NCBI RefSeq assembly: GCF_003850345.1
Contig: NZ_CP027707.1
Location: 4,712,001-4,776,000, forward strand
Length of the DNA: 64,000 bases
Direction: 5' to 3'
From: Pseudomonas chlororaphis subsp. piscium
GTDB lineage: Bacteria > Pseudomonadota > Gammaproteobacteria > Pseudomonadales > Pseudomonadaceae
The notes under the pieces are model-generated. The model was not told where the DNA came from. It did not search any database and saw only the letters and a list, made by a program, of their open reading frames with translations. Numbering within the stretch: position 1 is the first letter of the stretch; the number at the start of each line of letters is the position of its first letter. Of this stretch, positions 1-64,000 are shown in pieces. A program made the position numbers and the translations under genes.

Positions 1-49
1 ACAATGATGGCGCCCGCTACTTATCGGCAAACAGGCGCCACTCCCCCCG

Positions 50-1546
50 TTACTTGTGAAACGTCTGCCCCAACGCCTCCAGGCGAATCGCGATCGGCGG
101 CAGGCGTTGGCTGCTCAGGGCCAGGTTGCTCATGTCGTCGGCGGTGTTCTGGGCGATGGCCTGGACCGAGTGCAGGCGGCCGACGATGTCGAGGCTGGCG
201 CTGGATTGTTCGCGGGTGGTGCTGACAATGCGGCCGTTGAGTTGGTCGATATGGGAGATGTCGGCGCCCACAGCCTGGAACATCGCGGAGGCCTGGCGGC
301 TGTCTTCGACGCAGCGCTGGGCGCCTTCGCGGCTGTCGTGCATGGCTTCAGCGGCCTGGCGGCTGCCCTGTTGCAGGGCTTCGATGATGGTCTTGATTTC
401 CTGGGTGGACAGCGCGGTGCGCTGGGCCAGGTTGCGCACCTCATCGGCGACCACGGCGAAACCGCGGCCCTGCTCGCCGGCGCGGGCGGCCTCGATGGCG
501 GCGTTGAGGGCCAGCAGGTTGGTCTGGGCGGCGATGCTGCCGATCACTTCCAGCACGTTGCCGATCTGTTCCGCCTGCCCCGCCAGCCGTTGCACGGTTT
601 CGTTGGTGCCGTTGATGCGTGACGCCAGTTGAGTGATTTCCGCCTGGGCGCGGTCGACGCTTTGCTGGCCGCGGCTGATTTGCGCGCTGGCCTGCCCCGC
701 GCGCTCGACCGCCTGCTCAACGTGCACCGCGATGTCGCCCATGGCATCGCCCATGCGCTGCATGGAGCCGGTCATCTGGGTGATTTCCGTCAACTGGTGC
801 TGGGCGCCCTGCTCCAGGGTCTGGCTGGTTTTCGCCAGGTCCTGGCCCAGTTCGCGCAGGCCGTGGGTGTCGCGCACCACGCCATCCACCAGGGCGGTGA
901 TCTGCTGCATGAAGTGGTCGAAACGCTGGGCCAGCGACACATGCACCTTGCCGCTTTCGCCCTGATGAACCTCGACCGTCAACTGGGACGTGGCGGCGAG
1001 CATCTTGTCCAGCATGTCCTGGCTCTCCACCGCGTCGGCATGGCTGTGCACCGCCAGGTACAGCAGGATCACCGTCTCCACCACCACATAGAAGGCGTGC
1101 ACCGCCACCATGCCGAAACCGCCGTGATGGGCCATGACGTAGACCGGGAAGCCCTGGTGCTGCAGCACATGAAACAGCACGTGATGCAGGGCGATGGTCA
1201 CCGCCGCCAGCAGAATCGGCAGCCAGTCGCGATAGAAGGTCAGCACCGCCAGCAGCACGAAAATGCCGAAGTGCGCTTCGATCAAGCCCTTGGCCTGGTT
1301 GATGTGCAGTGCCGCCATGAGCATGAAGCCGATGGCGATGCAGCAGCGCATCAGGCGCGTGCCGCTGATAACGCGGTACAGCAGGCTCAGCACCAGGGTG
1401 GTATCGCCGCCCACCAGCAGCGCCTGGGTGAAGGTGTCGTGCCAGAACGCCAGGCCCAGCGCATAGGCGAACATCAGCCAGATCAGGCCCATCATGATGC
1501 GGTCGGCTTTACGGTAATGCTCGAGAAAACGCGGGGGGAAAGCCAT
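50..1546 (-). CDS. Methyl-accepting chemotaxis protein with multi-pass membrane N-terminus
   Basis: A 498-residue chemoreceptor that would signal to the flagellar motor through CheA/CheW. Residues about 18-170 are a run of hydrophobic segments (around six helices), with no obvious periplasmic ligand-binding domain. The segment has several histidines ([14 protein letters not shown]). The C-terminal half is the coiled-coil signalling domain with the highly conserved hairpin tip (around [16 protein letters not shown], residues about 345-365). A canonical HAMP is not obvious. The ligand cannot be inferred. The gene stands alone, with 300 bp of non-coding DNA behind its start. Confidence 0.93.
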
Positions 1547-1846
1547 GCACTCTTACTCCATGTACGTGACGGGAAGAAAAACGGCAGAGGGCAAAACGGG
1601 GTGACCGCTTTCGGCGAGCGGTTCAGTCAGCAACGATAGTGGCAAATTGCCTAAATCGCCTTCCAACTATCGACATGGCCAAGGCTTTCTTGACGCCGGG
1701 CCACGGGGAATCGGGCCGCGGGTGGGCAAAGTCGGGAGATTGGCGGGAATGCCATGAAGGGCCGAATCGGCGGGGGGACGACAGCAGGGAAACAGCTGCC
1801 GCCGACGCGCCACCCTGCAGGGCGACGCGCAGCGGTCCGGGTGTGA
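1547..1846. other. Intergenic region, no gene seen
   Basis: About 300 bp between the chemoreceptor start and the 3' end of the TonB receptor. It should hold the chemoreceptor promoter and the receptor's transcription end. I see no convincing terminator hairpin, conserved ORF or repeat. Confidence 0.5.
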
Positions 1847-3982
1847 TCAGAAGGTTACGCTGGCGCTCAAGCGTGCGGTGCGTGGCTCGCCGACGTTGAC
1901 CTGCAGCTGGCTGCCGGTGGACGACGGGTAGTACTGCTTGTCGAACAGGTTGTCGACATTGAACTGCAAGCTGGTCTTGTAGCCGAACAGCGGCGATTCC
2001 CAGCGCACGAAGGCATCGGCCACGGTGTAGCTGCTGAGCCAGAAATCGTTGGCGTTGTTGGCCGCGCGCTCGCCGACATAACGGGCGCCGCCGCCCGCAT
2101 GCCAGGCACCGAATTCCGCGGGCACGTTGAGGTAGTGACTCAGGTACAGGCTGGCGGTGTGCTTGGGGGCGTTGGCCAGGCGGTGACCTTCGTTGCTCGG
2201 GTCGTCGAGGATTTCCGTGTGGTTGTAGGCGTAGGTGCCGATCAGGTCCCAGCGCTCGGCGATGCGCCCGGTGACATCCAGTTCCACACCCTGGGAACCG
2301 ACCTTGCCGGCGGCTTCCGAGAGGCTCACGCCATTAACAGTGGTCGTAGTCACCACGTTCTTTTTCTCGATGTCGTACAGCGCCAGGTTGATGTTCAGGC
2401 CGGGCAGCGGATCGTACTTGGCCCCCACCTCGTAGCTGCGGCCCTCTTCCGGATCGAAGGTGTTGCCGGCGTCGTCGACATCGGTGTTGGGCTTGAACGA
2501 ACGGCTGTAGTTGCCGTACAGCGACAGGCTGTCGGTGGCCTTGAACACCAGGCCGAGGAAGGGTACGAAGGTGTCGCCGTTGCTGTCGCGGTTGACCTTG
2601 TAGCTGCGGCCCAGGCCCTGGTCGCTGTACTGGTCGTAATGCTGCTGGCGACCACCGAACACCAGGATCCACTGTTCACTTAAATGCCAGTTGTCCTTGA
2701 AGTACACCGAGCTCGAGGTCAGCTGGTTGCGCAGGTTGCTTTGGGTGGCGCTGACCAGGCTCGGCTCGGCCAGCTTGCCGTAGACCGGTGAGGTGATGTT
2801 GAAACCACCCTGGGCGGTGTTGCGGTAGGTCTTGCCGCGGTACTGGTCGGAGTGCTCGCTGTCGACGCCCACCAGCAGGTCATGGCGCTGGCCGAACAGC
2901 TCCTGCTGGCCGATGAAGTCCCAGCTGGCGTAGCGGGTTTCGTCGTCGTAGTGGGCACCGTTGGCGGCCCGGCGCAGGGTGTTGCCGGTCAGGCTGTTGG
3001 GCTGGGCGATCGACAGGCTGTAGCGGTCGTTGTTCCAGCCGTAGGTGACGCGGGTTTTCCAGGCGTCGCTCAGCTGGTACTCGAAGCGCGCGCTGGCCAC
3101 TTCGCGGATGCCGACGCTTTTCGCCCAGCGTTCGTCCAGGCGCTTGTCGTAGTCGATGTCCGCCGGATGCCCGTTGGTGAATACGGTGCCGCGGTCAAAG
3201 GGGCTGGAGTAGTCGTTGTATTCGTAGTTCAGGGTCAGGCTGGCGCGTTCGCCGGTCCAGGTCAGCGACGGCGCCACCAGGGTGTGCTCGTTGACCCCGT
3301 AGTTGCGCCAGTAGTCCTCGTGGCCGCGCTCGGCGATCAGGCGGTAGGCCAGGCCGGTATCGCCCAGCGGCCCGGTGGTGTCCAGGGCCATGGTGCCGCC
3401 GCCTTCGCTGTAGGCCGAGCCGCTGAGCGTGGTGCTCTGGGTGTACTGCGGCTGCTTGCTGATGATGTTGATCAGCCCGCCCGGCTCCAGCGCGCCGTAA
3501 AGCATCGACGCCGGGCCCTTGAGCACTTCGACCCGCTCGGTGGTGGCGCTGAAGTTCTGCCCCAGGTTGGAACGCACACCATCGCGCAGGATCGAGCCGT
3601 CATCGTTGGTGCCGAAACCACGCTTGACCAGCGAGTCCCGGGAGCCACCCAGGGTGTTGCCCTGGCTGACGCCGCTGACGAACTTCATGGCGTCCTCCAG
3701 CGACTGCACCTGATAGTCGGCCAGGGTCTGCTGGGTCACCACGTTGATCGACTGCGCCTCCTCCTTGATCGGCACATTGCTTTTGCTCGCCGTGCTGGCT
3801 TGCGAGGTGGTGTAGCCGGTGTCCTGGTTGAGGCGCTCGGCCTGGATATCGGTGGTCGGCAGTTCGACCGCCTCCTGTGCCCACAGCGGGCTGGCGACCA
3901 GACAGCAGGACAGTGTCGGCAACATGCGTTTGATCAGGGTTTTACGGCGGGCACGCGGACAGGATGGCTTCAAGGTGTGCAC
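1847..3982 (-). CDS. TonB-dependent siderophore receptor
   Basis: Outer-membrane receptor of 711 residues importing a ferric siderophore with TonB/ExbBD energy. After a signal peptide (about residues 1-35, cleavage near LWAQ) comes a TonB-box/plug region (about 50-165) with the plug motif RVEVLKGPASMLYG and GGLINIISKQP. A 22-stranded barrel follows and ends in aromatic Phe (SASVTF), as outer-membrane proteins do. There is no N-terminal signalling (STN) domain, so it is not a surface-signalling transducer. The annotated start is GTG; an ATG 19 codons in gives a shorter signal peptide and is possible. A Fur-type box lies just upstream. The cognate siderophore (hydroxamate-like by general resemblance) is inference. 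Confidence 0.92.
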   Translation of the reverse strand: MHTLKPSCPRARRKTLIKRMLPTLSCCLVASPLWAQEAVELPTTDIQAERLNQDTGYTTSQASTASKSNVPIKEEAQSINVVTQQTLADYQVQSLEDAMKFVSGVSQGNTLGGSRDSLVKRGFGTNDDGSILRDGVRSNLGQNFSATTERVEVLKGPASMLYGALEPGGLINIISKQPQYTQSTTLSGSAYSEGGGTMALDTTGPLGDTGLAYRLIAERGHEDYWRNYGVNEHTLVAPSLTWTGERASLTLNYEYNDYSSPFDRGTVFTNGHPADIDYDKRLDERWAKSVGIREVASARFEYQLSDAWKTRVTYGWNNDRYSLSIAQPNSLTGNTLRRAANGAHYDDETRYASWDFIGQQELFGQRHDLLVGVDSEHSDQYRGKTYRNTAQGGFNITSPVYGKLAEPSLVSATQSNLRNQLTSSSVYFKDNWHLSEQWILVFGGRQQHYDQYSDQGLGRSYKVNRDSNGDTFVPFLGLVFKATDSLSLYGNYSRSFKPNTDVDDAGNTFDPEEGRSYEVGAKYDPLPGLNINLALYDIEKKNVVTTTTVNGVSLSEAAGKVGSQGVELDVTGRIAERWDLIGTYAYNHTEILDDPSNEGHRLANAPKHTASLYLSHYLNVPAEFGAWHAGGGARYVGERAANNANDFWLSSYTVADAFVRWESPLFGYKTSLQFNVDNLFDKQYYPSSTGSQLQVNVGEPRTARLSASVTF

Positions 3983-4001
3983 TCAAGGGAGGGATGTTAA
4001 T

Positions 4002-4020
4002 AGCAATGATTATCATTGTA
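4002..4020. promoter_or_regulatory. Fur box upstream of the TonB receptor
   Basis: AGCAATGATTATCATTGTA closely matches the 19-bp Fur consensus (GATAATGATTATCATTATC) and is palindromic around ATGATTATCAT. It lies about 20 bp upstream of the receptor start, where bound Fe-Fur would block transcription. This predicts iron-repressed expression. Confidence 0.85.
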
Positions 4021-4322
4021 ATGAGCGTCTCATTCGCAGTAAATCCCTCAAACCTGCTGCGCAACAGGTTTTTTCATGCCGTCATCGGCAGCCGATTGGC
4101 CAATTCATGCCAAAGGCCGTGAGCACCACGCATTTTCCAGCCCCCTAGTGAGCCCTCGGCAAGCGGGCAGCGATCGGGTATCACGCGCCTGCGCACTGGC
4201 GCCAATTGCCGGCAGCCTGGCGCGCTCCGCATGCCAAGAATCCTCTTGGGCCCCCTATACTCGATCTCCACAGCCACAGGAGGACGGCTTCAGGTCCTGC
4301 TCCGCACAGCGCAAGAGGTTCG

Positions 4323-5333
4323 ATGACCCGCAATCAGTCTTTTCCCCTCGACATCGGATGGCAGCTGATCCTCAAGGACTTGGGCTTTCAGCCCGCCCAC
4401 GTACTGCGTCGCGCGGGCTTGCCGCAAGACTTGCTGTCTCGCCCGGGCCAGAGCCTTTCCACGACGCAGTACCTGTGCTTCTGGCAAAGCCTCGAGGACG
4501 AGGCCGCAGACCCGCTGTTTGCGCTGCGGATCATCGAGTCGGTCTCGGCGGAGTCGTTCAACCCACCGGTGTTCGCCGCGCTGTGCAGCGCCAATCTGAT
4601 GCAGGCCGTCCAGCGCCTGGCCAAGTACAAGCAGCTGGTGGCGCCGATGAGCCTGGACATCGAGGTCGCCAGCAATGGCGACCTGAGACTCTCGCCGCGT
4701 TGGCTGCTGGCCCAGGGCGACATTCCCTATTCGCTGCAGGTCGCGGAGCTGGCGTTCTTTGTCCGGCTGGTGCGGCTGGCGACCCGCGAACCGGTGAACG
4801 CCCTCGGCGTAACGCTCCCCGCGCTCCCCCCCGCCGCCCATGCCCGCCAGTACGCAAGTTTCTTCGGGGTGCCCGTGCAACGCGGCGCCAGCCTGAGCAT
4901 CCGCTTCGCCGCGGTCGATGTCCTGCGCCCCTTCCTGACCCTCAACGAAGGAATGTGGCGGGTCTTCGAGCCCGACCTGCGTCGACGCCTGAGTGAACTC
5001 GATGCCACGGCGGCGACCGCCGAGCGGGTGCGCGCCCTGCTGCTGGAGTTGCTGCCAAGCAATGCGGCCAGCATCGAGGAGGTCGCCGCCCGCCTGTGCA
5101 TGAGCAAGCGCACCCTGCAACGACGCCTGGAGGACGAAGGCGAGAACTTCCGCGCGCTGGTCAACGGCACGCGGGAAAGCCTGGCACGCCACTATCTGGA
5201 AAACACCGCCCTGTCCGGTACGGAGATTGCCTTTCTGCTCGGTTTCGAAGACCCGAACTCCTTTTACCGCGCCTTCCTCGACTGGACCGGGCAGACCCCC
5301 GATCGCGCCCGCCACGCCCTGCGCCTGAACTGA
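4323..5333 (+). CDS. AraC-family regulator with AraC-type arabinose-binding-like N-domain
   Basis: A 336-residue transcription factor. The N-terminal two thirds resemble the ligand-sensing domain of OruR/ArgR-type AraC proteins. The C-terminal 90 residues carry two helix-turn-helix motifs: the first around VAARLCMSKRTLQRRL, the second around IAFLLGFEDPNSFYRAFLDW, ending RARHALRLN. The ATG at 4323 is chosen because family members start near this point and it follows an AGAGG-like site; the frame stays open upstream. It is divergent from the TonB receptor and 190 bp before an SDR gene on the same strand, so it may control either. Confidence 0.88.
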   Translation: MTRNQSFPLDIGWQLILKDLGFQPAHVLRRAGLPQDLLSRPGQSLSTTQYLCFWQSLEDEAADPLFALRIIESVSAESFNPPVFAALCSANLMQAVQRLAKYKQLVAPMSLDIEVASNGDLRLSPRWLLAQGDIPYSLQVAELAFFVRLVRLATREPVNALGVTLPALPPAAHARQYASFFGVPVQRGASLSIRFAAVDVLRPFLTLNEGMWRVFEPDLRRRLSELDATAATAERVRALLLELLPSNAASIEEVAARLCMSKRTLQRRLEDEGENFRALVNGTRESLARHYLENTALSGTEIAFLLGFEDPNSFYRAFLDWTGQTPDRARHALRLN

Positions 5334-5526
5334 AACCGGTGGGCCAGGGCGCCCCAGTGCCCATCGCGCAATCGGCCCGAAAAACCCTCGATGGCCATGG
5401 CGCTGTTTGCAAGTCCGATGGCGCCAAGCGCTAGAGCGCCGGCGCCGCCATCCCCCTAAAGTTCCCCCCACGGATGGCGGTCCGAGCTGGCTTGCCGGAC
5501 GCTTCTCAATCAGAGGATCGACAGAT

Positions 5527-6366
5527 ATGAACAGCAAAGTTGCCTTGGTAACGGGCGCCTCTTCCGGCATTGGCGAGGCCACCGCCCTCAAGTTGAAAGC
5601 CCTGGGTTATACGGTGTATGCCGCCGCCCGCCGGGTCGAGCGTATGCACCCGCTGGCGCAGGCCGGCCTGCATGTACTGCCCCTGGACGTGACCGACGAC
5701 GCCTCGATGCAGGCCTGCGTGCAGGACATCCTCGCCCGGTCGGGGCGCATCGACGTGCTGGTCAACAACGCCGGCTATGGATCCTACGGCGCGGTGGAGG
5801 ATGTGCCGAGCGACGAAGCCCGTGCCCAGTTCGAGGTCAATGTGTTCGGCGCCGTCCGCTTGATCCAGTTGGTGTTGCCGCAGATGCGCGCGCAGCGCTC
5901 GGGGACGATCATCAACATCACCTCGATGGGCGGCAAGATGCACACGCCGCTGGGCGCCTGGTACCACGGCACCAAGTTCGCCCTGGAAGCGATCAGCGAT
6001 TGCCTGCGCCTGGAGGTGCAGCCTTTCGGTATCGATGTGGTGGTGATCGAGCCGGGCGGCATCAAGACCGAGTGGGCGGACATCGCGGCGCAAAAAATTG
6101 TCGAGACCTCCGGCCGTGGGCCTTACGCTCCCCAGGCGCAAGCCATGACGCGGTCCATGGTCGGCCAGACCAGCCGCAAGTATCAGTCACCGCCGCAAGT
6201 CATCGCCGATACCATCGCCAGGGCTGTCAGCGCCCGCCGACCTAAGACCCGCTATGCCGTCGGGTTCGGGGCCAAACCGCTGATCTTCTTGCGCAGGCTG
6301 CTTTCCGACCGCGCCTTTGACGGCCTTATGCGCCTGGCCACCGGTATCTCCCGCCCGGTCAGCTGA
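5527..6366 (+). CDS. Short-chain dehydrogenase/reductase (classical SDR)
   Basis: NAD(P)-dependent oxidoreductase of 279 residues. The Rossmann motif TGASSGIG is at residues about 10-17, NNAG near 80 and the catalytic YHGTK (Tyr-x-x-x-Lys) near 145-149, followed by the PGGIKTEW segment. AGAGGATCGACAGAT before the ATG supports the start. The C-terminal tail is about 30 residues longer than a minimal SDR, as in membrane-peripheral retinol-dehydrogenase-like SDRs. It follows the AraC regulator gene on the same strand and may be its target. Substrate unknown. Confidence 0.9.
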   Translation: MNSKVALVTGASSGIGEATALKLKALGYTVYAAARRVERMHPLAQAGLHVLPLDVTDDASMQACVQDILARSGRIDVLVNNAGYGSYGAVEDVPSDEARAQFEVNVFGAVRLIQLVLPQMRAQRSGTIINITSMGGKMHTPLGAWYHGTKFALEAISDCLRLEVQPFGIDVVVIEPGGIKTEWADIAAQKIVETSGRGPYAPQAQAMTRSMVGQTSRKYQSPPQVIADTIARAVSARRPKTRYAVGFGAKPLIFLRRLLSDRAFDGLMRLATGISRPVS

Positions 6367-6498
6367 ACCGCCTTTCACCCTGTAATGCCGGCCACGGATC
6401 CGACGAGCCGGCATGTCGCCAGCCATCTGCCACCGCACTTGTTGTCTACGCTCAAATCGACAGCCCGAAAGGAATCCCGTACTCGCCAGGAGGTGCCC

Positions 6499-8718
6499 TT
6501 GAGCAAGACGCCAGATGCCGTTGCCACTGCCCGCCGAAGCAATATGGCCAAAGCCCTGGAACGCTGGAACCGGCAAGCCGTTGCCCGCAGCGAATCGCTG
6601 TCGCGCATCCGCGAACTGGGCCCCGGCGCCGGCGACTCGCCGCAACAGCTGGCCAAGTGGATCGCCCGCGAGAATGCCCGCTCCGTGCTGGTCAGGGCCG
6701 GGCTGGAGCGACGGATCGGCACCTGGGACCCGACCTTCTACGCCCCCAGCGAAGCTGCCCGCCAGGCGGCAAGGCCGGTGGCGCGCCTGGTCAACGCCCC
6801 ACAGCCAGGAACGGTGGTCGAGGGCTTCGCCACTGGTTTCCTGGTGTCCCCCAACCTGTTGCTGACCAACCAGCATGTGTTTCCCAGGGATGTGGACGCG
6901 GTGGACTGCGCCGCCAACTTTCTCTACGAAAGGCTGGAGCGCGGGATAAACGAAGGCACCTACTTCAACCTGCTGCCGGATCAGTTCTACTTCGCCGACG
7001 AGGCGCTGGACTTCTGCCTGGTGGCCATCTCGCCGCAAGGCACCCGCGGCGAAGCCCTGGCGGACTACGGCTGCATCCGCCTGATCGAAGCCACCGGCAA
7101 GACCCTGCGCGGCCGCCCGATGAACATCATCCAGCACCCCGAGGGCGGCCCGCGCCAGTACGCCACCACCCACAACCGCCTGCTGGACATTCTCGACCAG
7201 GGGTTCCTGCACTACGAAACCGACACCGCCGAAGGCGCCTCTGGCTCCCCGGTGTTCAGCGACAACTGGGAGCTGATCGCCCTGCACCACTGCGGCATTC
7301 CGCGGACCGACGAAGCCGGCAACATTCTCAAGACCGACCACAGCATCTGGAACCCCGAAGGGGACGAGGAAAGCACGGTGGACTGGGTGGCCAACGAGGG
7401 CACCCGGGTCAGCAGCATCGTCAGCGCGCTCAAGGCCCTGCAACTGAGCGGCAAGCCGGCCGAGCTGCTGGCCCAGCTCATGGAGCTGACCCCCGACCCG
7501 CTGGCCATGCTCAGCGTCAACGAAACCCTGCCCGCGGCGCCACACCGCCCAGGAGCGCCCGATATGTCGCAGAACATCTTTCATATCTCCGGCCCCACCA
7601 CCATCAACATCGTCAGCCACGCCGCGGACAGCCCGGCCAGCGTCATGCCCATCCTCAACGTCGCGCCTGCCGAGCCGGTGCCTGCCGCGCCGGCTCCGGC
7701 AGCCGCGGCGCTGGAAAAGACCCTGACCTTCGACCTCGACTACGCCGCCCGCAAAGGCTACGACCCGGACTTTCTTGGGGTGCCCGTCCCGCCGCCCGCA
7801 ATCGAGGGCGCGCGGCTGCCCCAGCTCTACCGGGTCGGCGACTACCGCGAACACCTCGCCTCGGCCCGCAACGTACCGCCGGTGCAGCTTGCCGGCCTGG
7901 ATGACGAGGCGCCGCTGGCCCTGCCCTACCACCACTATTCGCTGGTGATGAACAAGGATTACCGCATGCCGATGTGGACCGCCTGCAATGTCGATTACCG
8001 GCCCGAGGTCCGTGGCGATACCCGCGCGCGCAAGAAGTACGGTGGCGAAAGCTGGCGCCTCGACCGCCGGGTGCCGAGCCGCTACCAGCTCACCAACGGC
8101 GATATCTACGGGCCGGCCGGCAACTTCGACCGCGGCCATATCGTGCGCCGCGAAGACAGCTGCTGGGGGATGCCGGGGCTCGAAACCGAGTACGCCAACG
8201 CCGACACCTACCACTGGACCAACTGCACGCCGCAGCACGAGCTGTTCAACCAGGAATCGCCCGACGGTGCCGAATACCGCAATCGCAAAGGGGTCTGGGG
8301 TTACTTCGAAAACGAGCTGGCCGAGCAGATCGAAGCGGGCGGCGGCCAGGCGATCATCTTCGCCGGCCCGGTACTGGACCAGACCTCGTGCGTGGAACAG
8401 GACTTCGGCAAGGGCCCGGTGCGCTACCCGACCCGCTTCTGGAAAATCGTCATAGTGCCCAAGGACGAATCGCGCACCCCGGAACTGCTGGCCTACGGAT
8501 TCCTGTTCGATCAGAGCGAGGTCATCAAGGAGTTCGGCCTCAACGTCAAGGAAGCCGTCCAGGACCTGGCCAACACCTTCCAGAAGCAGAAGGTGCCGCT
8601 CACGGCCATCTGCCTGCTCACGGGGATTTCCCTGACGCCGTCGATCATGGCCGCCGACCAGTACAAGCAGCCTGACCGCCCAGTACCAGGGGTCTGGCGG
8701 CTGAAACCTGACAGGTGA
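6499..8718 (+). CDS. Trypsin-like serine protease fused to DNA/RNA non-specific endonuclease
   Basis: A two-enzyme protein of about 739 residues. The start is set at TTG 6499, preceded by a near-perfect AGGAGG at 6488-6493; the frame stays open upstream. Residues about 95-300 are a trypsin-like domain: catalytic His126 in TNQHVF, Asp171 in LDFCLVAI, Ser248 in EGASGSP. A Pro/Ala-rich linker (about 390-445) leads to a NUC-type (beta-beta-alpha metal) nuclease with His547 in the DRGHIVRRE motif and Asn575/Asn584 in NCTPQHELFNQ. All catalytic residues of both families appear intact. There is no signal peptide, so the protein should be cytoplasmic. The role is not established; by architecture it could be a conflict or defence effector in which proteolysis controls the nuclease. 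Confidence 0.88.
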   Translation: MSKTPDAVATARRSNMAKALERWNRQAVARSESLSRIRELGPGAGDSPQQLAKWIARENARSVLVRAGLERRIGTWDPTFYAPSEAARQAARPVARLVNAPQPGTVVEGFATGFLVSPNLLLTNQHVFPRDVDAVDCAANFLYERLERGINEGTYFNLLPDQFYFADEALDFCLVAISPQGTRGEALADYGCIRLIEATGKTLRGRPMNIIQHPEGGPRQYATTHNRLLDILDQGFLHYETDTAEGASGSPVFSDNWELIALHHCGIPRTDEAGNILKTDHSIWNPEGDEESTVDWVANEGTRVSSIVSALKALQLSGKPAELLAQLMELTPDPLAMLSVNETLPAAPHRPGAPDMSQNIFHISGPTTINIVSHAADSPASVMPILNVAPAEPVPAAPAPAAAALEKTLTFDLDYAARKGYDPDFLGVPVPPPAIEGARLPQLYRVGDYREHLASARNVPPVQLAGLDDEAPLALPYHHYSLVMNKDYRMPMWTACNVDYRPEVRGDTRARKKYGGESWRLDRRVPSRYQLTNGDIYGPAGNFDRGHIVRREDSCWGMPGLETEYANADTYHWTNCTPQHELFNQESPDGAEYRNRKGVWGYFENELAEQIEAGGGQAIIFAGPVLDQTSCVEQDFGKGPVRYPTRFWKIVIVPKDESRTPELLAYGFLFDQSEVIKEFGLNVKEAVQDLANTFQKQKVPLTAICLLTGISLTPSIMAADQYKQPDRPVPGVWRLKPDR

Positions 8719-8730
8719 AACCGAGCGGCC

Positions 8731-9423
8731 TCAGCCCTGCGCCAGGCGTTCTCGGACCAGCGCCTGGGCGTTGCGGGTCATCTGGTCCAGGTGGCGGTCA
8801 CGCTGTTTTTCGGCATCGAGCATCGCCCGCTTGCCATGCTTTTGCAGCAGGTAGCTGTGGATCTGCCGCACCTCCAGCGAGCGATAGATCGGCGCCGTGT
8901 CCAGCAAGCCCATCAAGCCATCGGTAGCCTGATCGCGGGTGTTCATCAGCACCTGCGGGCCGCGCACGCCCAGCACCTGGAAACCCAGCGCTTCGAACCA
9001 GGCCACCTTGCCCGCCGCGCAGGTCAGTTCGGCATGGGGGTAGCGCTCGCGCATCCGTGCCAGCAGCGAGCGCGCGATTCCCTGCCGGCGATGGCTGGCA
9101 CGCACCGCCATATAGGCCACGCCGCACGCCTCGGGATCGTCCTTGACCGGCAGGTACAACAGGAAACCCAGCACCTGTTCCGGGTCGTCATCGTCAGTGG
9201 CCACCAGCAGTTCCACGGCGATGCCCCGGGAGCCGTCCAGGGCCTGCAGATACAGATGCACTTCGTAGCCGATGGCGTACTGGTAGATGTTGTACAGCAG
9301 GTTGCTGGGCGGGATCGCTACCGCGCTGATGTCGGTCAGGTAGTCAACCACCATCTGCAGGATCTGGCTGTTGACGGCCTCCGGGCACGGGGTTTGGGTG
9401 TGAAAATGACTGATGGTGGGCAT
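8731..9423 (-). CDS. GNAT-family N-acetyltransferase
   Basis: A 230-residue protein with an acetyl-CoA binding core. The strand YMAVRASHRRQGIARSLL carries the conserved Q/R-x-x-G-x-G/A pyrophosphate loop (RRQGIA). A C-terminal helical region (SLEVRQIHSYLLQKHGKRAM) follows. The ATG at 9423 is preferred: upstream codons of the open frame run into the REP palindrome at 9528-9624 and encode no conserved sequence. It is convergent with the protease-nuclease gene, only 12 bp away. Substrate unknown. Confidence 0.82.
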   Translation of the reverse strand: MPTISHFHTQTPCPEAVNSQILQMVVDYLTDISAVAIPPSNLLYNIYQYAIGYEVHLYLQALDGSRGIAVELLVATDDDDPEQVLGFLLYLPVKDDPEACGVAYMAVRASHRRQGIARSLLARMRERYPHAELTCAAGKVAWFEALGFQVLGVRGPQVLMNTRDQATDGLMGLLDTAPIYRSLEVRQIHSYLLQKHGKRAMLDAEKQRDRHLDQMTRNAQALVRERLAQG

Positions 9424-9527
9424 TGCGCGGAGGGCTCCAAAGGTTGAGGCACGCCTGGGCAGCAGGCGTCGGCGGCGGGCCGGACATGATACTCGTTGTC
9501 GCGCCATGGCCGTACCGCGATCTGCTT

Positions 9528-9624
9528 CTGTAGGAGCCAGCGGGCGGCGATCCGACTTGCCCGCGATCCAGGCGCCGCGGTGGGTCAGGGACGGCGCCAT
9601 CGCGGGCAAGCCTCGCTCCTACAG
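9528..9624. repeat. REP doublet (REPIN-like palindrome)
   Basis: Two REP units in inverted orientation, opening with CTGTAGGAGC and closing with GCTCCTACAG. The inner arms (CTTGCCCGCGAT / ATCGCGGGCAAG) enclose a variable spacer. It lies between the GNAT start and the SleB-like gene end. Confidence 0.88.
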
Positions 9625-9639
9625 TCTGGGTAAACCGGG

Positions 9640-10251
9640 CTAGCGGGCGCTGTCGCCTCGCGGCTTGTAGAACAGAAACTTGCCGGTCTCGGCGGTCTTG
9701 CGGTACTCCCTGGCCCAATCGGGGCTCACGCGCCGGTCGTGGAAATACAGGGCGCCGTGGGTGCGGTCCCGGAGTTGCTGGTTGAGCGCCTTGCGCGCGA
9801 TTTCCTTGGCCACGATGTAGGGTTCATCTTCCTTCACCTGATCCGGGCGCCCGTCGCACCACCAGGAAAACTGGCAGGCGCGCTGCTCCGAACCCTGCTT
9901 GACCACCGCACACACCGTATCCGGAAACCCCTCGTGGCCGAGCCGGTTGAGCACCACGCTGGCCACCGCTTCCATGTCGGCGGCGGCCCCGCCCTTGGCT
10001 TCCCAGTAGATGGAGCGCGCCAGGCAGGTGATGGCGTCGTCCAGCGGCGCGGCGCCGGCCGGGTCCACCGCCTGGGCTTCGGGAGGGGTAATGGTCTCGC
10101 TGCGGGGCACCGGCTGCTGCTCCGCGGCTTTCTGCTCCAGGACCTGGGCCTTGTCCTCCACCACTTCGGGGTCCGCCCTTTCACCCGCGGCCAACGCCAG
10201 CCCCCCGCACAGGAGGATCAGGAGACCGCCGGCAATCGCTGTCGGGCGCAT
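9640..10251 (-). CDS. SleB-like cell wall hydrolase (Hydrolase_2 family)
   Basis: A 203-residue exported protein. An N-terminal hydrophobic signal (AGGLLILLCGGLALAAG) is followed by a charged linker and a SleB/CwlJ-type domain from about residue 80. LARSIYWEAKGG contains the conserved Glu of this lytic-transglycosylase-like family, followed by VASVVLNRLGHEGFP and CQFSWWCDG. It would cleave peptidoglycan glycan strands in the periplasm. The ATG at 10251 is chosen because the signal peptide begins there; codons further upstream overlap the promoter region of the divergent CAP gene. Confidence 0.85.
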   Translation of the reverse strand: MRPTAIAGGLLILLCGGLALAAGERADPEVVEDKAQVLEQKAAEQQPVPRSETITPPEAQAVDPAGAAPLDDAITCLARSIYWEAKGGAAADMEAVASVVLNRLGHEGFPDTVCAVVKQGSEQRACQFSWWCDGRPDQVKEDEPYIVAKEIARKALNQQLRDRTHGALYFHDRRVSPDWAREYRKTAETGKFLFYKPRGDSAR

Positions 10252-10487
10252 GCGTGCACCTTCGCCAAAAGCCCTGTCCGGGCACGGGAAAGCCGCCTGC
10301 GCCTGCTGCATTGGCGGCAGGTTGGCGGCGACTGGAGTTGAGTGTAGTTCGCCACCGTCCAGCCGTAACCGGCGCCGCGCCGGCAACAGGGAGGGCGGAT
10401 AACGGCGCCCGTTTTCTGCAAAAAGACATTGCGCCGACCGGGGCTAAATCGCGCATCATGGGCGCAATTCGCTCAAGGGAGACCTCC

Positions 10488-11354
10488 ATGCGCTGCCTAT
10501 CCTCTGCTCTGCCGCTGACCCTGCTGTCGCCCCTCCTGTTGTCGATGAGCATGGCCTTCGCCACCACCGCCGTGGCGAACGACGAGACGCAACTGGTGAC
10601 ATCGATCAACAGCTACCGCAGCCAGGTCCAGCGCTGCGCCGGCCAGGTATCCCAGGAACTGCCGCCGCTGGCCGCCGACCCGCGCCTGGTGTTGCCCGCC
10701 AACAGCATCGGCAACCTGCAGCAGGCCCTGGCCAGCAGCGCCTACCCGATGGTCAATGTGCAGGCCATCAGCCTGTCCGGGCCGCGCGATGCCCAGGCGG
10801 CCATGAAGGCGGTGCGGGAAAGTTTCTGCCAGGTGGTGCTGGACCCGCAGTTCGTCGATATCGGCGTCAGCCGTACCGGCCAGGATTGGCGCATCGTCCT
10901 CGCCCGACCGCTGCTGACCGCGCGCCTCGGCGACTGGCAGGCGGAGGGCCAGAAGCTCCTGGAAAGCCTCAACAGCGCCCGCGCACAGCCGCGCCAGTGC
11001 GGCAACCAGATCTTCGCCGCCGCCACCCCGCTGGCCTGGAACTCCACCCTGGCCAGCGCGGCCCAGGCCCATACCCGGGACATGGCCAACCACAACTTCT
11101 TCGACCACAAGGACCGCGACGGCCGCACCCCCGGCGACCGCGCCGAACTGGCGGGTTATGCCGGCCAGCAGATCGGCGAGAACATCGCCGCCGGCCAGGA
11201 CAGCGTGCGCAAGGTGGTCGATGGCTGGCTGGCCAGCCCCGGCCATTGCGCCAACCTGATGAACCCGCAGTATCGCGAGCTGGGCGCGTCCTATGCGGTC
11301 GATCCGAAAAGCGATGCCGGCATCTACTGGACCGCCATGTTCGGCACGCCTTGA
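10488..11354 (+). CDS. Secreted CAP-domain (SCP/PR-1-like) protein
   Basis: A 288-residue protein with a signal peptide (about residues 1-30, cleavage near AVAND). A poorly conserved N-domain is followed by a CAP domain from about residue 155. Family motifs visible are HTRDMANHNFFDH, IGENIAAG, WLASPGHCANLMNP and GIYWTAMFG, including the two His and the Glu of the CAP cavity. GGGAGACCTCC precedes the ATG at 10488. Bacterial CAP proteins are extracytoplasmic; their activity is usually unknown. It is divergent from the SleB-like hydrolase, with which it may share envelope-related control (inference). Confidence 0.87.
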   Translation: MRCLSSALPLTLLSPLLLSMSMAFATTAVANDETQLVTSINSYRSQVQRCAGQVSQELPPLAADPRLVLPANSIGNLQQALASSAYPMVNVQAISLSGPRDAQAAMKAVRESFCQVVLDPQFVDIGVSRTGQDWRIVLARPLLTARLGDWQAEGQKLLESLNSARAQPRQCGNQIFAAATPLAWNSTLASAAQAHTRDMANHNFFDHKDRDGRTPGDRAELAGYAGQQIGENIAAGQDSVRKVVDGWLASPGHCANLMNPQYRELGASYAVDPKSDAGIYWTAMFGTP

Positions 11355-11748
11355 AGGCCTGACCTGCGTTGCCCAAGGGCGTCGTCATCGGCGCCCCTGC
11401 CCCCTCATCGGCCAACCCCGCGACGCCCCTGCCAGCGAACTAGACTGACTCATCTACCGGCCAGGAATCGCTTCCTCCGGGCGTCCCCGGAACCCGCGCG
11501 CAGCCTCGCCTGCCGTCACGTGTTAGGCGCCCAGCCCCGATGGCTACCCTGATGTTCCTGAACGGTATACACGCACCCCGTCCCACGCTGGAGGCGCCCG
11601 TGCGTCAGCTCCTCAGAGCCCGGCCTGCCCTGTCAGGCCCACTCCTTCGGCACCGCCGGGACATGGCCTCCCCGCGTGCGCCGCGTATCTCCATCCGGCC
11701 ACTGCCGGGCCGTCTGCGGCAGTGCCCCTCACAGCGGAGGACAAGGCT
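11355..11748. other. Intergenic region upstream of the methyltransferase
   Basis: About 390 bp with no ORF that I can support. It presumably carries the methyltransferase promoter, and a ribosome binding site AGCGGAGG lies at 11733-11740. No repeat or terminator hairpin was recognised. Confidence 0.45.
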
Positions 11749-12795
11749 ATGGACGAAGCCAAGCTCAACGATTTCATGGGCAAACTGGTGTCAGACATGG
11801 GCGGCGCGGCGATGCTCGCCAATATGATTCTCGGCGAAGAACTGGGCCTGTACCGGGCCATGGCCGACAGTCGCTTCGTCAGCCCCGAGGCGCTGGCCGC
11901 CAAGACCGGCTGCAACGCGCGACTGCTGCGCGAATGGCTGAGCGCCCATGCCGCGTCCGGCTACATGGAACACCTCGACGGCCAGTTCCGCCTGCCGGAA
12001 GAACAGGCCCTGGCGCTGGCTATCGAGGACTCGCCGGTGTACGTGGCCGGTGGCGCCGTGGTGGTCTCTGCGCTGTTTCACGACAAGGACAAACTGCTGG
12101 CGGCGATGCGCGGCGACGGCGCCCTGGCCTGGGGCGATCACCACCCGTGCATGTTCAGCGGCACCGAGCGTTTCTTCCGCCCGGGCTATCGGGCACACCT
12201 GGTGGCCGAGTGGCTACCGGCGCTGGACGGTGTGGTGGAGAAACTGCAGGCCGGGGCCAAGGTGGCAGACATTGGCTGCGGGCATGGCGCCTCGACGGTG
12301 ATCATGGCCCAGGCCTTTCCCGCTTCGCAGTTCTTCGGCTTCGACTACCACCAGCCTTCCATCGCCACCGCGACACAACGGGCCGAGGAAGCCGGGGTGA
12401 CCGGCCGCGTGCAGTTCTCCCAGGCCAGCGCCAAGACCTACCCCGGCAACGACTACGACCTGATCTGCTTCTTCGACTGCCTGCATGACATGGGCGACCC
12501 GGTGGGCGCCGCGCAACATGCCTTCCAGTCGCTGAAAGACGACGGCAGCGTGCTGCTGGTCGAGCCGTTCGCCAACGATCAACTGGACCAGAACATCACC
12601 CCGGTCGGCCGGCTGTTCTATGCCGCCTCGACCTTTATCTGCACGCCCAACTCGCTGTCCCAGGAAGTCGGCCTCGGGCTCGGTGCCCAGGCCGGCGAAG
12701 CACGCCTGCGCAAGGTCTTCAGCGAAGCCGGCTTCAGCCAGTTCCGCCGGGCCGCAGAAACGCCGTTCAACCTGATTCTCGAGGCACGTAAATAA
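11749..12795 (+). CDS. Class I SAM-dependent methyltransferase with N-terminal winged helix
   Basis: A 348-residue protein. Residues about 20-90 form a winged-helix-like domain (ILGEELGLYRAM, LLREWLSAHAASGYM) as in O-methyltransferase and Rv2258c-type proteins. The SAM fold begins near residue 175 with motif I VADIGCGHGAS. FFGFDYH and DLICFFDCLHDMGDP correspond to motifs II and IV, and SVLLVEPFA to the post-I strand. The ATG at 11749 has AGCGGAGG 8 bp upstream; the longer GTG start at 11722 lacks this support. Substrate unknown. Confidence 0.87.
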   Translation: MDEAKLNDFMGKLVSDMGGAAMLANMILGEELGLYRAMADSRFVSPEALAAKTGCNARLLREWLSAHAASGYMEHLDGQFRLPEEQALALAIEDSPVYVAGGAVVVSALFHDKDKLLAAMRGDGALAWGDHHPCMFSGTERFFRPGYRAHLVAEWLPALDGVVEKLQAGAKVADIGCGHGASTVIMAQAFPASQFFGFDYHQPSIATATQRAEEAGVTGRVQFSQASAKTYPGNDYDLICFFDCLHDMGDPVGAAQHAFQSLKDDGSVLLVEPFANDQLDQNITPVGRLFYAASTFICTPNSLSQEVGLGLGAQAGEARLRKVFSEAGFSQFRRAAETPFNLILEARK

Positions 12796-12805
12796 AAACG
12801 CAGTC

Positions 12806-12909
12806 CTGTAGGAGCGAAGCTTGCTCGCGATGAACTTGAGGGCGGCGCGCTTACCCGGTCGATACGCGTCATCGTTAACGACCATCGCGAGCAAGCTTCG
12901 CTCCTACAG
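12806..12909. repeat. REP doublet (REPIN-like palindrome)
   Basis: Inverted REP pair: CTGTAGGAGCGAAGCTTGCT at the left and AGCAAGCTTCGCTCCTACAG at the right, with an unrelated spacer. It is the AAGCTTGCTCGCGATG variant of the repeat, directly after the methyltransferase stop. Confidence 0.9.
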
Positions 12910-12943
12910 ATGTGTGTTGTTGATTCAGATGTTGCATGCCAAT

Positions 12944-12974
12944 AAAAACGGCACCCGGGAAGTCCCGGGTGCCG
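12944..12974 (-). terminator. Rho-independent terminator of the 13002-13451 gene
   Basis: Stem of 12 bp (CGGCACCCGGGA / TCCCGGGTGCCG) with a 2-nt loop, followed on the minus strand by TTTTTATT. It is placed 28 bp downstream of the minus-strand gene. Confidence 0.88.
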
Positions 12975-13001
12975 TGCTTCTGTACCGCTATGGATAGCGC
13001 C

Positions 13002-13451
13002 TTACGCCGCCGGCAGATCCACCAGCACTACCGCCTGTTGCCCTATGCACAACAGCCGACCGCCATGATGGGCCACATACTCCCGAGCCTCGTCCGGCGA
13101 CGAGAACCAGCAGTTGAGATGGCCCGCCTGGCGGTAGACCAGTTCGAAGTGCTGCAACTGCTCGGGCGCCAGCTCGTCGAGGGCCTGGCGGTAGGTCTCC
13201 CAATGGGCAAAACCGGCCTCGCTGGCCAGGGTGCGCAACAGGTGTTTGCGCTGCACCTTGTCGCGCTGCCGATACAGCTCGGGCAACGACAGGCCAGGCA
13301 CACTGTTGCTCGCCAGCAAGCGCCGCAGGATCGGCAAGGCGCTGGCCAGCGAACCGCTGGTTGCAGTGCGATGCAGGCGTTTGGCTTCGCGCAGTACCAG
13401 GCTGGCGGCCTGACTGGCGGGTGAACGGGGAACGGATTTATTGATAGGCAT
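13002..13451 (-). CDS. Conserved hypothetical protein, 149 aa
   Basis: I do not recognise a named family. The protein is soluble, with no signal peptide or membrane segment. An Arg/Lys/Ala-rich helical first half (REAKRLHRT, LPILRRLLASNS) is followed by LASEAGFAHWETYRQAL and a C-terminal part with HLNCWFSSPDEAREYVAHHGG ending in LVDLPAA. The ATG at 13451 with upstream GGAG is chosen; the longer frame to 13589 has unremarkable coding. It has its own terminator. Confidence 0.72.
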   Translation of the reverse strand: MPINKSVPRSPASQAASLVLREAKRLHRTATSGSLASALPILRRLLASNSVPGLSLPELYRQRDKVQRKHLLRTLASEAGFAHWETYRQALDELAPEQLQHFELVYRQAGHLNCWFSSPDEAREYVAHHGGRLLCIGQQAVVLVDLPAA

Positions 13452-13610
13452 ACCAACTCCAAGAAAATCGGCCTGCTCGCTATTGGCCCGGAGGGGGTAT
13501 GCAAGCGTGGTGCTTGCGGGAATTGAAGGTGCTTGCGCTTTCGCGAGGTGGGCGCCCAGGAAGCCCGGTCGCCATACTAACCAATCCATCCCGGGCTGCC
13601 CATCCCCGCT

Positions 13611-14531
13611 TCAGGTCTTCCAGCCCGGCTGCTTCTCCAGCAGGAAATCGATAAAGGCCCGCAGGCGCAACGGCACATGCCGGCTGTGGGGATACAGCAG
13701 GCTGAAGGGCCGCGAACGGCCACCGTAAGGCTGCAGCACCTCCACCAGGGAACCCTCGGCCAGCTCGCGCTCGACCATGAAACGGTAAGTCTGGAACAGG
13801 CCGGCGCCATGCCTGGCCAGGGTCACGCCCCCCAGCAGGTCCTCGGAGCACACGTAGGCCCCCCCGGCGAGCACTTCGCAGGGGCCGTCGGGGCCGTTGA
13901 ACAGCCAGGCGATGCGCCGGCCGCTGCTGGGCAGCTCGAACTGGATGCACTCATGCTGCGCCAGGTCGTCGAGCCGCTGCGGGGTACCGGCCCGCGCCAG
14001 GTAATCCGGGGCGGCGAACACCACCAGTTCGGCGTCCTCCAGCAACCGCGCGACCAGCCCGGAATCCGGCTGCGCGCGCACCCGGATCGCCATGTCGTAG
14101 CCCCCTTCGACGAAATCGATATTGCGGTTGCTCAGGTTGACCTCCACCCGCATCTGCGGGTAGCGCCGGCGAAATTCCGGCAGCAGCGGCAGGATCCGCA
14201 GATGGCCGTAGGTGGTCGGCAGGCTGATGCGCAAGGTGCCGGAAGGCGCCAGCTGCTGCCCGGTCAACTGGCGCTCGGCTTCGAGCATCTGGTTCAGCGC
14301 GCTGCGGCATTGCTGGTGATAGTCGCGCCCGCCGTCGGTCAGGCGGATGCTGCGGGTGGTGCGCACGAACAGGCGTACGCCGAGCCGCTCTTCCAGGCGC
14401 GACACCGAGCGGCTGACCGCCGCCGGCGTGACCCCGGCCGCCAGCGCCGCGCCGGTAAAGCTGCCGATCTCCGCCGCCATGCAGAACAGCTCGATGCTGC
14501 CCAGCAGCACATCGTCGAATTGCCGACTCAT
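13611..14531 (-). CDS. LysR-family transcriptional regulator
   Basis: A 306-residue LTTR. The N-terminal winged HTH (about residues 10-65) includes GSFTGAALAAGVTPAAVSRSVSRLEERLGVRLF. The effector domain (about 95-300) has TYGHLRILPLLPEFRRRYP and the periplasmic-binding-like fold. It resembles the DsdA/PA2220 type LTTRs. It is transcribed divergently from an SDR gene (start 14650) and probably controls that SDR-tautomerase pair, following the usual LTTR arrangement. Confidence 0.92.
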   Translation of the reverse strand: MSRQFDDVLLGSIELFCMAAEIGSFTGAALAAGVTPAAVSRSVSRLEERLGVRLFVRTTRSIRLTDGGRDYHQQCRSALNQMLEAERQLTGQQLAPSGTLRISLPTTYGHLRILPLLPEFRRRYPQMRVEVNLSNRNIDFVEGGYDMAIRVRAQPDSGLVARLLEDAELVVFAAPDYLARAGTPQRLDDLAQHECIQFELPSSGRRIAWLFNGPDGPCEVLAGGAYVCSEDLLGGVTLARHGAGLFQTYRFMVERELAEGSLVEVLQPYGGRSRPFSLLYPHSRHVPLRLRAFIDFLLEKQPGWKT

Positions 14532-14649
14532 TGATTACACCATGTATCAAGTGAAGTACCCGTAACGCTATTTATCAGCATTCGGCACACAAATATAGTT
14601 CTGCCCAACAGCGCTGGAACTTCTCTCAACGCAGAACAGGACTATCCCC

Positions 14650-15396
14650 ATGAGCCACACCCTGAACCACGACAGAACCGTCATCATCACCGGCGCCTCC
14701 AGCGGCATCGGCCTCGGCCTGGCCCAGGCCTACCTGGCCCGCGGCTACAACGTGGTGGGTAATGCCCGCTCGGCAGAACGGTTGGCCGCAGCCGCCGAAA
14801 CCCTGGGCCACAACGAGCGTTTTCTCGGGGTCGCAGGCGACATCGCCGACCCGGCCACCGCCACCCAGTTGGTCGAACGCGCCGTCGGCCGTTTCGGCCA
14901 GGTCGATGTACTGGTCAACAACGCCGGCTTCTTCCTGCCCAAGCCATTTATCGACTACAGCCCCGAGGAGCTGGAAAGCCTGCTGGAGACCAACCTCAAG
15001 GGCGTGGTCTATGCCTCCCAGGCTGCGGCGCGGCACATGATCGAGCGGCGCCAGGGCCACATCATCAACATCAGCGCCAGCGTCGCGCTGCAACCGAACC
15101 TGGCGGTCCCGGCGGCCTTGCCGGTGCTGATCAAGGGCGGTGTGAACCAGATGACCCGCGCCCTGGCCCTGGAGCTGTCGCCGTTCAATATCCAGGTCAA
15201 CGCGGTGGCCCCGGGGATCATCGACACGCCGATGCACGACCCGGCGCACCGCGCCTTCCTCGACGGCCTGCAACCGGCCGGGCGGCTGGGGCGCATCGAG
15301 GAAATCGCCGACGCGGTGCTCTACCTGTCCGGCGCCGGCTTCACCACCGGCGTGGTGCTGCCGGTGGACGGCGGCATGAGCAGCGGCAAATGGTGA
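14650..15396 (+). CDS. Short-chain dehydrogenase/reductase
   Basis: A 248-residue classical SDR with TGASSGIG at about residues 14-21 and NNAG near 91-94. The usual active-site Tyr is not evident: the segment after the catalytic Ser-containing strand reads ALPVLIKGGVNQMT, where YxxxK would be expected. That is Leu-x-x-x-Lys (LPVLIK), so the catalytic tyrosine may be missing. The conserved PGIIDTPMHD and C-terminal PVDGGMSSGKW are intact. It lies 66 bp before a tautomerase on the same strand and is divergent from a LysR regulator. Confidence 0.88.
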   Translation: MSHTLNHDRTVIITGASSGIGLGLAQAYLARGYNVVGNARSAERLAAAAETLGHNERFLGVAGDIADPATATQLVERAVGRFGQVDVLVNNAGFFLPKPFIDYSPEELESLLETNLKGVVYASQAAARHMIERRQGHIINISASVALQPNLAVPAALPVLIKGGVNQMTRALALELSPFNIQVNAVAPGIIDTPMHDPAHRAFLDGLQPAGRLGRIEEIADAVLYLSGAGFTTGVVLPVDGGMSSGKW

Positions 15397-15462
15397 ACCC
15401 GGCGGGAGGCCCGCGTGCCTCCCGTCTCTTGCAATCCCCCTATCTTCCCCAGGAGTACAGCC

Positions 15463-15669
15463 ATGCCTTTCGTCAACCTGCGCATCACCCGTGACGGCGT
15501 GACCCGCGAACAGAAAGCCCAGGTGATCCGCGAGATCACCGAAACCCTGCAACGGGTGCTGAACAAGGCCCCGGAACTGACCCACATCGTCATCGAGGAA
15601 GTCGACCTCGACAACTGGGGCTATGCCGGCATGACCACCACCGAGTATCGCCAGCGAACGGCGCAATGA
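15463..15669 (+). CDS. 4-oxalocrotonate tautomerase family enzyme
   Basis: A 68-residue small tautomerase. Met is followed by Pro (MPFVNLRIT), so the mature protein exposes the catalytic N-terminal Pro1 typical of this family. The length matches the usual 60-75 residues. The start at 15463 is fixed by this Pro and by CAGGAGTACAGCC upstream. It is probably co-transcribed with the preceding SDR and followed by a strong terminator. Confidence 0.88.
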   Translation: MPFVNLRITRDGVTREQKAQVIREITETLQRVLNKAPELTHIVIEEVDLDNWGYAGMTTTEYRQRTAQ

Positions 15670-15672
15670 AAA

Positions 15673-15705
15673 AGGGCGGACCAGTATCTGGTCCGCCCTG
15701 TTTTC
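15673..15705. terminator. Bidirectional Rho-independent terminator
   Basis: A 12-bp perfect stem AGGGCGGACCAG / CTGGTCCGCCCT with a TAT loop. GTTTTC follows on the plus strand, and the mirror-side AAAAA gives a T-run on the minus strand. It separates the convergent tautomerase and GST genes. Confidence 0.9.
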
Positions 15706-15717
15706 ATTGCGCTTGAA

Positions 15718-16353
15718 TCAGCCCGCGGGATGCTCGCGGAACGGCTGCAACTGCCCTTCCAGGGCCCTGGCAAATGCCGGGCGGGCCTCGCAGCGCAGGC
15801 GGTAGGCGTCCAGCGTCGGGTAATGCGCCAGGGCGCCGCAGACCACCAGCTCCCGCAGTACCGTGGTCATCATCAGGTCGCCGGCGCTGAAACGCTGTTC
15901 GAGGTACTCCCGTTGCCCCAGCCAGGCACCGAGCGCCTCCAGGCGCCGGTCGAGGCTCTCCTGTTCCTTGCCCGGTGCCTGAGCCCCGTACGTCACCTCG
16001 AGGCTGGCGAAGTTCTGGGCGGAAGGCTCGATGGAGTTCAGCGCCGCCAGCACCCAAGTCTCGACCCGCGCCCGTCCGGCCTCATCAACCGGCGCCAGCA
16101 CCTCGGACTGCCGGGCGATATGCAGCACGATCGCCCCGGACTCGAACATCTCGACCCGACCGTCGCGGTAGGCCGGCACCTGGCCGAACGGCTGCCAGCG
16201 CCGGTAGCTGTCGCTGGCCTGGATTTCCGGGTCAATCAACCGGACCTCATAAGGCAACCCGGCCTCCTCCAGCGCCCAGCGCACCCGCAGATCGCGCACA
16301 TAACCCCGGGCAAAGGGCGGCACCCAACGAAACGCACTCAACTCGATACTCAT
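15718..16353 (-). CDS. Glutathione S-transferase family protein
   Basis: A 211-residue protein with a thioredoxin-like N-domain (about residues 1-85: RVRWALEEAGLPYEVRLID, FGQVPAYRDG, MFESGAIVLHIA) and an all-helical C-domain (about 95-205, FSAGDLMMTTVLREL). VPAY and ESGAI form the glutathione-binding site. The ATG at 16353 is selected because the fold begins there; the open frame extends upstream without homology. Substrate unknown. Confidence 0.87.
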   Translation of the reverse strand: MSIELSAFRWVPPFARGYVRDLRVRWALEEAGLPYEVRLIDPEIQASDSYRRWQPFGQVPAYRDGRVEMFESGAIVLHIARQSEVLAPVDEAGRARVETWVLAALNSIEPSAQNFASLEVTYGAQAPGKEQESLDRRLEALGAWLGQREYLEQRFSAGDLMMTTVLRELVVCGALAHYPTLDAYRLRCEARPAFARALEGQLQPFREHPAG

Positions 16354-16516
16354 AAATGCTCTCCTGATCTTGATCCCCGATCGCCAGCCGGCTGGCCCAT
16401 ACATTGATAAACCGCCACGCCCACGCCTCGAGCGTCCAACCATTGCGACTGGCCGACATGATCGATGTATCCCCGGGCCTCGCTGCGGCCGTTGCCGATG
16501 TTTCGCCGGTAACCCC

Positions 16517-16870
16517 TCACGCATTCACCAGCATCTTGAACCCGCCATAAATCATGCGCTGGCCGTCGAACGGCATCGGGCAGGCGTCGGGCTTGAGGCG
16601 CGGGTCTTCCATGGCTTTTTGCATGCCCGCGTCGCGGATTTCGCGGGACGGCCAGATGATCCAGCTGAACACCACCGTCTCGTCCGCCTTGAGCTTGACC
16701 GCCATGGGGAACGAGGTCAGCTTGCCCTCGGGCACATCGTCGCCCCAGCAATCGACCACGCTCAGGGCGCCATAACCCTTGAACACCTTCGCCGCGGTCT
16801 GCGCATGCTGCTTGAAGGCTTCAAGGTTGGCGGTGGGTACTGCCAGTACACAACCATCGACATAAGACAT
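16517..16870 (-). CDS. DUF1428 family protein
   Basis: A 117-residue protein matching the DUF1428 pattern: it opens MSYVDGCVLAVP, then WGDDVPEGKLTSFP, VVFSWIIWPSREIRDAG and a C-terminal DGQRMIYGGFKMLV. The family has a dimeric alpha/beta-barrel (ferredoxin-like) fold and no known reaction. It lies upstream of the GST on the same strand with a 160-bp gap. Confidence 0.88.
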   Translation of the reverse strand: MSYVDGCVLAVPTANLEAFKQHAQTAAKVFKGYGALSVVDCWGDDVPEGKLTSFPMAVKLKADETVVFSWIIWPSREIRDAGMQKAMEDPRLKPDACPMPFDGQRMIYGGFKMLVNA

Positions 16871-17008
16871 GATCCTGCTCCTGCTGATTGGGGTTGGACA
16901 TCAAGGCCCGACCTGGGTATCGGTCGCGGCTTCTGGGAACTGGTCGATCCGCATCGCCGACAATCGACAGCTCGGCGCGAAAAAAACCGGGCGGCCGACC
17001 GACGGGCC

Positions 17009-18094
17009 TCATGGCTCCGGTTGCCAACCGGTTTCCGGGGCGCTCAGGCCCGGCGTGGCAGGTGGATGCACGGTGCCTGGTACAGTCTCCAGCGGAGGGT
17101 TCGGTACCGCGCTTTTGCCCAGTTCGCCCTCGATCTGCCCGGCCAGGTAATACACCCCGGCCATCACCCCGTTGCCGGTGTTGTTCATCAGCTTGAACCA
17201 GGCCTGGTCGAACGCCTTGCCCAGGCTCTGGCGAATCTGCGCCTCGGTCTCGGCCCGGTCGCTCTCATGGGCGATCGCGCGAAACCCCGCCGCCCCCAGG
17301 GAGATCACCGCACCGGCGACCTTGCCGGCCACCGCCGACGCGGCGCCGGCAATGCCACGACCAGCCATCTGCGCTTCGAATTTTTCGCTGGCCTGTTTGG
17401 CCACCGAGACGATCCCGGCCTCGGACGACACCTCGCCGGTGCCCGCGGGGGCGCCATGGATCTGCTGGTACAGCGCCGAGTAGGCCGGCAGGGTGGTCAA
17501 GGGCTTGGCGTGCAGCACCTGGTACATCGACGCATCGCGCGGCGGCGGCGGCCCCAGGCGAATCGCCTGGATGCCGTTGAGCCGTTGATCGAGCTGCTTG
17601 GCCGGCAACCGATAACGCTGGGCGATAACCTGTATCTGCTTGTCCAGCAGCTCGACATAGAACTCCGTGGCCTGGTTGAGAATCGCATCCGGGTCGATTT
17701 CCACCGCCACCGGTGCCAGCACCTGTTCCTGATACTGCTCCTTGAGGTACTCCGCCAGCCGCGTCGCCGCCGCGTCCTTCTCGTCGCCGGCGGTGAGGCT
17801 GTACCAACTGACTTTCATGGCCATCCATTCCTGGGTCCAGTAACTGCTGAACCAGGGGATGAAGGTTTCTTCGGTAACGGCATAGACCCGCACCCGCCAG
17901 TGCTCCATGGAGCCGCGGGCAAAGACCTTGACCTGGATCACCGCCTCTTGCGAAGCCTGGGCGATCTCCAGGTCCACTTGACGCCAGGTGCTGGCTGGCA
18001 CCACCACCGGCGCTACCACCTCGCGGACGCGCTGGGTCACGGCGCACCCGGCCAGCACCAGCAGCATCACGACGATCAGCGCACGCAGGTACAA
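17009..18094 (-). CDS. Predicted lipoprotein of unknown function, 361 aa
   Basis: A lipoprotein signal is visible (residues 1-17, LIVVMLLVLAGC with lipobox LAGC). The body has a probable beta-rich N-half (WRVRVYAVTEETFIPWFSSYWTQEW), a central helical part, and a Gly/Ala-rich hydrophobic stretch near residues 240-270 (GRGIAGAASAVAGKVAGAVISLGAAGF) that could insert in or lie on a membrane. The tail is Pro-rich. I do not recognise the family. It is probably anchored in the outer membrane or periplasmic face. Confidence 0.75.
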   Translation of the reverse strand: MYLRALIVVMLLVLAGCAVTQRVREVVAPVVVPASTWRQVDLEIAQASQEAVIQVKVFARGSMEHWRVRVYAVTEETFIPWFSSYWTQEWMAMKVSWYSLTAGDEKDAAATRLAEYLKEQYQEQVLAPVAVEIDPDAILNQATEFYVELLDKQIQVIAQRYRLPAKQLDQRLNGIQAIRLGPPPPRDASMYQVLHAKPLTTLPAYSALYQQIHGAPAGTGEVSSEAGIVSVAKQASEKFEAQMAGRGIAGAASAVAGKVAGAVISLGAAGFRAIAHESDRAETEAQIRQSLGKAFDQAWFKLMNNTGNGVMAGVYYLAGQIEGELGKSAVPNPPLETVPGTVHPPATPGLSAPETGWQPEP

Positions 18095-18240
18095 GATGGC
18101 AACCCTCGCACAGCGTCGACCACGGCCACCCGCTCATGACGGGGCAGGCTTCAACCGGGTACCACACGACCATGCCTGGATTGAGTATAGGTGCTGGGGT
18201 TTGCGCCCCAGGCTCAAGAAGGGGTTTGCAACAGCGCATC

Positions 18241-18429
18241 CGACCAGCCGCTTGCTCGCGATGGCGTGCGGCCTGACACACCGCGGCGCCTCGATCGCCG
18301 GCAAGCCTGGCTCCTACAGAAGCGCATCCGCCCTGTAGGAGCGAGCGGGCGGCGATCCGACTTGCCCGCGATGGCGTCCGGCCTGATACCCCGCGATGCC
18401 TCGATCGCCGGCAAGCCTGGTTCCTACAG
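18241..18429. repeat. REP cluster (one partial unit plus one complete doublet)
   Basis: A half element ending GGCTCCTACAG (to 18319) is followed by a complete inverted pair from CTGTAGGAGCGAGCGGGCGG (18333) to TTCCTACAG (18429). The inner segments of both are near-identical (GCCTCGATCGCCGGCAAGCC), pointing to a recent local duplication. Confidence 0.85.
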
Positions 18430-18446
18430 AATCGGCTCAGTCGCGG

Positions 18447-18620
18447 TCAGCGTGGACCGCCACCGCCGGGGCCTCCGCCAAAACCACCATGCTGGCCACC
18501 ACCGCCACCGCCGCCATGACCACCGCCGCCGCCACCCGGCGGAAAGAACATCCAGCAGCCCGACAGGGACGACAACAAGGCGATCACGACCGCCACTTTT
18601 GCAACTCGACTCAACATCAT
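18447..18620 (-). CDS. Small glycine/histidine-rich lipoprotein
   Basis: A 57-residue protein with signal peptide VAKVAVVIALLSSLSGC (lipobox LSGC). After Cys comes WMFFPP and then about 35 residues of almost only Gly with His, ending GGGPR. Two adjacent ATGs (18620, 18617) could start it. Such tails are low-complexity; His spacing hints at metal binding but this is speculation. Confidence 0.68.
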   Translation of the reverse strand: MMLSRVAKVAVVIALLSSLSGCWMFFPPGGGGGGHGGGGGGGQHGGFGGGPGGGGPR

Positions 18621-18862
18621 CACTTCACTCTCTTTCAGGACGAGAACCACAAGTTTCTCGCCGTTTCAGACAGCGATTGCGCGACATTGAGCAGCGCATG
18701 AAGGTAAAGAATGGGTAAGGGTTGTATCGAAAAACCCACAGGTTTCCGGGGACTTGCGTATTCATCCCAGCAGCAGCGAACGGCAGCCCCGCAGACACAG
18801 GCCGTGCCGGAGGTGATTCGCCTGTGCAAGGTTTTTGATACATAGCGGGCGCCGTAGCGCTG

Positions 18863-20077
18863 TCAATTACGCGCCTGGGCCGGTGCCTCCCCCGTTACGG
18901 GTAAGGCTTGCGGGCGACGCAAGGTCAGCACCCCATGGGCCAGCAGGCCAAACAGCAGCCCCCAGAAAGCCGCCGACAAACCGAACAGCGACATGCCCGA
19001 GGCCGTCACCAGGAAAGTGATCAGCGCCGCTTCGCGATCCCGCGGTACGGCCATGGCGCTGCTCAGGGCGCCGCCAATGGCAGCGAACAGCGCAAGCCCA
19101 GCCAGGGCCGCGATCAGTGCCCGGGGAAAGGCGCTGAACAGCGAAACCAGGGTCGCGCCGAAGATCCCCAGCAGCAGGTAGAACAGCCCGCCCATGACCC
19201 CGGCCACATACCGCTTGCCCGGGTCTTCGTGGGCTTCGCGGCCGGTGCAGATGGCCGCGGTGATCGCCGCCAGGTTCAACCCGTGACAACCGAATGGCGC
19301 CAGCAGCAGGCTGGTGAAGGCACTGCTGGCGAGGATCGGGCTGGCCGGCGTGTGGTAGCCGTCGTTGCGCAGCACGGCGATGCCCGGCACGAATTGCCCG
19401 GTCAGGGCCACCACCACCAGCGGCAGCGCGACGTTGAGCACATCGTTCCAGCTGAACGCGGGGCTGATCCAGTGCGGCGTGGCCAGGCCGATCACCAGTG
19501 CCGAGCGGTCGATATCGCCCATCGTCAGGGAGATGGCGCAGCCCACCAGCAGCACGGCCAATACCGCATAACGCGGCGACAGGCGCTTGCACAGCAGGTA
19601 GGTGAAGAACATCGCCCCGACCAGCAGCGGTTTGTCCTGGATCGAGCGGAACAGCCCGGTACCGAAACTGAACAGGATGCCCGCCAGCATCGCCGCGGAA
19701 ATCGCCGCCGGCAGCCGGCCGATGATCTTGTCGAAGATGCCGCACAGGCCGATCAGCAGGATCAGCGCGCTGGCCACCAGGTAGGCACCCACCGCCTCAT
19801 TGAGGCCAATGCCCGGCAGCAACGCCACCAGCAGCGCCGAGCCCGGCGCCGACCAGGCGATGACCACCGGCACCTTGAAGCGCAGGCTGAGGACGATGCC
19901 CAGCACCCCGCTGCCGATGGAAATCGCCCAGACCCAGGACGACAACACTTCCTCGGGCAGGCCCGCGGCCTCGGCCGCCTGGAAGATGATCACCAGCGGC
20001 CCGGCATAGGAAATCAGCGTGGCGATAAACCCGGCCACCAGCGCCGACAACGAAAAGTCCTTGATCAACTGCCGCAT
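18863..20077 (-). CDS. benE: Benzoate/H+ symporter, BenE family
   Basis: A 404-residue inner-membrane transporter with about 12 hydrophobic segments. Family-typical stretches are AGFIATLISYAGPLVII, IVLSLRFKVPVVIAWSAPGSALL and APFGCHGLNLAAITAAICTG. It imports benzoate by proton symport. The ATG at 20077 has GGAG five bases upstream and fits the family; an ATG at 20101 lacks one. It is the last gene of the minus-strand ben block, 80 bp after benK, and presumably under the BenR-controlled Pben promoter. Confidence 0.92.
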   Translation of the reverse strand: MRQLIKDFSLSALVAGFIATLISYAGPLVIIFQAAEAAGLPEEVLSSWVWAISIGSGVLGIVLSLRFKVPVVIAWSAPGSALLVALLPGIGLNEAVGAYLVASALILLIGLCGIFDKIIGRLPAAISAAMLAGILFSFGTGLFRSIQDKPLLVGAMFFTYLLCKRLSPRYAVLAVLLVGCAISLTMGDIDRSALVIGLATPHWISPAFSWNDVLNVALPLVVVALTGQFVPGIAVLRNDGYHTPASPILASSAFTSLLLAPFGCHGLNLAAITAAICTGREAHEDPGKRYVAGVMGGLFYLLLGIFGATLVSLFSAFPRALIAALAGLALFAAIGGALSSAMAVPRDREAALITFLVTASGMSLFGLSAAFWGLLFGLLAHGVLTLRRPQALPVTGEAPAQARN

Positions 20078-20157
20078 GCAAGCTCCGAAGCCCTGAGGCA
20101 TGGCATGACTGAACCGCCGACGCAGGCACCTGGGCGCCCGCGCCGGTCATGGCATCA

Positions 20158-21495
20158 CTACAGCGATGGCGCGCTGGCCTGATTGACCGGCAGCGCCTTG
20201 GCCGGCCGCTGGTAGACGAAACACATCGCCAGCGCCGCCACTGCCCCCGGAATGGCGAAGGCCATGAAGTTATAGTGCAGCGGCAGCTCGATGCTCACCA
20301 AGGCACCACCCAGCAGCGGCCCGACGATGGCCCCGCTGCGGCCGATACCCGAGGCCCAGCCAATGCCGGTGGAACGGATCGTCACCGGATAGAACTGGGC
20401 GACACAGGCGAAGGCCAGGATCTGCGTACCGATGGTGGTGGCCCCGGCAATCGCGATCAGGGCGTACAGCAGCCCGTGCGGGCTCTTGAAGCCGAGCAGG
20501 CTGATGGACACCGCGGCCACGACAAAAAACGCCACCAGGACCTTTTGCAGCTGCAGGCGATCGCCGATCCAGCCGCCGCCCACGGCGCCGAAGATCGCGC
20601 CAAGGTTCAGCACCAGCAGGAACATCAGACTCGAGCCCAGGCTGTAACCGGCGCTGGCCATCAGCTTGGGCAGCCAGGAGTTGAGCGCGTAGACCATCAG
20701 CAGGCAGCAGAAGAACACCACCCAGAGCATCAAGGTGCTCAGCGCACGGCCTTCGCGGAACAGCTGCACCACCGGCGCGCCGGCAGTCTTGAGGTTGGCC
20801 TTGACGAACGAGTCGCCGGGTTGCGGCACGAAGCCCGGCTCGACCCGTTGCAGCACCTGGCGCGCCTCGTCTTCCCGGCCCTGGCGCAGCAGGAAGCCCA
20901 GGGATTCGGGCAGGAACTTGAGAATCAGCGGCAGCAGCAACAACGGGATCGCCGCCACATAAAACACCGCCTGCCAGCCGAAATTCGGCAGCAGCAGGAT
21001 ACCCAGGCCGGCGGACAGCGTGCCGCCCACCGAGTAGCCGCTGAGCATGATCGCCACCAGGGTGCTGCGGATTTTCTTCGGCGCGTATTCGTTCATCAGC
21101 GCCACCACGTTGGGCATCACCCCGCCGATGCCGAGACCGGCGATAAAACGGCAGATGCCGAACTGGGTGGGCGTGGTGGTGAACCCGTTGAGCAGGGTGA
21201 AACCGCTGAACAGCACCACGCAGATGGCGATGACTTTCTTGCAGCCGATACGCTCCGACAGCGAGCCGAAAAACAGCGCGCCGAACATCATGCCGAACAG
21301 CGCATAGCTGCCCAGCGCCCCGGCCTGCAGCGGGCTCAGGCCCCACTCCTGCATCAGCACCGGCAGCACCACGCCGTAGATCACCAGGTCGTAGCCGTCG
21401 AAGATGATGATCAGCGCGCACCAGAACAGCACGCGCCAGTGAAAGGCATTGAAGCGTGCCTCGTCGATCAATTGATTGCTGTCTATGTTTCGCAT
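20158..21495 (-). CDS. benK: MFS aromatic acid:H+ symporter (BenK-type)
   Basis: A 445-residue protein with 12 transmembrane helices of the aromatic acid/H+ symporter family. Motifs are FDGYDLVIYGVVLP in helix 1 and GSLSERIGCKKVIAI in loop 2-3, the DGYD signature being characteristic of the family. It should take up benzoate for the adjacent dioxygenase. It sits between benD and benE on the same strand. A REP palindrome in the benD-benK gap may act on mRNA stability. Confidence 0.92.
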   Translation of the reverse strand: MRNIDSNQLIDEARFNAFHWRVLFWCALIIIFDGYDLVIYGVVLPVLMQEWGLSPLQAGALGSYALFGMMFGALFFGSLSERIGCKKVIAICVVLFSGFTLLNGFTTTPTQFGICRFIAGLGIGGVMPNVVALMNEYAPKKIRSTLVAIMLSGYSVGGTLSAGLGILLLPNFGWQAVFYVAAIPLLLLPLILKFLPESLGFLLRQGREDEARQVLQRVEPGFVPQPGDSFVKANLKTAGAPVVQLFREGRALSTLMLWVVFFCCLLMVYALNSWLPKLMASAGYSLGSSLMFLLVLNLGAIFGAVGGGWIGDRLQLQKVLVAFFVVAAVSISLLGFKSPHGLLYALIAIAGATTIGTQILAFACVAQFYPVTIRSTGIGWASGIGRSGAIVGPLLGGALVSIELPLHYNFMAFAIPGAVAALAMCFVYQRPAKALPVNQASAPSL

Positions 21496-21550
21496 GGCAT
21501 CTGACTCTTGTTGTTGTTTTAGGAGAAACCGGATGTGCGTTTACGCAGTC

Positions 21551-21633
21551 CTGTAGGAGCGAGGCTTGCCCGCGATTGGAGCGCTGCGGTGTGTCAGGCC
21601 GGACGCCATCGCGGGCAAGCCTCGCTCCTACAG
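21551..21633. repeat. REP doublet between benK and benD
   Basis: An inverted REP pair: CTGTAGGAGCGAGGCTTGCC (left) and GGCAAGCCTCGCTCCTACAG (right), flanking ATTGGAGCGCTGCGG-type spacer sequence. It is inside the presumed ben operon. Confidence 0.92.
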
Positions 21634-21664
21634 TTGGGTGCGGTTTTCGATGACGCCTGATACT

Positions 21665-22438
21665 TCAGCCCTGGTCGCCCCCGCCTACCGGCATGACCAT
21701 GCCGGTGATGTAGGACGCCTCGTCGGAGGCCAGGAACAGGATCGCCGCGGCCTGCTCGTCGATGGTGCCGTAGCGTTTCATCAGGGTGCTGTCGAGGGTC
21801 TGGTCGACGATCTGCTGGTACCAGACCTTTTCCTCGGCGCTCTGCTCGGCGCTGTTGCGCGGAATGCGCCGTGGCGGCGCTTCGGTGCCGCCAGGGGCGG
21901 TCGCGTTGACCCGCACCCCGCGCCCGGCGGTCTCGAACGCCAGGCAGGCGGTCAGGGCATTCACCCCGCCCTTGGCCGCGCCATAGGGCACGCGGTTGAT
22001 GCTGCGGGTGGCGATGGACGACACGTTGACGATGGCGCCGCTGCCCTGCTCCAGCATGTAGGGCAGCGCCGCGTGGCAGCACCACAAGGTGGGGAACAGC
22101 GAACGGCGCACTTCGGCTTCGATCTGCTGTTCTTCATAGTGCTCGAACGGCTTGGCCCAGATGGTGCCGCCGACGTTGTTGACCAGCACGTCGAGGCGCC
22201 CGAAACGCTCGACGGCGGCGGCCATCACCCGGCTGCATTCGGCGTACCGCTCAAGGTCGGCGGTCAGCGCCAGCACCTCGAACCTGGGGGCCAGCTCGGC
22301 CTGCAACTCGAACACCAGCTCGGAGCGGTCCACCAGCACCAGCCGCGCGCCCTCCTCGGCCAGGCGCTCGGCAACCCGCCGGCCAATGCCCTGTGCCGCC
22401 CCGGTGACCAGGGCGACTTTTTCCTCGAATCTGCTCAT
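21665..22438 (-). CDS. benD: 1,6-dihydroxycyclohexa-2,4-diene-1-carboxylate dehydrogenase
   Basis: A 257-residue SDR that oxidises and decarboxylates the benzoate cis-diol to catechol with NAD+. TGAAQGIG is at residues about 12-19, NNVGGTIWAKPFEHY near 85-100 and the catalytic YGAAKGG near 152-158. ATAPGGTEAPPRRIPRN is typical of BenD/XylL rather than of general SDRs. It lies downstream of benC with a REP doublet in the gap. Confidence 0.95.
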   Translation of the reverse strand: MSRFEEKVALVTGAAQGIGRRVAERLAEEGARLVLVDRSELVFELQAELAPRFEVLALTADLERYAECSRVMAAAVERFGRLDVLVNNVGGTIWAKPFEHYEEQQIEAEVRRSLFPTLWCCHAALPYMLEQGSGAIVNVSSIATRSINRVPYGAAKGGVNALTACLAFETAGRGVRVNATAPGGTEAPPRRIPRNSAEQSAEEKVWYQQIVDQTLDSTLMKRYGTIDEQAAAILFLASDEASYITGMVMPVGGGDQG

Positions 22439-22483
22439 CTCAAAACCTCATTCCGCTAGGCCGACGCACCACTGCACCTTCTT

Positions 22484-22577
22484 CTGTAGGAGCGAGGCTT
22501 GCCCGCGATAGCGATAGTGCGTGCAGCGCTGACCTTTCAGCCTGTCGGCTGATCGCGAGCAAGCTTCGCTCCTACAG
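22484..22577. repeat. REP doublet between benD and benC
   Basis: The left unit CTGTAGGAGCGAGGCTTGCC and the right unit AGCAAGCTTCGCTCCTACAG are of different sequence variants (GGCTTGCC versus AAGCTTGCT), so the pair is a hybrid doublet. It is intragenic to the ben operon. Confidence 0.9.
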
Positions 22578-22591
22578 AATTGGGGTGGGTT

Positions 22592-23605
22592 TCAGGCCGC
22601 GCTGGCGGCGAATTTTTCGTAGTAGAAATTGGCCGGGGCGATGCCCTGCTCACGGATGAACTGGCTCACCGCCTCGACCATCGGCGGCGGGCCGCACAGG
22701 TACACGTCCACATCGCCATCGTTCAGGTGCTTGGGTTCGATATGCTGGGTCACGTAGCCCTTGAGCGGGTGGCGGCTCTCGGGGTTGGCCACGCAAGCGC
22801 TGAAGCTGAAGTTGGGAATGCGCGCGGCGAAGGCTTCCAGGCGATCCATTTCCACCAGGTCGAAGTCGTTGGTCACCCCATAGATCAGGTGCAACGGATG
22901 CTCGCTGCCCTGCTCGGCGATTTTCTCCAGCATCGCGGTGAACGGCGCCAGCCCGGTGCCGCCAGCCAGCAGCAACAGCGGCCGGCGAATATCCCGCAGG
23001 TAGAAGCTGCCTAGGGGCCCGGCCAGGCTCATGTGATCGCCGGCTTTCGCCAGGCCGGTGAGGAAGCTGCTCATCAAGCCGCCCGGCACGTTGCGGATCA
23101 GGAAGCTGACCTCGCCGTCGCGCTGCAGCGAGCTGAAGGAATAGGCGCGGGTCTGTTCGCTGCCGGGCACGCCGAGGTTGACGTACTGCCCCGGCAGAAA
23201 CGCCAGCTTGCTCAGGGCCTCTCCCTTGATCGACAGCGCTATGGTGCTGTCGGACAGCTGGCGCACCGCGCTGATGGTGGCATCGAAGGTGGCCTGGGCG
23301 GTGCGGCAGACTTGTGACGAAGCCGGCACCCGCACCACGCAGTCGCTCAAGGCGCGCATCTGGCAGGTCAGCACGAAGCCCTGCTCGGCTTCATCCGCGG
23401 TCAGCGCATCGTCAATGTATTCCTCGCCCAGGTCGTAACGCCCGGCTTCGGCAAAACACTTGCAGGTGCCGCAGGCGCCGTCGCGGCAGTCCAGGGGGAT
23501 GTTGATGCCCTGGCGGTAGGCGGCATCGGCCAGGGTTTCGCCGGCATTGGCGGCGACGAAGCGGGTCACCCCGTCTTCGAAATTGAGTGCGATTTGATGA
23601 GTCAT
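22592..23605 (-). CDS. benC: Benzoate 1,2-dioxygenase electron transfer component
   Basis: A 337-residue reductase feeding electrons from NADH to BenAB. The N-terminal chloroplast-type [2Fe-2S] ferredoxin (about residues 1-95) has CRDGACGTCKC plus a downstream Cys in LTCQM. The FAD domain has RAYSFSS, and the NAD domain has LLLAGGTGLAPF and CGPPPMVEAV. The ATG at 23605 is preferred over 23632 because the ferredoxin fold begins at MTHQIALNF. It is 10 bp after benB. Confidence 0.96.
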   Translation of the reverse strand: MTHQIALNFEDGVTRFVAANAGETLADAAYRQGINIPLDCRDGACGTCKCFAEAGRYDLGEEYIDDALTADEAEQGFVLTCQMRALSDCVVRVPASSQVCRTAQATFDATISAVRQLSDSTIALSIKGEALSKLAFLPGQYVNLGVPGSEQTRAYSFSSLQRDGEVSFLIRNVPGGLMSSFLTGLAKAGDHMSLAGPLGSFYLRDIRRPLLLLAGGTGLAPFTAMLEKIAEQGSEHPLHLIYGVTNDFDLVEMDRLEAFAARIPNFSFSACVANPESRHPLKGYVTQHIEPKHLNDGDVDVYLCGPPPMVEAVSQFIREQGIAPANFYYEKFAASAA

Positions 23606-23615
23606 GGCAGTCGCC

Positions 23616-24104
23616 TCAGAGGTGGTAGACATCGACGACCTGACGAACGTAATCGTTCTTCAGGATGACTTTCTTGGCCAGGATCAGCGGGTTCTCGCCC
23701 CGCACGTCGAGGGTGTAGAAGCTGGTGCCGAAGTAGCTGTCGACGGTCTTGTAGCGAAAGCTCAGGGTGTGCCAGTTGAAGCGCACCTTGCACAGGCCGT
23801 CGGCCTGCTCCAGCACCTCGATGTTGCTCAGGTTGTGCGAGGTGCGGGTGTCGGGAATGCTCGCGCTGGAGCGCTCGGTCTTGATCCGGAACACCCGGTC
23901 TTCCAGGCCGCAGCGGCTGCCGTACCAGATCAGCGAGATTTCCCGCTGCGGGTCTTCGGTGAGCTCGTCGTTGTCGTCCCAGGACGGCATCCAGAAGGTC
24001 GCGTCGGCGGCGTAGAGCTCCAGCCAGCTGTCCCAGTCCTTGTCGTCCAGGTAGCGCGCTTCGCGGTAGAGAAAGTCGCGCACGGTGTCATGGGAAATGC
24101 TCAT
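23616..24104 (-). CDS. benB: Benzoate 1,2-dioxygenase small (beta) subunit
   Basis: A 162-residue beta subunit of the ring-hydroxylating dioxygenase, with an NTF2-like/cystatin-like fold: YREARYLDDKDWDSWLELYAADATFWMPSWDD and SYFGTSFYTLDVRGENPLI. It forms the structural core of the alpha3beta3 enzyme. Its ATG overlaps the benA stop by one base (TGATG), so translation is probably coupled. Confidence 0.95.
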   Translation of the reverse strand: MSISHDTVRDFLYREARYLDDKDWDSWLELYAADATFWMPSWDDNDELTEDPQREISLIWYGSRCGLEDRVFRIKTERSSASIPDTRTSHNLSNIEVLEQADGLCKVRFNWHTLSFRYKTVDSYFGTSFYTLDVRGENPLILAKKVILKNDYVRQVVDVYHL

Positions 24105-25465
24105 CACACAGCCTCCACGGCAATGGTTCGCGCGGCTTGGGCGGCAAGCGCCTCGAGCATGGTTTGCTGCCAGTACCTGTGCTGCATCACAAACAGGCCT
24201 TCGTCTTCGGTGCGCACGCCGCTGAGGATCGGTTGCAGGTCGATTTCTTTGGCCGCGTCGTCCGCGCCCTCGACCCAGTGTTCGGCGCCGCGGGACATGT
24301 CGTTCCAGGCATTGCCGCTGCCCTGGTAGCCCATCTGGCAGGAACGGAATTCCTCCAGGTCGTCCGGGGTGGCCATGCCGCTGACGTTGAAGAAGTCCTC
24401 GTACTGGCGGATGCGCATGGCCCGGGCTTCGTCGCTTTCGCCCTTGGGCGCGATGCAGTAGATGGTGATCTCGGTACGGTCCACCGAGATCGGCCGGGCG
24501 ATGCGGATCTGCGAGCTGAACTGGTCCATCAGGTAGACGTTGGGGTACAGGCACAGGTTGCGCGAGTTCTCGATCATCCAGTCGGCGCGGGCTTGGCCGA
24601 AGTCACGGGCCAGCTCGTCGCGACGCTCGTAGAGCGGACGGTCCTCGGGGTTGGACCAGCGGGTCCAGAGCAACATGTGACCCTTGTCGAAGGAGTAGAA
24701 ACCACCGCCCTGCTTGGCCCAGCTGCCGGCGCTCATGGTCTTGATTTCTTCGCCGGCTTCGCGCTGCTTGCGCTGGCTCTGGGTGGCGGCGTAGTTCCAG
24801 TGCACCGAGCTGACGTGGTAGCCGTCGGCGCCGTTTTCCGCGGTGAGTTTCCAGTTGCCTTCGTAGATGTAGCTCGAGGAACCGCGCAGCACTTCCAGGC
24901 CGTCGGCGGACTGGTCGACGATCATGTCGATGATCTTCGCCGACTCACCCAGGTGCTCCACCAGGGGCAGCACGTCGGGGTTGAGGCTGCCGAACAGGAA
25001 GCCGCGATAGGACTCGAAGCGCGCGACCTTGGTCAGGTCATGGGAGCCTTCGCAATTGAAGCTCGACGGATAACCCGCGGCGGCCGGGTCCTTGACCTTG
25101 AGCAGCTTGCCGGAGTTGTTGAAGGTCCAGCCGTGGAACGGGCAGGTGTAGGACGACTTGTTGCCAGTCTTGTGCCGGCAGAGCATGGCGCCACGATGGC
25201 TGCAGGCGTTGAGGAAGGCGTTGAGTTCACCGTCCTTGTTGCGCGCGATGAAGACCGACTGCCGGCCCATGGTGGTGGTGTAGTAGTCGTTGGTGTTGGG
25301 GATCTGGCTCTCGTGGGCTAGGTACAGCCAGTTCCCCTCGAAGATGTGCTGCATTTCCAGGTCGAACAACCGAGGGTCGGTGAACATCTCCCGCTTGCAG
25401 CGGTAGACGCCCCGGTCACGGTCTTCTTCAAGCAGTGAGTGAAGGTATTCGGGTCGCAGGGTCAT
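24104..25465 (-). CDS. benA: Benzoate 1,2-dioxygenase large (alpha) subunit
   Basis: A 453-residue catalytic subunit converting benzoate, O2 and NADH to the 1,2-cis-diol. Rieske ligands are Cys88/His90 (NACSHRG) and Cys108/His111 (CPFHGW). The mononuclear iron and bridging Asp region reads [15 protein letters not shown] (Asp214, His217, His222). GGAGG precedes the ATG. It is the first gene of benABC(D)KE, behind two BenR boxes. Confidence 0.97.
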
Positions 25466-25502
25466 GGCCGCCGCCTCCGTTGTTTTTATTCAGGCAAGGC
25501 TC

Positions 25503-25508
25503 ATGCTA
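25503..25508 (-). promoter_or_regulatory. Putative -10 hexamer of the ben promoter
   Basis: On the minus strand TAGCAT lies 22 bp past the proximal BenR box, and the box itself takes the -35 position as in XylS-activated Pm. It predicts a start near 25495 and a leader of about 30 nt before benA. Confidence 0.6.
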
Positions 25509-25529
25509 GGGCGGGGTGCGCGGGGGCAA

Positions 25530-25565
25530 TATCCGTTGCGTGCAGACCACTATCCGTTTTCTGCA
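25530..25565 (-). promoter_or_regulatory. Tandem BenR/XylS boxes upstream of benA
   Basis: On the minus strand two direct 15-mers of the form TGCA-N6-GGATA occupy 25551-25565 and 25530-25544, a 21-bp period. This matches the XylS/BenR target (TGCAN6GGNTA, two copies) described for Pm/Pb. BenR with benzoate should activate benA from here. Confidence 0.88.
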
Positions 25566-25773
25566 GAGTTTTGTAGGGCAAGTCCTACAGGGGGTAGCCG
25601 CCGAGGCTGCGCTCGGGTTGCAAGGAAGTCCGATGCAGTGGCCGCCACTCGGGCGTCGCATTTATCCAGAACGATCGTGGTTTCAGGTTTTACGACTGCT
25701 GCGCAGTCGATCGCAGCCTCGCGGGCTCGGCAGCGGCTACGAGGAATCGGGGATGACGTGGCGGACACGGTTT

Positions 25774-25869
25774 CTGTAGGAGCGGCCGGTCGACGCTCGA
25801 TTGCCGGCGATGGCAGGCGACGCGGTGGGTCAGATCCGACGCTATCGCGAGCAAGCTTCGCTCCTACAG
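25774..25869. repeat. REP doublet between benA promoter and benR
   Basis: The left unit CTGTAGGAGCGGCCGGTCGA is diverged; the right unit AGCAAGCTTCGCTCCTACAG is standard. It lies just 3' of benR. Confidence 0.82.
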
Positions 25870-25886
25870 AGGCAAATACGTCAATA

Positions 25887-26843
25887 TCATGGCCGGCGTC
25901 TGAGGGTATCGGACGGCAGTTCGCCGAATTGCTTGCGGTAGCTTTCCGAGAAGCGTCCCAGGTGCAGGAAGCCGAAGTCCATGGCCAGTTCAGTGATGTT
26001 GCGCACATTGCAGCTGGGGTCGCGCAGGCAGGCATGGATCCGCTCGAGTTTCTTCTGGCGAATGTAGCGCATGGGCGTGGTGCGGGCGTTGCGCTCGAAC
26101 AGCGCATAGAGCGAACGCAGGCTCATCTGCGCCTGCTGCGCCAGCTCCTCGCAGCCGATGTCCTGCTTGAGGTTGCGCTCGATGTAATCGGCAATCGTCT
26201 CGAAGGTCGCCGACGACGACCCCAGGCCCGCGCGCCGGATGTTGGTCTTCATCAGGCTGAGCATCTTGCTCGCGACGATCTGCGCGTAATGCTCCTGCAC
26301 CCGCGGGATGCATTCGGCGGCTTCGGCTTCGCGGCAGACCACGCCCAACAGGTTGATAAAGCCTTCCAGTTCATCCAGCTGGTAGCGGTTGCCCACGAAG
26401 CGCACCCCCTGCCCCGGATACAGCCAGCGCTGCTCCTGGCACACCGACTCCAGCAGGCGGGTGGGCACCTTGATGATGAATTTCTCGCAGTCGTCGGAAT
26501 AGGTCAGGTCCACCGGATCGTCGGGGTTGATCAGCAGCAGCTCGCCCGGGGCGAAGTAATGTTCCTGGCGATGGCCGCGCCACAGGCAGTGGCCGCGCAG
26601 CAGCACTTGCAGGTGGTAGATGGTTTCCAGCGCCGGCGAGGTGACGCGCACGCTGCCGCCGTAGCTGAGCGAGCACAGGTCGAGGCTGGCGAACTGCCGA
26701 TGATTGAGGCTGGCCTGGGGACTGCCGGCCTTGGGCAAACGGATGCAGTGGCTGCCCACATGCTGGTTGACATAGCCGGACACAGCATAGGGATCGGCCT
26801 GGGCAAATACCCTGCTGCGCTCACTCAACAGATGCGTTTCCAT
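25887..26843 (-). CDS. benR: AraC-family activator of benzoate catabolism, BenR
   Basis: A 318-residue XylS/AraC activator that responds directly to benzoate. The N-domain (about 1-200) is a cupin-like effector region (FAPGELLLINPDDPVDLTY, LYPGQGVRFVGNRYQ). The C-terminal 100 residues hold two HTH motifs (CEELAQQAQMSLRSLYALF; CNVRNITELAMDFGFLHLGRFSESYRKQFGELPSD). The location between catA and benA, and the paired BenR boxes upstream of benA and the porin, support the name. Confidence 0.94.
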   Translation of the reverse strand: METHLLSERSRVFAQADPYAVSGYVNQHVGSHCIRLPKAGSPQASLNHRQFASLDLCSLSYGGSVRVTSPALETIYHLQVLLRGHCLWRGHRQEHYFAPGELLLINPDDPVDLTYSDDCEKFIIKVPTRLLESVCQEQRWLYPGQGVRFVGNRYQLDELEGFINLLGVVCREAEAAECIPRVQEHYAQIVASKMLSLMKTNIRRAGLGSSSATFETIADYIERNLKQDIGCEELAQQAQMSLRSLYALFERNARTTPMRYIRQKKLERIHACLRDPSCNVRNITELAMDFGFLHLGRFSESYRKQFGELPSDTLRRRP

Positions 26844-26933
26844 AAGCGGGTCACTCTCATTGTTATTATCGGGCGGTGATCGTTCGCCACCGCTGGCACA
26901 TCACGCAAAACATCGACCACGGCTCACAACGGC

Positions 26934-26968
26934 AAAAACCACGGGATAACCTTCACGTTATCCCGTGG
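26934..26968 (-). terminator. Rho-independent terminator of catBCA
   Basis: A 12-bp perfect stem CCACGGGATAAC / GTTATCCCGTGG with a 6-nt loop, followed on the minus strand by a T-run (TTTTT). It is placed 26 bp after the catA stop. Confidence 0.92.
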
Positions 26969-26993
26969 CCCCGGATCGGGATCTGCCGCTATG

Positions 26994-27923
26994 TCAGTCC
27001 TCCAGTGCTCGTACCCGCTCCAGGCGATGCTGCTCCTCGGGCTGGGCGGACGACTGCAGGGTGAAGTCGAAGTCGATCTCGGCGAAACGCCCGCTGACCC
27101 CATGCTGCGCCGCACGCTGCTGATCGTCGCTGAAGGTGATCTTGGCGATCAGCTCGTCGCGGGTGGCGTAGGCGAAATCGTCGTGCAGGTACTGATCGCC
27201 ATCGAGGTTGATCTGGGTGGTCAGGTGACGGTGGTCATCGGCCGAGATGAAGAAGTGGATATGCGCCGGACGCTGGCCGTGACGGCCCAGCTGGTCGAGC
27301 AGCTGCTGGGTCGGACCGTCCGGTGGGCAGCCGTAGCCCGAAGGCACGATGCTGCGGAAACGGTAGCGGCCTTCGGCATCGGTGACGATGCGGCGACGCA
27401 GGTTGAACTCCGACTGGGCGGTATCGAAGTAGGAATAGGTACCGCCGGTGTTGGCGTGCCAGACATCGACAATGGCTCCGGCCAGCGGCTGGCCAGCGGT
27501 GTCGCGCACCTGGCCTTGCATGAACAGCACCACGCCCGGATCGCGGCCGTCGTCGAGGCGCGCCTCACCCTGGCTCAGCGGCGCACCGGCCACGTACAGC
27601 GGGCCTTCGATGGTGCGCGGGGTGCCGCCGGTCTTGCCGGCCTGCTCGTCGGCGGCGTCCATCAGCAGGTCCAGGTAGTGCTCCAGGCCCAGGCCGGCCA
27701 CCAGCAGCCCGGCTTCCTGGCGCGCGCCGAGCACGTTGAGGTAGTTGACCGCCTTCCAGAATTCTTCCGGGGTCACCTCGAGGTCCTCGATGATGTTCAC
27801 CGTGTCACGCAGGATGCGGTACACCAGAGCCTTGGTGCGCGGGTTGCCCTGGTCGTTGAACTGGCCGCTGACTTCTTCGAGAAATTTCTGGGCGCTGGCA
27901 GTGTGGGAAATTCGGACGTTCAT
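26994..27923 (-). CDS. catA: Catechol 1,2-dioxygenase
   Basis: A 309-residue intradiol dioxygenase cleaving catechol to cis,cis-muconate with non-haem Fe(III). The N-terminal helical dimerisation domain (about 1-105) precedes the beta-sandwich. Ligand motifs are visible: GPLYVAGAP, VDVWHANTGGTYSYFD, RYRFRSIVPSGYG, RPAHIHFFISADDH (Tyr/Tyr/His/His set). It is the last gene of catBCA, 51 bp after catC, with a terminator behind it. Confidence 0.96.
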   Translation of the reverse strand: MNVRISHTASAQKFLEEVSGQFNDQGNPRTKALVYRILRDTVNIIEDLEVTPEEFWKAVNYLNVLGARQEAGLLVAGLGLEHYLDLLMDAADEQAGKTGGTPRTIEGPLYVAGAPLSQGEARLDDGRDPGVVLFMQGQVRDTAGQPLAGAIVDVWHANTGGTYSYFDTAQSEFNLRRRIVTDAEGRYRFRSIVPSGYGCPPDGPTQQLLDQLGRHGQRPAHIHFFISADDHRHLTTQINLDGDQYLHDDFAYATRDELIAKITFSDDQQRAAQHGVSGRFAEIDFDFTLQSSAQPEEQHRLERVRALED

Positions 27924-27974
27924 GGTTATTCCTCATCTTGTATTTATTAGAGTGTGGAGCGAGCCGGCGCGGGC

Positions 27975-28265
27975 TCAGCGGTCATCCGCATGAATGGACG
28001 AAGGATGCCTGCACAGCGCATTCACTTCGATAGCCATGTACGGGTACAGCGGCAGTTGCATCAGCAGGTCGTGCAGTTCCTGCACGCTGTCGACGTCGAA
28101 TACGCTGTAGTTGGCATACAGGCCGGCGATGCGCCACAGGTGCCGCCACTTGCCCTGCTCCTGCAGGCGCTGGGCCAGGGCCTTTTCGTCGGCCTTGAGC
28201 TGGGCGGCGCGCTCGGGGTTCATGTCGACCGGCAGGTTCACGGTCATTTTGACGTGGAACAGCAT
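27975..28265 (-). CDS. catC: Muconolactone delta-isomerase
   Basis: A 96-residue enzyme converting muconolactone to beta-ketoadipate enol-lactone, forming a ferredoxin-like decamer. MLFHVKMTVNLPVDM is the family N-terminus, and GKWRHLWRIAGLYANYSVFDV and LHDLLMQLPLYPYM are conserved. GAGGAG lies just before the ATG. It is 31 bp downstream of catB. Confidence 0.96.
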   Translation of the reverse strand: MLFHVKMTVNLPVDMNPERAAQLKADEKALAQRLQEQGKWRHLWRIAGLYANYSVFDVDSVQELHDLLMQLPLYPYMAIEVNALCRHPSSIHADDR

Positions 28266-28296
28266 GGTGCTCTCCTCAGACGTGATGAATGGCAGT

Positions 28297-29424
28297 TCAG
28301 GCTTTGTCGCGGCGGAAGAACGCCAGGCGCTCCTCATCCAGGCTCAGGCCGAGGCCCGGCGCCCGGGATACGTGCAATTGGAAATCGCGGTACAGCGGCG
28401 GCTCGGCGAGGATGTCCTCGGTCAGCAGCAGCGGGCCGAACAGTTCGGTGTCCCAGCTCAAGGTATTGAGGGTGAGAAAGGCATGGGCCGACGCCAGGGT
28501 GCCGATGCCGCCTTCGAGCATGGTGCCGCCGTACAGGCCGATGCCCGCCGCCTCGGCGATCGCCGCGGTGCGCAGCACGGCGCGCGGGCCGCCGTTCTTG
28601 GCGATCTTCAGGGCGAACACCGAGGCCGCGCCTTCGCGGGCCAGGTTGAAGGCGTCTTCCACGCATTCGATGGATTCGTCGGCCATGATCGGCGCCGGGC
28701 TGATGGCGTTGAGGCGCACCATGCCGGCGCGGTTGTTGCGCGAGATCGGCTGTTCGATCAGGTCGATGCCGTTGCCGCCCAGAACCCGGCAGGCGCGCAC
28801 CGCCACCGCTTCGTCCCAGGCCTGGTTGACGTCGACCCGCACGCTGGCGCGGTCGCCCAGGGCTTTCTTGATCGCGATCACGTGGGCCAGGTCCCGGTCC
28901 ACCTCACCGGCGCCGATCTTCAGCTTGAAGATGCGGTGGCGGCGCAGGTCGAGCATCTTTTCCGCTTCGGCGATGTCCTTGGCGGTGTCGCCGGTGGCCA
29001 GGGTCCAGGCCACCGGCAAGGCGTCGCGCACCCGACCGCCGAGCAGCTCGCTGACCGGCAGCCCCAGGCGCTTGCCCTGGGCGTCGAGCAAGGCGCTCTC
29101 GATACCGGATTTGGCGAAGGTGTTGCCACGGATGCTGCGCTCCAGGCGCTGCATGGCGGCGTTGATATTGGCGCCATCCTGGCCGAGCAGCAGCGGCGTG
29201 AAGAAGCGGTCGATATTGGTCTTGATGCTGTCCGGGCTTTCGTTGCCGTAGGCCAGGCCACCGATGGTGGTGGCCTCGCCCAGGCCTTCGATGCCGTCGG
29301 CGCAACGCAGGCGGATCAGCACCAGGGTCTGGTTCTGCATGGTGTGCATCGCCAGCTTGTGCGGGCGGATGGTTGGCAGATCGACGATGATCGTTTCGAT
29401 CGATTCAATGGCACTCGAAAGCAT
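28297..29424 (-). CDS. catB: Muconate cycloisomerase
   Basis: A 375-residue enolase-superfamily enzyme lactonising cis,cis-muconate. Conserved features are AIIV-like start IETIIVDLPTIRPHKLAMHTMQ, KLKIGAG (catalytic Lys), VDVNQAWDE and ADESIE (metal ligands), and GGTMLEGGIG. The frame is open to 29529, but codons above 29436 lie in the promoter/operator. Alignment of MLSSAIESIETII with known CatB starts favours ATG 29424; ATGs at 29430 and 29436 are alternatives. No strong ribosome site separates them. Confidence 0.94.
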   Translation of the reverse strand: MLSSAIESIETIIVDLPTIRPHKLAMHTMQNQTLVLIRLRCADGIEGLGEATTIGGLAYGNESPDSIKTNIDRFFTPLLLGQDGANINAAMQRLERSIRGNTFAKSGIESALLDAQGKRLGLPVSELLGGRVRDALPVAWTLATGDTAKDIAEAEKMLDLRRHRIFKLKIGAGEVDRDLAHVIAIKKALGDRASVRVDVNQAWDEAVAVRACRVLGGNGIDLIEQPISRNNRAGMVRLNAISPAPIMADESIECVEDAFNLAREGAASVFALKIAKNGGPRAVLRTAAIAEAAGIGLYGGTMLEGGIGTLASAHAFLTLNTLSWDTELFGPLLLTEDILAEPPLYRDFQLHVSRAPGLGLSLDEERLAFFRRDKA

Positions 29425-29509
29425 TTCCATACCCATCAGGTTCTTGAAGTTATGGACCCGATTCTCGTACGGCTTTTTCCGGGGTTCCAATATAGAATTG
29501 GTCTGGCTC

Positions 29510-29526
29510 GATACCTTGAAGGTATC
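29510..29526. promoter_or_regulatory. CatR operator candidate between catR and catB
   Basis: Perfect inverted repeat GATACC-TTGAA-GGTATC. It contains the LysR T-N11-A core and matches the ATACC/GGTAT recognition half-sites described for Pseudomonas CatR. It is 24 bp before the catR start, so it can serve autorepression and cis,cis-muconate-dependent activation of catB. An A+T-rich TATATT on the minus strand near 29490 could be the catB -10. Confidence 0.82.
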
Positions 29527-29549
29527 CAACCTTTGCCCGCGGAGGCCTT

Positions 29550-30443
29550 ATGGAACTGCGTCATCTGCGTTACTTCCAGGTGCTGGGCCAGACCCTCAAC
29601 TTCACCAAGGCCGCCGAGCGCCTGCACATCGCCCAGCCGCCTTTGAGCCGGCAGATCCAGCAGTTGGAAGAGGAACTCGGGGTGTTGCTGCTGGAGCGCG
29701 GCCGGCCGTTGCGCCTGACCGAGGCCGGGCGGTTTTTCTATGAGCATTCCAGCGTGCTGCTGGAGCAACTGGCCAAGGTCTGCGACAACACCCGGCGCAT
29801 CGGCCACGGCGAAAAGACCTGGCTCGGCATCGGCTTCGCTCCCTCGACTCTGTATGGCCTGCTGCCGGAACTGATCCGCCGCCTGCGCAGCCACGAGACC
29901 CTGGCCCTGGAGCTGGGGTTATCGGAAATGACCACCCTGCAACAGGTGGAAGCGCTCAAGGCCGGGCGCATCGACATCGGCTTCGGGCGGATCCGCATCG
30001 ACGATCCGGCCATTGTGCAAAAGGTGCAGACCGAGGATCGCCTGGTGGCCGCCCTGCCCGCCGGCCATCCGCTGATCGGCCAGTCGGTGAGCCTGGCGCA
30101 GCTGGCCGACGAACCCTTCGTGCTCTACCCCGGCAACCCGCGCCCGAGCTACGCCGACCACGTGATCGCGCTGTTCAACACCCACGGCCTGAATATCCGC
30201 ATCGTGCAATGGACCAACGAACTGCAGACCGCCATCGGCCTGGTGGGCGCCGGCATCGGCATCACCCTGGTGCCGGCCTCGGTGCAATTGCTGCATCGCG
30301 ACGACATCGGCTTCAGCCCGCTGCTGGAAGCCAACGCCACCTCGCCGATCATCATCAGCCGGCGGGTCGGCGATGTGTCCGCAGGGCTCAGCCACTGCCT
30401 GCGGATGATCGACGAACTGCGCGCCGAGCATCCCGACGCCTGA
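29550..30443 (+). CDS. catR: LysR-type activator of catBCA, CatR
   Basis: A 297-residue LTTR opening MELRHLRYFQVLGQTLNFTKAAERLHIAQPPLSRQIQQLEEELGV, the canonical CatR/CatM/BenM-type HTH (residues 1-60). The effector domain follows (about 90-290, GFAPSTLYGLLPELIRRL). The inducer is expected to be cis,cis-muconate. It is divergent from catB over a palindromic operator. Confidence 0.95.
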   Translation: MELRHLRYFQVLGQTLNFTKAAERLHIAQPPLSRQIQQLEEELGVLLLERGRPLRLTEAGRFFYEHSSVLLEQLAKVCDNTRRIGHGEKTWLGIGFAPSTLYGLLPELIRRLRSHETLALELGLSEMTTLQQVEALKAGRIDIGFGRIRIDDPAIVQKVQTEDRLVAALPAGHPLIGQSVSLAQLADEPFVLYPGNPRPSYADHVIALFNTHGLNIRIVQWTNELQTAIGLVGAGIGITLVPASVQLLHRDDIGFSPLLEANATSPIIISRRVGDVSAGLSHCLRMIDELRAEHPDA

Positions 30444-30504
30444 CTCCTCGCGCGTAGCCGACTCTCGGTTGCGCCCACCTCCCCTTGCCGCAAAAAAGCA
30501 CGCC

Positions 30505-30540
30505 TGCAGAAAAGGGATACAGGTCTGCAGGCAACGGATA
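30505..30540 (+). promoter_or_regulatory. Tandem BenR/XylS boxes upstream of the benF-like porin
   Basis: Two 15-mers TGCA-N6-GGATA at 30505-30519 and 30526-30540 with a 21-bp period, the same architecture as at benA. TAGCCT at 30563-30568 is 22 bp beyond and resembles the -10 of XylS-dependent Pm. It predicts benzoate/BenR induction of the porin. Confidence 0.88.
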
Positions 30541-30610
30541 GTGACCGCCCCACACCCGCCCCTAGCCTGCGCGCAGTGAACTGCTTTCCATAACAATAAG
30601 AGTAAAAGCA

Positions 30611-31873
30611 ATGAAACCTGCAAAGACCCTTGCCGTGCTGGGCGCCAGCGCGCTGTGCCTGAGCGCGCCCCAGCCGCTGCTGGCCGAAGAAGGCGGTTTT
30701 ATCAAGGACGCCACCGCCACCCTCCAGGCCCGCAACTACTTCTTCAGCCGCGACTATTCGGATATCCGCGGCACCGAGCAGTCCATGGCCCAGGAATGGG
30801 CCCAGGGTTTTATCCTCAACTTCAAGTCCGGCTACACCCCCGGCACCCTCGGCGTGGGCCTGGATGCCATCGGCACCCTGGGGCTCAAGCTCGACAGTGG
30901 CAAAGGCCGGGTCAACAGCGGTTTGCTGCCGGTCCAGGAAGACGGCGAAGCCGCTGACGACTACAGCCGCCTCGGCCTGGCGCTGAAACTGCGCCTGGCG
31001 AAAAGCGAACTGCGCATCGGCGAGCTGCAACCCAACCTGCCGGTACTGAGCTTCAGCGATATCCGCCTGCTGCCGCCGTCCTACCAGGGTGCGAGCATCG
31101 TCTCCAACGACATCGACGGCCTGACCCTGCAAGGCGGCCGCCTGCGCTCCACCAGCCTGCGCAACGAATCCGGCGACGGCAAACTGCAAGCCATGCTCGG
31201 CCATGTGCCGAAACGCGCAGTCAGCAGCGACGCCTTCAACTACGCCGGCGCCGACTACGCCTTCAACGACAAGCGCACCAGCCTCAGCGCCTGGTACGGC
31301 CAGCTGGAAGACATCTACCACCAGCGTTTCCTCGGCCTGAAACACAGCCAGCCAATGGGCGACTGGACACTCGGCGCCAACCTCGGCTACTACGACAGCG
31401 AAGAGGACGGCAAACAGCTGCTCGGCGCCATCGACAACCAGGCCTTCTTCTCCCTGCTGTCAGCCAAACGCGGCGGCCATACCTTTTACGTCGGCTACCA
31501 GGGCATGTTCGGCGACAGCGCCTTCCCCCGGGTCTTCGCCAACATCACCCCGCTGGGCAACGAAGTACCCACCTACGAGTTCGCCTACACCGACGAACGC
31601 TCCTGGCAACTGCGCTACGACTACGACTTCGCCGCCAGCGGCCTGCCCGGCCTGACCACCACCCTGCGCTACATCCGCGGCGACAACGTCGACACCGGCA
31701 AGGGCTTTGAGGGCAAGGACTGGGAACGCGACCTGGATATCGGTTACGTGGTCCAGTCCGGGCCGCTGGGCGGGTTGGGGATCAAGGTGCGTAACGTGGT
31801 GGCGAGGTCGAACTATCGGACCGATATCAATGAGAATCGGTTGTTGCTGAGTTATAGCTGGAAGTTGTTTTAA
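30611..31873 (+). CDS. benF: OprD-family outer membrane porin, BenF-like
   Basis: A 420-residue protein with a signal peptide (about 1-26, cleavage near LLAEEGGF). The OprD-family start [22 protein letters not shown] and the 18-stranded barrel pattern ending in Phe ([10 protein letters not shown]) are visible. OprD/OpdK-type channels take up small carboxylates; the BenR boxes upstream and the ben/cat setting indicate benzoate. The name follows from context as well as sequence. Confidence 0.92.
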
Positions 31874-31884
31874 GGCAGGGCGGC

Positions 31885-31909
31885 GAGCGCGATATTGGAT
31901 ATCGCGCTC
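31885..31909. terminator. Hairpin between benF and the convergent small gene
   Basis: Perfect 10-bp stem GAGCGCGATA / TATCGCGCTC with loop TTGGA, 12 bp after the porin stop and 18 bp after the minus-strand gene. No clear T-run, so termination on either strand is plausible but not certain. Confidence 0.55.
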
Positions 31910-31926
31910 GGCCAGCTCTTTACCCA

Positions 31927-32343
31927 TCATTGTGTAATGTATGGGTCCTGCGTCTTGATAAAATCGTCGAACGCCTTGGAGTTATAGATATCGAGACAGG
32001 CATAAAACACGACTTTCTTATCCGTATATTTGCTACTGGCCTGAGTTTTCTCATACATGGAAAATACAAAATCCGTCGTCGCGTCATAAGGATTATGCAG
32101 AGTCTCCAACGTATCTTCATTCTGAAGAATGCTGTGCATACCATTTCCCATGAAGGAATAGGCGCCAATAGCCGACTCGATATCGCTCTTCACATCGGAC
32201 TCATCTTTAAACTGATTAACGATGCAATAGCCAAGACCATAATTCTTCAACGACTGCCGGGCCGCTGCAACATCAACCCCAGCGTAAGCGACGCTACCCA
32301 TATTGCCTGCGGTCAAAAGCAATATCGCTAGAATCCGTTTCAT
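31927..32343 (-). CDS. Exported Tai4-like protein (T6SS amidase immunity candidate)
   Basis: A 138-residue protein with a clear signal peptide (MKRILAILLLTAGNMGSVAYA). The mature part has NYGLGYCIVNQF, AIGAYSFMGNG, SKYTDKKVVFYACLDIYNSKAFDDFI, which in order and spacing resembles the Tai4 immunity family (LGxCI ... AxxAYxxxG ... CIDxYxSxxLD), with two cysteines in the usual places. Tai4 proteins sit in the periplasm and block Tae4 peptidoglycan amidases. No Tae4 gene is nearby, so it would be an orphan immunity gene. It is AT-richer than its neighbours. Family call from pattern only. Confidence 0.6.
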   Translation of the reverse strand: MKRILAILLLTAGNMGSVAYAGVDVAAARQSLKNYGLGYCIVNQFKDESDVKSDIESAIGAYSFMGNGMHSILQNEDTLETLHNPYDATTDFVFSMYEKTQASSKYTDKKVVFYACLDIYNSKAFDDFIKTQDPYITQ

Positions 32344-32522
32344 CCTTTTATTTCCCAGTAATTAGTCTTCACCAGTGATGCCGCATGAAAATAAAATCAT
32401 GTGCAATCCAAAGTAGTAGCCGCCTAATGAATTATTAATTCCGGCTAAAAATCAATCAGAACAATCCGAAGACCGTCAGAGACATTGCCATAACTGGTAT
32501 CTGCTATCAGTAAGCTCTTGGT

Positions 32523-32600
32523 ATGGTGAAATTCGAATTCACCGGCAAGACCTCGATGGTGGAAATCTCCAAGTACATCTCCAAACATCTGCTGGGCTAA
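32523..32600 (+). pseudogene. Short coding remnant (25 codons), source unknown
   Basis: An in-frame stretch from ATG to TAA reads MVKFEFTGKTSMVEISKYIS then KHLLG. Codon use is strongly Pseudomonas-like (C/G third positions), while the DNA before it is AT-rich and non-coding. This suggests the surviving 3' end of a lost gene, or a very small ORF; no ribosome site is seen. Confidence 0.35.
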
Positions 32601-32612
32601 AACACTCCGTCG

Positions 32613-33497
32613 TCAATCGGCGCTCAGCCCCCACAACACCTCCAGCACATGCTGGGTCGAGCGCTCCACCTCCCCGTCCCGATGGGCAATGCCCAGCTGT
32701 CGCCACAGCGGCGGCTGCAACGGGCGCATGGCGATCCGTGTGTCGGGCAGCGGCGTGGCGGCTTCATGGGGCAGCAAGGTGGCGCCATAACCGGCGGCCA
32801 CCAGGCTCTTGATCGCGTCGTTGTAGTTGAGCTGGATGCGCGCCGTGGGCTGCTGTCCACCCAGGGCGAACCACTCCGAGGTCAGGCGCGACAGCCGAGT
32901 GCTGTGATCGTTGAGGATCAGGGGCTGGACGGCCAGCCACTGCGGGGTCACCGGGTCGGGGGATTGCCAGCGGGCCGGCAGGAAGGCCATGACCGGGTCC
33001 TTGCGCCAGGGCTCGATGCGCAAACCCTTGACCGGGGTTTGCGGCAAGGCCACCAGGCCGATGTCCAGCGAACCTTCGGCGAGCTTCTTCAAGCTCTCCT
33101 GGGAGGTCAGCACCGCCACCTGCAGGTCGATGCCCGGGTGCCGCTGGCCAAGGGTTTCCAAGGCCTGGGGCAGCAACTGGGCAATAGCGCCGGTGGACGC
33201 CCCCAGGCGCACCCGGCCGGCCAGGCCCAGGACCTGACGCTGCACATCCTCCAGCGCCTGCTCGGCATCGGCCAACAAGCGCCGCGCGCGCTCTACCAAG
33301 GTTTCGCCAATGGCCGTGGGCTGCACCCGACCGCGGGTGCGCGACAACAGCGAACCACCGACCCGCGCCTCCAGGTCGGCGATATGCAGGCTGACCGTAG
33401 GCGGCGCCAGGTTCAGCGCGCGGGCCGCTTCGGCAAAGGAACCGAGGTCGACAATCGCCACCAGGGTACGCAACCGGTCGAGGCTGATTTCGCGCAT
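32613..33497 (-). CDS. LysR-family transcriptional regulator
   Basis: A 294-residue LTTR with HTH at residues about 1-60 (LVAIVDLGSFAEAARALNLAPPTVSLHIADLEARVGG) and a standard effector domain (GRVRLGASTGAIAQLLPQALETL). The ATG at 33497 has TTGGAGCG upstream; a TTG at 33509 would add four codons. It is divergent from argC (113-bp gap), so it may regulate it. Confidence 0.92.
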   Translation of the reverse strand: MREISLDRLRTLVAIVDLGSFAEAARALNLAPPTVSLHIADLEARVGGSLLSRTRGRVQPTAIGETLVERARRLLADAEQALEDVQRQVLGLAGRVRLGASTGAIAQLLPQALETLGQRHPGIDLQVAVLTSQESLKKLAEGSLDIGLVALPQTPVKGLRIEPWRKDPVMAFLPARWQSPDPVTPQWLAVQPLILNDHSTRLSRLTSEWFALGGQQPTARIQLNYNDAIKSLVAAGYGATLLPHEAATPLPDTRIAMRPLQPPLWRQLGIAHRDGEVERSTQHVLEVLWGLSAD

Positions 33498-33609
33498 GGG
33501 TCGCTCCAAATTCAGAAAAACTGAAGCTTAGCGTTATTAAATTCAACTTTCTCTATTTCAGCTTCAGCCGGAAGATTTGCCCAACTTTTCCGGCTTGCGA
33601 GCACACAGC

Positions 33610-34536
33610 ATGAGCACACCCCTCGTATTTATCGACGGCGACCAGGGCACCACCGGGTTGCAGATCCACCAGCGCCTGCGCGGCCGCAGCGACCTGCACC
33701 TGCTGACCCTCGCCGCCGACCAGCGCAAAGACCCGCAACGCCGCGCCGAAGCCATCAACGCCTGCGACATCACCCTGCTCTGCCTGCCCGACGATGCCGC
33801 CCGCGACGCCGTCGCCAGCATCCGCAACCCGGCAGTGCGGGTGATCGACGCCAGCTCGGCGCACCGCACCCACCCCCACTGGACCTACGGCTTCGCGCAA
33901 ATGCACCCGCAACAGGCGCAACGCATCGCCAACGCCAAACGGGTGAGCAACCCCGGCTGCTACCCCACCGGCGCCATCGGCCTGCTGCGCCCCTTGCTGC
34001 AAGCCGGGCTGCTGCCGCAGGACTACCCGATCAGCATCAACGCCATCTCCGGCTACTCCGGCGGCGGCCGCGCCGCGGTCGAAGCACACGAAGGGCCGAA
34101 TGCGTCCAAAGCCGCCCCTTTCCAGATCTACGGCCTGGGCCTGGCTCACAAACATGTGCCGGAGATCCAGCAACACAGCGGCCTGAGCGAACGCCCTCTG
34201 TTCGTCCCCGCCTACGGTGCCTTTCGCCAGGGCATCGTGCTGACCATTCCCCTGCAATTGCGCCTGCTTGCCCCGGGTGTCGATGCCGCTCGTATCCATG
34301 CCTGTCTGGAGCAGCATTACGCTGGGAGCGCTTGTGTGGAGGTGATGTCGCTTCGGCACGCACAAGAACTCACGGGCCTTGATCCGCAGGCGCTGAACGA
34401 TACGGACGCTATGCGTTTGATGGTGTTTGAGGGTAAGGGTCAGGTGCTGTTGGCGGCGGTGTTCGACAACCTGGGTAAAGGCGCCGCCGGGGCGGCGGTG
34501 GAGAATCTGGATTTGATGCTCGCCGCGCTGGGCTGA
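33610..34536 (+). CDS. argC: N-acetyl-gamma-glutamyl-phosphate reductase, type 2
   Basis: A 308-residue enzyme reducing N-acetylglutamyl-5-phosphate to the semialdehyde in arginine synthesis. [13 protein letters not shown] is the short type-2 NADP motif. [12 protein letters not shown] contains the nucleophile Cys117, and [10 protein letters not shown] is the substrate loop. At about 310 residues it is the shorter ArgC class; Pseudomonas normally also has a longer type-1 ArgC elsewhere, so this may be a second copy. It starts 113 bp from a divergent LysR gene. Confidence 0.93.
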
Positions 34537-34601
34537 AAGGCTTCGTCGGGATTGCCTGGGCGTTGCAACGGGCCGGATACAGCCCGACTTCGCGCATGAG
34601 A

Positions 34602-34629
34602 AAAGCCCCACCGGCTGAGGTGGGGCTTT
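34602..34629. terminator. Bidirectional terminator between argC and the BON gene
   Basis: AAAGCCCCACC / GGTGGGGCTTT, an 11-bp stem with loop GGCTGA. The flanking A and T runs make it usable from both strands; it lies between convergent genes. Confidence 0.9.
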
Positions 34630-34725
34630 CAACGTACTGATGATCCTCCTGAGGTCCTGTCGAAAGGGCTATCGAACACAGCGCCGCCCAGGTTTCCCGG
34701 CGCGACACTCAAGCGATCGCCTTGG

Positions 34726-35079
34726 TCATTTATCGTCCCTCTTCGTCGAAGACGACTGCGAAGGATATTCGCTGCTCTCTTCGGCGTTGGGCGCTTCAGG
34801 CAGGCTGCCCGGCGTAAACATATGGGTCTGCAAGTCGCTGGCCTCGATGTCGACGACGCCATGCACCGCACGGGTCAGGCTGACGGCCTGCTCACACTGC
34901 TTATGGGTGATGAGCCGGCCACTCAGGGTGACCATGCCCGCATGGGTTTTGACATTGATATGCAGGCCGCGGGTCGGTTCGGCAAAGGCCAGGGCCGACT
35001 TCACCTTGGTGGTGACCCATGCATCGTGAACGACCATTTCCAGGCCATGGGAGTAATGCTGGAAGGAATGAAGTTTCAT
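34726..35079 (-). CDS. BON-domain protein
   Basis: A 117-residue protein. Residues about 15-85 form one BON domain (AWVTTKVKSALAFAEPTRGLHINVKTHAGMVTLSGRL; AVSLTRAVHGVVDIEASDL), the OsmY-like alpha/beta module that binds membranes. There is no signal peptide from the ATG at 35079, preceded by GAGAGGGGC. The tail is acidic/Ser-rich. Such proteins are often stress-induced; that is inference here. Confidence 0.82.
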   Translation of the reverse strand: MKLHSFQHYSHGLEMVVHDAWVTTKVKSALAFAEPTRGLHINVKTHAGMVTLSGRLITHKQCEQAVSLTRAVHGVVDIEASDLQTHMFTPGSLPEAPNAEESSEYPSQSSSTKRDDK

Positions 35080-35452
35080 GGCGGGCCCCTCTCGCGTAAT
35101 CAGTTGGGCGTCCCGTCCCATTGGTTGGACTGCCCTCTGCCTGGCGGGTGAGCGTGGTGGGTAGTGGATGGGCGTGGTGGCACTCGCCGGGCAAATGGGG
35201 GTGTTTATTAATTATAGTTCGGGGGTTGGGGGGGCTTGGGGGGATGGGACTCTGGTCGTCCGATGGCTCTTTTGTGAATGGTGGTTTTCGGCCACTTTCT
35301 GCCCTTTCTGATAGGGAGCAATTAGCGGAAAGTCACCTATCAATTCCGTTATATTTTCCTTCATATTCCGAATCAACTCCCAATTTTTGCGTACACAATG
35401 TTGACACTCGTCTTTCATCACGCCATTTCCTTCAAATTAGACAGGTAGCCCA
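35080..35452. other. Intergenic region at the left edge of the AT-rich insert
   Basis: About 370 bp with no supported gene. It holds a G-rich tract at 35221-35247 (separate entry). From about 35300 the base composition drops sharply towards A+T, marking the start of the insert. The downstream protease gene probably starts from a promoter in 35330-35440. Confidence 0.5.
35221..35247 (+). other. G-quadruplex-capable tract
   Basis: Four G-runs of 5, 7, 6 and 3 bases separated by TT, CTT and AT. This satisfies the G3+N1-7 rule for intramolecular G4 folding. The tract borders the composition change. Confidence 0.75.
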
Positions 35453-36460
35453 ATGAAGCCTGAAATCCGCCAACGCTATTCGCGACTTCAACCGCTCTCT
35501 GTACAGGAGCGAACAGAATTGGCTATGCAGGCGTTCAGCTTTTTCTCACCTGTAGCGTACTCATCGAATTTGCAGGTCCTTGGTCTGCCGAACAACACAC
35601 CTGGTTCCTCCCGCCCCTTCTCCATTTATGAGTTCCTGACATTCCTTGAAAAAACCGAATTTCTAACCGAACCACTGCGGTATGTGCTGCCAGTCAGAAC
35701 GCTGCTAGATGCCATGGAGCGAGAGGGACTGCTTGTAGCGATGGGCCTAAGCAGCTTTGTCATGGCACCCAAGACGTATTATGCCTTTAAAGAACTGACG
35801 AATAGAGAACGTCTGGGAATCTCTTGGCTTGCCCCCGTGCTGGGCCCAGAGTTTTTACACTCATACCATGGAGAGTTCACAGTCCACATCATTGGTGATT
35901 CGAAAGGAGACGAACGAGGCGGAACTGGGTTCATTATCTCAGATAGGCATGTACTCACCTGCGCGCATGTTCTCAAGGAAATGACCGTCCGCCCCCAACA
36001 AACCTTTCAAGGAATCGACTGTGAAATTAAAGCGTGCTATCCACACGAGTCAGTTGATGTAGGGATCATTGAACTGTCAAAACCAGTGCTCAGAAGTAGC
36101 TCGTCGATTGGCTTTCGAGACCCTGTGATCGGGGAGCGCCTATGTCTGTTGGGTTACCCTCCGGTGCCGATGTCTTGCGAAGCTCCACTCATCTTGCAAG
36201 GTGGTGAAATAGTCAATGATGGTGTGGCAGACATACGGAATCAGAAGTCATTCCTGTATTCGGCAATTGCGCGCCCTGGCAATAGCGGCGGACCGGTGAT
36301 TTCCTACTCTGGGCACATTCTTGGAATTGTTACGGAGGACCGAGTCAATCCAGATCAACCCCACGCTATGTTCTATGCAGGAATTTCGACCTCGACTATC
36401 GCTAGCGCGTTAACCGAGCTTCCAATCTGTGTGGATCTACCTATTGAAACCTATGAATAA
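35453..36460 (+). CDS. Trypsin-like serine protease with N-terminal helical domain
   Basis: A 335-residue protein. Residues about 1-130 are a helical, unrecognised N-domain. From about 145 a trypsin-like fold has the full triad: His172 (VLTCAHVL), Asp202 (SVDVGIIEL) and Ser278 (ARPGNSGGPVIS). There is no signal peptide or membrane segment, so it is probably cytosolic. The ATG follows CAGGTAGCCCA. Base composition is much lower in GC than the flanks, which points to transfer. Function unknown; cytosolic trypsin-like modules occur in bacterial conflict systems. Confidence 0.85.
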   Translation: MKPEIRQRYSRLQPLSVQERTELAMQAFSFFSPVAYSSNLQVLGLPNNTPGSSRPFSIYEFLTFLEKTEFLTEPLRYVLPVRTLLDAMEREGLLVAMGLSSFVMAPKTYYAFKELTNRERLGISWLAPVLGPEFLHSYHGEFTVHIIGDSKGDERGGTGFIISDRHVLTCAHVLKEMTVRPQQTFQGIDCEIKACYPHESVDVGIIELSKPVLRSSSSIGFRDPVIGERLCLLGYPPVPMSCEAPLILQGGEIVNDGVADIRNQKSFLYSAIARPGNSGGPVISYSGHILGIVTEDRVNPDQPHAMFYAGISTSTIASALTELPICVDLPIETYE

Positions 36461-36630
36461 TGGTGTGACGCACGGCGTAGGAATACGGTACAACTATCGC
36501 ACAGCGTAGATTCAAGTTGGGCGCCAGCAATCCTAGCGATTAGAAAAGCAAACCAACTTGATGGCTTATAGTGATAACAGTGAGTTGTGGAAACGTGCCA
36601 TCCAAGGCTGTAATTAAGGAATCATCAAGC

Positions 36631-37173
36631 ATGAAGGAAATTAGACAAATCACTACACTAAAAGCACTAAATAAGATCATCAAGCTCTTTAACACTATAG
36701 AACGATCCATTGTAAGATTGTTTTATTTTTTAATGTTTTCGCTTGGCGCGACAATTTTTTTTGGGGCAATGAACCATTACCTGCAGCGCAAAGATTATTT
36801 ATATCTTGGCGGTCTATGTTTTCCGGTGCTGGCTATTTTGTTTGGATTCACGTCATTGCTATATAACCGATCAAGGGCATTACAGCCTGGGGCTGCTCAG
36901 CGGAGGTCATTATATGCGGCAGAAAGGGGGCTCCAGGCTACTCTCCTGTTTATGGTGGGCATAGCATCAGGCGCCATAATTGCGACAATTACTGAATTTT
37001 TAAAAATTGATACTTCAAACACACCAGAAGTGCCTAAAACATTGTTAGTGTATTTTGCCCCTATAATGCTGACACTGTATTCATTTAGCGCCTTTTTCTT
37101 TGCTCTTCGAGCAGTTTCGCACCGGACTGTAAGGTTGGTTAATATTCGTACACTAGCAAGGATGGTTCGGTGA
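36631..37173 (+). CDS. Four-helix membrane protein, unknown function
   Basis: A 180-residue protein with four hydrophobic segments (LFYFLMFSLGATIFFGAM; YLGGLCFPVLAILFGF; LLFMVGIASGAIIATI; LLVYFAPIMLTLYSFSAFFF) and basic termini. The ATG at 36631 has AAGGA about 10 bp upstream; a start at 36571 is less likely. It follows the protease gene by 170 bp and shares its AT-rich composition. I do not recognise the family. Confidence 0.65.
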   Translation: MKEIRQITTLKALNKIIKLFNTIERSIVRLFYFLMFSLGATIFFGAMNHYLQRKDYLYLGGLCFPVLAILFGFTSLLYNRSRALQPGAAQRRSLYAAERGLQATLLFMVGIASGAIIATITEFLKIDTSNTPEVPKTLLVYFAPIMLTLYSFSAFFFALRAVSHRTVRLVNIRTLARMVR

Positions 37174-37394
37174 TTTAGTTGTGATGAATAGGATGCCAAA
37201 GGTGATTCGGTTTAGGCTCGCAGATGAATTCCGGAAAGCCTGCTGATTTCCAATATGAACTTTACTGAAAGACCATTTTTAACCAGAAGAGCAAATTAGA
37301 TTGTGCAGATGAAAGCAATATCGGCTCAGGGGCGTCAGTTATGATTCTGTCGTATTGGTGTTCAGATCACCAAAAACCAAATGCATAGCTTTTA

Positions 37395-37970
37395 ATGGGC
37401 AACCTAGATGCAGAGTCAAAAAACTCCGAAAAACTCGTATATTACTATGGTGTAGAAATGGATCTCGATGAAATCGCAGTAAATTACTACCATGATTCTT
37501 TGGAGCTAGCGCAGAAAGCATTGATATCGGGGATAACAGTTTCTGGAGTCGCTTACCTTGTAGCTATATCAGGGGAGAATAAGCCTCCTTACATGATTCC
37601 ATTTTTTGAAGTTGAAATAAACTCATTAAGACTCTTCTCTATATCCTTGTTAATCCTTTATTTCGCCTGTGGCATGCTTTGCTTGTATGGGGTGCAGAAA
37701 TCTATCGACAACTGGAAGCTTGTTTCAAGAGAAGAGCTGTCGCTTAGATTGCTTCATGTACCAAATATACTGTTAGTGGGAACCATTTCTAGAGCCTGTC
37801 TTTATGGAGGACTTTTCATGGTTGGGGCCAGCCTATCGTCACAAATTCTGGAAATTGAAGGGTGGAAAAACTCTTTGGTTGGCAGCTTGTTGGCCTCTCC
37901 ATATTTTGTGGCGTTCCGATGCTCGTCGGATCTTAAAGACAATGCCAAGAATAAATCTCGGGCTACCTAA
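37395..37970 (+). CDS. Membrane protein, unknown function
   Basis: A 191-residue protein. An acidic cytosolic N-terminus (about 1-40, EMDLDEIAVNYYHDS) is followed by about four hydrophobic segments (ISGITVSGVAYLVAI; LFSISLLILYFACGMLCLYGV; ILLVGTISRACLYGGLFMVGA; a weaker last one). Similar in size and topology to the preceding gene but without clear sequence identity. The start codon is weakly supported. AT-rich like its neighbours. Confidence 0.58.
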   Translation: MGNLDAESKNSEKLVYYYGVEMDLDEIAVNYYHDSLELAQKALISGITVSGVAYLVAISGENKPPYMIPFFEVEINSLRLFSISLLILYFACGMLCLYGVQKSIDNWKLVSREELSLRLLHVPNILLVGTISRACLYGGLFMVGASLSSQILEIEGWKNSLVGSLLASPYFVAFRCSSDLKDNAKNKSRAT

Positions 37971-38155
37971 CAGGGTATGCAAGGTATTCTCTGTGCCCAT
38001 CAGGAAGTCCGCATACCACGCTCGCTTAGAGAATACCGGCTTGGAGTTAAAGCGCCCCACCCACCAGGCTGCGGTGAAATCAAGCGAGGTTCCAGCAAGC
38101 CTAACGACTGTCAACATTAAGTCTTAGAGGTTAAGACTTACTAAAAGGATTAAGC

Positions 38156-38914
38156 ATGACTGTGATAGGACGTATTCGCGCAGCAGTGAAGACTGATCTG
38201 CCATTCATTCATGACTGGCTAGTGCTTGAAGCTCGAGATGGGCAGGGTTTTATCCACAATTGGCACTTGATCGAAAAGGCGTTGGACGAGGGAGAGATGA
38301 CGGTTTTCACTGATGTAGGGGGATCTGTTGGCTTTCTAACATACGGGATCTCACCCAGCTCCATTCTGCAGGTAAGAAGCGACCTTCAAGGACAAGGCAT
38401 TGGGCGAGCGCTTGTGGAAGATGCCATACGCAGAGAGGAGGCACTGAACAATGCCGTTCTTGTAGTCCAATGTGAACCAAAAAGCTCTGTGGAGTTCTGG
38501 GCAAGCATGGGCTTCGAGGTGCACAGAAATATTGGGTACTCGGATCACCAAGACAACGCCTACATGCAGCGGCTTTCCAAGATACGCCACGAAAATGTTA
38601 GGGGAGATGACTTGGAGATGATTTCAATACGTGTTTATCCCAATAGCATCCTATACAACGATTCGGGCAAGGGGATGCCTGATCGCGTGTACTACACAAT
38701 GGCTAGGTTGAATGCCGACAATCGAACGTTAGAGTTAGCTCGTCGAGTTTCTGTGGCTAACGAGCCAATGCTTCAAGATCCAGTAGTTGAGATTTGTTGG
38801 TACGGGCAAATCTTCATTGGCAAAGCTAAGCACTCAGAAGCGACGACCATCGGCCTCAAGCTCACTCCAAACCACTATGGTTGGTATCTGGATGTCATCA
38901 ACCTTCCAGATTGA
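38156..38914 (+). CDS. GNAT acetyltransferase with C-terminal extension
   Basis: A 252-residue protein. Residues about 5-150 are a GNAT domain with the acetyl-CoA loop VRSDLQGQGIGRALVEDAI and the alpha4 region SVEFWASMGFEVHRN. Residues about 160-252 form a separate unrecognised domain (ISIRVYPNSILYNDSG; EICWYGQIFIGKAK). The start follows AAAGGATTAAGC. It is the last gene of the AT-rich insert and could act as an antitoxin-like or modification enzyme; substrate unknown. Confidence 0.75.
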   Translation: MTVIGRIRAAVKTDLPFIHDWLVLEARDGQGFIHNWHLIEKALDEGEMTVFTDVGGSVGFLTYGISPSSILQVRSDLQGQGIGRALVEDAIRREEALNNAVLVVQCEPKSSVEFWASMGFEVHRNIGYSDHQDNAYMQRLSKIRHENVRGDDLEMISIRVYPNSILYNDSGKGMPDRVYYTMARLNADNRTLELARRVSVANEPMLQDPVVEICWYGQIFIGKAKHSEATTIGLKLTPNHYGWYLDVINLPD

Positions 38915-38971
38915 GGTCGTGCCAATATTGGGTCAAAAGCAACCGTCTGACGCCCCGTCCGTGATGAATTC

Positions 38972-39218
38972 AAGCTGAGCTTCAGCAATCCGAAAGCCAT
39001 CCTGATCTTCACCGCCTTCCTGCCGCAGTTCGTCGCCCCTTCGGCGCCGGTGCCCGCCCAGTTCCTGGTTCTGGAGTGGATCGCCATCAGCGCCTACGCT
39101 TAGCCGCGGGTTCGCCGAGCCCCGGGGCAAGAAGATCTTCAACCGCTGCTGCGCGGTGCTGTTGTCGGGTGCTGCTTCGGTGCTGTTGCTGGCGCGGCGG
39201 GCCGGAGCCGGTCGGTAA
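38972..39218 (+). pseudogene. LysE/RhtB-family exporter remnant, truncated and frameshifted
   Basis: KLSFSNPKAILIFTAFLPQF is the conserved mid-region of LysE-family amino-acid exporters (NPKxxLFFxAFLPQF). The frame then hits TAG at about 39101, and the matching C-terminus (RGKKIFNRCCAVLLSGAAS to VLLLARRA) continues in another frame. The 5' half is absent at the border of the AT-rich insert, so insertion probably destroyed the gene. GC content returns to normal here. Confidence 0.8.
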
Positions 39219-39290
39219 GCATCGCCAGGACGATGTACGCTCGGTAGTCAAGGGCTGTTTGTGGCCGAAAGCAGCCCTCTATACAATAAA

Positions 39291-39325
39291 ACGCCACTTA
39301 TCACCCACGATAAGCGGCGTTTTTC
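39291..39325 (+). terminator. Rho-independent terminator
   Basis: ACGCCACTTATC / GATAAGCGGCGT, a 12-bp stem with one mismatch and a CACCCAC-type loop, followed by TTTTC. It was probably the terminator of the decayed LysE gene; AAAA on the other side also suits the minus-strand DUF3077 gene. Confidence 0.82.
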
Positions 39326-39361
39326 TTGGTTCACGTAAAAGAGCCTCAAATCAAAACCAAC

Positions 39362-39640
39362 TCACCGCCCTTCCCCACCCTCTAACCCCAGACAAACATC
39401 ATCAATCACCGCCTTCCCCATCTCCGCCAGAAAGTGGGAAGCCCAGGCGTAGCGCTCGCCCTGCTCTTCCATGGCGGCATCCAGGGCGAGTTTCTTGGCG
39501 TAGTACAGCAGAGTCGAGGCGTGCTCCAGGGCTTGCTGCAAGGGGACGTCGGCGTTGACGCGGAACAGGGTTTGTTCAGGGTCGGCGCAATTGCCGAAAG
39601 TGACGAAACCCAGGGTTTTGATGGGGGTTAGCGTGCTCAT
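39362..39640 (-). CDS. DUF3077 family protein
   Basis: A 92-residue protein with the DUF3077 pattern: FGNCADPEQTLFRVNADVPLQQALEHASTLLYYAKKLALDAA and a helical C-half ending with AVIDDVCLGLE. The family is common in Pseudomonas, short and of unknown function. AGGAGGTACCTT precedes the ATG, and the ATG overlaps the stop of an upstream 32-codon ORF by ATGA. Confidence 0.85.
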   Translation of the reverse strand: MSTLTPIKTLGFVTFGNCADPEQTLFRVNADVPLQQALEHASTLLYYAKKLALDAAMEEQGERYAWASHFLAEMGKAVIDDVCLGLEGGEGR

Positions 39641-39735
39641 AAGGTACCTCCTGCGATAGCCAGGAAGCGGGTGTTATTGAGCGGATGAAGGCGAAGCGAA
39701 AGACAGCAAAATACAGACAGATTACGGGCGTACAT
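39637..39735 (-). CDS. Small leader-like ORF coupled to DUF3077
   Basis: A 32-residue peptide beginning MYARNLSVFCCLSLRLHP. It has a strong ribosome site (GGGAGG) seven bases before the ATG and ends in TGA overlapping the DUF3077 ATG (ATGA). The spacing and ribosome site suggest real translation and coupling. No known peptide family recognised. Confidence 0.55.
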   Translation of the reverse strand: MYARNLSVFCCLSLRLHPLNNTRFLAIAGGTL

Positions 39736-40151
39736 GGTTGAACCTCCCATATCAAAAAGAGAGCTGCCATGTTCGTTATCAGGCGAAAGGGTGGCAGCTG
39801 TGCGTAGGCTGATAAACCGGAGATACAGGAATCCGGCAGACCCGAAGGTCTCCCACGCACAGCCGCCATTACACGAAAAGACGGACACAAAAATGCGCCT
39901 GCAATTGTGGTGACGGGCGCTTGTGCGCCTGCATCTTACCGGGTTATCAGACCCGATCGCTGATTTTGCAGCGACAGGGACAGACTAGGTTTTTGAGTGG
40001 TAGCGAACAACCTTAAAACCGTCGCTGTTTATGTCCATCTCTCAAGCAGCAGGTCCCCACTTACGCCACCCGAAACGTCAGCAATCTGTACCCACCGAAC
40101 GATCACTACGCCCTCCCCTCGGGCAAACAAAAAACACCACCCTCTACCTGA
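39736..40151. other. Intergenic region upstream of the leader ORF
   Basis: About 416 bp without a supported gene. It includes a duplicated TGCGCCTGCA motif around 39894-39933 framing CGGGCGCTTG. No promoter is defined. The T6SS cargo cluster ends at its right edge. Confidence 0.45.
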
Positions 40152-40412
40152 CTAACTCTCAGCGTCTCCTTTCGGACCGCTGGCGATCAGGCTGGCCCCA
40201 CAGGCGGTTTTCATTCCATGCAGCGCCACCGGAACACCGCCAACATCCAGCAGTGCGCTGCCCTCGGAAATAGGAAACACGCCTTTACATAAAGGGCATG
40301 TGACCTTGTGCCCGACGCCGGCCATGGGTTTGCCGTTCAGGTCGGTTTGGTTGAACGCTTCAATCACAGTGCCGCCGTGGCTGGTGGAATCGCCGAGTCG
40401 AATGATGTCCAT
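40152..40412 (-). CDS. PAAR-domain protein (T6SS spike tip)
   Basis: An 86-residue PAAR protein. It begins MDIIRLGDSTSHGGTVIEA, has the metal-site-like CPLC and GVPVALHGMKTACGASLIAS, and consists of the PAAR cone alone with no effector fusion. It would cap VgrG in the T6SS spike. The ATG has AGGAACAG upstream. It is last in the vgrG-lipase-immunity cluster. Confidence 0.9.
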   Translation of the reverse strand: MDIIRLGDSTSHGGTVIEAFNQTDLNGKPMAGVGHKVTCPLCKGVFPISEGSALLDVGGVPVALHGMKTACGASLIASGPKGDAES

Positions 40413-40484
40413 GTCTGTTCCTTTTCCGTTGTACTACAAACACTTCTCCCTCTTTGGGCGTTGAGCCTCCCGAAGGATAAGTAT

Positions 40485-41516
40485 TCAGGAATTTCCTGTA
40501 TTACCGTCACGCAAAGACACCGGACGCAGGCGCACGGAGTCAATGATGGTGTCCCATAACTCCAGCGCCTCTCTGTCTGACTTGAATGGCGGCGCCGGCA
40601 GCTTGCCGCTGCTGTCGGGGCTACGTTCGAGTACGCCAAGCGCGGCTGAGATGTTTGGTTCGGTGATCGAGCCATCTTTACCCTGGGCTTCCCAGGCGAA
40701 CGTATAGATGCGCTGGCCCTTGTCAGTACTGGCCAACAGGTATTCATCGGCTGGAACCTCGCCGCCACGTTCTCTTTTGCGCAGGGTCTCGATCCCTAAC
40801 ACCATCTTGGCGGCACCTGCCAGGAAACCACTCACCCGATCCAGCAGGCGATCTCCTTCGGCTCCGGTGCTGGAGGTGAACTCGAAATGAGCCCCAGGAT
40901 ACTCAGGAAAAGTTACGCCAATATCGAACCGCTCTCCTTGAAAGCTGTTACCCGCGATATAGGCTCGCTCAATACAAAAGCCAGGCTCTGAAGGAATTTC
41001 ATTGGCTTCGCGAGAACGTAGGCTGTGGGCTAGAGAAGTGGCACTTTCAATGCCCTGCGGTTCACGATCCGTCGATACGCCTCCCATCCACCGGTAAGCA
41101 CGCCATGTCGGTCTGGAAATAGCGTAAGCATCCAATAGATACATCGCTGTGCTGGCATTGGATTTCCAGGAAAGCAGCCCTGTCGAGTTCCCCCCAAGGT
41201 CTAGTCGGCGAAGAAACAGGCTACCTTGTTGCCTTCTATGTGGTTGTGCCTTCAGTTCTTGCTCACGCTGATCAACCCTGGCAGCCAGAGTGACTGGTGT
41301 TTCGTCGAGCGCTTCGATGTTATCGCCCCAGAGGTAGTACCCCGCTCTAACTTCCGCTTGGGGTGGTAAATCAATTAGAAATCTGCCAAAGCAATGCGTG
41401 ATCCACCCGGTCTTGTCCATGGAGGGGTTCCGAGAAGAAGGAAGTAATGCGCAACTGGTTATACCGGTCAGGGCGACGATGCCCAGAACCGTGAAGAGCT
41501 GATGCATACGCATCAT
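40485..41516 (-). CDS. Tli4-like T6SS lipase immunity protein, copy 1
   Basis: A 343-residue protein with a lipoprotein-type signal (LFTVLGIVALTGITSC, Cys22). The mature part begins DKTGWITHCFGRFLIDLPP, the Tli4 N-domain pattern, and ends with a Tli4 C-domain (PADEYLLASTDKGQRIYTF; DREALELWDTIIDSVRLRP). It would protect the periplasm from the Tle4 lipase. The second half is nearly identical to copy 2, but it lacks the C-terminal tail shared by copies 2 and 3. The start overlaps the preceding small ORF (ATGA). Confidence 0.86.
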   Translation of the reverse strand: MMRMHQLFTVLGIVALTGITSCALLPSSRNPSMDKTGWITHCFGRFLIDLPPQAEVRAGYYLWGDNIEALDETPVTLAARVDQREQELKAQPHRRQQGSLFLRRLDLGGNSTGLLSWKSNASTAMYLLDAYAISRPTWRAYRWMGGVSTDREPQGIESATSLAHSLRSREANEIPSEPGFCIERAYIAGNSFQGERFDIGVTFPEYPGAHFEFTSSTGAEGDRLLDRVSGFLAGAAKMVLGIETLRKRERGGEVPADEYLLASTDKGQRIYTFAWEAQGKDGSITEPNISAALGVLERSPDSSGKLPAPPFKSDREALELWDTIIDSVRLRPVSLRDGNTGNS

Positions 41517-41635
41517 GAATCTTCTACCCAGCCTGTCCTCTGAGCAGACCACAAAGGGACTTTGACAATCGATGGCAAGTCTTGGCTAAACCGGTTGTTA
41601 CCCCTGCGGTTCTCATCGTCTCGAATGATGTCCAC
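41513..41635 (-). pseudogene. Truncated PAAR-start ORF before tli copy 1
   Basis: A 40-codon ORF from GTG beginning MDIIRDDENRRGNN. The first five residues and about 75 bp of 5' flank (including AGGAACAG) match the PAAR gene start at 40412; the rest does not. The stop overlaps the tli copy 1 ATG (ATGA). It looks like a decayed PAAR gene that still couples translation of the immunity gene. Compared with the sister ORF at 42917 it is longer and divergent at the end. Confidence 0.55.
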
Positions 41636-41780
41636 ACCTGTTCCTTTTCCGTTGCCCTACCAGACACTTCTCCCTCGACAGGCTTTATGCCCATCGAAGG
41701 ATAAATGTCGGGTGTGAAGAGCGATGACCCAGAGAGGCAAGTGCCCTCTGCCACAACAAGTCCTGATGCCTACTAAGCTC

Positions 41781-42920
41781 TTACAACTCATCCATCCAGT
41801 TGTTGCTCGGCTTCAGGTCGGCCAGGAATTTCTCGATGGCGTAATCGTCATCCACCGCCTTAGTACTCCCCGCTGGGGCAGCCGGAGAGGGGCTGCCGGC
41901 GTTACTACCACGCGGAGCAGAAGACACTGGGCGCAAGCGGACGGAGTCAATGATGGTGTCCCATAACTCCAACGCTTCCCGGTCTGACTTGAATGGAGGC
42001 GCTGGCAGCTTGCCGCTGCTGTCGGAGCTACGTTCGGTTACGCCAAGCGCAGCAGATATATTTGGTTCGGTGATAGAGCCATCTTTGCCCTGGGCCTCCC
42101 AGGCGAACGTATAGATACGTTGTCCCTTGTCGGTACCAGCCAACAGGTACTCGTCAGCGGGAACCGGACCACCCCGCTCTCTTTTGCGCAGGGTCTCGAT
42201 ACCCGAAACAGTCCTGGCGGCACCTGCCAGGAAACCACCCACCCGATCCAGCAGGCGATCCTCTTCGGCACCGGTGCTGGACGTGAATTCGAAATGAGCA
42301 CCGGGATGATCCGGGAAAGTCACACCGATATCGAAACGCTCGCTCTGGAAGTGACTGCCTGCGATATAGCCACGATCCATACAAAATCCCGGCTCGGTGG
42401 GAATTTCATTGGGTTCGCGGGAGCGAAGATCGCGTACCAGATTCTTCGCGACCTCAATGCCACGAGGCTCGCGGTCTGGCTCCATCTCAATCCTCCAGTA
42501 ATAAGGCTGCCACACCGGTTCTGAAACAGCATAGGCGTACAGGTAATACGACTCGATGCTGGCATCGGAAGCCCAAGACAATATCCCGGTTGAACCTCTG
42601 CTCAGGTCATACCGGCGCACAAACATGCTTCCCTTCGCATCATGCTGCTGCCGTTTAAGCTGCTGCTCGTGCTGATCGATCCTGGATGTGAGTGCAGCGA
42701 GATCGTCCCTTAGTGGCTCAATAACCTGCCCACGCAAGTAATACCCCGCCCTGACTTCCGCTTGGGGCGGCAAATCAATCAAGAACCTGCCAAAGCAATG
42801 GGTAATCCACCCGGTCTTGTCCATGGCGGGGTCCCGAGAAGAAGGAAAGGATGTGCAACTGGTTATCCCAGTCAAGGCGACGATGCCAAGCACAGTGAAG
42901 AGCCGGTGCACGCGCATCAT
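41781..42920 (-). CDS. Tli4-like T6SS lipase immunity protein, copy 2
   Basis: A 379-residue lipoprotein with the same signal/lipobox (GITSC, Cys22) and N-domain as copy 1. The region RFDIGVTFPDHPGAHFEFTS to IIDSVRLRPVS is almost identical to copy 1, whereas residues about 60-170 differ more. It carries an extra tail DDYAIEKFLADL...NNWMDEL that copy 3 also has. ATGA overlap with the small ORF upstream. The pair indicates tandem duplication of the immunity unit. Confidence 0.88.
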   Translation of the reverse strand: MMRVHRLFTVLGIVALTGITSCTSFPSSRDPAMDKTGWITHCFGRFLIDLPPQAEVRAGYYLRGQVIEPLRDDLAALTSRIDQHEQQLKRQQHDAKGSMFVRRYDLSRGSTGILSWASDASIESYYLYAYAVSEPVWQPYYWRIEMEPDREPRGIEVAKNLVRDLRSREPNEIPTEPGFCMDRGYIAGSHFQSERFDIGVTFPDHPGAHFEFTSSTGAEEDRLLDRVGGFLAGAARTVSGIETLRKRERGGPVPADEYLLAGTDKGQRIYTFAWEAQGKDGSITEPNISAALGVTERSSDSSGKLPAPPFKSDREALELWDTIIDSVRLRPVSSAPRGSNAGSPSPAAPAGSTKAVDDDYAIEKFLADLKPSNNWMDEL

Positions 42921-43018
42921 GAGTCTTCTAACTGCTGGAGGACTTCGACAACCGACAGCAAGTCTCGGTGGAGCCGGCCGTTGTCACTGCGGCTCTCATC
43001 GTCTCGGACGATGTCCAT
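42917..43018 (-). CDS. Small coupled ORF before tli copy 2
   Basis: A 33-residue ORF, MDIVRDDESRSDNGRLHRDL onward, with ribosome site AAGGAG six bases before the ATG. The TGA overlaps the tli copy 2 ATG. The first five residues resemble the PAAR start (MDIIR), and the RDDE segment matches the ORF at 41513-41635. Either a PAAR remnant or a short coupling peptide. Confidence 0.5.
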   Translation of the reverse strand: MDIVRDDESRSDNGRLHRDLLSVVEVLQQLEDS

Positions 43019-43117
43019 ATCTGCTCCTTTGGATTGTTCCACTTCTGCTGCAATGTTCAGACGTTTAGTGACTCCGTCGCGGGGAGTCCGAGATGAGTTA
43101 ACTGCCACATCGGTGCA

Positions 43118-43456
43118 CTACCAATAACGAAGCTCTCCACCGAACATGAAGAAAATCATTAGCAGCCCGAGCTCTCCGAACAACAGCGGCGCGATTGTAA
43201 GCACGCCCTGGATCACGACAGCGACCTTGCAGCCTTTGGACAAACCATAACGTCGCCAATACAGCGCATGCAGTACCATCGTCAGACCGTTCACGGCCCA
43301 GACCACCCCAATAGCCATCATGTAATTTTGCTGCGCAATCCGCAGCAACATGATCAACAAGCCAAAGAAAGCGATAAGTACTGACCACACAATCAGTAGA
43401 GAATGATCCGGCTTTATCAGGCCAGAAACTGGTTTGGGCATTGCATTTCCATCCAT
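43118..43456 (-). CDS. Small membrane protein in T6SS cargo cluster
   Basis: A 112-residue protein with three hydrophobic helices (LLIVWSVLIAFFGLLIMLL; IGVVWAVNGLTMVLHALYW; VIQGVLTIAPLLFGELGLLMIFFMF). I do not recognise the family. An internal ATG at 43441 is a possible start. It sits between tli copy 3 and the small ORF of copy 2, so it may take part in immunity or be a passenger. Confidence 0.7.
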   Translation of the reverse strand: MDGNAMPKPVSGLIKPDHSLLIVWSVLIAFFGLLIMLLRIAQQNYMMAIGVVWAVNGLTMVLHALYWRRYGLSKGCKVAVVIQGVLTIAPLLFGELGLLMIFFMFGGELRYW

Positions 43457-43500
43457 GTAAACGCTAAAGCGTCTTGCTCAATTCAAGTCATCACGCTGCC

Positions 43501-44787
43501 CTACAATTTATCCATCCAGTTCTGAGGCGATGAGAGCCCAGCCAGAAACTCCTCTAGAGCGTAATCATCTGTTCCCGGCTTACCGCTATGGATGGACGTC
43601 ACCGGACCGGGTCCGGCAGGACCGTTGAGGGGCTTCCCACCTGCCGGCGGTGGTGTCAGGGCTCCAGGGCGGAAGCGAAGGCTATCGATTATGGCGTCCC
43701 AGACCTCGAAAAACTCAGCTTCGGTTGGACCGCCGGCCACATCCTCTGAGTCAGGAAAGCTACCTAGCGATGACGGTTTTCGTGACGTCAGATAGGTAGT
43801 GTCCATAGCGATATTAATGCTGGGCAATGGTGCCGGAGCCCCTCGTCCAACAAAGTCCCATTCACCACCGATGTTGGTCTTGAACTCTTGCGGACTGTCT
43901 CCTTCAGTACCGCCCATGACGTATTCCTCTCCGGCCAGATCTCCAACGATACGTTTCGCCGCTCGATATTCATGACGTCCAGCGACAACTCCTGGCTCGG
44001 CCAACATACGAGCAATCAACCCCGCATTTTCATTGTCTGCCTCACGGCGTCGTTCAAGTACGGACTGTCCTGGCTTCCATACCATCGCCTGCCTGACTAC
44101 CACACCAAGATTACGAGGCAGCTCAAACGCCCAACTGATGTCTTCCTGTTCGCCGCGAGCAAGATCGTAGGCCCCATCAACAAAAGCCCCGCTCAGACAT
44201 AAGCCCGGGCGACTGGGTATTTCGTCTGTTGCACGGGCATGCAGTCGAGGAAACAGTTTCTGAATGGCGTCTTTACTGTTGAGTGATGGAGTGATTTTAA
44301 ACAGCGTACCATCGCGCCACAGATAACCTTCGGCCTGATGAAAGAGCTGTTGAATAACAGTCTCATCATCCTCAGCCAGCCCCTCTACATGTTCAAACTC
44401 ATAGGCAAAAACCGCTCCGCCATCAGCGGTGGTGATACGCTCAGATGGTCGCAGATAGGCCTTACCATTGTTATCGGCCTTGAACGCCTGCACTTCTTGC
44501 CAACGTTTATCTACTAACTCCTCATACTGCGGCCGGCTGACCCCCGTGGTCACGGAAAGTGTCATGTTGCCTAGCTGCGCACCACTGACTTGAGGCTTCC
44601 AGGTAGTTCCTGCTGGTAAATCGATCAGCATCCGTCCGACGCAGTACGTATGCATATTTTGAGTCAGTTCACTCATGACATGGCTCCGCTCAAAATGGGA
44701 TAGTCGCCAGTAACGCCAACCGTAGGCGCAGACTCCCAATATCGAGATAAAAATGACGATAAATAGTAGATGACGTCTCGCGATCAT
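43501..44787 (-). CDS. Tli4-like T6SS immunity protein, copy 3 (diverged)
   Basis: A 428-residue protein anchored by an N-terminal membrane helix (HLLFIVIFISILGVCAYGW) rather than a lipobox. Mature features are TYCVGRMLIDLPAGTTW (Tli4 N-domain), IPSRPGLCLSGAFVDG, EEYVMGGTEGDSPQEF and FFEVWDAIIDSLRFRPG, plus the tail DDYALEEFLAGLSSPQNWMD shared with copy 2. The ATG overlaps the lipase stop (ATGA), so it is the primary cognate candidate for the lipase. Confidence 0.87.
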   Translation of the reverse strand: MIARRHLLFIVIFISILGVCAYGWRYWRLSHFERSHVMSELTQNMHTYCVGRMLIDLPAGTTWKPQVSGAQLGNMTLSVTTGVSRPQYEELVDKRWQEVQAFKADNNGKAYLRPSERITTADGGAVFAYEFEHVEGLAEDDETVIQQLFHQAEGYLWRDGTLFKITPSLNSKDAIQKLFPRLHARATDEIPSRPGLCLSGAFVDGAYDLARGEQEDISWAFELPRNLGVVVRQAMVWKPGQSVLERRREADNENAGLIARMLAEPGVVAGRHEYRAAKRIVGDLAGEEYVMGGTEGDSPQEFKTNIGGEWDFVGRGAPAPLPSINIAMDTTYLTSRKPSSLGSFPDSEDVAGGPTEAEFFEVWDAIIDSLRFRPGALTPPPAGGKPLNGPAGPGPVTSIHSGKPGTDDYALEEFLAGLSSPQNWMDKL

Positions 44788-46481
44788 GCTGACAACTTCT
44801 TGGCAGTAGCACCTATTCTTAGAATCGAATACAGAGTTAGATTCTGTACGTTACGATTCTTATAAGAGCCTTGGTGATCATAACCAGTCATGCGGGCAGC
44901 AAATACGGCTTGTTCAGCAGCATCTTCAGCAGCGTGTGCCGGAACAGTACCGTCCCCCGCCTGATCTTGCTCCTGAATATCCGCGGAGTAACCATCTCCA
45001 AGTGTGTTATGAATGATTCCGACACCATATTGATTAATCATCTGCTGCTCGCTGAGATCGTTGATCATCCAAACTCGTCCCTCATGATTTTCACTCCTCA
45101 AGCGTAAGGCAATGGCATGCTCGCGTGAGGGTGTCGGAGCAGGTGTAGCGGGCAAACCCGGCTTATGAGAGGGGATCACACCGGGACTAAGCTTCCAAGT
45201 AACTCGGTTGAATGCCTGGTGGTTGCTGTCTGCTCCGTAATGTACAAAGCTATTAGGGTGATAATAGTTTCCTAGCGCAGAGTGAAAAGATTTTGCCTGA
45301 CCAAGCATCTTTTCATAGTTACTCCATGCACTAACCAGAGTAGCGGGTGATAAGTTTCCGATAGGATTTATCCAGGCGGCATCCATCAGCCTCCACCATG
45401 CTTTCTTCTTCAAGTAAATCTGTGTGTATGGATCTGGTCCTGCCGGTAATTGAAATAACTCTCTGCCGTTACAGGTGACACGTAACCATCCTGTGCCATA
45501 ACGTTGGTTAGGCAGCAACTCTAGAGGCCCCGCAGCATTGGCAAAAACAGGCATGATCTTTTGGCCTGTACCGCCAAGCCCAACAGCACCGGCAATATCT
45601 TCCCATCCGGCACGAACCCGACGGTAGGCCGTCGCTGCTCCAATGGCCGGTTGGACACCATGTACCACTCCTTGGATCAAGTTGGGGTTACGTTTGGCAC
45701 ACATGCGCGCCACCAGCCCACCCATGGAGTGAGTGACCAGAATCACACCATGCTGACACTTAACACCCAGCTCGTTTCGGCATCGTTCCAGAACGGCCTG
45801 AATTCGACTAGCAAGATAATCAGCTGCCTGGGAGTTGGAGTTGAGCCAGTTGTAACCTACCGCATACACAGGGTAACGAAACTCTGCCGCGACCTTCAGC
45901 CCTTCCACTTTTAGTGGGCTGTAGCCCTTGAGTTCCCCCCAAGTCGAAACTGTATCTGCAACGATACCCGGGAATGGCTTGCCCTCAGAGGTCAGAATGT
46001 AGCGTAGATGGACCTCAAGAAAGTCGAGGATACTTCCATAGGAGTCCAACGATACTGACCCCCAGCCGCGATTTCTTGCCTCTTCTGGTGGAATCATGCT
46101 GACGAATTTCCGCACCGTTTTGAGGTCAGCATCCTGAGGATTTGACAGTGCACGAGTTAGCTGTGGGTCAAGCAGTTGTTTACGCTCTATTGGCGACAAA
46201 CTGGTATAGCTTTTCCATTTCGTGACCCCAACCATCCAGCCCTTGATATCGTCGGGAAACCACGCCCATCGATTGTCGTTGCCCATGATGCGAGCGTTAG
46301 CTCCCGTCGCCAGCAAAGGGCTGCCCATGATGCCGGGTACAAAAATGACCGGGATGGCATGATCTGGAGGAGCGTGGACCTCAGCACGAACATTGTTAGC
46401 TGTAGGGCTCATAGTCACACGAGCAGTCACGTTTCCATCTGGCCCAATCTGGGTAGGCACTGGCCTTGTTGGCTCACTCAT
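44784..46481 (-). CDS. T6SS phospholipase/lipase effector, Tle4-type
   Basis: A 565-residue alpha/beta hydrolase. PVIFVPGIMGSPL (residues about 44-56) is the oxyanion-side motif, and VILVTHSMGGLVARM gives the nucleophile elbow GxSxG-variant HSMGG (Ser252). The late His region is around DQAGDGTVPAHAAED. The size, absence of signal peptide, place directly after vgrG and the adjacent Tli4 genes indicate a VgrG-delivered effector attacking membrane lipids in the periplasm of target cells. Tle4 (TplE-like) assignment rests mainly on the immunity type. Confidence 0.83.
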   Translation of the reverse strand: MSEPTRPVPTQIGPDGNVTARVTMSPTANNVRAEVHAPPDHAIPVIFVPGIMGSPLLATGANARIMGNDNRWAWFPDDIKGWMVGVTKWKSYTSLSPIERKQLLDPQLTRALSNPQDADLKTVRKFVSMIPPEEARNRGWGSVSLDSYGSILDFLEVHLRYILTSEGKPFPGIVADTVSTWGELKGYSPLKVEGLKVAAEFRYPVYAVGYNWLNSNSQAADYLASRIQAVLERCRNELGVKCQHGVILVTHSMGGLVARMCAKRNPNLIQGVVHGVQPAIGAATAYRRVRAGWEDIAGAVGLGGTGQKIMPVFANAAGPLELLPNQRYGTGWLRVTCNGRELFQLPAGPDPYTQIYLKKKAWWRLMDAAWINPIGNLSPATLVSAWSNYEKMLGQAKSFHSALGNYYHPNSFVHYGADSNHQAFNRVTWKLSPGVIPSHKPGLPATPAPTPSREHAIALRLRSENHEGRVWMINDLSEQQMINQYGVGIIHNTLGDGYSADIQEQDQAGDGTVPAHAAEDAAEQAVFAARMTGYDHQGSYKNRNVQNLTLYSILRIGATAKKLSA

Positions 46482-46556
46482 TCGGCTCTCCCTGCCTTAT
46501 TTCACTGTATTCACTCATGACTCGGGCTTTTTCGAAAATCCGGATTTGCATGAGGC

Positions 46557-49055
46557 TCATGTCTCACCAGGGCCAAGCAGGTGGAACTCATAACCTTCTG
46601 TCGTGAGGCTCTGCTGCATTTCAGCCCAACCGTCACCATCAGTGATGCCTTCTAACCTAGCGCCATCACTACGCGTGAGCGCATAACGATAATTGGGTAG
46701 CGGCTTGCCGTTGCGCACCACGCGAACACGCTCATTAAAAGGTGTCTGGGACCAGGTATTGAAGGTGGTGGACGCGTGTGCCGGTCCGACGAGACTGTGC
46801 TTGGCCGCCTTGACGGTAAAGTTACCCGGCATGCCCAGTTCGATGTTGCCCCCTTTGAGTGTGAGGTAGGCACCACCACACATCAGCGTGATATGTTCCT
46901 TAGCGGAAATCAGTACATGTTGGTTGCTCGCACTGACCTCCACGCTCTGATCCGCCTCCAGACGAATGTTGTTCTTCTGGGCCTGCAGCAGCATCAATCC
47001 TTGGTGGGCGATGTGTCGTATCTCGCCGCTCTGGGCGAACAGCCCCAAATCCGTGCCGGCGTTGACTACGAACTTCTGCCCCGAGGTCAGCTGTTGGTTC
47101 TGCTGGGCCACGCTGTCGATATGTTCACCGGCCGCCAGTGTGACACTGTTGGGAGACACCGCCGCGATCCCAGCTTGGCCACTCAACGCAATGGCTGGTT
47201 TACCGCCATTGGTCTTGTCCGCTTCGTCGTTGGCTCCGTGCCCAAGGTCACGAACAGCTTTGCTGAGAGTTTTCTGAGGCTCGGTATCATGACCAACACC
47301 CTCATGATCTGCAGCGTAGTCACCCAGTTCCTTGGCCAGTTGTAAAGCTGCCTCCAATACCTGAACAGCAGTGACACGGCTCAGATGACCACCATTGGCA
47401 TTCAACTGCTCTTCAGTGCTGAGCAGCAGCCCCTTGGCCGCGCGCAACGCACCATGCTCGTCAGTACGCAACTCGAAGCCTTCACCCCGTGGCGCGCCAC
47501 CGTCGGGACGGGGGTGAGTCAGGTACCCCAGGTGCAGCGCGGTACTGCCGTGATCGCTCATCAGCGCGGCACTGATCTCCTTGGTGGTGTCGTCGATGCG
47601 CAGTTCGTTGGCACGGCTGCCTTTGTATTCCTTGCTCTTGATGGTGCTGAGGATCTTGTGATTCGGCAGTTGGTACGGTGGCATGTTGCTCGCACGGTAA
47701 GTGCGGCCCGTGATGATCGGTTGGTCACAGTCGCCATCGAGGTAGTCGACTATGACTTCCTGGCCAATTCGCGGAATCGCCATATGGCCCCAGTCAGCAC
47801 CGGCCCAGTTTTGCGAGACGCGGATCCAGCAGGAGCTGAACTCGTTGTCCTTGCCTTCGCGGTCCCAGGGGAACTGGACCTTTACCCGGCCAAACTCGTC
47901 GGTGTGGATCTCCTCGCCTTCCGGGCCCACCACGCTGGCGATCTGCGGCCCGTCGATACGAGGCCTGGGCAGAGGCTCCGGGCGCCACTCCATTTGCTCG
48001 GGAATGATCTCGGCGGTGAAGTCGTAGCTCACACCCATTTCAGCGTCGGCGGACTCTTCTTGCTGGCTGGCGTGCTGCACGCCTCTGTGGGTGATTCGGA
48101 CCGATCGCCACCAGCGGTTGAAGTCTTCCCGGGGGTGGCCCATCAGTTGGAAGGAAAGGCCTGGAATCAGGCGCGGATCGTCACCTTCGACCATGGCCAT
48201 CTGGGCATCTCGACGGTGACCGCGCAGTCGGTTTTCGGTGAAGGGTTTGCCTGCTGCGCTGGCCTTGTAGCGTCCTGGATAGTCATAACGTTCATAGTGC
48301 GGAGCCTGGTGTTCCAGGTCCTCGCCGACCAGGCGCTGTTGCTGGTTGAACGCCGGACGCTTGAAGGTGTAGTCACGCTGGGTCTGTTCGGCCGTGCGGA
48401 CGTTTTCCGTGTAACTGAACGCATACAGCACCGGCTGCGTGGCATCGCCAGCCGGCTGTACGCTGTACAGCACCGGCTCACCCGAGATGCGTTCCTGGAC
48501 GTAGAGTTTGTCGCTCTGGATCAGCCTGTGAGAAGTCGCGTCGGATTTGAAGTAGTAGAACAAGCCTTCTTCCGTAGAAAGCCGGTCGAACCAGTAAAGG
48601 TCGGTGTCCCCCGCCTGGGTACAGTATTCGCGAGGCAGGTGCTCGGTATGGGTGTTCTGCTGATAGTCCAGGATGCCGTGCTCGGCCAACACCGACTTGA
48701 GTATTTCGGGCACGCTTTTCTGCTGGAAGATGCGCCAGTCGGAACTCAGGCCAAGCCGGGCAAGCTGCGGCTCGACCACCACGCGGTAGCGGGTACGACG
48801 AAAGCCGGTTTTGCCCTGGGTGAAGCTGGAGACCAGACCGTGGACATAACGAACAGCCGTGGTGCCTTGCCAGATGGTCAGCAACGCCGGCTGATCGAGG
48901 ACCTGGGCAAAATCGATGGAGGGGTTGTCACTGGCCAGTTCGAGCGTCAGCCGATAAGGCTCGCTAATGGCTTCTTCCAGGGTGAACTCTACGACCTCGA
49001 ACTCCATCCGGCCGGACAGCACGGAGAAGGTGAATCTCAAATCCCTTTGACGCAT
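46557..49055 (-). CDS. vgrG: VgrG spike protein with C-terminal extension
   Basis: An 832-residue T6SS spike protein. Residues about 1-370 are gp27-like (FTFSVLSGRMEFEVVEFTLEEAISEPYRL). An OB-fold gp5 region follows (about 385-460, EEIHTDEFGRVKVQFPWDREG), then the beta-helix/DUF2345 region (about 640-770). The last 60 residues (FNERVRVVRNGKPLPNYRYA; DGWAEMQQSL) look like a transthyretin-like extension used by several VgrGs to carry effectors. The lipase gene begins 75 bp downstream. No other tss genes are present, so it is an orphan vgrG cluster. Confidence 0.94.
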   Translation of the reverse strand: MRQRDLRFTFSVLSGRMEFEVVEFTLEEAISEPYRLTLELASDNPSIDFAQVLDQPALLTIWQGTTAVRYVHGLVSSFTQGKTGFRRTRYRVVVEPQLARLGLSSDWRIFQQKSVPEILKSVLAEHGILDYQQNTHTEHLPREYCTQAGDTDLYWFDRLSTEEGLFYYFKSDATSHRLIQSDKLYVQERISGEPVLYSVQPAGDATQPVLYAFSYTENVRTAEQTQRDYTFKRPAFNQQQRLVGEDLEHQAPHYERYDYPGRYKASAAGKPFTENRLRGHRRDAQMAMVEGDDPRLIPGLSFQLMGHPREDFNRWWRSVRITHRGVQHASQQEESADAEMGVSYDFTAEIIPEQMEWRPEPLPRPRIDGPQIASVVGPEGEEIHTDEFGRVKVQFPWDREGKDNEFSSCWIRVSQNWAGADWGHMAIPRIGQEVIVDYLDGDCDQPIITGRTYRASNMPPYQLPNHKILSTIKSKEYKGSRANELRIDDTTKEISAALMSDHGSTALHLGYLTHPRPDGGAPRGEGFELRTDEHGALRAAKGLLLSTEEQLNANGGHLSRVTAVQVLEAALQLAKELGDYAADHEGVGHDTEPQKTLSKAVRDLGHGANDEADKTNGGKPAIALSGQAGIAAVSPNSVTLAAGEHIDSVAQQNQQLTSGQKFVVNAGTDLGLFAQSGEIRHIAHQGLMLLQAQKNNIRLEADQSVEVSASNQHVLISAKEHITLMCGGAYLTLKGGNIELGMPGNFTVKAAKHSLVGPAHASTTFNTWSQTPFNERVRVVRNGKPLPNYRYALTRSDGARLEGITDGDGWAEMQQSLTTEGYEFHLLGPGET

Positions 49056-49547
49056 ATGACTTATCCTTGGTCAACGTATTGAGGCATCCAGATGCCAAGC
49101 CTCAACCACACCTTGTGATACCTGGACTGATAGCTGAATCGGATCTGGAGATGACTCAATGATCCAGCCGTATTGGCCTGCCCGGGCAACTCGTCAGGGC
49201 AGCAGCCTATTTGCAAAAACGCGCACCGGTCAACCTTGGACCAGAGAGATAGCACACTGCCTTCACTCTCTCGAAACCGGGCTTCAGTACCCCTGCCTCG
49301 TCCCCCCGGACAACTCTGCGCGGGGGTATGACCGTCACATGAGCTGTCCCAATACCAGGCTCATCACCATAGCCAAAGAGACAAAGGAGTGGGTGTAGGA
49401 ATTATCCAAAATTGCAGTAAGGGAACTTGATCCTGATCATCTCGAATGCACTTGAGCAACCAGAAGCGGAGATACCATCCCCCTTCTCGAAATGCCCAGG
49501 CAGTCTCCACCTGGCGAACAGTCCCTGTGCCCTCCCCGTCGGCAGAC
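49056..49547. other. Intergenic region upstream of vgrG
   Basis: About 490 bp. It should contain the vgrG promoter. I can support no gene; the open frames here lack recognisable domains and good ribosome sites. Confidence 0.45.
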
Positions 49548-49575
49548 AAAAAAACGCCTCCACAATGGGAGGCGT
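49548..49575 (-). terminator. Rho-independent terminator of katG
   Basis: ACGCCTCC / GGAGGCGT stem with a 6-nt loop, followed on the minus strand by seven T. It is 109 bp beyond the katG stop. Confidence 0.85.
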
Positions 49576-49683
49576 CACGGTTCTTCAGACACACGAATGG
49601 CTTATGCAGCTTCTACTCCGAGCCTGAAGCCCCAACCCGAACACTCAGGTCGAGGGCTTTCACTTCCAGACCTCAAAGCCTCC

Positions 49684-52327
<2,644 letters not shown>

Positions 52328-52918
52328 ATGAACCAGCGCCCGCGTTGCACGGCCATCCACGAAGCCGGCCACGCCCTGGCCTTCTGGTGGAACGGTCAGA
52401 CGATCGCGCGCATCACCGTACGCACCAGGGCCGAAGCGGCCGCTGGTCCGATGCTCGATCTGCGTGGCACCGCGCATTATGTAGAAGGTTTGGTGGAGGC
52501 CGATTACCTGGTCCCGCGTCCCGCCTTCGATGCCCCGGGAATTGCCGAATACCTGCCGTCGATGGTCGAGGCCATCGAGCGCGACCTGCTGCATTGCTTT
52601 GCCGGCCCGGTGGCCGAAGCGATCTACCGCCATGGCCGATCCGACAGGCTGATCAGGGGCAGCGGCCGCGGCGACCTGAGCCGCGGTCACGAGTTGATCA
52701 GCCTGCTGCCGCCGCGCAAGCTGCTCGACGCCGAATCCCGGGCCCTGGCCCGCGCCAGCTGCCTGGTGCACCGCTACTGGCCGGCGGTCGGCGCGCTGGC
52801 GGACCTGCTGCAAGAACGTGGCACGGTCGAGGGGGAAACCATCAGCGCCTTGCTGTGCGCCATCAGCGGCGAGTCGCCGACGCCACGGGGTAACGATCTG
52901 GCGAGCCTCGACTCGTGA
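52328..52918 (+). CDS. Stand-alone M41 (FtsH)-like metalloprotease domain protein
   Basis: A 196-residue protein. TAIHEAGHALAFWW carries the HExxH zinc motif (HEAGH, residues about 10-14) with the FtsH-type HEAGHA context. CFAGPVAEAIYRHG resembles the GxxAE segment, and RGSGRGDLSRGHELI resembles the helix with the third ligand Asp. The AAA+ ATPase of FtsH is missing. The start follows GGGAGAAGACC. It may be a degenerate or accessory peptidase; target unknown. Confidence 0.72.
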   Translation: MNQRPRCTAIHEAGHALAFWWNGQTIARITVRTRAEAAAGPMLDLRGTAHYVEGLVEADYLVPRPAFDAPGIAEYLPSMVEAIERDLLHCFAGPVAEAIYRHGRSDRLIRGSGRGDLSRGHELISLLPPRKLLDAESRALARASCLVHRYWPAVGALADLLQERGTVEGETISALLCAISGESPTPRGNDLASLDS

Positions 52919-53033
52919 TAGCCGTGGCGCTGAACCGCGCCGGCTTGCGCGATCCCTGAAGTCAGCCAGACTGTCTGCCAACCGCCCGCCTGGCCCGGGC
53001 TGTTTTCATCGCCATCGCCCCATCGAGATCACC

Positions 53034-53810
53034 ATGTCGCAGTACCCAGGCGTCGACGCCGAAGGTTTTATCCAGTCCCTGCCCGACCAGCCGTTGCAAC
53101 CGGTGTTCAGCCCTCTGGTGGATGAGCTCTGTGCGATGCTCTCGCGGCGTTTTCCGGCGCTGCTCGACGGCCTGTACCTGTACGGCAGCGTGGCCCGTGG
53201 CGATGCGCAGCCGGGCACCTCCGACCTGGATGTGACCCTGGTGCTGGCCTGGGCGCCGAGCCCCGAGGAGCGCCAGCGACTGGAGGAAACTCGGCGGGAG
53301 CTGGAGGCGCGGCACCCGGAAGTGTCGAAGATCGATTTCGATATCGGCGTGCTCAGCGAGGTGTTGGCGCCTGACAATCGCTACCGCTGGGGTTTCTGGC
53401 TCAAGCATCAGTGCCGCTGCATCTGGGGCAATGACCTGGGGCTGCGCTTCGAGCCCTTCCGCCCGAGCCGCACCATCGCCCTGGCGCTGAATGGCGACTT
53501 CCCCCAGGTGCTGGAAGGTTACGCGCAGCAGCTGGAACAAAGCCGCGAACCTTTACAGCAACAACGCCTGCAACGGGCCGCGGCGCGCAAGGCGCTACGC
53601 TCGGCCAACCTGCTGCGCGGCGAACAGGAACGCGGCTGGCCGACCACCCTGGAGGAACATGCGCAGCTGCTGTCGGCGGCTGAGCCGGGGATGGCCGAGT
53701 ACGCCGCGTTCTTTCTCAAGCAGGCCTATGTGCCCCAGGGTTCGGTGAGTGAGTTCGTGCAGCGGTTGCGGGCTTACAGTGCGTTGCTGGCGGGGGAAAG
53801 CGCGGGCTGA
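53034..53810 (+). CDS. Nucleotidyltransferase (aminoglycoside adenylyltransferase-like fold)
   Basis: A 258-residue protein. YLYGSVARGDAQPGTSDLDV is the polymerase-beta-type NTase motif (GSxxRG...SDxD) at residues about 57-76; the third acidic residue is probably in KIDFDIGV. The C-half is helical (QQRLQRAAARKALRSANLL), as in aminoglycoside-3''-adenylyltransferases. The ATG at 53034 is where similarity begins. It lies after the HEAGH gene on the same strand. Antibiotic modification is not shown. Confidence 0.82.
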   Translation: MSQYPGVDAEGFIQSLPDQPLQPVFSPLVDELCAMLSRRFPALLDGLYLYGSVARGDAQPGTSDLDVTLVLAWAPSPEERQRLEETRRELEARHPEVSKIDFDIGVLSEVLAPDNRYRWGFWLKHQCRCIWGNDLGLRFEPFRPSRTIALALNGDFPQVLEGYAQQLEQSREPLQQQRLQRAAARKALRSANLLRGEQERGWPTTLEEHAQLLSAAEPGMAEYAAFFLKQAYVPQGSVSEFVQRLRAYSALLAGESAG

Positions 53811-53976
53811 GCACTGTCATGGCGCTGGCGTCGCTCAGGGGAACCTGATCCCGACCCACTGATGGCATTTTGATCACCTTCAGCTAGGTTCACTTGAGCA
53901 GCCAGCGGAGCTCGCTCACCTGCCTCGATCGGCTGCATTGCCACGCCATCCGTATCCGGTCATGGAGACCTTCGAT

Positions 53977-55500
53977 ATGCGCATCGCTCTTCTGTTGAGT
54001 CTGACACTCCTCTGCGCTTGCTCCACAACCAACAACAGCGTGCTGAAACTGCAAACCACGCGGAACATTGACTATCAATTGCTGGCGAAAGTCCGGACAA
54101 CCCCAAAACTCGCGCAGGTACCCGCCTGTAAAGAAGGTTTCAACGTCAACGACGTCGAAGACGGTTATTTCAGAATCCGTAAACGCTGGCAACTGCTCAA
54201 CAACTGCCTGTACAGCGACCAAGGCTCCAGAAAGCTGGTGGTGCTACTCGACGGCACCGAGAACACCAAAAAGGACAACACCAATATCTGGCGCATGTAC
54301 AACCAGGCGCTTGAACAAGCCAGGAACGGGGCCAGGGTCATTCCCTATTATGACAAGGGCGTAGCCACCAGTATCACCACGCCCTTCGGCTCAGTGTTCG
54401 GCAGCGGTGTAAGCCTGAACATCCGCCAGGCTTACCGCTTCCTAACCGAGGCTTACAAACCCGGCGACGAGATCTATATCTTCGGTTTCAGCCGCGGCGC
54501 CTTCACCGCACGCTCCTTGAATGGCTTCATCGAAATAGCCGGCCTGCCCAAGAAACTGAAAGCCGATGCTCGCGACGACAGTACCCTATGGGGCTGGACC
54601 GGCCATATGCACAACATGGTCAAGGGCATGTACGACATCTACAAGTCGAGAAACGATGGAGTGCCTGGCTTCGATGACGATCTACGAGGTCTGGTGAAAG
54701 AATATCGAAAGCGCCACAACATCCTGGTCTACGGAGAGGAACCCAAGGATCAAAACGAGAAGCAGGTCGTGGTCAAAGTCATCGGTGTATTCGACACCGT
54801 ACCGGCAGTGGGTGCCAAGCTGAAGGAAGAGCCCGACGAGCACCGCCTGGAGCTGTATGCCGAGCGCGGTTACCACGCCATGTCCCTGGATGAACAAAGG
54901 GCGTCGTTCCGCCTGCTGCGCTTCGGCCTGCCGCAAACGAAATCACAGGTATTGGAAGAAGTATGGTTTCCCGGCGTCCATGCGGATGTAGGGGGTGGTT
55001 ACCTCAATGATCCAGATGCCGCCGGGTGCGGTGAAAGCCCTTATGCCAAGGGTGGCCAGGGGCTGGAAACCATCCCGCTGCGCTGGATGCTGAATAACCT
55101 CGAGAGCGACGGCCTGTTCGCCAATAGCACCCGTTGGCCGGCCGCGTGCGTCGGTGGTCCGCTGCACGATGAATTCCACGATGCCAAATACCTGATCAGC
55201 TCCGCCTACAAGGAAGCCGGGCTGATTCGCCGCAAACCGGTGGAACGAGACAAGGTCCATGCCAGCGTGTTCCAGAGGATGGATATCCCGCGGTTGGCGG
55301 CGCCTCATCCTCAGCGCGAACCCGAGGCCCGCTACGATCCGATCAATCTGGGTTACGCCCGCCGCGAGCGCTGCCAGAACGACAACCTGGAACGCAACTA
55401 CACCATTGTCGGCACCTACAAGCCCAATTGCCCAACCACCAACGGCACCGTCAGGAAAGGCACCAACAACGATGCGGTGAACGTCGAGAGCGCTCAGTAA
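53977..55500 (+). CDS. DUF2235 (Tle1-like) alpha/beta hydrolase, predicted lipoprotein
   Basis: A 507-residue protein. A short signal (MRIALLLSLTLLCAC) suggests lipidation at Cys15, although the lipobox LCAC is unusual. The DUF2235 domain starts LVVLLDGTENTKKDNTNI. The nucleophile elbow is YIFGFSRGAFTARS (Ser172), with EVWFPGVHADVGGGY further on supplying Asp/His-type residues. Tle1 T6SS phospholipases use this fold but normally lack a signal peptide, so this may be an envelope enzyme of the cell itself. The ATG at 53977 has GGAG upstream. Confidence 0.82.
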   Translation: MRIALLLSLTLLCACSTTNNSVLKLQTTRNIDYQLLAKVRTTPKLAQVPACKEGFNVNDVEDGYFRIRKRWQLLNNCLYSDQGSRKLVVLLDGTENTKKDNTNIWRMYNQALEQARNGARVIPYYDKGVATSITTPFGSVFGSGVSLNIRQAYRFLTEAYKPGDEIYIFGFSRGAFTARSLNGFIEIAGLPKKLKADARDDSTLWGWTGHMHNMVKGMYDIYKSRNDGVPGFDDDLRGLVKEYRKRHNILVYGEEPKDQNEKQVVVKVIGVFDTVPAVGAKLKEEPDEHRLELYAERGYHAMSLDEQRASFRLLRFGLPQTKSQVLEEVWFPGVHADVGGGYLNDPDAAGCGESPYAKGGQGLETIPLRWMLNNLESDGLFANSTRWPAACVGGPLHDEFHDAKYLISSAYKEAGLIRRKPVERDKVHASVFQRMDIPRLAAPHPQREPEARYDPINLGYARRERCQNDNLERNYTIVGTYKPNCPTTNGTVRKGTNNDAVNVESAQ

Positions 55501-55565
55501 AGTCGCCGGACCAGCAACGGCCCGCGATTGCCCCGCGCAATCGCGGGCCTCTCCCCGCCACGCCT

Positions 55566-55664
55566 CTGTAGGAGCGAGGCTTGCCCGCGATGGGGCCATT
55601 ACATGCAACCCACTTCTCGCGTCGAACCAGGGTCCGTCATCGCGGGCAAGCCTCGCTCCTACAG
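55566..55664. repeat. REP doublet (REPIN-like palindrome)
   Basis: Left CTGTAGGAGCGAGGCTTGCC and right GGCAAGCCTCGCTCCTACAG enclose a 60-bp spacer. It lies between the DUF2235 gene and the MFS exporter 3' end (convergent genes). Confidence 0.92.
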
Positions 55665-55708
55665 AAGATGTTTGCGGTGGTCAGGCTTTTGCTGATGCAA
55701 CCTCCGGG

Positions 55709-57133
55709 CTAAGCCGTCGAATCCACCGTCCGCCCTCCACGCAGCTGGCTGGCCAGTGCAATAGACAATGCCATGACCAGCAGCCCCGCGGCCAGGGCGA
55801 AGGTGAAACTCATACCGCTGGCGACAGCCTCGGCGCTTGCTGTGCTGAGATCACCGGCCACCGCGGCGAATACCGCGCCCATCAGCGAGGCACCGGTGAT
55901 CAGCCCGAGGTTGCGCGACAGGTTGAGCAGGCCGGAAATCACTCCACGTTGCTCCCCGCCCACCTCACTCATCACCGCGGTGTTGTTGGCGGTCTGAAAC
56001 GTTGCATAACCCAGGGTGGTGATAACCATGGGCCCCAGGTAACCGCCAACACCCAGGCTCGTTGGCAGCAATGCCAACATCAGGCAACCGAGGGCCATGG
56101 CGCCGAGGCCGGCGAGGATCATCGGCCGCACGCCAAAACGATCGGCGATACGCCCGGCCGGCACGCCGCTCAATGCAGTGACACAAGGGCCAAGCGACAT
56201 CGCCAGGCCCACCGCAAAGGTTTCCAGCCCGAGCCCGTGGGCCAGGTAAAAAGGCCCGACCACCAACGTCGCCATCATCACCGTCGAAACCAGCGCGCTC
56301 ATGGCCAGGCTGCCGCTCAAGGCCGCGTCGCGAAACAGCGCCAGGCGTATCAGCGGCGCGGCCACCCGCGCTTCCACCCGCAGAAACACGCCGGCCGCCA
56401 GCAGCGCTACCAACAGCAGCCCAGCGTTGAGCAAACCAAAGTGGCCGCGCCCCAAGGTCATGGCCAGCCCGTAGGCCAGCAATGTGAAGGCCATCAGCAA
56501 GGTGCCCAGTGGATCGAAAGCGCCTCGTTCAAAGTCTCGCGCCTGACCAGCGGCCGGCAGGTACCGATAAGCCAGCGCCCAGGTCAGCCCGCCCAAGGGC
56601 ACACAGACCAGGAACAGCGCCTGCCAGCCGAACCCGGCGATCAACACCCCGCCCAGGGACGGGCCGAGGGCGGTGCCGATCGCCGACATCGTGCCCAGCA
56701 GGCCCATGGCGCTGCCGGTGCGGGTCTTGCTGACGGTCTCGCCGACCAGGGCCAGGGTCAGCGCCATCATGATCGCCGCGCCAACACCCTGCAGGGCCCG
56801 GGCGGCGATCAGCATCCCTAGTGTCGGGGCGACGGCACAAAGCATCGAAGCCAGGGTGAACAGCAGGATCCCGGCCAGCAGCAGGCGTCGCCGTCCCAGC
56901 AGATCGCCGAGCCGGCCGACACTGACGATCAGCGCGGTCATCGCCAGCAGGTAGGCAAGGACCACCCACTGCACCTGCTGGAAGCTCGCCCCGAACGCCT
57001 GCACCAGGGTCGGCAAGCCCACGTTGGCGATGCTGGTGCCCAGGGACGCCAGCAACATCGACAGCGACAGGCTGGCCAGCGCCCAGCCGACTGACACACC
57101 CTGTGGTTCTGTTCCGGCATTGACTGGCTTCAC
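55709..57133 (-). CDS. MFS drug exporter, DHA2 (EmrB/QacA) type
   Basis: A 474-residue inner-membrane protein with about 14 hydrophobic helices. SIANVGLPTLVQAFGASFQQVQWVVLAYLLAM is the helix 1-2 signature of DHA2, GRLGDLLGRRRLLL is the loop 2-3 motif A, and GPSLGGVLI is motif C of antiporters. The GTG at 57133 is chosen because GAGGGAG lies just upstream; a TTG at 57160 is less likely. It is divergent from a LysR regulator. Substrate unknown. Confidence 0.9.
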   Translation of the reverse strand: MKPVNAGTEPQGVSVGWALASLSLSMLLASLGTSIANVGLPTLVQAFGASFQQVQWVVLAYLLAMTALIVSVGRLGDLLGRRRLLLAGILLFTLASMLCAVAPTLGMLIAARALQGVGAAIMMALTLALVGETVSKTRTGSAMGLLGTMSAIGTALGPSLGGVLIAGFGWQALFLVCVPLGGLTWALAYRYLPAAGQARDFERGAFDPLGTLLMAFTLLAYGLAMTLGRGHFGLLNAGLLLVALLAAGVFLRVEARVAAPLIRLALFRDAALSGSLAMSALVSTVMMATLVVGPFYLAHGLGLETFAVGLAMSLGPCVTALSGVPAGRIADRFGVRPMILAGLGAMALGCLMLALLPTSLGVGGYLGPMVITTLGYATFQTANNTAVMSEVGGEQRGVISGLLNLSRNLGLITGASLMGAVFAAVAGDLSTASAEAVASGMSFTFALAAGLLVMALSIALASQLRGGRTVDSTA

Positions 57134-57273
57134 TCTGCACTCCCTCTCTGACGCGCGCAAAACGGCGCTGTCGCCAATCTAGCCCGCGGTCTAATATGGC
57201 GGAAGGCGCAGCCTTTGCAGGTTATTCGTGCGTCTGACGCCATCTCACTTTTATGCCAGACGGGGCCACCGCC

Positions 57274-58164
<891 letters not shown>

Positions 58165-58285
58165 GGTAAAAAGCATAGGGACGGATGACCCAAGGCCGTC
58201 ATCGAGCGCTTTGCGCCAATGCCCACCATAGGCTTGCAGGAAGGCTCGCGGTAAAAAACGCTTCAACGATTTCACTACCACTGGA

Positions 58286-58987
58286 ATGACTCTTGTGAAC
58301 ACGAAAATAGCCACGACGGCCGCCACCCCTGTCAGCCTGGTCGACTTGCTCCGCGGCACCCAGACTATCGACCCCCAGCGACAGTCCATCGGCATGAAAT
58401 GGTCGAGCTTCGAACGTTATGGCGCGGCCTTCCAACCTGTATTCGATGGTGCCAAGGCAGTCACCCTGAGCAGAGCGGATGTGTTCACTGCATTCCAGCA
58501 GGATCCCCATCTGGGAGCCCTGAGCGCTATCGCCTGGGGCTTCCCGCGTGGCGGGCTGCCGGGTGGCAGAACGCTTCAACACGCACTGAACGCTATCCCG
58601 TTCATCCTCGAGCAGATTGGCCCAGGCGCCACCTTGAGCAACGAGCTATACGAGCGAGTCAACTCACTGCCCAACGTCAAGAACGGCATCACCACCAAGT
58701 TGCTGCACTTTGGCGGTATCACGACCTGTGAAGGCCATAGGGCACAGATATACGACTCGAGAATACATAAGTACCTCACTCGGACAAGGCCACAGGAATA
58801 TGCATCCCTGACAGCGGATATGGCCGCTTACCGATACGCTCCAACGCCCTCTCAATACCTCGAATACCTGCGCATCACCGAGCAGGTGGCACTTGAGCTT
58901 GGGTACAGCGACCCATCTCGAGTAGAAGTCTTCATGTTCAGCAATGCACCTGGGACACGTAAAGCCCGGCACGGGGCTGAGCTCTGA
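58286..58987 (+). CDS. Protein with HhH-GPD/OGG-fold-like features, unknown role
   Basis: A 233-residue protein. NGITTKLLHFGG followed by AQIYDSRIHKYL resembles the helix-hairpin-helix/Asp region of 8-oxoguanine DNA glycosylase (OGG)-fold proteins (KxLHF...IxDSRV). The remaining parts (GFPRGGLPGG; AYRYAPTPSQYLEYLRI) are consistent with an all-helical fold. No signal or membrane segment. Start codon uncertain, no good ribosome site. Family call tentative. Confidence 0.5.
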   Translation: MTLVNTKIATTAATPVSLVDLLRGTQTIDPQRQSIGMKWSSFERYGAAFQPVFDGAKAVTLSRADVFTAFQQDPHLGALSAIAWGFPRGGLPGGRTLQHALNAIPFILEQIGPGATLSNELYERVNSLPNVKNGITTKLLHFGGITTCEGHRAQIYDSRIHKYLTRTRPQEYASLTADMAAYRYAPTPSQYLEYLRITEQVALELGYSDPSRVEVFMFSNAPGTRKARHGAEL

Positions 58988-59164
58988 TTCTCGGTGCCTT
59001 TCACAGTAGTTCGCGAATCACCGCCCTAGCACATTCGTGCTAATCGACCACCCTGCCCCTCGGCGCTATATTCCCCGGCAACCCCCAGTGTTCCCCAGCG
59101 CCGCGGTTTTGCGGCGCGAGGGATAGTTGTGTGTAAAAAAGAACAACACCAAGGAAGAAGCCCC

Positions 59165-59476
59165 ATGAAACTCACTTCAATGACAACTCTTGCCCTCGCC
59201 ACGCTGGTCCTGGCAGGTTGTGCCACCCCAAAACAATGGGAAGCCACCGGAGGCAGCAAGACCGATGGCGTGGTGCAGATTTCCTATGAACAGGGCCAGT
59301 TCGAAAACGGCCAAAGCGATGTCGCCCAGGGCCTGGCCGTGGCCACGGCACGTTGCCAGGTCTGGGGTTTCAAGCACGCGGAACAATCGGGTTCGGAAAA
59401 GTCCGTCTGCCGGACCATGGGCCAGTACAACTGCCTGCAAACCACCGTGACCCAAGACTTCCTCTGCAAGCGCTAA
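59165..59476 (+). CDS. YecR-like lipoprotein
   Basis: A 103-residue lipoprotein: signal LALATLVLAGC (lipobox LAGC), then KQWEATGGSKTDGVVQISYE, which is the YecR family start (W-A-TGGSKADG), and four later cysteines (RCQVWG, SVCRTMGQYNCLQ, FLCKR) that could form disulphides. AAGGAAGAAG lies before the ATG. Function of YecR is unknown; in enterobacteria it is co-regulated with flagella. Confidence 0.82.
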   Translation: MKLTSMTTLALATLVLAGCATPKQWEATGGSKTDGVVQISYEQGQFENGQSDVAQGLAVATARCQVWGFKHAEQSGSEKSVCRTMGQYNCLQTTVTQDFLCKR

Positions 59477-59544
59477 GCCCCGCGCCTTCGGCCATTCCCC
59501 TTACCTTGGCACGGGGAGTGGCCGCTGCTCGCTGAACCGTCCTG

Positions 59545-61185
59545 TCACGCCTCGGGCATGACCCCCGCCACCGATGCCGACGCAGAATGCTGGCGCAGCG
59601 CGCGCAAGCTGCCGCGCAGTTCGGCCGGCCGCACCGGCTTGGACAGGATGGCGATATTGCGGTCGTGCAACGCGGCCTGGATCTTCTCGACCTCATGCCC
59701 GGTGAGGATCAGCGCCGGCACCGCCCAGCCGCGTTGCTGGCGCAGGCTGTCGATGCATTCGATGCCCGTGGTGTGGTTGCCCAGGTCATAGTCGGCGACG
59801 ATGACGTCGCAGTCGCTGACCAGGTCCCGGCCGCAAAGCTCGGCCTGGACCACACACCCCCAGCGCTCGAGCAAGGCCGAAGTGGCCAGCAGCACATTGC
59901 GATCATCCTCCACCAGGCACACCTTCAAGCCGGTCAGCAGCCCAGCCTGCCGCGCATCGTCGTGGCGGCCTACTTGCAACTGCGGTGGCGCCACCGGCAA
60001 CCCGTACAGGCTCACCGCGGTGCCGTGGCCAAGCCGCGAACGGATCGCCACCTCGAGCCCCATCAACTGCCCCAGGCGCTTGACGATGGACAAGCCCAGG
60101 CCCACGCCTTCGACGTCCTTGTCCCGTAGCTCGCGCACCCGATAGAACTCCTCGAACAGGTTCGGCAGGTGTTCCTCGGCAATTCCCCGGCCCCGGTCAT
60201 AGATGACGATGGCCAGCCCCGCGCCACGCTTGCGCACGCCGATCAACACCGGGCGCTGGGCCGCGTATTTGAAGCAGTTGGACAGCACGTTCTGGACCAT
60301 GGTGGCGAGCAGCGCCGGGTCCGCCCGGACCCAGTGCGCACAGGGGCGCAGGCGCAGCTCGACCCCGGCCCAGCGCGCGGCCTCGGCGTTCTGCCGCACC
60401 TGGTCGGCGAGGAATTCGCCCAGGTGCAGGGTCTGGAAGCTCGGCTGCACCCTGCCGTTGTCCAGGGTGTAGAGGTCGAGAATCGAGCGGAACAGCTGCG
60501 AGACGTTGAGCAGCGAGCGGTCGATGTTGTCCACCAGGCGCCGCTCCTCGTCGCCCAGGCGCGCCTCGCGCAGGCAGGCGGTGAACAGGCCGATGGAGTG
60601 GATCGGCTGGCGCAGATCGTGGCTGGCCTGGGCGAGAAACCGCGACTTTTCCAGGTTGGCGGCAATCGCCTCTTCCGAAGCCTTGCGCGTGCGTTCCAGC
60701 AATATATGGGCGTAGATCGGGATCACCGTGCTGGTGATCAACAGCATCAGCACCATGAAGGGTTGCGCCTGCCACAGCGGCGTCAGGCGATAGATGGCCA
60801 GCAGCGCCAGCAACGCCAGGACCGTGGCGATCGCCAGGTAACGCGAACCAAAGCGCATGCCGTTGCCCAGGTTGACCCAGACCATCACCGCGTACAGCGG
60901 CAACGCTGCTTCCCCGCCGACCACCAGGCCGAACGAAGTGCCGGTGTAGTCATAGACCATGCCCAGCACCCGCCGCGCCGGATAATGCCCGGGCCAGCGC
61001 ACGATGGCCTGGCGCAGGACAATCGACAGCAGCAGGAACAGGACGATGTAGATCACGATTGGCAGGTAGGTATCGACCCGCTGCCCGGGCAGGAAACCCA
61101 GTACGCTGATATAGGCCAAAGCGCAGCTGCCCACGATGGTGCGCAGGTTGGCCTGGTCGAGTTCGGTGTTTTTCTCGAACTTCAT
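59545..61185 (-). CDS. Hybrid sensor histidine kinase/response regulator
   Basis: A 546-residue protein. The membrane part (about 1-165) has several hydrophobic helices (TYLPIVIYIVLFLLLSIVL; ALPLYAVMVWVNLG). HisKA has ASHDLRQPIHSIGLF with the phospho-His at about residue 195. HATPase_c has the N box (VQNVLSNCFKYA) and G boxes (DRGRGI; VEGVGLGLSIVKRL). The C-terminal receiver is CLVEDDRNVLLATSAL ... IVADYDLGNHTTG, with phospho-Asp in ADYD. The ATG at 61185 is where the conserved part starts. It is divergent from a LuxR-type regulator, its probable partner. Confidence 0.9.
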   Translation of the reverse strand: MKFEKNTELDQANLRTIVGSCALAYISVLGFLPGQRVDTYLPIVIYIVLFLLLSIVLRQAIVRWPGHYPARRVLGMVYDYTGTSFGLVVGGEAALPLYAVMVWVNLGNGMRFGSRYLAIATVLALLALLAIYRLTPLWQAQPFMVLMLLITSTVIPIYAHILLERTRKASEEAIAANLEKSRFLAQASHDLRQPIHSIGLFTACLREARLGDEERRLVDNIDRSLLNVSQLFRSILDLYTLDNGRVQPSFQTLHLGEFLADQVRQNAEAARWAGVELRLRPCAHWVRADPALLATMVQNVLSNCFKYAAQRPVLIGVRKRGAGLAIVIYDRGRGIAEEHLPNLFEEFYRVRELRDKDVEGVGLGLSIVKRLGQLMGLEVAIRSRLGHGTAVSLYGLPVAPPQLQVGRHDDARQAGLLTGLKVCLVEDDRNVLLATSALLERWGCVVQAELCGRDLVSDCDVIVADYDLGNHTTGIECIDSLRQQRGWAVPALILTGHEVEKIQAALHDRNIAILSKPVRPAELRGSLRALRQHSASASVAGVMPEA

Positions 61186-61299
61186 GGGGAACATCCTTGT
61201 GCAGTAGTCGTCATACCCAGCACGAACCACAGGCAGTTACCTGGCCCGCTGCTAAAGTAGCATGCCTCAAGGAAAGCTCGACCCAAGGAGGGTCACCCC

Positions 61300-61905
61300 A
61301 TGGCATGTCGGATCATCATAGCCGACGATCACCCGCTGTTTCGCGAAGGCATGTTGCGCACGGTCCAGCGCCTGCTGCCGGATGCGCTGATCGAGCAGGC
61401 CGGCGACCTGGACACCGTACTCACCCTGACCCAGGCCGGCGACGAACTGGACACGCTGATCCTCGACCTGCGTTTTCCAGGCCTGACCTGCGTCAGCCAA
61501 CTGGCTGAGCTGCGCAAGCAACTGCCGCGCACCACCCTGATCGTGGTGTCGATGGTCGATGACCAGGCGCTGATCGGCGAGGTCATGGCCGCCGGCGTCG
61601 ACGGTTTTATCGGCAAGAACATCGCCCCGGACGAGATCGGCCAGGCCGTCCTGGCCATTCGCGAAGGCGAGGTGCTGGTCAAGTTCGCCCCTTCCGGCCT
61701 GCTGCCCCTGGGCACCGGCGCCACCCTGACCACGCGCCAGCTCGAGGTGCTGCGCCTGATCGCCCAGGGCAAGACCAACAAGGAAATCGCCCGCGAACTG
61801 AAGATTTCGCCCTTCACCGTGCGCATCCATGTGTCTTCGCTGCTGCGCATCCTCAACGTGCCGTCGCGGGCCGCGGCGGCGGTGAAATATTCAGGGGGGC
61901 TGTAG
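61300..61905 (+). CDS. LuxR-family response regulator
   Basis: A 201-residue regulator. The receiver is residues 1-120 ([14 protein letters not shown] with Asp9/10; phospho-Asp56 in LILDLRFPG; conserved Lys in IGKNIAPDE). The LuxR HTH is about 140-195 ([43 protein letters not shown]). AAGGAGGGTCACCCC precedes the ATG. It is divergent from the hybrid kinase with a 114-bp gap. Confidence 0.93.
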
Positions 61906-62010
61906 CCCGGCTCGTCGCCTGCCAGCGCGTGGCCGCCCAGGCAGGCCGATACTGTGTGGGTTTCCTGCTTTGTAAGTCGTGCACTCCACACCTCACCGAG
62001 GAACCGGAAA

Positions 62011-62673
62011 ATGCCGCTGACCCTGTATTTCCATCCCCTATCGTCGTTCTGCCACAAGGTGCTGATCGCCCTGTACGAACACGGCATCGCCTTTGAAAAG
62101 CGCATCATCGATCTCGCCAACGACGCCGACCGGGCCGAGCTGCAAAGCCTGTGGGCGCTGGGCAAGTTCCCGGTCATCCGCGACCACGCCCGGCAGCGCG
62201 ATGTGCCGGAATCGAGCGTGATCATCGAGTATCTGGATCGGTTTTATAGGGGCGAGCAGCCATTGATTCCCGAGGATTGGGACAGTGCGCTGGAAGTCCG
62301 GCTGTGGGACCGTTTTTTCGATTGCCACGTCCAGGGGCCGATGCAGCGGATAGTCGCCGATCGCCTGTATGGCACCCACGGCGACCTGAGCAGGGAACGC
62401 GCGGCCCTGCTGAGCGCGTATGCCATGCTCGAGCAGCGCCTGGCCTTGAGGATCTGGGTGGCCAGCCAAGACTTCAGCCTGGCCGACTGCGCCGCCGCCC
62501 CGGCCTTGTTCTATGCCAGTACGCTGGTGGCCTTTGCCGATGATCATCGCCACCTGAGCGCCTATTTCGAGCGGCTGGTACAGCGGCCGTCGTTCCAGCG
62601 GGTCATCGACGAAGCCCGGCCCTACTTTGTCCATTACCCCTTTGCCGAGGCCATCCCACAGCGGTTTCGCTAG
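62011..62673 (+). CDS. Glutathione S-transferase family protein
   Basis: A 220-residue protein. The thioredoxin-like N-domain has LYFHPLSSFCHKVLIAL (Ser/Cys near the N-terminus of helix 1), WALGKFPVIRD and ESSVIIEYLDRFY (glutathione-binding cis-Pro and ES). The helical C-domain follows (FSLADCAAAPALFYASTLV). The ATG at 62011 is preferred; the upstream extension is not conserved. Substrate unknown. Confidence 0.9.
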   Translation: MPLTLYFHPLSSFCHKVLIALYEHGIAFEKRIIDLANDADRAELQSLWALGKFPVIRDHARQRDVPESSVIIEYLDRFYRGEQPLIPEDWDSALEVRLWDRFFDCHVQGPMQRIVADRLYGTHGDLSRERAALLSAYAMLEQRLALRIWVASQDFSLADCAAAPALFYASTLVAFADDHRHLSAYFERLVQRPSFQRVIDEARPYFVHYPFAEAIPQRFR

Positions 62674-62847
62674 CCGTCGGACAAGGGCGAGTCGATGGGG
62701 ATATTCCGGGCACAGGAAAACGGGCCGCTTGAGCATCCACACGGATACCGGGGCATTACGGGAGCGTTTGATAAAACAGAAGGATGGGTGTTTCGGTAGG
62801 ACTCGCCTCATGCCTGGCGGCCGAGGGGTACCTGGATGGGTAAGAGA

Positions 62848-62922
62848 TGGCAGGGGCGGCTGGATTCGAACCAACGCATGGCAGGATCAAAACCTGCTGC
62901 CTTACCGCTTGGCGACGCCCCT
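62848..62922 (-). tRNA. tRNA-Gln (anticodon UUG)
   Basis: On the minus strand the sequence opens AGGGGCGTCGCCAAGCGGTA, continues through the anticodon loop TTTTGAT (UUG), the TPsiC loop GTTCGAATC and closes CGCCCCT-G-CCA. The acceptor stem is seven perfect pairs and CCA is encoded. About 75 nt. Confidence 0.95.
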
Positions 62923-63351
62923 ATCTCTGGTGTTGCTTGCTTTCACTGCAAGCCCCGTGGGGGCCTCTGCAAGAACGCGCGGAAATTTATCAACTTTTTC
63001 TGCGTCTGTGAAGACCAAGATGCATAAATTTGTTTTTAAAACAGCTACTTACTTTTTAGGCCGGGACTGAGGTAAAAACCGCCGATACCTGGCAACCGCT
63101 ATACAACGGGCGCCAGCTGCCGATCAGCAGCCAACAACGACGGCGACGCGTTTAGCGATTCCCCCGCCGGCAACTTGGTGCAAAATACCCCGCTCAGGTT
63201 GTAGCCCAGCCCCAGTCGCGTCGTGCCGCGCAACGAGAACCGATATGAACACCCATTGTGAGATAAGCGATGTGCCCAAGCCGCCCAAACCCCAGCGCCA
63301 GTGTGATGGCAACCTTCACCACATCACCCATCAGCCGCCGGCGGTAACAGC
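62923..63351. other. Intergenic region upstream of the amidase
   Basis: About 430 bp without a supported gene. A+T-rich around 62985-63060, then normal. It presumably holds the tRNA-Gln promoter (minus strand) and the amidase promoter. Confidence 0.45.
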
Positions 63352-64000
63352 ATGATCGAAGTCACCGAGGTTTCCATTGCCCAACTGCGCGCCGCGCTCG
63401 AATCTGGCCAGACCACGGCGGTCGAACTGGTCCAGGCCTATCTGGCCAGGATCGATGCCTACGACGGCCCCGACACCCCCACCGCCCTCAACGCGGTAGT
63501 GGTGCGCAACCCCGACGCGCTCAAGGAAGCCCAGGCCTCCGACACCCGCCGGGCCAAGGGCGAAACCCTGGGTCCGCTCGATGGCATACCCTACACGGCC
63601 AAGGACAGCTATCTGGTCAAGGGCCTCACCGCGGCTTCCGGCAGCCCCGCCTTCGCCAACCTGATCGCCTATCGCGATGCCTTCACCATCGAACGGCTGC
63701 GCGCCGCCGGGGCGATCTGCCTGGGCAAGACCAATATGCCGCCCATGGCCAACGGCGGCATGCAGCGCGGGGTCTATGGCCGCGCGGAAAGCCCGTACAA
63801 CGCCGACTACCTCACCGCGCCCTTCGCCTCGGGTTCGTCGAACGGTGCGGGTAGCGCCACCGCCGCCAGCTTCGCCGCCTTCGGCCTGGCGGAAGAAACC
63901 TGGTCGAGCGGCCGCGGCCCGGCCTCGAACAATGGTTTGTGTGCCTACACCCCTTCGCGCGGGGTGATCTCGGTGCGCGGCAACTGGCCGCTGACCCCGA
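63352..64000 (+). CDS. Amidase signature family protein, partial (3' end beyond window)
   Basis: The first 216 codons are in the window and open to the right edge. VSIAQLRAALESGQTTAVELVQAYLARIDAYD is the family N-terminus. GIPYTAKDSYLVKGL contains the catalytic Lys, LGKTNMPPMANG follows, and the Gly/Ser-rich signature FASGSSNGAGSATAA holds the first catalytic Ser; the expected GGSSxG reads SGSSNG here. Substrate amide unknown. The ATG at 63352 is chosen from the family length. Confidence 0.88.
   Translation, partial: MIEVTEVSIAQLRAALESGQTTAVELVQAYLARIDAYDGPDTPTALNAVVVRNPDALKEAQASDTRRAKGETLGPLDGIPYTAKDSYLVKGLTAASGSPAFANLIAYRDAFTIERLRAAGAICLGKTNMPPMANGGMQRGVYGRAESPYNADYLTAPFASGSSNGAGSATAASFAAFGLAEETWSSGRGPASNNGLCAYTPSRGVISVRGNWPLTP

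Follow-up and report, generated by a model that had tools for sequence, protein, structure and literature searches.

The window, a 64,000-nucleotide stretch of the Pseudomonas chlororaphis subsp. piscium genome, carries at 6499-8718 on the plus strand an open reading frame for a 739-residue fusion protein with a Trypsin_2 and an Endonuclease_NS domain. Pfam assigns residues 111-262 to Trypsin_2 (E 1.4e-17) and residues 475-689 to Endonuclease_NS (E 5.6e-35), both above cut-off. An NCBIfam scan of the 739-residue protein returned a sole match far under cut-off, and PADLOC gave weak matches in the protease region only (RT-Protease_XI and LmuA, E 0.0014-0.0023). The TTG start with an AGGAGG proposed in the initial annotation agrees with the DNA, where AGGAGG lies 5 nt upstream of TTG 6499. 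A promoter and terminator scan revealed no promoter-like sites and four terminator-like sites, versus 1.8 in shuffled sequences. The features of the gene are as follows.

6488-6493, plus strand: ribosome-binding site of the TTG start, AGGAGG, read from the sequence; the 8-nt match AGGAGGTG lies 3 nt before TTG
6499-8718, plus strand: whole protease–nuclease gene with TTG start (open reading frame, 739 residues; Pfam)
6499-6693, plus strand: N-terminal helical region, residues 1-65 (AF2 helices at 5-25, 27-40 and 48-65; no Pfam match)
6829-7284, plus strand: Trypsin_2 domain (Pfam); triad kept in 120 of 121 aligned rows
6874-6876, 7009-7011 and 7240-7242, plus strand: triad codons His126, Asp171 and Ser248, within Trypsin_2
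7516-7713, plus strand: flexible linker, residues 340-405 (pLDDT below 50 nearly throughout 342-403; conservation poor outside the motif)
7551-7555, plus strand: AGGAG, 8 nt upstream of the in-frame ATG 7564 (sequence)
7564-7566, plus strand: start-like ATG (Met356), a putative internal start for the nuclease half (75 of 121 rows have Met; separate nucleases)
7573-7617, plus strand: conserved interdomain strand motif, residues 359-373 (110 of 121 linkers; AF2 strands of low confidence)
7921-8565, plus strand: Endonuclease_NS domain (Pfam); His547, Asn575 and Asn584 in 121 of 121 rows
8128-8139, 8221-8223 and 8248-8250, plus strand: nuclease site, DRGH (with His547), Asn575 and Asn584, within Endonuclease_NS

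The N-terminal three-helix region is conserved and could serve oligomerisation or act as an adaptor.

The gene had been described as standing alone, and a scan of ten neighbouring frames revealed no partner among those that Pfam matched (MCP, TonB receptor, AraC, SDR, GNAT, cell-wall hydrolase and CAP). The adjoining genes encode SDR and GNAT proteins, and as the gaps to their frames measure only 132 bp and 12 bp, respectively, there is no separate adjacent immunity gene. A search of this genome for EAD1 gave no matches, with controls that were equally silent. We considered a recent foreign origin and rejected it: the GC content of the gene (about 0.65-0.68) is similar to that of its surroundings, the sole tRNA of the window lies at 62848-62922, and there is no match among phage records. 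Pseudomonas sp. NFIX28 (L009) also has the gene, next to the GNAT, cell-wall hydrolase and CAP genes known from the window, while SDR was not matched in the stretch examined. The gene was not matched at 1e-10 in 12 GNAT-adjacent stretches of 3.7-3.8 kb, which were picked from 23 genomes with a GNAT match.

Conservation and distribution of the fusion

A protein search yielded 558 matches at E <= 0.001, the best being a 98% identical protein labelled Pseudomonas chlororaphis, and we aligned the window protein with the best 120 of them. Both Pfam domains are present in 119 of these best 120 of 558 matches, so that the combination of Trypsin_2 and Endonuclease_NS, put forward for a search of architecture databases, is not unique. 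The active sites had been called intact, and His126, Asp171, Ser248, His547, Asn575 and Asn584 are indeed all kept in 120 of the 121 aligned sequences; only P0013, a fragment that lacks the protease part, departs from this. The predicted lack of an export signal also extends to the relatives. When the best 15-residue Kyte-Doolittle mean over the first 60 residues was compared with a threshold of 1.6, only two rows exceeded it (P0020 and P0094), both starting inside the protease region, and no export-like N-terminus was seen. Thus, neither signal peptides nor the loss of an active site, named beforehand as refuting observations, occurred among the 121 aligned sequences. Since all catalytic residues are kept in 120 rows, the protease and nuclease activities are probably under selection together.

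The distribution of the gene is very patchy. The full gene was found in one of 298 sampled genomes of the genus (E <= 1e-60), in one of 369 of the class (1e-40) and in one of 337 of another class (1e-50). Looser or remoter forms occur more often, in 27 of 398 genomes of the phylum (1e-20) and in 12 of 248 genomes of one alphaproteobacterial family, by inference Rhizobiaceae (1e-60), some of these through the protease half alone. Matches were also detected in 115 of 72,556 plasmid records, 28 of them covering at least 80% of the query, whereas none of 50,697 phage records matched and one viral-contig scan revealed no relative.

A conserved motif and a start-like methionine in the linker

The initial annotation described a Pro/Ala linker, but the linker is not solely Pro/Ala and carries a conserved motif. 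Residues 359-373 are strongly conserved in an otherwise variable linker (F361 in 112, G365 in 119 and T368 in 118 of 121 rows). A motif pattern, which was drawn up after inspecting the alignment, fits 110 of 121 linkers, compared to a mean of 0.15 of 121 shuffled ones. More distant trypsin–Endonuclease_NS fusions carry a related form at the same position, for example VEIPLQITVRL. Related linker motifs are also found where the protease is joined to other effectors, namely in Trypsin_2 fusions with a PLD-like domain (PLDc_2) at three loci of one alphaproteobacterial family (L056-L058) and in a Nannocystis gene (L010, 14738-16873) that combines the same kind of protease with Endonuclease I. This points to interchangeable effector domains behind this protease type. 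The pattern for the second form missed one of 15 fragments and placed three one turn out of register, and we treat both forms as one motif on the basis of an alignment by eye. Judged likewise by eye, six loci (L011, L026, L031, L044, L060 and L098) have no such motif. A motif-sharing partner was sought in the genome of the window with a strict DNA pattern, which matched only the window gene and which a looser motif could escape. A second match in Nannocystis was rejected as a partner, as it lies in a 115-residue frame without the remainder of the motif.

An AF2 model based on the 121-row alignment shows two confident domains (mean pLDDT 85.3, pTM 0.52), joined by the flexible linker and with two short low-confidence strands at residues 359-373. 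The model has no confident contact of the linker with the protease or the nuclease domain, and hence no masking of the nuclease is visible in it. A fold search against the PDB returned the FAM111A protease in the top four rows and EndoG at ranks 12 and 20, amid many autotaxin/NPP entries. In a model of the 384-residue nuclease half, built from 16 rows, the mean pLDDT was 64.1 and the motif region was disordered.

Five residues before F361, 75 of the 121 rows have a methionine, while every other well-filled column between residues 330 and 410 has at most 5.9% Met. When alignment shifts are taken into account, 80 of the 110 motif-bearing rows have a Met one to seven residues before the motif (68 at exactly five), compared to 438 of 4633 other seven-residue windows. 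Where this Met is replaced, a small or polar residue usually takes its place, which makes packing an unlikely reason for it. Where it is present, one of A, S, P, T or G follows in 68 of 75 rows; this signal is weak, because it is also seen in 35 of the 46 rows without Met. In P0003, P0004 and P0013 (85-87% or 82% identical, two labelled P. chlororaphis), Arg replaces Met356.

Separate nucleases begin at the same place. With the nuclease half as query we obtained 97 matching proteins, of which 95 were listed. Among these 95, 15 start at the Met or within one residue of it with the first form of the motif (Leu in P0149), and five start there with the second form. For 11 of these 20 motif-starting nucleases the contig is shorter than 2 kb, and they could represent the ends of fusions in which the gene finder took an inner start; four others lie on contigs of 5-77 kb (P0149, P0162, P0186 and P0190). 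The clearest case is the separate nuclease of Nannocystis poenicansa, whose frame opens past a stop at 7767-7769 of L010 and has its first start codon, TTG 8013, at the homologous place with AGGAG 8 nt upstream (AGGAG-8-TTG).

At the DNA level, ATG 7564 has the longest match to a ribosome-binding site after the true start among the 38 possible start codons of its open frame, tied with two other ATGs. As a background, we took the 199 internal ATGs of 31 likely window genes, of which seven follow a 5-nt match and 31 a match of at least 4 nt. An ATG within 16 residues before the motif is present at seven of 22 loci (nine ATGs) and absent from 14, L010 having TTG. Six of the seven ATG-bearing loci have one ATG with a match of at least 4 nt: 5 nt in the window and L009 and 4 nt in L046, L047, L054 and L055, with 3 nt in L057. 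In the R. etli locus (L046) the spacing is long (11 nt), and five other starts of the frame score equal or higher. This DNA test is suggestive only, because it covers a small number of loci, some of them related, and takes its background from a single genome.

Together, these observations suggest that translation probably also starts at ATG 7564 and would give the nuclease half. We infer that the motif forms the N-terminus of a nuclease module that can stand apart, with a docking or propeptide role. On the other hand, there is about an even chance that no internal start exists, with Met356 being a relic of the fusion or a part of the motif and AGGAG occurring by chance. The loss of Met in three close relatives, the lack of an ATG there in most distant fusions, the chance matches of at least 4 nt at 31 of 199 internal ATGs in the window genes and the short contigs of 11 of the 20 motif-starting nucleases all fit such a relic. 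It accounts less well for the enrichment of Met in this single linker column, for its mostly small or polar replacements and for the match of at least 4 nt at six of the seven loci with an ATG there.

Related loci and known systems

In Nannocystis poenicansa, the separate Endonuclease_NS nuclease is followed on one strand (L010, 8013-16873) by trypsin–STAND, EAD1–trypsin and trypsin–Endonuclease I genes. The trypsin–STAND frame has 1328 residues, and the protease genes lie downstream of the nuclease; a trypsin gene upstream of it was considered and rejected, as the upstream frame is DUF4874/DUF4832. On three rhizobial plasmids, the protease and the nuclease are annotated as two adjacent or overlapping genes (L043, 4656-6901; L044, 4860-6982; L042, 4974-7107). 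They may be either true split genes or frameshifted fusions. In L043 the related motif stands at the C-terminal end of the protease gene, and L042 matches L047, which has a single gene over this stretch. The scanned neighbours of fused relatives at L101-L103 are ordinary genes for metabolism, transport and repair. At L099, a 324-residue frame on the minus strand (11114-12085), which Pfam does not match, runs into the beginning of the fusion frame and is a possible partner gene.

The suggestion that the gene represents an uncharacterised system did not hold. Fusions of trypsin and NucA were described in 2020, when Kaur et al. predicted trypsin+NucA conflict systems, fusions included, and proposed a proteolytic deployment of NucA (PMC7159879), and LypC of Caulobacter (2026) is such a fusion. 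By its Pfam domains, the window protein fits System 3 of that paper, which pairs a trypsin-like peptidase with NucA/Endonuclease_NS, sometimes in one chain (PMC7159879). However, System 3 is given there as mostly alphaproteobacterial with operon partners in a subset (PMC7159879), whereas our gene is gammaproteobacterial and stands alone. The EAD1 or STAND partners of this subset are missing beside the window gene but present in the Nannocystis relative, whose gene run agrees with System 3 as described there to include STAND and EAD1 parts (PMC7159879).

LypC belongs to the CARD-NLR-like LypABC system of Caulobacter crescentus. There, lysis was abolished by the S296A exchange but not by H471A/N505A, and the nuclease domain is absent from one of the Caulobacter homologs of LypC (PMC13236601). 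By this description, LypC and the window protein are alike in having an N-terminal trypsin-like peptidase, a flexible linker and a C-terminal NucA-like endonuclease. LypC is ascribed a cytosolic role in cell lysis (PMC13236601), and the window protein is likewise without an export signal. Unlike LypC, which is encoded with lypA (CARD-peptidase-ATPase) and lypB (NLR-like) according to the same source, the window gene adjoins SDR and GNAT genes. In CARD-NLR systems, phospholipases and endonucleases take the place of gasdermins (as cited in PMC13236601).

An analogue with another nuclease fold comes from the phage defence systems Hachiman, AVAST, Lamassu and DRT, for which Tuck et al. showed in 2025 that a pro-nuclease is activated by a trypsin-like protease (PMC12799240). 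There, the nuclease has an MBL fold with gating loops and is always encoded by a separate gene, in contrast to the Endonuclease_NS domain on the same chain in the window protein. The linker motif also resembles BASS in combining a short conserved strand-turn-strand-like motif, a disordered stretch and an effector of the cell-death type, but it lies between two domains, and no other gene of the genome has a matching motif under the strict pattern.

The union of the protease and nuclease domains is thus already known, while the linker motif and the start-like Met are new. The linker motif, the PLD-like and Endonuclease I fusions and the internal start were not mentioned in the accessible portions of the literature searched, outside of which lie subscription papers, supplements and the source data of Kaur et al. 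Specifically, the accessible text of Kaur et al. (PMC7159879) names no linker motif, PLD-like version or internal start, and the consulted parts of the amyloid-motif papers PMC12261475 and PMC8086366 and of PMC8195603 do not mention these features either.

Possible functions of the fusion protein

Our leading interpretation, which we hold tentatively and at slightly less than even probability, is a latent suicide effector with a protease-gated nuclease, whose gene probably also gives the nuclease half. The chain, a protease joined to an EndoG-type nuclease, would be latent in the cytosol until a cue switches the protease on, either via oligomerisation of the N-terminal helices or via a sensor, which we propose to be unlinked because none is encoded nearby. 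The protease would then likely cut the flexible linker near the motif, and the freed nuclease would destroy nucleic acids, leading to cell death or arrest during phage attack or another conflict. An internal start at ATG 7564, if real, would add a nuclease-only protein that carries the motif N-terminally, as the separate nucleases of relatives do; for the cell to tolerate it, this protein would have to be kept inactive until docking or processing. The prediction of Kaur et al. is in line with activation by the protease, and so, by analogy, is the proven case with another nuclease fold. The linker motif, the Met before it, the separate nucleases beginning at this Met and the Nannocystis relative amid trypsin–STAND, EAD1–trypsin and trypsin–Endonuclease I genes argue for a gated effector. 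Against it stand the lack of a sensor or partner gene beside the window gene, of nuclease masking in the AF2 model and of a motif-sharing partner in the genome under the strict pattern, as well as the Arg in three relatives and the 14 of 22 loci without an ATG before the motif. Moreover, the nuclease residues H471 and N505 of LypC were dispensable for lysis while its peptidase serine was essential (PMC13236601).

A more far-reaching version, in which the gene makes two products (the fusion and, from a conserved internal start, the nuclease alone) and the motif is a general connector of trypsin-like proteases to NUC1, PLD-like and Endonuclease I effectors, seems rather unlikely to us. If true, the motif would represent a novel type of adaptor in bacterial cell-death effectors that are triggered by proteases. 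Protease-controlled bacterial effectors are a fast-moving topic, and a question within it is how a single polypeptide can safely carry both a protease and a lethal nuclease. A motif that is common to three effector types and stands at the start of separate nucleases predicts a site of cleavage or docking and a second, nuclease-only protein.

The LypC exchanges and the homolog without a nuclease (PMC13236601) also fit a protein in which the protease is the working part and cleaves other host proteins, with an auxiliary or structural nuclease. We consider this unlikely, since His547, Asn575 and Asn584 are kept in all 121 rows, which would not be required of a merely structural domain. Less probable still is a housekeeping or stress enzyme for the turnover of nucleic acids and proteins without a role in conflict: the ordinary neighbours in the window and at L101-L103 would suit it, but neither its presence in one of 298 genomes of the genus, with relatives in 115 plasmid records, nor the System 3 gene company in Nannocystis would. 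Endonuclease_NS domains are found in exported or injected antibacterial toxins; such a toxin is nevertheless highly improbable here in view of the absence of a signal-like N-terminus and of a separate adjacent immunity gene and the presence of just two Pfam domains.

In a comparison of the window protein with P0002-P0005 and P0013, the proteins labelled P. chlororaphis comprise one type that is 98% identical to it and others near 82-87%. These types diverge at Met356 and at the C-terminus, which may reflect allele replacement or fast evolution.
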